Shown piece after piece: positions 1-15,306 of a stretch of 15,306 nt of DNA. The stretch covers positions 1 to 15,306 of the forward strand of contig DQVD01000001.1 of assembly GCA_015661935.1 (NCBI GenBank), written 5' to 3'. The translations under genes were made by a program, and so were the position numbers. Numbering within the stretch: position 1 is the first letter of the stretch; each line of letters opens with the position of its first letter. The DNA comes from Desulfocapsa sulfexigens. GTDB lineage: Bacteria; Desulfobacterota; Desulfobulbia; Desulfobulbales; Desulfocapsaceae. The notes beneath the pieces were generated by a model, which searched no databases, was not told the origin of the DNA, and was given only the letters and a program-made list of their open reading frames with translations.

Positions 1-1
1 G

Positions 2-127
2 AATGGAAAATCTCACATCCCGAATACTAAAAAAGCAGAAACCCGGGCCAAAGAAAAACAATTAAGTATGGTGTTTCCAAATCTACGACTTGTTCAAATT
101 ATTGGGGCCACTTCTTATCTCACATAA
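2..127 (+). CDS. Possible 3' end of an unidentified gene, cut by the window start
   Basis: A plus-strand frame is open from base 2 to a TAA at 125-127, giving 41 residues. It has a basic, charged first half (KKAETRAKEK) and a hydrophobic tail (LRLVQIIGA). It meets the DUF445 gene tail to tail, with the two stop codons overlapping by 8 bp. The composition is protein-like and the end position is natural for a convergent gene, but the stretch is too short to identify. I do not recognise the family. The alternative is that this is non-coding 3' flank: the other two frames stop earlier. The call rests only on the open frame. Confidence 0.3.
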   Translation, partial: NGKSHIPNTKKAETRAKEKQLSMVFPNLRLVQIIGATSYLT

Positions 128-1733
128 CATTCAAAAAAAACAAATTCAAACACCCAATAAAAAATCCGAGTAACGCACCAAAAAGATTAATATATTTAAA
201 CTGTTCTTCCATAATTGAAAGCAGAAGGCGTTCCAGGCGCATAAGATCCAGAGAATTGACCTTTTCTTTTACGATCTTCTGAATATTCAAAGAATCAACC
301 AGGCCGGGAACTTCAACGGCAAGCATATTCGAAGCCATTCGCTGCATGGATGCATAGATCCCTTCTCTGACCCCTGCAGGCAAAAGTCTGGATATTTTTC
401 CCACACGGTGACCTAATAGATTGTTAAGTAAACTCACAACCATTGAATCCAGCGTTCTTCTTGTTTTTTCAGCCTTGAGAATGGCAAAAGCTTCCTGTTT
501 CAGCCACTTCCTTCCTCGCGTGACACCATCTTCTCCCATTAAATCAAAAAGAATTTCACCAAGCGGGAGCTTACCACCATCTATGTGAGTCTCTATATTA
601 TCACGAATCATGGAGGCAAAGGCATTTGTGGTTTCGGGTTCCTGCAGAAGAGCAGCCAATTGCTGGCTGAGATTCGCGCAAAAACCCTCCACCAAATCAT
701 CGTGATCATTCCCCAGCATCTTCACAAGCGGAGTACCAAGCATTCCCACACTGCGCTCACGGAGAACTTTTGCAACCCTGCTCTGCACTTCATCATTCTG
801 AAGCCATTCAACTATATCTTCCTCTTTTTCCTCAAGATATTCTCTTACTTTATTTTCAACGACCTCGGGCGTAAGAAAACCACTTGCCAGAGCCGCCATT
901 GGCCCCATACCGGCAATAAAGGAATCCACCCCCACACGCACTCCCGCCACAATACGATCTCTGATCTCGGGTTCTGCTATAATCTCTGCCAGTTTACTGA
1001 GTAGAAGTGGTGTCTGGCTCTCAATGGAAGTCACAATCAGCTCCTGCATAGAGCCGGGTAAAATGTCACTTAAGCCTTTTTCCTGCTGCAATACCGCATA
1101 AACCTTTTGCTGGACAAAACTCTCAACCCACTCTTCCATGGCCGGACTGGCAAGCATTCTGCCCAGACTTTTTTCCAGAAATTTATAGGCAGTTTCTCTA
1201 TCAGCACCGGGAAGAAACATTTGCAGATCAGTGGCAAGCAGACGATCAAACTGTTCATCTATTGACTCTTCGAGGATCTTTGTGAAAGACTCTGAGTCAA
1301 GAAATGAGTGAATAGCCTTTTGTGACTGATCAGTAATTGCATGAACCGCAACCTGATAATAACTTTTATACTTTTCCGGTACAATTTCACACAGCGGGCC
1401 ATGATCTTTTTGGAGCAGAACCTCTCCCCTGCTTTCTATCAAATCGTAGAGAGTTTTCTGAAAACTTTTCTTTTCCAGCGCCTTGCTGATCTCAGTACTG
1501 GTAAGCAAATGGCTTCCTACCATCTCGCCAATATTCATTGCAAGGTCACCGCGCTTCGATGGGATCACTCCGGGAGTCATGGGAACGCGAATACCAAAAA
1601 GATATTTTGCTGTCAGTGGCCGAAACAACATCTTAATAGCCACTTTATTCGTTAAATACCCAATAAATGCACCAAGTAATGGAGGTGCTGCATATTGTAA
1701 AACCGGTGTTAAACCAGAAGGATCAAATGGCAT
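120..1733 (-). CDS. DUF445 family membrane protein (YheB-like)
   Basis: This 537-residue protein has the DUF445 layout. A hydrophobic N-terminal helix runs into the signature GYLTNKVAIKMLFRP (residues 25-39) and then TPGVIPSKRGDLA (53-65). A long, charged, probably helical middle follows, and a C-terminal hydrophobic segment (about 515-537) ends at the stop. The family is widespread in bacteria and its biochemical function is not established. Membrane anchoring at both ends with a large soluble middle is what the sequence suggests. The ATG at 1733 has its own GAGG ribosome site (1743-1746, 9-nt spacing) inside the end of the upstream phosphatase gene. The 11-bp overlap indicates one transcript and probable translational coupling. 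No terminator is evident downstream. The family call is strong and the role unknown. Confidence 0.87.
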   Translation of the reverse strand: MPFDPSGLTPVLQYAAPPLLGAFIGYLTNKVAIKMLFRPLTAKYLFGIRVPMTPGVIPSKRGDLAMNIGEMVGSHLLTSTEISKALEKKSFQKTLYDLIESRGEVLLQKDHGPLCEIVPEKYKSYYQVAVHAITDQSQKAIHSFLDSESFTKILEESIDEQFDRLLATDLQMFLPGADRETAYKFLEKSLGRMLASPAMEEWVESFVQQKVYAVLQQEKGLSDILPGSMQELIVTSIESQTPLLLSKLAEIIAEPEIRDRIVAGVRVGVDSFIAGMGPMAALASGFLTPEVVENKVREYLEEKEEDIVEWLQNDEVQSRVAKVLRERSVGMLGTPLVKMLGNDHDDLVEGFCANLSQQLAALLQEPETTNAFASMIRDNIETHIDGGKLPLGEILFDLMGEDGVTRGRKWLKQEAFAILKAEKTRRTLDSMVVSLLNNLLGHRVGKISRLLPAGVREGIYASMQRMASNMLAVEVPGLVDSLNIQKIVKEKVNSLDLMRLERLLLSIMEEQFKYINLFGALLGFFIGCLNLFFLNVM

Positions 1734-2376
1734 ACGATACTACCTCAGCTGGAGTCGAAACTATTTTCCAGGCATTATTTTTTTGAAGTTCTACACGATC
1801 CCGGAATCCCCATTCAACCCCGATGGTTCTCATTCCTGCACTATTCCCGGTCTGCATATCCGTTGCAGTGTCACCAACGTATAGAATATCATCCACTCCC
1901 AGTCCCATTTTTTCAGCAAGCTCTATTGCCCCGGCTGGATCGGGTTTTTTAGCGACACCTTCCCGCTGACCAAAAACAAAGACAAATGGATGTTCAGGAA
2001 AAAAAGCTTCCACACAGATTGTTGTAAATTCATGAGGTTTATTAGAAAGCACTGCAAGCTTTAAACCTGCTGCGGACAAAGATGTAATCATTTCAGGGAT
2101 ACCTTTGTAGGGAACAGAACGTACATTCCAGGTTTTTGCGTAAATTTCTCCAAACTTTTTCATGTACACTAGCAGCTGATCATTACTTGCATTGGATCCG
2201 GGGATAATTCGCTGCATCAATGTTTTCAAGCCTTCGCCGACAAAATAACGATAAGCATCCACCGGATGAACTGGGAAATCAAAATATTCAAGGGTTGCAT
2301 TGGCGGCAATGGCGAGATCCTCAAGAGTATCCAGCAAGGTTCCGTCCAGATCAAATATCAGTCCTTTGCATTTCAT
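1723..2376 (-). CDS. gph: HAD-superfamily phosphatase, phosphoglycolate phosphatase-like
   Basis: This 217-residue protein carries all four HAD motifs. Motif I is FDLDGT (residues 8-13; Asp9 the likely nucleophile and Asp11 the acid/base), motif II is the Ser in LSNK (Ser111), motif III is Lys144 in KKPDP, and motif IV is VGDTATD (Asp169). Residues about 15-85 form the alpha-helical cap typical of Gph/PGP enzymes, which hydrolyse 2-phosphoglycolate and related small phosphate esters. The true substrate cannot be read from sequence. I chose the ATG at 2376, which has AGGA about 7 nt upstream. A TTG 18 bp further upstream (2394) is in frame, but using it would place the ribosome site inside the gene. 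It is the first gene of a two-gene unit with the DUF445 protein. Confidence 0.85.
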   Translation of the reverse strand: MKCKGLIFDLDGTLLDTLEDLAIAANATLEYFDFPVHPVDAYRYFVGEGLKTLMQRIIPGSNASNDQLLVYMKKFGEIYAKTWNVRSVPYKGIPEMITSLSAAGLKLAVLSNKPHEFTTICVEAFFPEHPFVFVFGQREGVAKKPDPAGAIELAEKMGLGVDDILYVGDTATDMQTGNSAGMRTIGVEWGFRDRVELQKNNAWKIVSTPAEVVSYAI

Positions 2377-2434
2377 AATTTCTTCCTTTTCCAATATAAA
2401 TTAACCAGGTGCCTCCATTCTCAAATCCCTAGCA

Positions 2435-2463
2435 ACAATAGCACTTGAAAAAACATCCTACAA
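2435..2463 (-). promoter_or_regulatory. Candidate promoter for the gph-DUF445 unit
   Basis: Read on the minus strand, TTGTAG (2463-2458) and TATTGT (2440-2435) are separated by 17 nt, a sigma-70-like arrangement. Transcription would start near 2428, giving a leader of about 50 nt. The call is by pattern only. Confidence 0.33.
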
Positions 2464-2514
2464 CTCATAATCTAGACTATTCTTTTTTGTTCACTTCTTT
2501 TACTATTAGTGATA

Positions 2515-2544
2515 TTGATAACTGAAAAGTACTCCACCTAACAT
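2515..2544 (+). promoter_or_regulatory. Candidate promoter for sdhCAB
   Basis: TTGATA (2515-2520) and TAACAT (2539-2544) are 18 nt apart, just upstream of sdhC. An alternative pair is TTGTTC (from 2488) with TGATAT, 17 nt apart. Neither is a strong match, and this divergent intergenic region could also carry regulator sites that I cannot name. Confidence 0.28.
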
Positions 2545-2566
2545 TAATTACAGATGGTTTAATCCC

Positions 2567-3193
2567 ATGTTCTTTATTCAATTTCTCAAATCATCCATTG
2601 GAAAGAAATGGATCATGGCCTGCAGTGGCTTTTGTCTGATTCTCTTCCTTTGCAGTCATGCAGCCGGAAATGCAACTCTGTTCAACTCTATACCACTTTT
2701 CCAGGCCTATGCGGATCAACTGCACAGTCATCCCCTGATCATTTCGGTTTTAAGTAAAGCACTGTCTCTGGTCTTTGTAATTCATACAACGACTGGAGTG
2801 TTGCTCTTTCTGCAGAACCGTAAAGCAAGAAGTACGGGATACAAGGTACAAAAAAGGGCGGTTAAATACTCACAGGCCTCAAGAACTATGATCTTCAGCG
2901 GACTCTTTATCCTGCTTTATGTTCTGGCTCATACCTATGCTGTCTCCTTTGGTGACCACGCAACAATTGGCCTCACCATTTCCTATCTGTTTAGTTCTCC
3001 TCTTGTGGTACTCTTTTATATCACTTCCTTCATCGTGCTTGCCATTCATCTAAGCCACGGTTTCTGGTCAATGCTGCAGACATTTGGTGTAAATCATCCC
3101 AGGTACAATAAACTGATAAGAAATTTAACGTATATCGTCCCCATATTTTTTCTTCTTATTTTCAGTGCCATCTCCCTTCTTTTTATTTTTTGA
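2567..3193 (+). CDS. sdhC: Succinate dehydrogenase/fumarate reductase cytochrome b subunit (dihaem, five-helix type)
   Basis: This 208-residue, strongly hydrophobic protein has five likely membrane helices (about residues 15-35, 60-82, 108-128, 142-165 and 187-207). It is the single anchor subunit of type-B succinate:quinone oxidoreductases, which hold two b haems and pass electrons to or from menaquinone. Candidate axial haem ligands His31, His73, His122 and His161 fall in four helices. Their spacing (42, 49, 39) is close to that of the Wolinella FrdC ligands (44, 93, 143, 182), recalled from the literature. The ATG at 2567 has only a weak ribosome site. The gene is followed after 23 nt by the flavoprotein gene in the order C-A-B, as in Geobacter-like and Bacteroidetes-like operons. 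The complex may work in either direction, so frdC is an equally valid name. Confidence 0.88.
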
Positions 3194-3216
3194 ACAGGAA
3201 TTTAACAGGTACACTC

Positions 3217-5145
3217 ATGGAACTTAAATCCAATGTCCCCGAAGGCCCTTTGGCCGAAAAGTGGGACAATCATCGTTTTACCTCAAAACTTGTAAACCCT
3301 GCGAATCGTCGTAAACACTCAATTATTGTTATTGGAACAGGTCTTGCCGGAGCGTCTGCTTCTGCAACGCTTGCTGAGCAGGGATATGAAGTAAAGACAT
3401 TTTGCATTCAGGACAGCCCGAGACGTGCTCATTCCATTGCTGCCCAGGGTGGAATAAACGCAGCAAAAAACTATCAGAATGATGGCGATTCCATTCAACG
3501 TCTTTTCTATGACACCATTAAGGGTGGCGATTTCAGATCTCGTGAAGCCAATGTATATCGCCTGGCCCAGGTCAGTAATAACATTATAGATCAATGTGTT
3601 GCACAGGGTGTCCCCTTTGCCCGTGAATATGGTGGAACCCTTGCCAACCGCTCTTTTGGTGGTGCACAGGTTTCAAGAACATTTTACGCACGCGGCCAGA
3701 CAGGACAACAGCTTCTACTCGGTGCCTACTCAGCGCTTTCGCGCCAGATCAAAACCGGAAAAGTTACCATGCATACTCGTAAGGAGATGATGGAACTGGT
3801 TCTTGTTGACGGAAAGGCTCGCGGCATTGTTACACGAGATATAATTACCGGAAAACTTGAAACGTATTCAGCTGATGCCGTGATTCTAGCCACCGGCGGC
3901 TATGGAAACGCCTATTTTCTTTCCACCAATGCCATGGCTTCAAATGTAACAGCTGCCTGGCGGGCACATAAAAAAGGCGCTGGATTTGCTAACCCCTGTT
4001 TTGTACAGATCCATCCCACCTGTATTCCGGTTCACGGCAGTTTTCAATCAAAACTCACCCTCATGAGTGAGAGTCTTCGTAATGATGGCAGAGTCTGGGT
4101 TCCCACAAAACCGGGTGATACAAGAAGACCGGGTTCAATTCCTGAAGATGAGCGCGATTATTATCTCGAAAGCAAATATCCCGGTTTTGGAAACCTTGTA
4201 CCTCGTGATGTTGCATCCCGAAATGCAAAAGAACAGTGTGATGAAGGAAAAGGTGTGGGCACAACCAATCTTGCTGTCTATCTTGATTTTGCAGAGGCAA
4301 TCAGCAGGGATGGCGAAGCTACAATCCTCAGGAAATATGGAAATCTTTTTCAGATGTATGAAAAGATAACCGACTCCAACCCTTTGCGCGAACCAATGAT
4401 GATCTATCCCGCAGTTCACTACACCATGGGTGGGCTTTGGGTTGATTATAATCTGATGACTACAATCCCGGGATTGTTTGCCATTGGAGAATGTAACTTC
4501 TCAGATCATGGAGCCAACCGCCTGGGTGCAAGTGCCCTTATGCAGGGACTCGCGGACGGATATTTTATTATTGGAACCAGTATAGCCAGCTATCTGGGTT
4601 CCACAAAACAGGATGCTGTGGACAGTGATCATCCACAGTTCTCAGATGCAAAAAAACAGGTTCAGGGTCGTATCGACAAACTCCTGGACTGCAATGAAAG
4701 CGGCCCGGATGGAAAGCTCACCGTCGACGAAATCCACAAAGAGCTTGGCCTCCTGCTCTGGGATCATTGCGGCATGGCAAGGAACAAAGAAGGGCTTGAA
4801 AAAGCATTGACTGAACTTCCAGCCATTCAGGAAAAATTCTGGAACAATGTTTATATTCCAGGTACTGGTGAAGAGCTCAATCAATCCCTCGAACGAGCTG
4901 GCCGCCTTGCTGATTTCCTTGAATTTGCAGAGATAATGATCCTTGACGCACTGAATCGGGAAGAATCATGCGGCTGTCATCTTCGGGAAGAAAGCCAGAC
5001 AGAAGACAATGAAGCCAAGCGTGATGATGCCGGATACAGCCATGTTGCAGTTTGGGAGTACCAGGGAGATAGAGGCGCACCAAAACTCCACAAAGAGCAA
5101 TTACTCTTCGAAAATGTTACTCCAAGCCAGCGAAGCTATAAATAA
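3217..5145 (+). CDS. sdhA: Succinate dehydrogenase/fumarate reductase flavoprotein subunit
   Basis: This 642-residue protein is the catalytic subunit interconverting succinate and fumarate with covalently bound FAD. Visible are the dinucleotide-binding [10 protein letters not shown] (residues 40-49), the flavin-attachment region [13 protein letters not shown] with His72 the likely covalent ligand, HPTCIPVHG and ESLRNDG in the substrate region, PRDVASR with the likely catalytic Arg, HYTMGG, and [18 protein letters not shown] near the FAD C-terminal site. Length and motifs fit the Bacteroidetes/Desulfobacterota type that pairs with a single cytochrome b. The ATG at 3217 has AGG 8 nt upstream. 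An in-frame TTG at 3190 overlapping the sdhC stop is a less likely start. The stop codon TAA (5143-5145) lies inside the left copy of a target-site duplication made by the element that follows, so the insertion left the reading frame intact. Confidence 0.94.
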
Positions 5146-5305
5146 TGTAACTATTCGGTGGCACCCGAATTTGGCCAAACCACCGTACTGTAACTGTTTA
5201 GGAGTACCCCATATTCGTTCATTTGAACCTTCGAAGCGTACTAGTGATACTCGAGAAGATTCAAATGGACGTAGATGGAGTGCTCCTGAATAGTTACTAA
5301 ATAAC
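5139..5305. mobile_element. MITE-like non-autonomous element between sdhA and sdhB, with its target duplications
   Basis: A 151-bp non-coding segment (5147-5297) starts with GTAACTATTC and ends with its exact reverse complement GAATAGTTAC. It is flanked by TAAATAAT (5139-5146) and TAAATAAC (5298-5305), an 8-bp direct repeat with one mismatch. The left copy includes the sdhA stop codon. Removing the element and one repeat restores a 14-15-nt sdhA-sdhB spacer, normal for this operon. Ends beginning GTAA together with 8-bp duplications are features I associate with IS66-family elements, so it may be an IS66-related MITE. That link is inference. There is no transposase and no plausible ORF inside. 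Confidence 0.78.
5190..5297. repeat. Long imperfect palindrome (43-nt arms) within the sdhA-sdhB element
   Basis: The left arm is 5190-5232 and the right arm 5255-5297, with a 22-nt loop. Aligned by hand without gaps, 35 of 43 positions are complementary and four more can form G-U pairs in RNA. The left arm begins GTAACTGTTT, a diverged copy of the element end at 5147. The left flank of the element (5147-5189) is also exactly 43 nt, begins with the same motif, and contains the palindrome TTTGGCCAAA (5170-5179). The element therefore looks like three end-like units in the order direct, direct, inverted. Transcribed, it would form a strong hairpin in the sdhCAB message. Confidence 0.8.
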
Positions 5306-5319
5306 AGAGACTTTTTATT

Positions 5320-6075
5320 ATGAGCACAACAAGTATTAACCTCAGCCTTGAAATATGGCGTCAAAAAGACTCCAAAGCAAAAGGCGATTTTGAAACCTAT
5401 AAACTAACTAATATTTCTACGGATATGTCATTTCTGGAAATGCTCGATGTCCTGAATGAACAGCTTACCCGTGAAGGAAGTGATCCGGTGGCATTTGATC
5501 ATGACTGCCGTGAAGGTATTTGTGGTATGTGCGGGGCTGTAATCAACGGCATTGCCCATGGTCCAGAACCCGAAACCACGCTTTGTCAACTCCATATGCG
5601 GCATTTTAACGAAGGAGACACGTTGGTTATTGAACCATTTCGCTCCCGCGCCTTCCCCATCCATAAAGATCTGGTCACTGACCGCAGTGCGCTTGACAGG
5701 ATTATTCAGGCCGGTGGCTATGTCTCTGTCAACACTGGAGGGACACCAGACGGCAACTCGACACCAATTCCTTCTGCCACTGCAGAACTTTCTATGGATG
5801 CCGCATCCTGTATAGGTTGCGGCGCCTGCGTTGCAAGTTGTCCAAATGGTGCAGCCATGCTTTTTACCGGTGCAAAGATTTCTCAATTAAGCTTATTACC
5901 CCAGGGGCAGCCGGAACGCAAAGAACGTGCCATGGCCATGGTAACGGCAATGGACAAAGAGGGATTTGGAAACTGTACCAACGAGCGGGAATGTGAGGCT
6001 GTCTGCCCCAAAGGAATATCAATACGGAATATTGCGAGGATGAACAGGGAATTTGTGAAAGCTTCATTTTTTTGA
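5320..6075 (+). CDS. sdhB: Succinate dehydrogenase/fumarate reductase iron-sulfur subunit
   Basis: This 251-residue protein relays electrons between the flavoprotein and the cytochrome b subunit through three clusters. The N-terminal plant-ferredoxin-like [2Fe-2S] domain has Cys63, Cys68, Cys71 and Cys89. The C-terminal domain has [12 protein letters not shown] (Cys164, Cys167, Cys170, Cys174) and, further on, Cys219, Cys225 and Cys229. By analogy with the E. coli enzyme, 164/167/170/229 bind [4Fe-4S] and 174/219/225 bind [3Fe-4S]. All expected ligands are present, so the subunit looks functional. Its ribosome site is weak (AGAGA, about 10 nt upstream). It is now 174 nt from the sdhA stop because of the inserted palindromic element, so coupling to sdhA translation is probably lost. 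It is the last gene of the operon. Confidence 0.93.
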
Positions 6076-6083
6076 TAAAAAAA

Positions 6084-6115
6084 CTTAGGACTTGGTGATA
6101 ACTACGAGTCCTTAG
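6084..6115. repeat. Short two-ended relic of the 12750-12952 repeat family; possible sdhB terminator stem
   Basis: Nine bases after the sdhB stop, TTAGGACTTGGTGATAA matches 16 of 17 bases of one end of the large element at 12750-12952 (read from its right side). CGAGTCCTTAG (6105-6115) is the exact inverse of the first 11 bases of its other end. The two ends are almost joined, with the internal palindrome absent. The ends can pair (AGGACT with AGTCCT), so this may also act as a transcription terminator stem, although no T-run follows. Confidence 0.55.
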
Positions 6116-6124
6116 CTGCCCCCC

Positions 6125-6142
6125 AGGGATTCGTAAATCCCT
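6125..6142. terminator. Small perfect hairpin downstream of sdhB
   Basis: AGGGATT and AATCCCT form a 7-bp stem with the 4-nt loop CGTA. No T-run follows, so this is at best a weak or factor-assisted terminator, or an mRNA 3'-end stabiliser. It follows directly after a run of six C residues. Confidence 0.3.
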
Positions 6143-6194
6143 CAATAATCATGCCGCTAAGTCGTATGGAAAGTCTGCTTTTACACTCAAATAT

Positions 6195-6208
6195 TTGTTA
6201 AGTAACAA
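6195..6208. promoter_or_regulatory. Perfect inverted repeat, possible operator
   Basis: TTGTTA-AG-TAACAA is a perfect 14-bp dyad about 155 bp upstream of the GGR-family gene. The form suits a dimeric regulator site, but I cannot assign it to a regulator. It also overlaps the end of the possible gene remnant. Confidence 0.2.
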
Positions 6209-6377
6209 TTTCCACAAGCAATACGTTACTATCAGGAGCCAGACTCTTTCGGTAATCATCAACATAGTCAACAGGAGCAGCCACTATCTTTTGGCATAAA
6301 AAGGAACTGATCTCTGTCAATGATTCGACAAGATCATCGGTAATTTTCCAAATATAATCGTATGCATGTTCACACGC
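6198..6377 (-). pseudogene. Possible minus-strand gene remnant in the sdhB-GGR gap
   Basis: On the minus strand a frame is open from a TGA at 6380-6378 to a TAA at 6200-6198, giving 59 codons. The translation reads like a soluble protein tail, with YDYIWKITDDLVESL near its start and VLLVEIVT at its end. There is no ATG or ribosome site, and the frame begins inside the start of the divergent flavoprotein gene. It could be a decayed 3' gene fragment, or chance: a run of this length is not rare. I do not recognise a family. Within the 286-bp gap 6076-6361 this, the repeat relic and the hairpins are all that I can see. Confidence 0.22.
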
Positions 6378-7393
6378 TCATCATCGGTGCAGGTCCTGGC
6401 GGCCTTGCCTGCGCAAAAATTCTTGCTGAACAGGGTATCGACACCATTGTTCTTGAGAGAAAAAAAGTCATTGGCCCAAAGGTATGTGCGGGGGGGATTA
6501 CCTGGAGTGGATTAATAAGCCGCGTGCCTGAAACACTAGCCGAGAAGTCATTTCCCAAACAATATATCAAAACTCCTTTCCAGAACATTTGTATTCAGGA
6601 AAAAACAGCAATCATCGCCACAGTTAATCGTGAAAAGCTTGGCCAGCATATGGCACAACTGGCACATGATGCTGGAGCAAAAATCCGTACGGGGGTAATT
6701 GTCCGAAAAATCCATACAGGAGCCCTTCTTGTTATTGATAAAGAAAACGGCACAGAGGAAGAAATCAGTTTTGATAATCTTGTCGGAGCAGATGGGTCAA
6801 GTTCACTTGTAAGAAGATTTTTAAAACTTGAAAGTAAACGATTAGGTATTGGCATAAACTATCAAATCCCCGGAGATGTTCCAAAAATGGAATGGCATCT
6901 CAACAATCGACTCTTCGGCAATGGCTATGCCTGGATCTTTCCTCACGTCGATACAATTTCCATCGGTGCTTATGCTGACAGAAAAACAATGGCGCCTGGA
7001 AAATTGAAGGATAACCTTATTAGCTGGGCCGGGAAACAGGGCTATGATTTGAAGCAACACCCTGCACATGCCGAATATATAAACTATGATTATCAGGGAT
7101 GGCACTTTGCTAACATCTTTCTGGTAGGAGATGCAGCGGGTCTTGCCTCTGGCTTGACAGGAGAAGGTATCTACCCTGCCATAATATCCGGTGAACAGAT
7201 TGCACTTACCATAGCGAATCCTGATCACTCCACTGCCATCATGGATGGTTTGATTTCCAGGCACGATAAGCACAGCAGAATGGTTGCTATCAGTGGCAAA
7301 AACGGGTTATTAAATTCCGTACTTGCAGAACTGGTGACACTAGGGCTTCGATCAGGTATGATCAAATTCGGTAAACTTGAAATGGCAGTATAA
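6362..7393 (+). CDS. Geranylgeranyl reductase family FAD-dependent oxidoreductase
   Basis: This 343-residue flavoprotein has the family's Rossmann motif GAGPGG (residues 9-14) with Glu32 ending the second strand, a KVCAGG segment (40-45) like the conserved PxxCaG-type region of GGR proteins, GADGS (142-146), YAWIFP (189-194), and the FAD-binding GDAAGLASGLTGEGI (256-270). Members reduce double bonds of isoprenoid chains, or act as related monooxygenase-like or dehydrogenase flavoproteins. The substrate here is unknown, and archaeal-type lipid reduction should not be assumed. A menaquinone side chain or polyprenyl lipid is a reasonable guess. The start at 6362 is fixed by the N-terminal dinucleotide fold, but there is no clear ribosome site. 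The gene is followed after 24 nt by a dihaem c-type protein, which may be its redox partner. Confidence 0.8.
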   Translation: MHVHTLIIGAGPGGLACAKILAEQGIDTIVLERKKVIGPKVCAGGITWSGLISRVPETLAEKSFPKQYIKTPFQNICIQEKTAIIATVNREKLGQHMAQLAHDAGAKIRTGVIVRKIHTGALLVIDKENGTEEEISFDNLVGADGSSSLVRRFLKLESKRLGIGINYQIPGDVPKMEWHLNNRLFGNGYAWIFPHVDTISIGAYADRKTMAPGKLKDNLISWAGKQGYDLKQHPAHAEYINYDYQGWHFANIFLVGDAAGLASGLTGEGIYPAIISGEQIALTIANPDHSTAIMDGLISRHDKHSRMVAISGKNGLLNSVLAELVTLGLRSGMIKFGKLEMAV

Positions 7394-7417
7394 CTATTCA
7401 CACAGCACACACGGCAC

Positions 7418-7702
7418 ATGGCACACGAAAAAATGCACACCGCAAAAAAGAAAAAAGCTCTTTTTATCAATATTGCATTTGTAATAACCTTAATCGGAAT
7501 TCTTCTTTTTCTATCCAAAGCACCGGAAATAACAACACAGTCACTCCCCCACGACGACGACCATAATCGTTTTTTTGCCATGAATAAAAAAGTTGCCGAG
7601 AAATTATGCGTGGAATGTCATACTCCCGAAGATGTTCACGAAATCCATAAGGATAGTACGCCGAATACCAATCGTTGTTTATTTTGCCATAGACGTGATT
7701 AA
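7418..7702 (+). CDS. Small membrane-anchored dihaem c-type cytochrome
   Basis: This 94-residue protein has a basic N-terminus (TAKKKK), one hydrophobic helix (about residues 14-33) that would act as an uncleaved signal anchor, and a short periplasmic domain with two CXXCH haem c sites, CVECH (64-68) and CLFCH (87-91). Histidines between them (His74, His77) are candidate distal ligands. Such a protein would carry electrons on the outer face of the inner membrane, but the partners are not known. The ATG at 7418 lacks a clear ribosome site. An in-frame ATG at 7433 would remove only five residues and leave the anchor intact. The stop lies 21 bp from the convergent pepN stop. It was probably co-transcribed with the GGR-family gene just upstream. 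Confidence 0.78.
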   Translation: MAHEKMHTAKKKKALFINIAFVITLIGILLFLSKAPEITTQSLPHDDDHNRFFAMNKKVAEKLCVECHTPEDVHEIHKDSTPNTNRCLFCHRRD

Positions 7703-7723
7703 CTACACATCGTAAATATTTGA

Positions 7724-10351
7724 CTAGCACCCCAGACTTCTTTGTACCATCTCAAAGACATCTCCTGAAAGACCCTCTTTATCTGCAATGCGCTGAAGCT
7801 GTTTTCTCATAAGCTCCTGTCGAGCCCCATCGTAACGTTTCCACGTTGAGAATGGTGTGGCTAAGCGGGATGCAATCTGGGGATTACGGGAATCAAGTTC
7901 AAGGATCTGATCGGCCAGGAAACTGTAGCCTTCACCATTATTGCCATGAAAGTGAACATGATTTGAGCCAAATGCCCCAATCAATGAACGAACCTTATTA
8001 GGATTGCTAATGGAGAAAGCAGGATGCTTCATCAGTTCCTGCACCGACGCAAGTGTGTTTGGAAGACTTGAAGTTGCCTGTAAGATAAGCCATTTATCCA
8101 TAACCAGAACATCGTCTTGCCATTTTTCATAAAAATGATCTAACAATTCCCGGCGCTCCGGAATATCGCAGTTACTAAAAGCCGCCAGCACTGCGATGGT
8201 ATCGGTCATATTCTGACCATCATGATACTGTCGCAATGCACGCTCCACATCAGACTGATCAGGAGATTTGCCAGCTAAAAGATATGAGAGACAGACGTTC
8301 TTCAACCGCCTCTGTCCCATGGCTTCAGGGGTTAATGTATATTCCCCCTGATCACAATTCTCTTCCCAGACCTGCCTGAATTCGACCTGTAAAGATCTGC
8401 AGAGTTCCTGACGAACAAATTGTCTTCCACCATGTAGATTATCAGGATCAATCACTTTCATTTGCTGAGCAAGATAACTCTCTTCCGGTAAGCTTAATGC
8501 CATTGCAAGAAGCGATTTATCACTCTTGCGATCAGTCAAAATCCTTTTTACAGCCTCCACAAATAATGGATCGAGAACGGGCTCTTCCCTCTTTTGCAAT
8601 GCTGTGGTGGTTTCAAGAATAACTGCTTCACTTAAACGGAAGGCAGCATCCCATCGATTAAAAGGATCTGAATCATTTGCCATAAGGAATGCAAGCTGCT
8701 CCCTGTCCTGCCATGGCATAACTTTTACAGGGGCTGAAAAACCGCGTAAGAGGGACAAAACAGGTTTTTCAGAAATGTTTTCAAAGGAATAGCTCTCTCT
8801 TTCGCTGCGAAGGTGTAACAAACTTTTGCCTGGGTTTATATCCTGACCAGCCGAATCGAGAAGGCCAAAATTTAACGGGATATGAAATGCTTTTTTATTC
8901 TTCTGCAACTGATTTGGAGTAGATGGACAGCTTTGTGACACTGTAAGAGTATATTTTTTTGAATTTTCATTCCAGTCTTCTTCAACCTGTAATTCTGGCG
9001 TACCGGATTGACTATACCAGAGTTTAAACTGGTCAAGATCGACGCCGGAAGCATCAGCCATGGCAGACACAAAATCATCACAGGTAACTGCCTGTCCATC
9101 ATGACGCTCAAAATAAAGATCCATTCCTTTTCGAAAGTTTTCAACACCAAGCAAGGTATGTATCATGCGAATTACTTCAGCGCCTTTATTATAAACAGTC
9201 GCAGTATAAAAATTATTAATTTCCACAAAGGAATCGGGACGAACAGAATGCGACATGGCCCCGGCATCTTCACGGAATTGAAAACTACGCAATACCCGTA
9301 CATCATCAATACGCTGTATGGCACGTGAATTCATATCTGATGAAAATTCCTGATCACGAAACACGGTTAAACCTTCTTTCAGGCTGAGCTGGAACCAATC
9401 GCGACAGGTTACCCTGTTGCCTGTCCAGTTATGGAAATATTCATGCCCGATTACTCCTTCAATACCAAGATAATCCTGATCGGTAGCTGTCTCCTTACTT
9501 GCAAGTACATACTTGGAGTTAAAGACATTCAGCCCTTTGTTCTCCATGGCGCCCATATTGAAATCATCAACTGCCACTATCATAAACATATCAAGGTCGT
9601 ACTCAAGCCCGAATTTCTCTTCATCCCATTGCATACTTTTTTTCAGGGAGGTCATGGCATGTCCGCATTTATTGCGGTTGCTTGATTCCACAAATATTTT
9701 TAAATCAATTTTGCGGCCGGACATGGTCACGTAGGAATCGTTAATCGAAACAAGATCACCTGCAACAAGTGCAAACAGATAACAGGGCTTGGGAAAAGGA
9801 TCTTCCCATACAGCGAAGTGTCGACCGTCTTCAAGATCTCCCTCCTCCACCAAATTACCGTTTGAAAGCAGAACAGGACAACTTTTTTTATCTGCCTCAA
9901 TACGAGTGGTGAACCGTGTCATAACGTCGGGTCTATCAAGATAATACGTTATCTTTCGAAACCCTTCGGCTTCACACTGAGTGCAAAAATTGCCACTGGA
10001 TCGATACAATCCTTCAAGTTCTGTATTTTTATCCGGATAAATCCGGGTACTAACTTCAAGCATAAAAGTGTCCGGCATATCAAGCAGAGTCAAGCCATCT
10101 TCAGTCGGCAGATATTTATCACCTGATAATTCCACACCATCCACTGCAATGCTCAAAAGTTCAAGCTCCTGGCCATTTAGAAAAAGCTCTCCACCTGTCT
10201 CCTGAGAATCCGGATTCTTTTGAAAAACAGTTTTAGCATGCACAATACAATCTTGGTCACTCAGCAGAAAGTCAAGCTGCAGTTCGTTTATAAGAAAAAC
10301 AGGAACCTGATAATCTTTTCGATAAATGGTAGAATGCTTTTTGTCTGACAT
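7724..10351 (-). CDS. pepN: Aminopeptidase N (M1 family, E. coli PepN type)
   Basis: This 875-residue zinc metallopeptidase removes N-terminal amino acids from peptides, normally in the cytoplasm; no signal peptide is seen. The exopeptidase substrate motif GAMEN is at residues 267-271. The zinc site HEYFH (303-307; His303, His307, Glu304 catalytic) is followed after the expected gap by Glu326 in LKEGL. The N-terminal beta domain and the long C-terminal helical domain are both present, and the length matches the E. coli-type subfamily (about 870). The ATG at 10351 has AGGA about 7 nt upstream. The gene stands alone, divergent from dapL and convergent with the small cytochrome gene. The several shorter frames inside it on either strand are shadows. 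Confidence 0.95.
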   Translation of the reverse strand: MSDKKHSTIYRKDYQVPVFLINELQLDFLLSDQDCIVHAKTVFQKNPDSQETGGELFLNGQELELLSIAVDGVELSGDKYLPTEDGLTLLDMPDTFMLEVSTRIYPDKNTELEGLYRSSGNFCTQCEAEGFRKITYYLDRPDVMTRFTTRIEADKKSCPVLLSNGNLVEEGDLEDGRHFAVWEDPFPKPCYLFALVAGDLVSINDSYVTMSGRKIDLKIFVESSNRNKCGHAMTSLKKSMQWDEEKFGLEYDLDMFMIVAVDDFNMGAMENKGLNVFNSKYVLASKETATDQDYLGIEGVIGHEYFHNWTGNRVTCRDWFQLSLKEGLTVFRDQEFSSDMNSRAIQRIDDVRVLRSFQFREDAGAMSHSVRPDSFVEINNFYTATVYNKGAEVIRMIHTLLGVENFRKGMDLYFERHDGQAVTCDDFVSAMADASGVDLDQFKLWYSQSGTPELQVEEDWNENSKKYTLTVSQSCPSTPNQLQKNKKAFHIPLNFGLLDSAGQDINPGKSLLHLRSERESYSFENISEKPVLSLLRGFSAPVKVMPWQDREQLAFLMANDSDPFNRWDAAFRLSEAVILETTTALQKREEPVLDPLFVEAVKRILTDRKSDKSLLAMALSLPEESYLAQQMKVIDPDNLHGGRQFVRQELCRSLQVEFRQVWEENCDQGEYTLTPEAMGQRRLKNVCLSYLLAGKSPDQSDVERALRQYHDGQNMTDTIAVLAAFSNCDIPERRELLDHFYEKWQDDVLVMDKWLILQATSSLPNTLASVQELMKHPAFSISNPNKVRSLIGAFGSNHVHFHGNNGEGYSFLADQILELDSRNPQIASRLATPFSTWKRYDGARQELMRKQLQRIADKEGLSGDVFEMVQRSLGC

Positions 10352-10381
10352 GATTTTTCCTTTTTCTATTTTTCAATTCTG

Positions 10382-10398
10382 TTGGCGTTGACAGCCAA
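10382..10398. promoter_or_regulatory. Dyad overlapping the dapL -35 box
   Basis: TTGGC and GCCAA flank the seven bases GTTGACA, so the dyad is centred on the candidate -35 element of dapL. It might be an operator, but no regulator can be named and a 5-bp arm can arise by chance. Confidence 0.2.
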
Positions 10399-10416
10399 TG
10401 AATTCCAGTATATTTT
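10388..10416 (+). promoter_or_regulatory. Candidate sigma-70 promoter for dapL
   Basis: TTGACA (10388-10393) is a consensus -35 box, followed after exactly 17 nt by TATTTT (10411-10416). Transcription would start near 10423, leaving a leader of about 55 nt before the dapL ATG. This is the best promoter match in the window. Confidence 0.55.
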
Positions 10417-10478
10417 CCGTAAACAATAAAAATCGAACTTACAATTCAATACTATATTAACGTTGAGGCGACAATCCC

Positions 10479-11702
10479 ATGATCAAAATAAATGAGCATT
10501 ACCTGAAACTTCAGGCCTCCTATCTTTTTTCAAATATTGCAAAGAAAGTAGGTGAATTTCAGGAAGCCAATCCCGATAAAGATATCATCCGTCTTGGCAT
10601 TGGTGATGTAACTCGTGCACTCCCTCAAGCCTGCACGGATGCCTTTCATTCAGCAATTGACGAAATGGCTACAGATAGTGGATTCCGCGGATACGGTCCT
10701 GAACAGGGGTATGATTTTTTACGTGAGGCCATTGCAAAAAATGATTTTCAGGCGCGTGGTGCAGATATCTCGGCAGATGAAATATTTGTAAGTGATGGTG
10801 CCAAGTGCGATACCGGAAACATTCAGGAACTGTTCACAACTGACGCCAAAATTGCCATCCCTGATCCTGTGTACCCGGTGTATCTTGATACAAATGTTAT
10901 GGCCGGTCGTACCGGAGGTTTTGAAGATGGTCGCTACAAGGGAATTATCTATCTTGATTCAACAAAAGAAAATAATTATGTACCGAGCCTGCCAACTGAA
11001 AAACCGGATCTTATTTATCTCTGTTTCCCAAATAATCCTACGGGCTCCACCATCACCAAAGCAGAGCTGAAAACATGGGTCGATTATGCAAAAGAAAACC
11101 AGGCTCTGATCCTCTTTGATGCTGCATACGAAGCCTTTATTCGCGACGAATCCCTTCCAAAATCCATTTATGAAGTGGAAGGTGCCAAAGAAGTGGCTAT
11201 TGAATTCCGCTCTTTCTCTAAAAGTGCCGGATTTACAGGAACTCGATGTGCATATACTGTGGTCCCCAAAGAATGTGCAGCATTTGATGCAAAAGGCGGG
11301 AAACAGCTTATACACCCACTCTGGAATCGTCGACACTGTACAAAATTTAACGGTGTATCCTACCCTGTCCAGCGTGCTGCAGAAGCTGTTTACAGTGAGG
11401 CCGGTAAGGCGCAAGCCAGGGATCTCGTTGCCGGATATTTGAAAAATGCTGATCTTATCGCCAGGGAAATCAAGGATCTTGGCTATGGTTTTATAGGCGG
11501 AGACAACTCCCCATATATCTGGATTGAAGGAAATCGTGATTCCTGGGAATTCTTTGATATGCTGCTCAACAAAGCAGGCGTTGTTTGTACCCCAGGAGCA
11601 GGATTTGGAAAATGCGGTGAAGGGTATATCAGACTATCTGCCTTTAATTCATATGAAAATGTTGAAAAAGCAATGATTAGAATCAAGGAAGCGTTAGCTT
11701 AA
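10479..11702 (+). CDS. dapL: LL-diaminopimelate aminotransferase
   Basis: This 407-residue fold-type-I PLP enzyme converts tetrahydrodipicolinate directly to LL-diaminopimelate using glutamate, bypassing the acylated DapD/DapC/DapE steps of lysine and peptidoglycan synthesis. Seen in order are an N-terminal [11 protein letters not shown] segment and [12 protein letters not shown] (residues 38-49), which are typical of Dap[11 protein letters not shown] (105-114), CFPNNPTG (182-189), DAAY (214-217) and the PLP lysine Lys248 in [12 protein letters not shown]. The length fits the family (about 410). GAGG lies 13 nt before the ATG. DapL is characteristic of plants, Chlamydiae, cyanobacteria and many anaerobes including Desulfobacterota, so it supports the taxonomic guess. 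It is monocistronic and convergent with ispH. Confidence 0.94.
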
Positions 11703-11725
11703 AAAACTTACAGGATTGAAGATGC

Positions 11726-11757
11726 TCTGGTTACACCGCAGGGACGGTGTAACCAGA
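11726..11757. terminator. Perfect 13-bp-stem hairpin between convergent dapL and ispH
   Basis: TCTGGTTACACCG (11726-11738) and its exact complement (11745-11757) flank the loop CAGGGA. The location between two convergent stops suggests a shared terminator. However, neither strand has a T-run directly after the stem: the plus strand is A-rich there, and the minus strand meets a T-run only about 18 nt later. It is therefore non-canonical. Confidence 0.5.
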
Positions 11758-11793
11758 TGGCAAAAGAAAAAAATACTTCGACATTCTCAGGCA

Positions 11794-12732
11794 CTATCTT
11801 TTCTCTTCAAGAGTTGCAGGCTTAAAGGAAACCCGTTCCTCTTTACCACTTATCTCTTCAAACTGATCAAATCCCTGTTTCTGTAAGAATGCAATCACTC
11901 CCTGCACCAAACGTTCCGGAGCTGATGCACCGGCTGTGATGCAAATAGTGGAACCATCTTTCAGCCATTTCTTTTCAATATCGTGTTCATCATCAATCAA
12001 ATACCCTTTCATGCCCGCCCGTTCCCCTACTTCGCGAAGTCTATTGGAATTTGAACTATTCTTTGATCCAACAACGAGTAAGGTATCACAACACTCACCA
12101 AGCTCCTTCATGGCTCTTTGACGGTTCAGAGTCGCATAGCAGATATTTGATTCTGGTCCTTTGATGCCGGGAAACCTCTCGAGTAATATATTACGTATCT
12201 CCTTGATATCATCCTGGCTTAATGTGGTTTGAGTCACATAGGCGACTCGATCTGGATCCTGTACTTGAATCTTCTGAGCCTCTTCCTCAGTTGCCACAAT
12301 ATGGACATTTCCACTAACTCGTCCGGCAGTTCCTTCTACCTCAGGATGCTTGTGATGGCCTATAATCAAAACATCATACCCATCCGCATAATAGGTCTCC
12401 ACCATGTTATGGACAGATCCCACAAGAGGGCAAGTACCATCAATTGTGCGCAAGCCAAGGGTCTTGGCACGCATTTCGGTTGCCACCGAAACACCGTGGG
12501 CACTGAAAATACAGATGGCGTTTCTGGGCACATCAACCAGATCATTAACAAACACCACCCCCATTCTTTCAAGCTCCTGCACCACATTTTTATTATGGAC
12601 AATTTCATGAAGCACAAAAATTGGCGCCCCATACTGTTTTAGCGCGAGCTTTACAGTGGAAATTGCCCGTTCAACACCAGCACAAAATCCTCTGGGATTT
12701 GCCAAAACGATCTTTTTTCTTTTTTTTCCCAT
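11794..12732 (-). CDS. ispH: 4-hydroxy-3-methylbut-2-enyl diphosphate reductase (IspH/LytB)
   Basis: This 312-residue iron-sulfur enzyme carries out the last step of the MEP pathway, reducing HMBPP to isopentenyl and dimethylallyl diphosphate. The three conserved cluster cysteines are visible: Cys17 in NPRGFCAGV, Cys101 in DGTCPLV and Cys198 in NICYAT. Substrate-binding residues are also present: His42 (LHEIVHN), His79 (SAHG), His129 and Glu131 in HKHPEVEGT (the glutamate corresponds to the E. coli proton donor), the TQTTLS loop and SKNSSNS. The length is normal. GAGG lies 5 nt before the ATG. The palindromic repeat element begins only 18 bp upstream of the start codon, so any ispH promoter must lie within or beyond it and the message may carry the repeat in its leader. 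Confidence 0.95.
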   Translation of the reverse strand: MGKKRKKIVLANPRGFCAGVERAISTVKLALKQYGAPIFVLHEIVHNKNVVQELERMGVVFVNDLVDVPRNAICIFSAHGVSVATEMRAKTLGLRTIDGTCPLVGSVHNMVETYYADGYDVLIIGHHKHPEVEGTAGRVSGNVHIVATEEEAQKIQVQDPDRVAYVTQTTLSQDDIKEIRNILLERFPGIKGPESNICYATLNRQRAMKELGECCDTLLVVGSKNSSNSNRLREVGERAGMKGYLIDDEHDIEKKWLKDGSTICITAGASAPERLVQGVIAFLQKQGFDQFEEISGKEERVSFKPATLEEKR

Positions 12733-12749
12733 TACTTCCTCAAGTTACA

Positions 12750-12952
12750 CTAAGGACTCGGCGATAAATAACCTGAACTTTCCAATTCGCAACTGCACCA
12801 CATCTCGGAGTCTGCGCTTACCTCAGTCGATTTTATATTTTCACAATCCTCACGTAGCCAGCTACGCTGCGGGTGTGAAAATATAAAATCGACTGAACCT
12901 GCAGCACATTTGCGACTGGAAAATTACACGTTATTTATCACCAAATCCTAAA
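12750..12952. repeat. About 200-bp palindromic repeat element upstream of ispH (MITE/REP-like)
   Basis: The two ends are imperfect inverse copies: CTAAGGACTCGGCGATAAATAAC on the left against TTAGGATTTGGTGATAAATAAC read inward from the right, given here as short end motifs. The homology continues through TTTCCA and TCGCAA blocks, with about 17 extra bases in the left arm. Next comes a perfect 23-bp inverted repeat (12823-12845 with 12874-12896), and within its loop CGTAGC-CA-GCTACG (12853-12866). The whole could extrude as a cruciform or fold as one long RNA hairpin. There is no ORF or transposase, and no clear target duplication. A reduced relic of the same family lies at 6084-6115. Confidence 0.75.
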
Positions 12953-13224
12953 AATAAACTTCTACCTCTGAAGATGTCAATAATACCTACAGTACTCTTC
13001 TCTTTTATTGAACAAACTTTTTGCATTTTTGTTTTTTATTTGGGTTTTATTTGCTATGGTATACAGCTTAGTACCTTACAGAACAATTTCTTGTTTTTTT
13101 TCAAAGAAATTTTCTGATAAAGCACTTATCCAGTGACTGCCTTTCTTCCTGAACAGGGTTAGTAAGATCAAGCTATAGGTAGAATTCAGTACTCATTACT
13201 TCTTCCAAAAAGGAATACTTTTTC
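12953..13224. other. AT-rich intergenic region upstream of the alcohol dehydrogenase
   Basis: This is the rest of the 492-bp gap 12733-13224. It is AT-rich with T-tracts and no credible ORF. A hairpin with an 8-bp AATTTCTT/AAGAAATT stem (13085-13111) has a T-rich loop. A promoter for the dehydrogenase should lie here, but no good sigma-70 or sigma-54 match was found. AAGGA (13210-13214) is the likely ribosome site, about 10 nt before the ATG. Confidence 0.4.
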
Positions 13225-14406
13225 ATGAATACTCCTCAGACATTCACGGTGACACAACCCACGCAAATTCAGTTCGGGGCTGGATCCATTTCAAATCTTG
13301 CTGAAACCGTAAAAAGTTTCAACGGAAGCAAGGTATTTCTGGTTGTTGATCCCGGTCTTGTAAAAGCTGGTCTTATTTCTAAAGTTACAGCACCTCTTAA
13401 AAAAGCAAAAATTCCTTTTACCGTTTATGACAAAATTGATCCGGAGCCCGGCTTGAAGCTTGCCGACAAGGGGTGCAAACTTGCCAGGAAAGCTAAATGC
13501 GATTGTGTTGTTGGAGTGGGTGGAGGATCTGCCATGGATGTGGCAAAAGCCATCGCAATCCTGCTTACCAATGGCGGTAAAGCTGTGGATTATCTAGGGC
13601 TTGGACTGATAAAAAAACCAGGTGTTCCTAAAATCATGGTTCCCACTTCTTCCGGTACCGGTGCTGAAGTAACATTCACAGCCGTATTCATCAATGAAAA
13701 AACCGGTTCCAAGGGAGGAATGAACGGTGACCCGTTATATCCGGACGCCACCATCCTTGACCCTGAACTCACCATCAGTCTCCCGCCCCATGTGACAGCA
13801 TTTACCGGTATTGATGCACTTACCCATGCACTCGAAGCCTATACATCCACTCAGGCACATAGTATCTCAGAGATGTATTCGCTGGAAGCAATCAGCCTGA
13901 TCGCAGATAATCTACCTGCAGCCTATGCCAATGGCGACAACCTCGAAGCTCGTTCCGCCATGCTAATGGGATCACTCCTGGGCGGCAAGGCTCTTGCCAC
14001 AGCAGGTGTTGGGCTGGTTCATGCCATGGCCTATCCCATGGGTGGCATGTTTGGCATCCCCCATGGTCTTGCCAATGCAGTGCTTCTTCCCTATGTGGTT
14101 GATTATAATCTTATTGGAGATATGAAAAAATTTGCCACTCTTGCTGAAATCCTTGGTCAGAACACCGATGATCTCACCCTGCGTGAATCTGCCAGTCTCT
14201 GTGTAGATGCACTTTTCAACTTAAACGATGATGTTGGTATCCCTGCAACTCTTAAAGACTTGGATATTCCATTTGATTCAATCCCTGAAATGGCTAAAAT
14301 TGCACTCACTGTCACCAGACCAGTTGAAAATAACCCCAGAAAACCAACACTGGAAGATGTCATCTCAATTTACGAGACCGCTTTTAGCGGAGATATGCCC
14401 TTTTAG
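13225..14406 (+). CDS. Iron-containing (group III) alcohol dehydrogenase
   Basis: This 393-residue NAD(P)-dependent dehydrogenase has the family's N-terminal nucleotide domain with GVGGGSAMDVAKAIA (residues 97-111) and the PTSSGTGAEVT segment (140-150). The helical metal domain supplies four ligands: Asp197 and His201 in GIDALTHALEAY, His266 in GLVHAMAYPMGG, and His280 in GIPHGLANA. All four are present, so it should bind Fe or Zn and interconvert a primary alcohol and its aldehyde. The substrate cannot be fixed: ethanol, 1,3-propanediol, 4-hydroxybutyrate and sulfoacetaldehyde are all used by relatives. The next gene, 91 nt downstream, encodes a TRAP receptor, which suggests a role with an imported small organic compound. 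A terminator-like hairpin separates them, so they may not form a simple operon. Confidence 0.9.
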   Translation: MNTPQTFTVTQPTQIQFGAGSISNLAETVKSFNGSKVFLVVDPGLVKAGLISKVTAPLKKAKIPFTVYDKIDPEPGLKLADKGCKLARKAKCDCVVGVGGGSAMDVAKAIAILLTNGGKAVDYLGLGLIKKPGVPKIMVPTSSGTGAEVTFTAVFINEKTGSKGGMNGDPLYPDATILDPELTISLPPHVTAFTGIDALTHALEAYTSTQAHSISEMYSLEAISLIADNLPAAYANGDNLEARSAMLMGSLLGGKALATAGVGLVHAMAYPMGGMFGIPHGLANAVLLPYVVDYNLIGDMKKFATLAEILGQNTDDLTLRESASLCVDALFNLNDDVGIPATLKDLDIPFDSIPEMAKIALTVTRPVENNPRKPTLEDVISIYETAFSGDMPF

Positions 14407-14423
14407 TCCTTTTCATTTATTAC

Positions 14424-14446
14424 GCAGAACGTTCTGCTGTTTTTTT
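14424..14446 (+). terminator. Rho-independent terminator or attenuator after the alcohol dehydrogenase gene
   Basis: The palindrome GCAGAACGTTCTGC (14424-14437; 5-bp stem with ACGT loop when folded) is followed two bases later by seven T residues (14440-14446). It lies 17 bp after the dehydrogenase stop. Read-through would be needed for co-transcription with the TRAP receptor gene. Confidence 0.6.
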
Positions 14447-14451
14447 ACCCA

Positions 14452-14471
14452 GAGACAGAATCCCCTGTCTC
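14452..14471 (+). promoter_or_regulatory. Second hairpin in the leader of the TAXI receptor gene
   Basis: GAGACAG and CTGTCTC form a perfect 7-bp stem with the loop AATCCC, ending 14 bp before the GGAGG ribosome site (14486-14490). It may protect the 5' end of the highly expressed receptor message, or be part of the same termination region. Confidence 0.35.
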
Positions 14472-14497
14472 AATACTCTCTCCATGGAGGAAAGAAC

Positions 14498-15306
14498 ATG
14501 AATAAATTATTTGGTATGATGTCCGTAATATGCCTTAGTATGGTCATGACATTTGCAACAGCAGCTGACTCCCATGCTAAAAAGCGTATCGTATTTGGTG
14601 GTGGCCCCGCAGGTGGAACCTTCCAGGTTGTAGCCAATGCTATCCAGGTTTATAAACCTGTTAAAGAGATGGCTGACTTCACCGTCAAAGCCCAATCTTC
14701 TGCCGGCTCCGTAGAGAATCTTCGTAAGGTTAACTCAGGAAAATCTGATTTTGCAACTGTCTACTCCGGACACGTTTATCTTGGTGCCAATGGCATGATG
14801 AAAAACGACACCAAAAAATATGAGAATGTTTTGGCCGTTGCCTATCTTTATGGTGCTCCTGCCCAGCTTGTAGTGCGCGCTGATTCCGGTATCAAATCCG
14901 TAAAAGATCTTGCCGGCAAAAAAGTTGGTGTTGGTAATGCCGGATCCGGTGCATTTGCAAACTGCGAACTCTTTTTCACCCACATGGGCGTATGGGATAA
15001 AATTGAACGCAATGCCATGGGTTACAATGATGCCGCCGCAGCATTTGGTAACAAACAACTTGATGCCTTCTGGCTCTTCACCGCATTCCCATCAGGAGCG
15101 GTAATTATGGCAGCACAGACCAATGATATCGCAATGATCGACCTCGAAGCAGACGCCGTCGCTTCCGGCTTTTATGAAAAATATCCCTACTTCTCAAAAC
15201 TTACTGTTCCCGCTGGAACGTATAAAGGTGTTGATGTAGATACCCCGTCATTTCAGGATTCCGCTCTCTGGGTAGCCAACAAAGACGTAGCTGATGATGT
15301 TGTATA
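14498..15306 (+). CDS. TRAP transporter substrate-binding protein, TAXI family (partial, runs off the window)
   Basis: The first 269 residues are visible and open to the window end. A signal peptide (about residues 1-26, ending ATAADSHA) directs export to the periplasm. The mature part begins KRIVFGGGPAGGTFQVVANA, the typical TAXI opening, and continues with SSAGSVENLRKVNSGKSDFA, VRADSGIKSVKDLAGKKVGVG and GSGAF, the usual lobes that close around a carboxylate-type substrate. TAXI receptors deliver substrate to a fused DctQM-type membrane permease, which should lie just downstream outside the window. The start codon has an ideal GGAGG site 7 nt upstream, consistent with high expression of a binding protein. 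The substrate is not predictable from this part. About 50 C-terminal residues are missing. Confidence 0.88.
   Translation, partial: MNKLFGMMSVICLSMVMTFATAADSHAKKRIVFGGGPAGGTFQVVANAIQVYKPVKEMADFTVKAQSSAGSVENLRKVNSGKSDFATVYSGHVYLGANGMMKNDTKKYENVLAVAYLYGAPAQLVVRADSGIKSVKDLAGKKVGVGNAGSGAFANCELFFTHMGVWDKIERNAMGYNDAAAAFGNKQLDAFWLFTAFPSGAVIMAAQTNDIAMIDLEADAVASGFYEKYPYFSKLTVPAGTYKGVDVDTPSFQDSALWVANKDVADDVV

Follow-up and report, generated by a model that had tools for sequence, protein, structure and literature searches.

A 151-bp hairpin insert between sdhA and sdhB of Desulfocapsa sulfexigens, probably an IS66-type MITE, belongs to an element family found across the Desulfobulbales

We analyzed a 15,306-nt stretch of a draft genome of Desulfocapsa sulfexigens (435 contigs, 78% complete; family Desulfocapsaceae, order Desulfobulbales), hereafter the window, whose SdhA, SdhB, and SdhC products were all three confirmed with NCBIfam profiles. 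Reading of the sequence placed a 151-bp non-coding insert (5147–5297) between sdhA and sdhB (Table 1). As an initial annotation made from the letters alone had described, the insert has inverted ends, starting with GTAACTATTC and finishing with GAATAGTTAC, and is bracketed by an 8-bp target duplication, TAAATAAT on the left and TAAATAAC on the right. The same annotation put the sdhA TAA inside the left duplication. Indeed, the 3′ end of sdhA reads AGC TAT AAA TAA with the stop at 5143–5145, and the duplication comprises the last base of the Tyr codon, the Lys codon, the stop and one further base. The terminal inverted repeats had been recognized correctly but measured at 10 bp: the end of the family is 12 bp long (GTAACTATTCAG), and in the window copy the A at position 11 is missing from the left side, which explains the shorter count. 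No transposase gene lies in the insert, 151 bp being too short for one, and a 94-aa ORF and an 87-aa ORF cross it from outside. Since the left side retained the final codon of sdhA with its stop and the right side the sdhB leader, both proteins are intact, in agreement with the claim that neither had been altered.

Table 1. Features at the sdhA–sdhB junction of the window
Feature	Position	Strand	Basis
sdhA, succinate dehydrogenase/fumarate reductase flavoprotein	3190..5145	+	NF005749, TIGR01811
Left target-site duplication TAAATAAT	5139..5146	.	sequence; empty site in G001
Left terminal inverted repeat GTAACTATTC (family form GTAACTATTCAG; one base lost)	5147..5156	+	
Left module, lineage-variable, predicted small hairpin GGTGG...CCACC	5157..5189	+	
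Inner copy of end GTAACTGTTTAG, pairing with right end	5190..5201	+	
Core palindrome / long hairpin; most widely matched part across the order	5190..5297	+	
Right terminal inverted repeat (GTAACTATTCAG read on the − strand)	5286..5297	-	
Right target-site duplication TAAATAAC	5298..5305	.	same 8 bases once in G001
sdhB, iron-sulfur subunit (ATG at 5320)	5320..6075	+	NF005746

To assess the state of the junction before insertion, we compared the window with its congener G001, in which the junction TATAAATAACAGAGATTTTCTATTATG carries a single TAAATAAC, a 15-nt spacer and no insert. The window minus the insert and one duplication aligned with G001 ungapped over 216 bases, 180 of them identical, consistently with the proposal that removal of the insert leaves a short normal spacer, and the sdhB start codon with its preceding 14 bases resembles the uninterrupted junction. 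Because G001 carries TAAATAAC, the last base of the left duplication probably changed after insertion. Empty sites in relatives and sharing of the site among them had both been suggested as checks on mobility. G001 provides the empty site for the window's copy, the only one for which it was demonstrated, and the element occupied just 1 of the 16 junctions readable among 19 sdhB loci of the genus (spacers judged by eye), namely that of the window. Several other relatives have longer, unrelated sdhA–sdhB spacers. Those of G011 and G006 (loci L044 and L047) show TTAGGTTTTGGG-like repeats where the window has the element.

Searches from the own genome up to the phylum revealed a widespread family. 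The own genome gave 11 match rows: one for the window, nine for as many further places, and one that repeats a place from those nine on the opposite strand. At E <= 0.001, 17 of 20 genomes of the genus had matches (196 rows, reverse-strand repeats counted), as did 31 of 93 in the family. A consensus query matched 98 of 257 genomes and 39 of 69 genera of the order, in a search that scored at most three candidates per genome and whose weakest matches span part of the element. Eight of 395 genomes in a phylum sample drawn from inside and outside the order matched, seven of them, including the own genome, from the same order; the sole match from outside it was marginal, at 22 bases. Named plasmids (72,556 records) and phages (50,697 records) yielded no match to the element. 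Collectively, these data define an order-wide element family.

The flanks of the copies were read in three sets of loci. For the first set, 80 loci were fetched and four IS loci excluded, leaving 76 in addition to the window; 72 had a recognizable end pair, and in 69 the outermost pair had at most two mismatches per end. The eight bases flanking these 69 copies matched at 8/8 in 39, at 7/8 in 10, at 6/8 in 7, and at 0–5 in 13, identical flanks being the commonest state in the family, whereas 4692 mismatched flank pairs used as a control reached 8/8 in 0.06% and 7/8 in 0.34%. Two of the 39 perfect copies (L144 and L145) are identical, inverted and on one contig, and may represent one event. Eight of the 13 poorly matching copies are 106–108-bp pairs with only the inner end recognized. 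Taken as a candidate transposition end, this inner repeat gave at most 5/8 flank matches in all 56 readable pairs (104–110 bp), and so does not look like one. In the second set (80 loci, ends recognizable in 45 and in none of the other 35), the 43 complete flanks matched at 8/8 in 16, at 7/8 in 9, at 6/8 in 6, and at 2–5 in 12. The third drew its 40 loci from the order's other families, and for these the end pair with the best flanks was picked, a choice that favors matches: 34 copies with first-type ends scored 8/8 in 21, 7/8 in 6, 6/8 in 1, and 1–3 in 6, the remainder being five copies with a second end type, described below, and L461, without readable ends. The target duplication is therefore of constant length, 8 bp, across the three sets. 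The 49 first-set duplications with at least 7/8 matches are 80% A+T, as compared with 56% in their flanks. Copies at nine further places of the own genome and many in relatives thus answer to the multiple insertions with different 8-bp repeats that the initial annotation had proposed to look for.

Copy length was 150–153 bp in 49 of the 69 first-set copies, and two shortened copies, L081 (92 bp) and L085 (76 bp), kept both ends and 7/8 duplications. With a crude ORF caller, one of the 56 first-set copies with flank matches of at least 6/8 fell inside an ORF. Where both neighboring genes of such copies read in the same direction by the same crude calling, orientation was even (17 same, 19 opposite); as the copies have no orientation preference, no cis role in mRNA is visible.

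Other repeats occur in and around the window. A second intergenic palindromic element (12750–12953) contains nested inverted repeats, 12753–12795/12907–12949 and 12823–12858/12861–12896, and probably stands for a second mobile repeat family, since the own genome gave ten further match rows, which lie at nine other sites. Directly after sdhB, TTAGGACTTGGTGATAACTA (6085–6104) is 90% complementary to 12932–12951 and is perhaps a partial or solo end of this family. A repeat at 13074–13162, CCTTACAGAACAATTTCTTG...CCTGAACAGGGTTAG, has similar forms at own-genome loci L083 and L178, that of L083 lying within a copy of the 151-bp type. A GGAGTCTCG..CGCTTACCTGGG-like stretch inside element copies L080, L081, L120, and L122 (two genera), with a similar form at 12807–12824 in the second palindromic element, is perhaps a still smaller insert.

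We now turn to the possible source of the transposase. The initial annotation had assigned the element to an IS66-like type from its GTAA ends and 8-bp duplication, and had proposed a full IS with matching ends as a check. G001 harbors such an IS, 1728 bp long, whose ends (GTAACTATTCAG..CTGAATAGTTAC) are the same 12-bp ends as those of the element. It is present in three complete copies with an identical transposase, encoded by one long ORF on the coding strand (470 aa), that is, a single gene, which scored 288.9 bits against NF033517, 'IS66 family transposase' (cut-off 180), and 156.5 bits against PF03050 (cut-off 23.1). One of the three copies, L148, has ATTGCTTC on both flanks as an 8-bp duplication, and the flanks of L147 and L064 lack matching 8 bp. 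G001 contains 24 end-like sites, several at contig edges, which suggest about a dozen IS copies. G027 has a related IS of 1730 bp with one internal stop, and G053 one of 1712 bp; both genomes belong to other genera of the family. The ends of these ISs are the same and their 8-bp duplications perfect, GCCCACAC at L158 and ATTTGTTT at L159; in L148, L158, and L159 alike, the ends start with GTAA and an 8-bp duplication is present. In the own genome, a contig edge carries a transposase tail of 26 residues, 85% identical, together with the IS end GTAACCATTCAGCG, and there are two further IS-like ends; no intact IS copy was found in this 78%-complete draft. The case for an IS66 helper is weakened by an 8-bp match limited to one of the three G001 copies and by the failure to find an intact copy in the own genome.

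Beyond the 12-bp end, no resemblance to the IS was seen in the window's element. In G006, three distinct copies (L329, L376, and L382) have their first 20–22 left-end bases in common with the own-genome IS end, four others share 17, and the rest fewer. In the element-rich genomes G002, G013, G014, and G016, no match to the G001-type transposase was detected, and G014 had no IS-sized pair of matching ends. Four IS66 loci (L165, L189, L190, and L208) were rejected as window-type helpers, their proposed ends starting with GTAACTACTC, GTAACCG, GTAAGCG, and GTAAACG, respectively, and most IS66 loci scanned yielded no end pair. At L156 (G013:C325), an IS66 transposase gene is accompanied by two small ORFs and an adjoining extra 284-aa ORF.

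The same core also occurs with other ends, for example GTAACCGTTCACCGGG...GGTGAACGCTTAC, in five genomes (L452–L455 and L460). Four of these copies were noticed for want of first-type ends, whereas L460 had been misread with them; all five, when read at these other ends, have 8/8 duplications. In this second type, the right end has changed in step with the inner repeat, so that the pairing between them is preserved. A 2.46-kb IS66 locus (L184) in G047, a genome outside those five, carries the exact 16-base GTAACCGTTCACCGGG at both ends, with no duplication visible. On its sequence, the second end type is IS66-like, and we infer that the element core switched ends.

We then assessed the hairpin itself. 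With DNA parameters, the insert has a folding energy of −30 kcal/mol; its shuffles average −12.9 (z = −5.8), and none of 200 folds as well. Across 49 full-length copies, standard pairing filled 93.6% of the cells of 45 register pairs on the + strand, as compared with 80.5% on the − strand and 37–47% in slid registers. Both sides had changed in 17 of the 45 pairs, versus 9.7 in shuffles, none of 500 being as high. Of 113 full-length copies, 109 folded better as the + strand with RNA parameters (48/49, 31/34, and 30/30) and 110 with DNA parameters; as both give the same advantage, RNA is not singled out. Because copies are related, pair changes were counted on trees by parsimony, averaging random resolutions. 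In 122 copies, changes from Watson–Crick pairs to G.U versus A.C numbered 50.1:8.1 on internal branches, which stand for lineages still copying, and 85.5:53.0 on terminal branches, which stand for single, perhaps decaying, copies, that is, ratios of about six and 1.6 (Fisher p = 0.0007). Three disjoint sets gave 18.2:1.0, 13.5:1.8, and 21.0:1.3 internally and 29.1:16.0, 35.0:22.0, and 23.9:18.0 terminally (internal–terminal difference, p = 0.013, 0.071, and 0.0013). In the left module of 83 copies, C>T plus A>G versus G>A plus T>C amounted to 44:22 on internal and 96:59 on terminal branches; this module folds too, and is thus no clean neutral control. The internal-branch excess in the hairpin over the left module reached p = 0.003 in the first 49 copies, 0.09 in the second 34, and 0.11 in all 83, and p = 0.006, 0.0005, and 0.003 on three trees of the first set. 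One-strand selection on the hairpin is likely, a grade set by the milder bias of the same kind in the left module and by an excess that is significant in the first set only. Rfam covariance models gave no match to the element at E up to 5, and a known RNA family was discarded as a candidate.

Given the 8-bp duplications and the 12-bp ends identical to those of a congeneric IS66-family IS, the insert is very probably an IS66-type MITE that a transposase of the IS66 family mobilizes in trans; the single-gene ISBst12 group is the most likely origin of that enzyme. The duplications, the empty site, the dispersed copies and the terminal repeats shared with the IS also argue for the real transposition event claimed by the initial annotation. 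Two other origins fare poorly. A regulatory element long fixed in the sdh operon would fit the position between two operon genes and the strong fold, but a single occupied junction out of 16 in the genus, the empty site in G001 and the many dispersed copies speak against it; the last two contradict it, and we regard it as scarcely credible. Little more credit is due to a relative of single-strand transposons (IS200/IS605 type, PATE-like) or an attC/REP-like element. A strong hairpin kept on one strand would suit this type, and PATEs are likewise short, non-coding and palindromic; however, the element has both terminal inverted repeats and 8-bp duplications, which PATEs lack in the available text of PMC3119063, and membership in the IS200/IS605 type or among PATEs is thereby contradicted.

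Other alternatives leave the IS66-type MITE in place and concern what the hairpin does. The hairpin may be a mere by-product of palindromic origin in an ordinary MITE, and the G.U excess the outcome of founder effects and a strand mutation bias. This possibility, which touches the hairpin part only, deserves serious though less than even credence: the left module is biased in the same direction on internal and terminal branches, the excess over it is significant in the first 49 copies but not in the second 34 or in all 83, and copy orientation is even. Yet a single mutation bias should equalize internal and terminal branches, contrary to the difference observed (50.1:8.1 versus 85.5:53.0), and double-sided changes in 17 of 45 pairs were matched by none of the 500 shuffles. 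Alternatively, the element may be functional, a structured RNA or single-stranded DNA spreading with IS66-type ends, whose + strand hairpin acts in trans or during transposition; this reading is compatible with the IS66-type MITE and goes beyond it. In its favor are the better-folded + strand in nearly all full-length copies, the covariation, and a core conserved across the order alongside a left module that varies and a second type of end. Against it weigh the lack of an Rfam match at E up to 5 and of a promoter-like site in the insert, a copy count inflated by shared ancestry, and the equal advantage obtained with DNA parameters, and we consider it rather unlikely.

For the IS66-type MITE, the following course may be envisaged. 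The transposase would bind the two outer ends, cut or copy the element, and insert it where AT-rich, mostly intergenic DNA has been opened by a staggered 8-bp cut, which in this case would have fallen on TAAATAAC at the end of sdhA. The core hairpin would be a conserved passenger with at least two kinds of ends, which the spreading lineages would have kept on one particular strand; this strand-specific retention suggests a role in propagation for that strand, as RNA or single-stranded DNA. We tentatively extend this, with about as much reserve as for the by-product account, to an order-wide selfish hairpin that might require its + strand as RNA or single-stranded DNA and behave as a satellite, switching helper by exchanging its ends to match the IS66-subgroup transposase of the host. 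As to the host, neither a sigma-70 promoter consensus nor a terminator was found in the window's insert. The likeliest effect would therefore be that the operon stays unsplit and its transcript gains a hairpin-rich spacer of 159 extra nt. With an sdhB start and leader like those of G001, a tolerated insertion in a working operon appears the likeliest state.

Two questions become directly testable with this family, which adds an order-wide distribution, a covarying hairpin core and a second end type to the IS66 guess: whether a non-autonomous element can switch helper through replacement of its ends, and whether a transposon moved by a DDE enzyme needs its hairpin on one strand. Its many natural insertions also offer material on how operons tolerate a strong hairpin between subunit genes.

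Among known systems, the closest to the putative helper is ISDge4, a member of the ISBst12 group of the IS66 family, which is defined by a single gene; in the portions available of PMC12898284, ISDge4 has one 449-aa gene, ends GTAACTGCTCAGCA/GTGACTACTCAGCA and an 8-bp direct repeat, and its movement is 'copy-and-paste' in the authors' words. The G001-type IS is alike in its single gene, its ends GTAACTATTCAGCG and its 8-bp duplications, whereas the window's element has no transposase gene and resembles the IS at the ends only. The openly readable literature sampled, with subscription papers mostly outside it, describes no IS66-type MITE, which makes novelty provisional. MITEPsy1 and MITEPye1 are likewise short, non-coding and provided with the ends of a resident IS, MITEPsy1 having been observed transposing and MITEPye1 folding into a long stem; as far as the accessible parts of PMC3189936 and PMC11578231 go, their ties are with ISPsy2, whose duplication is 4 nt, and with ISs of the IS1182 family rather than with IS66. 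Haloquadratum MITEs offer a precedent for terminal bases alone being common with the helper transposon, and some moved with no functional helper copy found (PMC3119063); they are archaeal and from one species, and the available text describes for them neither an order-wide core nor a second end type. In Geobacter uraniireducens, the Chunjie MITE, compared here through part of its published description, is 178–235 bp long and likewise described from one species. The bacterial MITEs compared are, in the sources at hand, known from one species or a few related strains, in contrast to the one hairpin core found here in 39 of 69 genera, with its pairing kept by double changes and with two types of ends.
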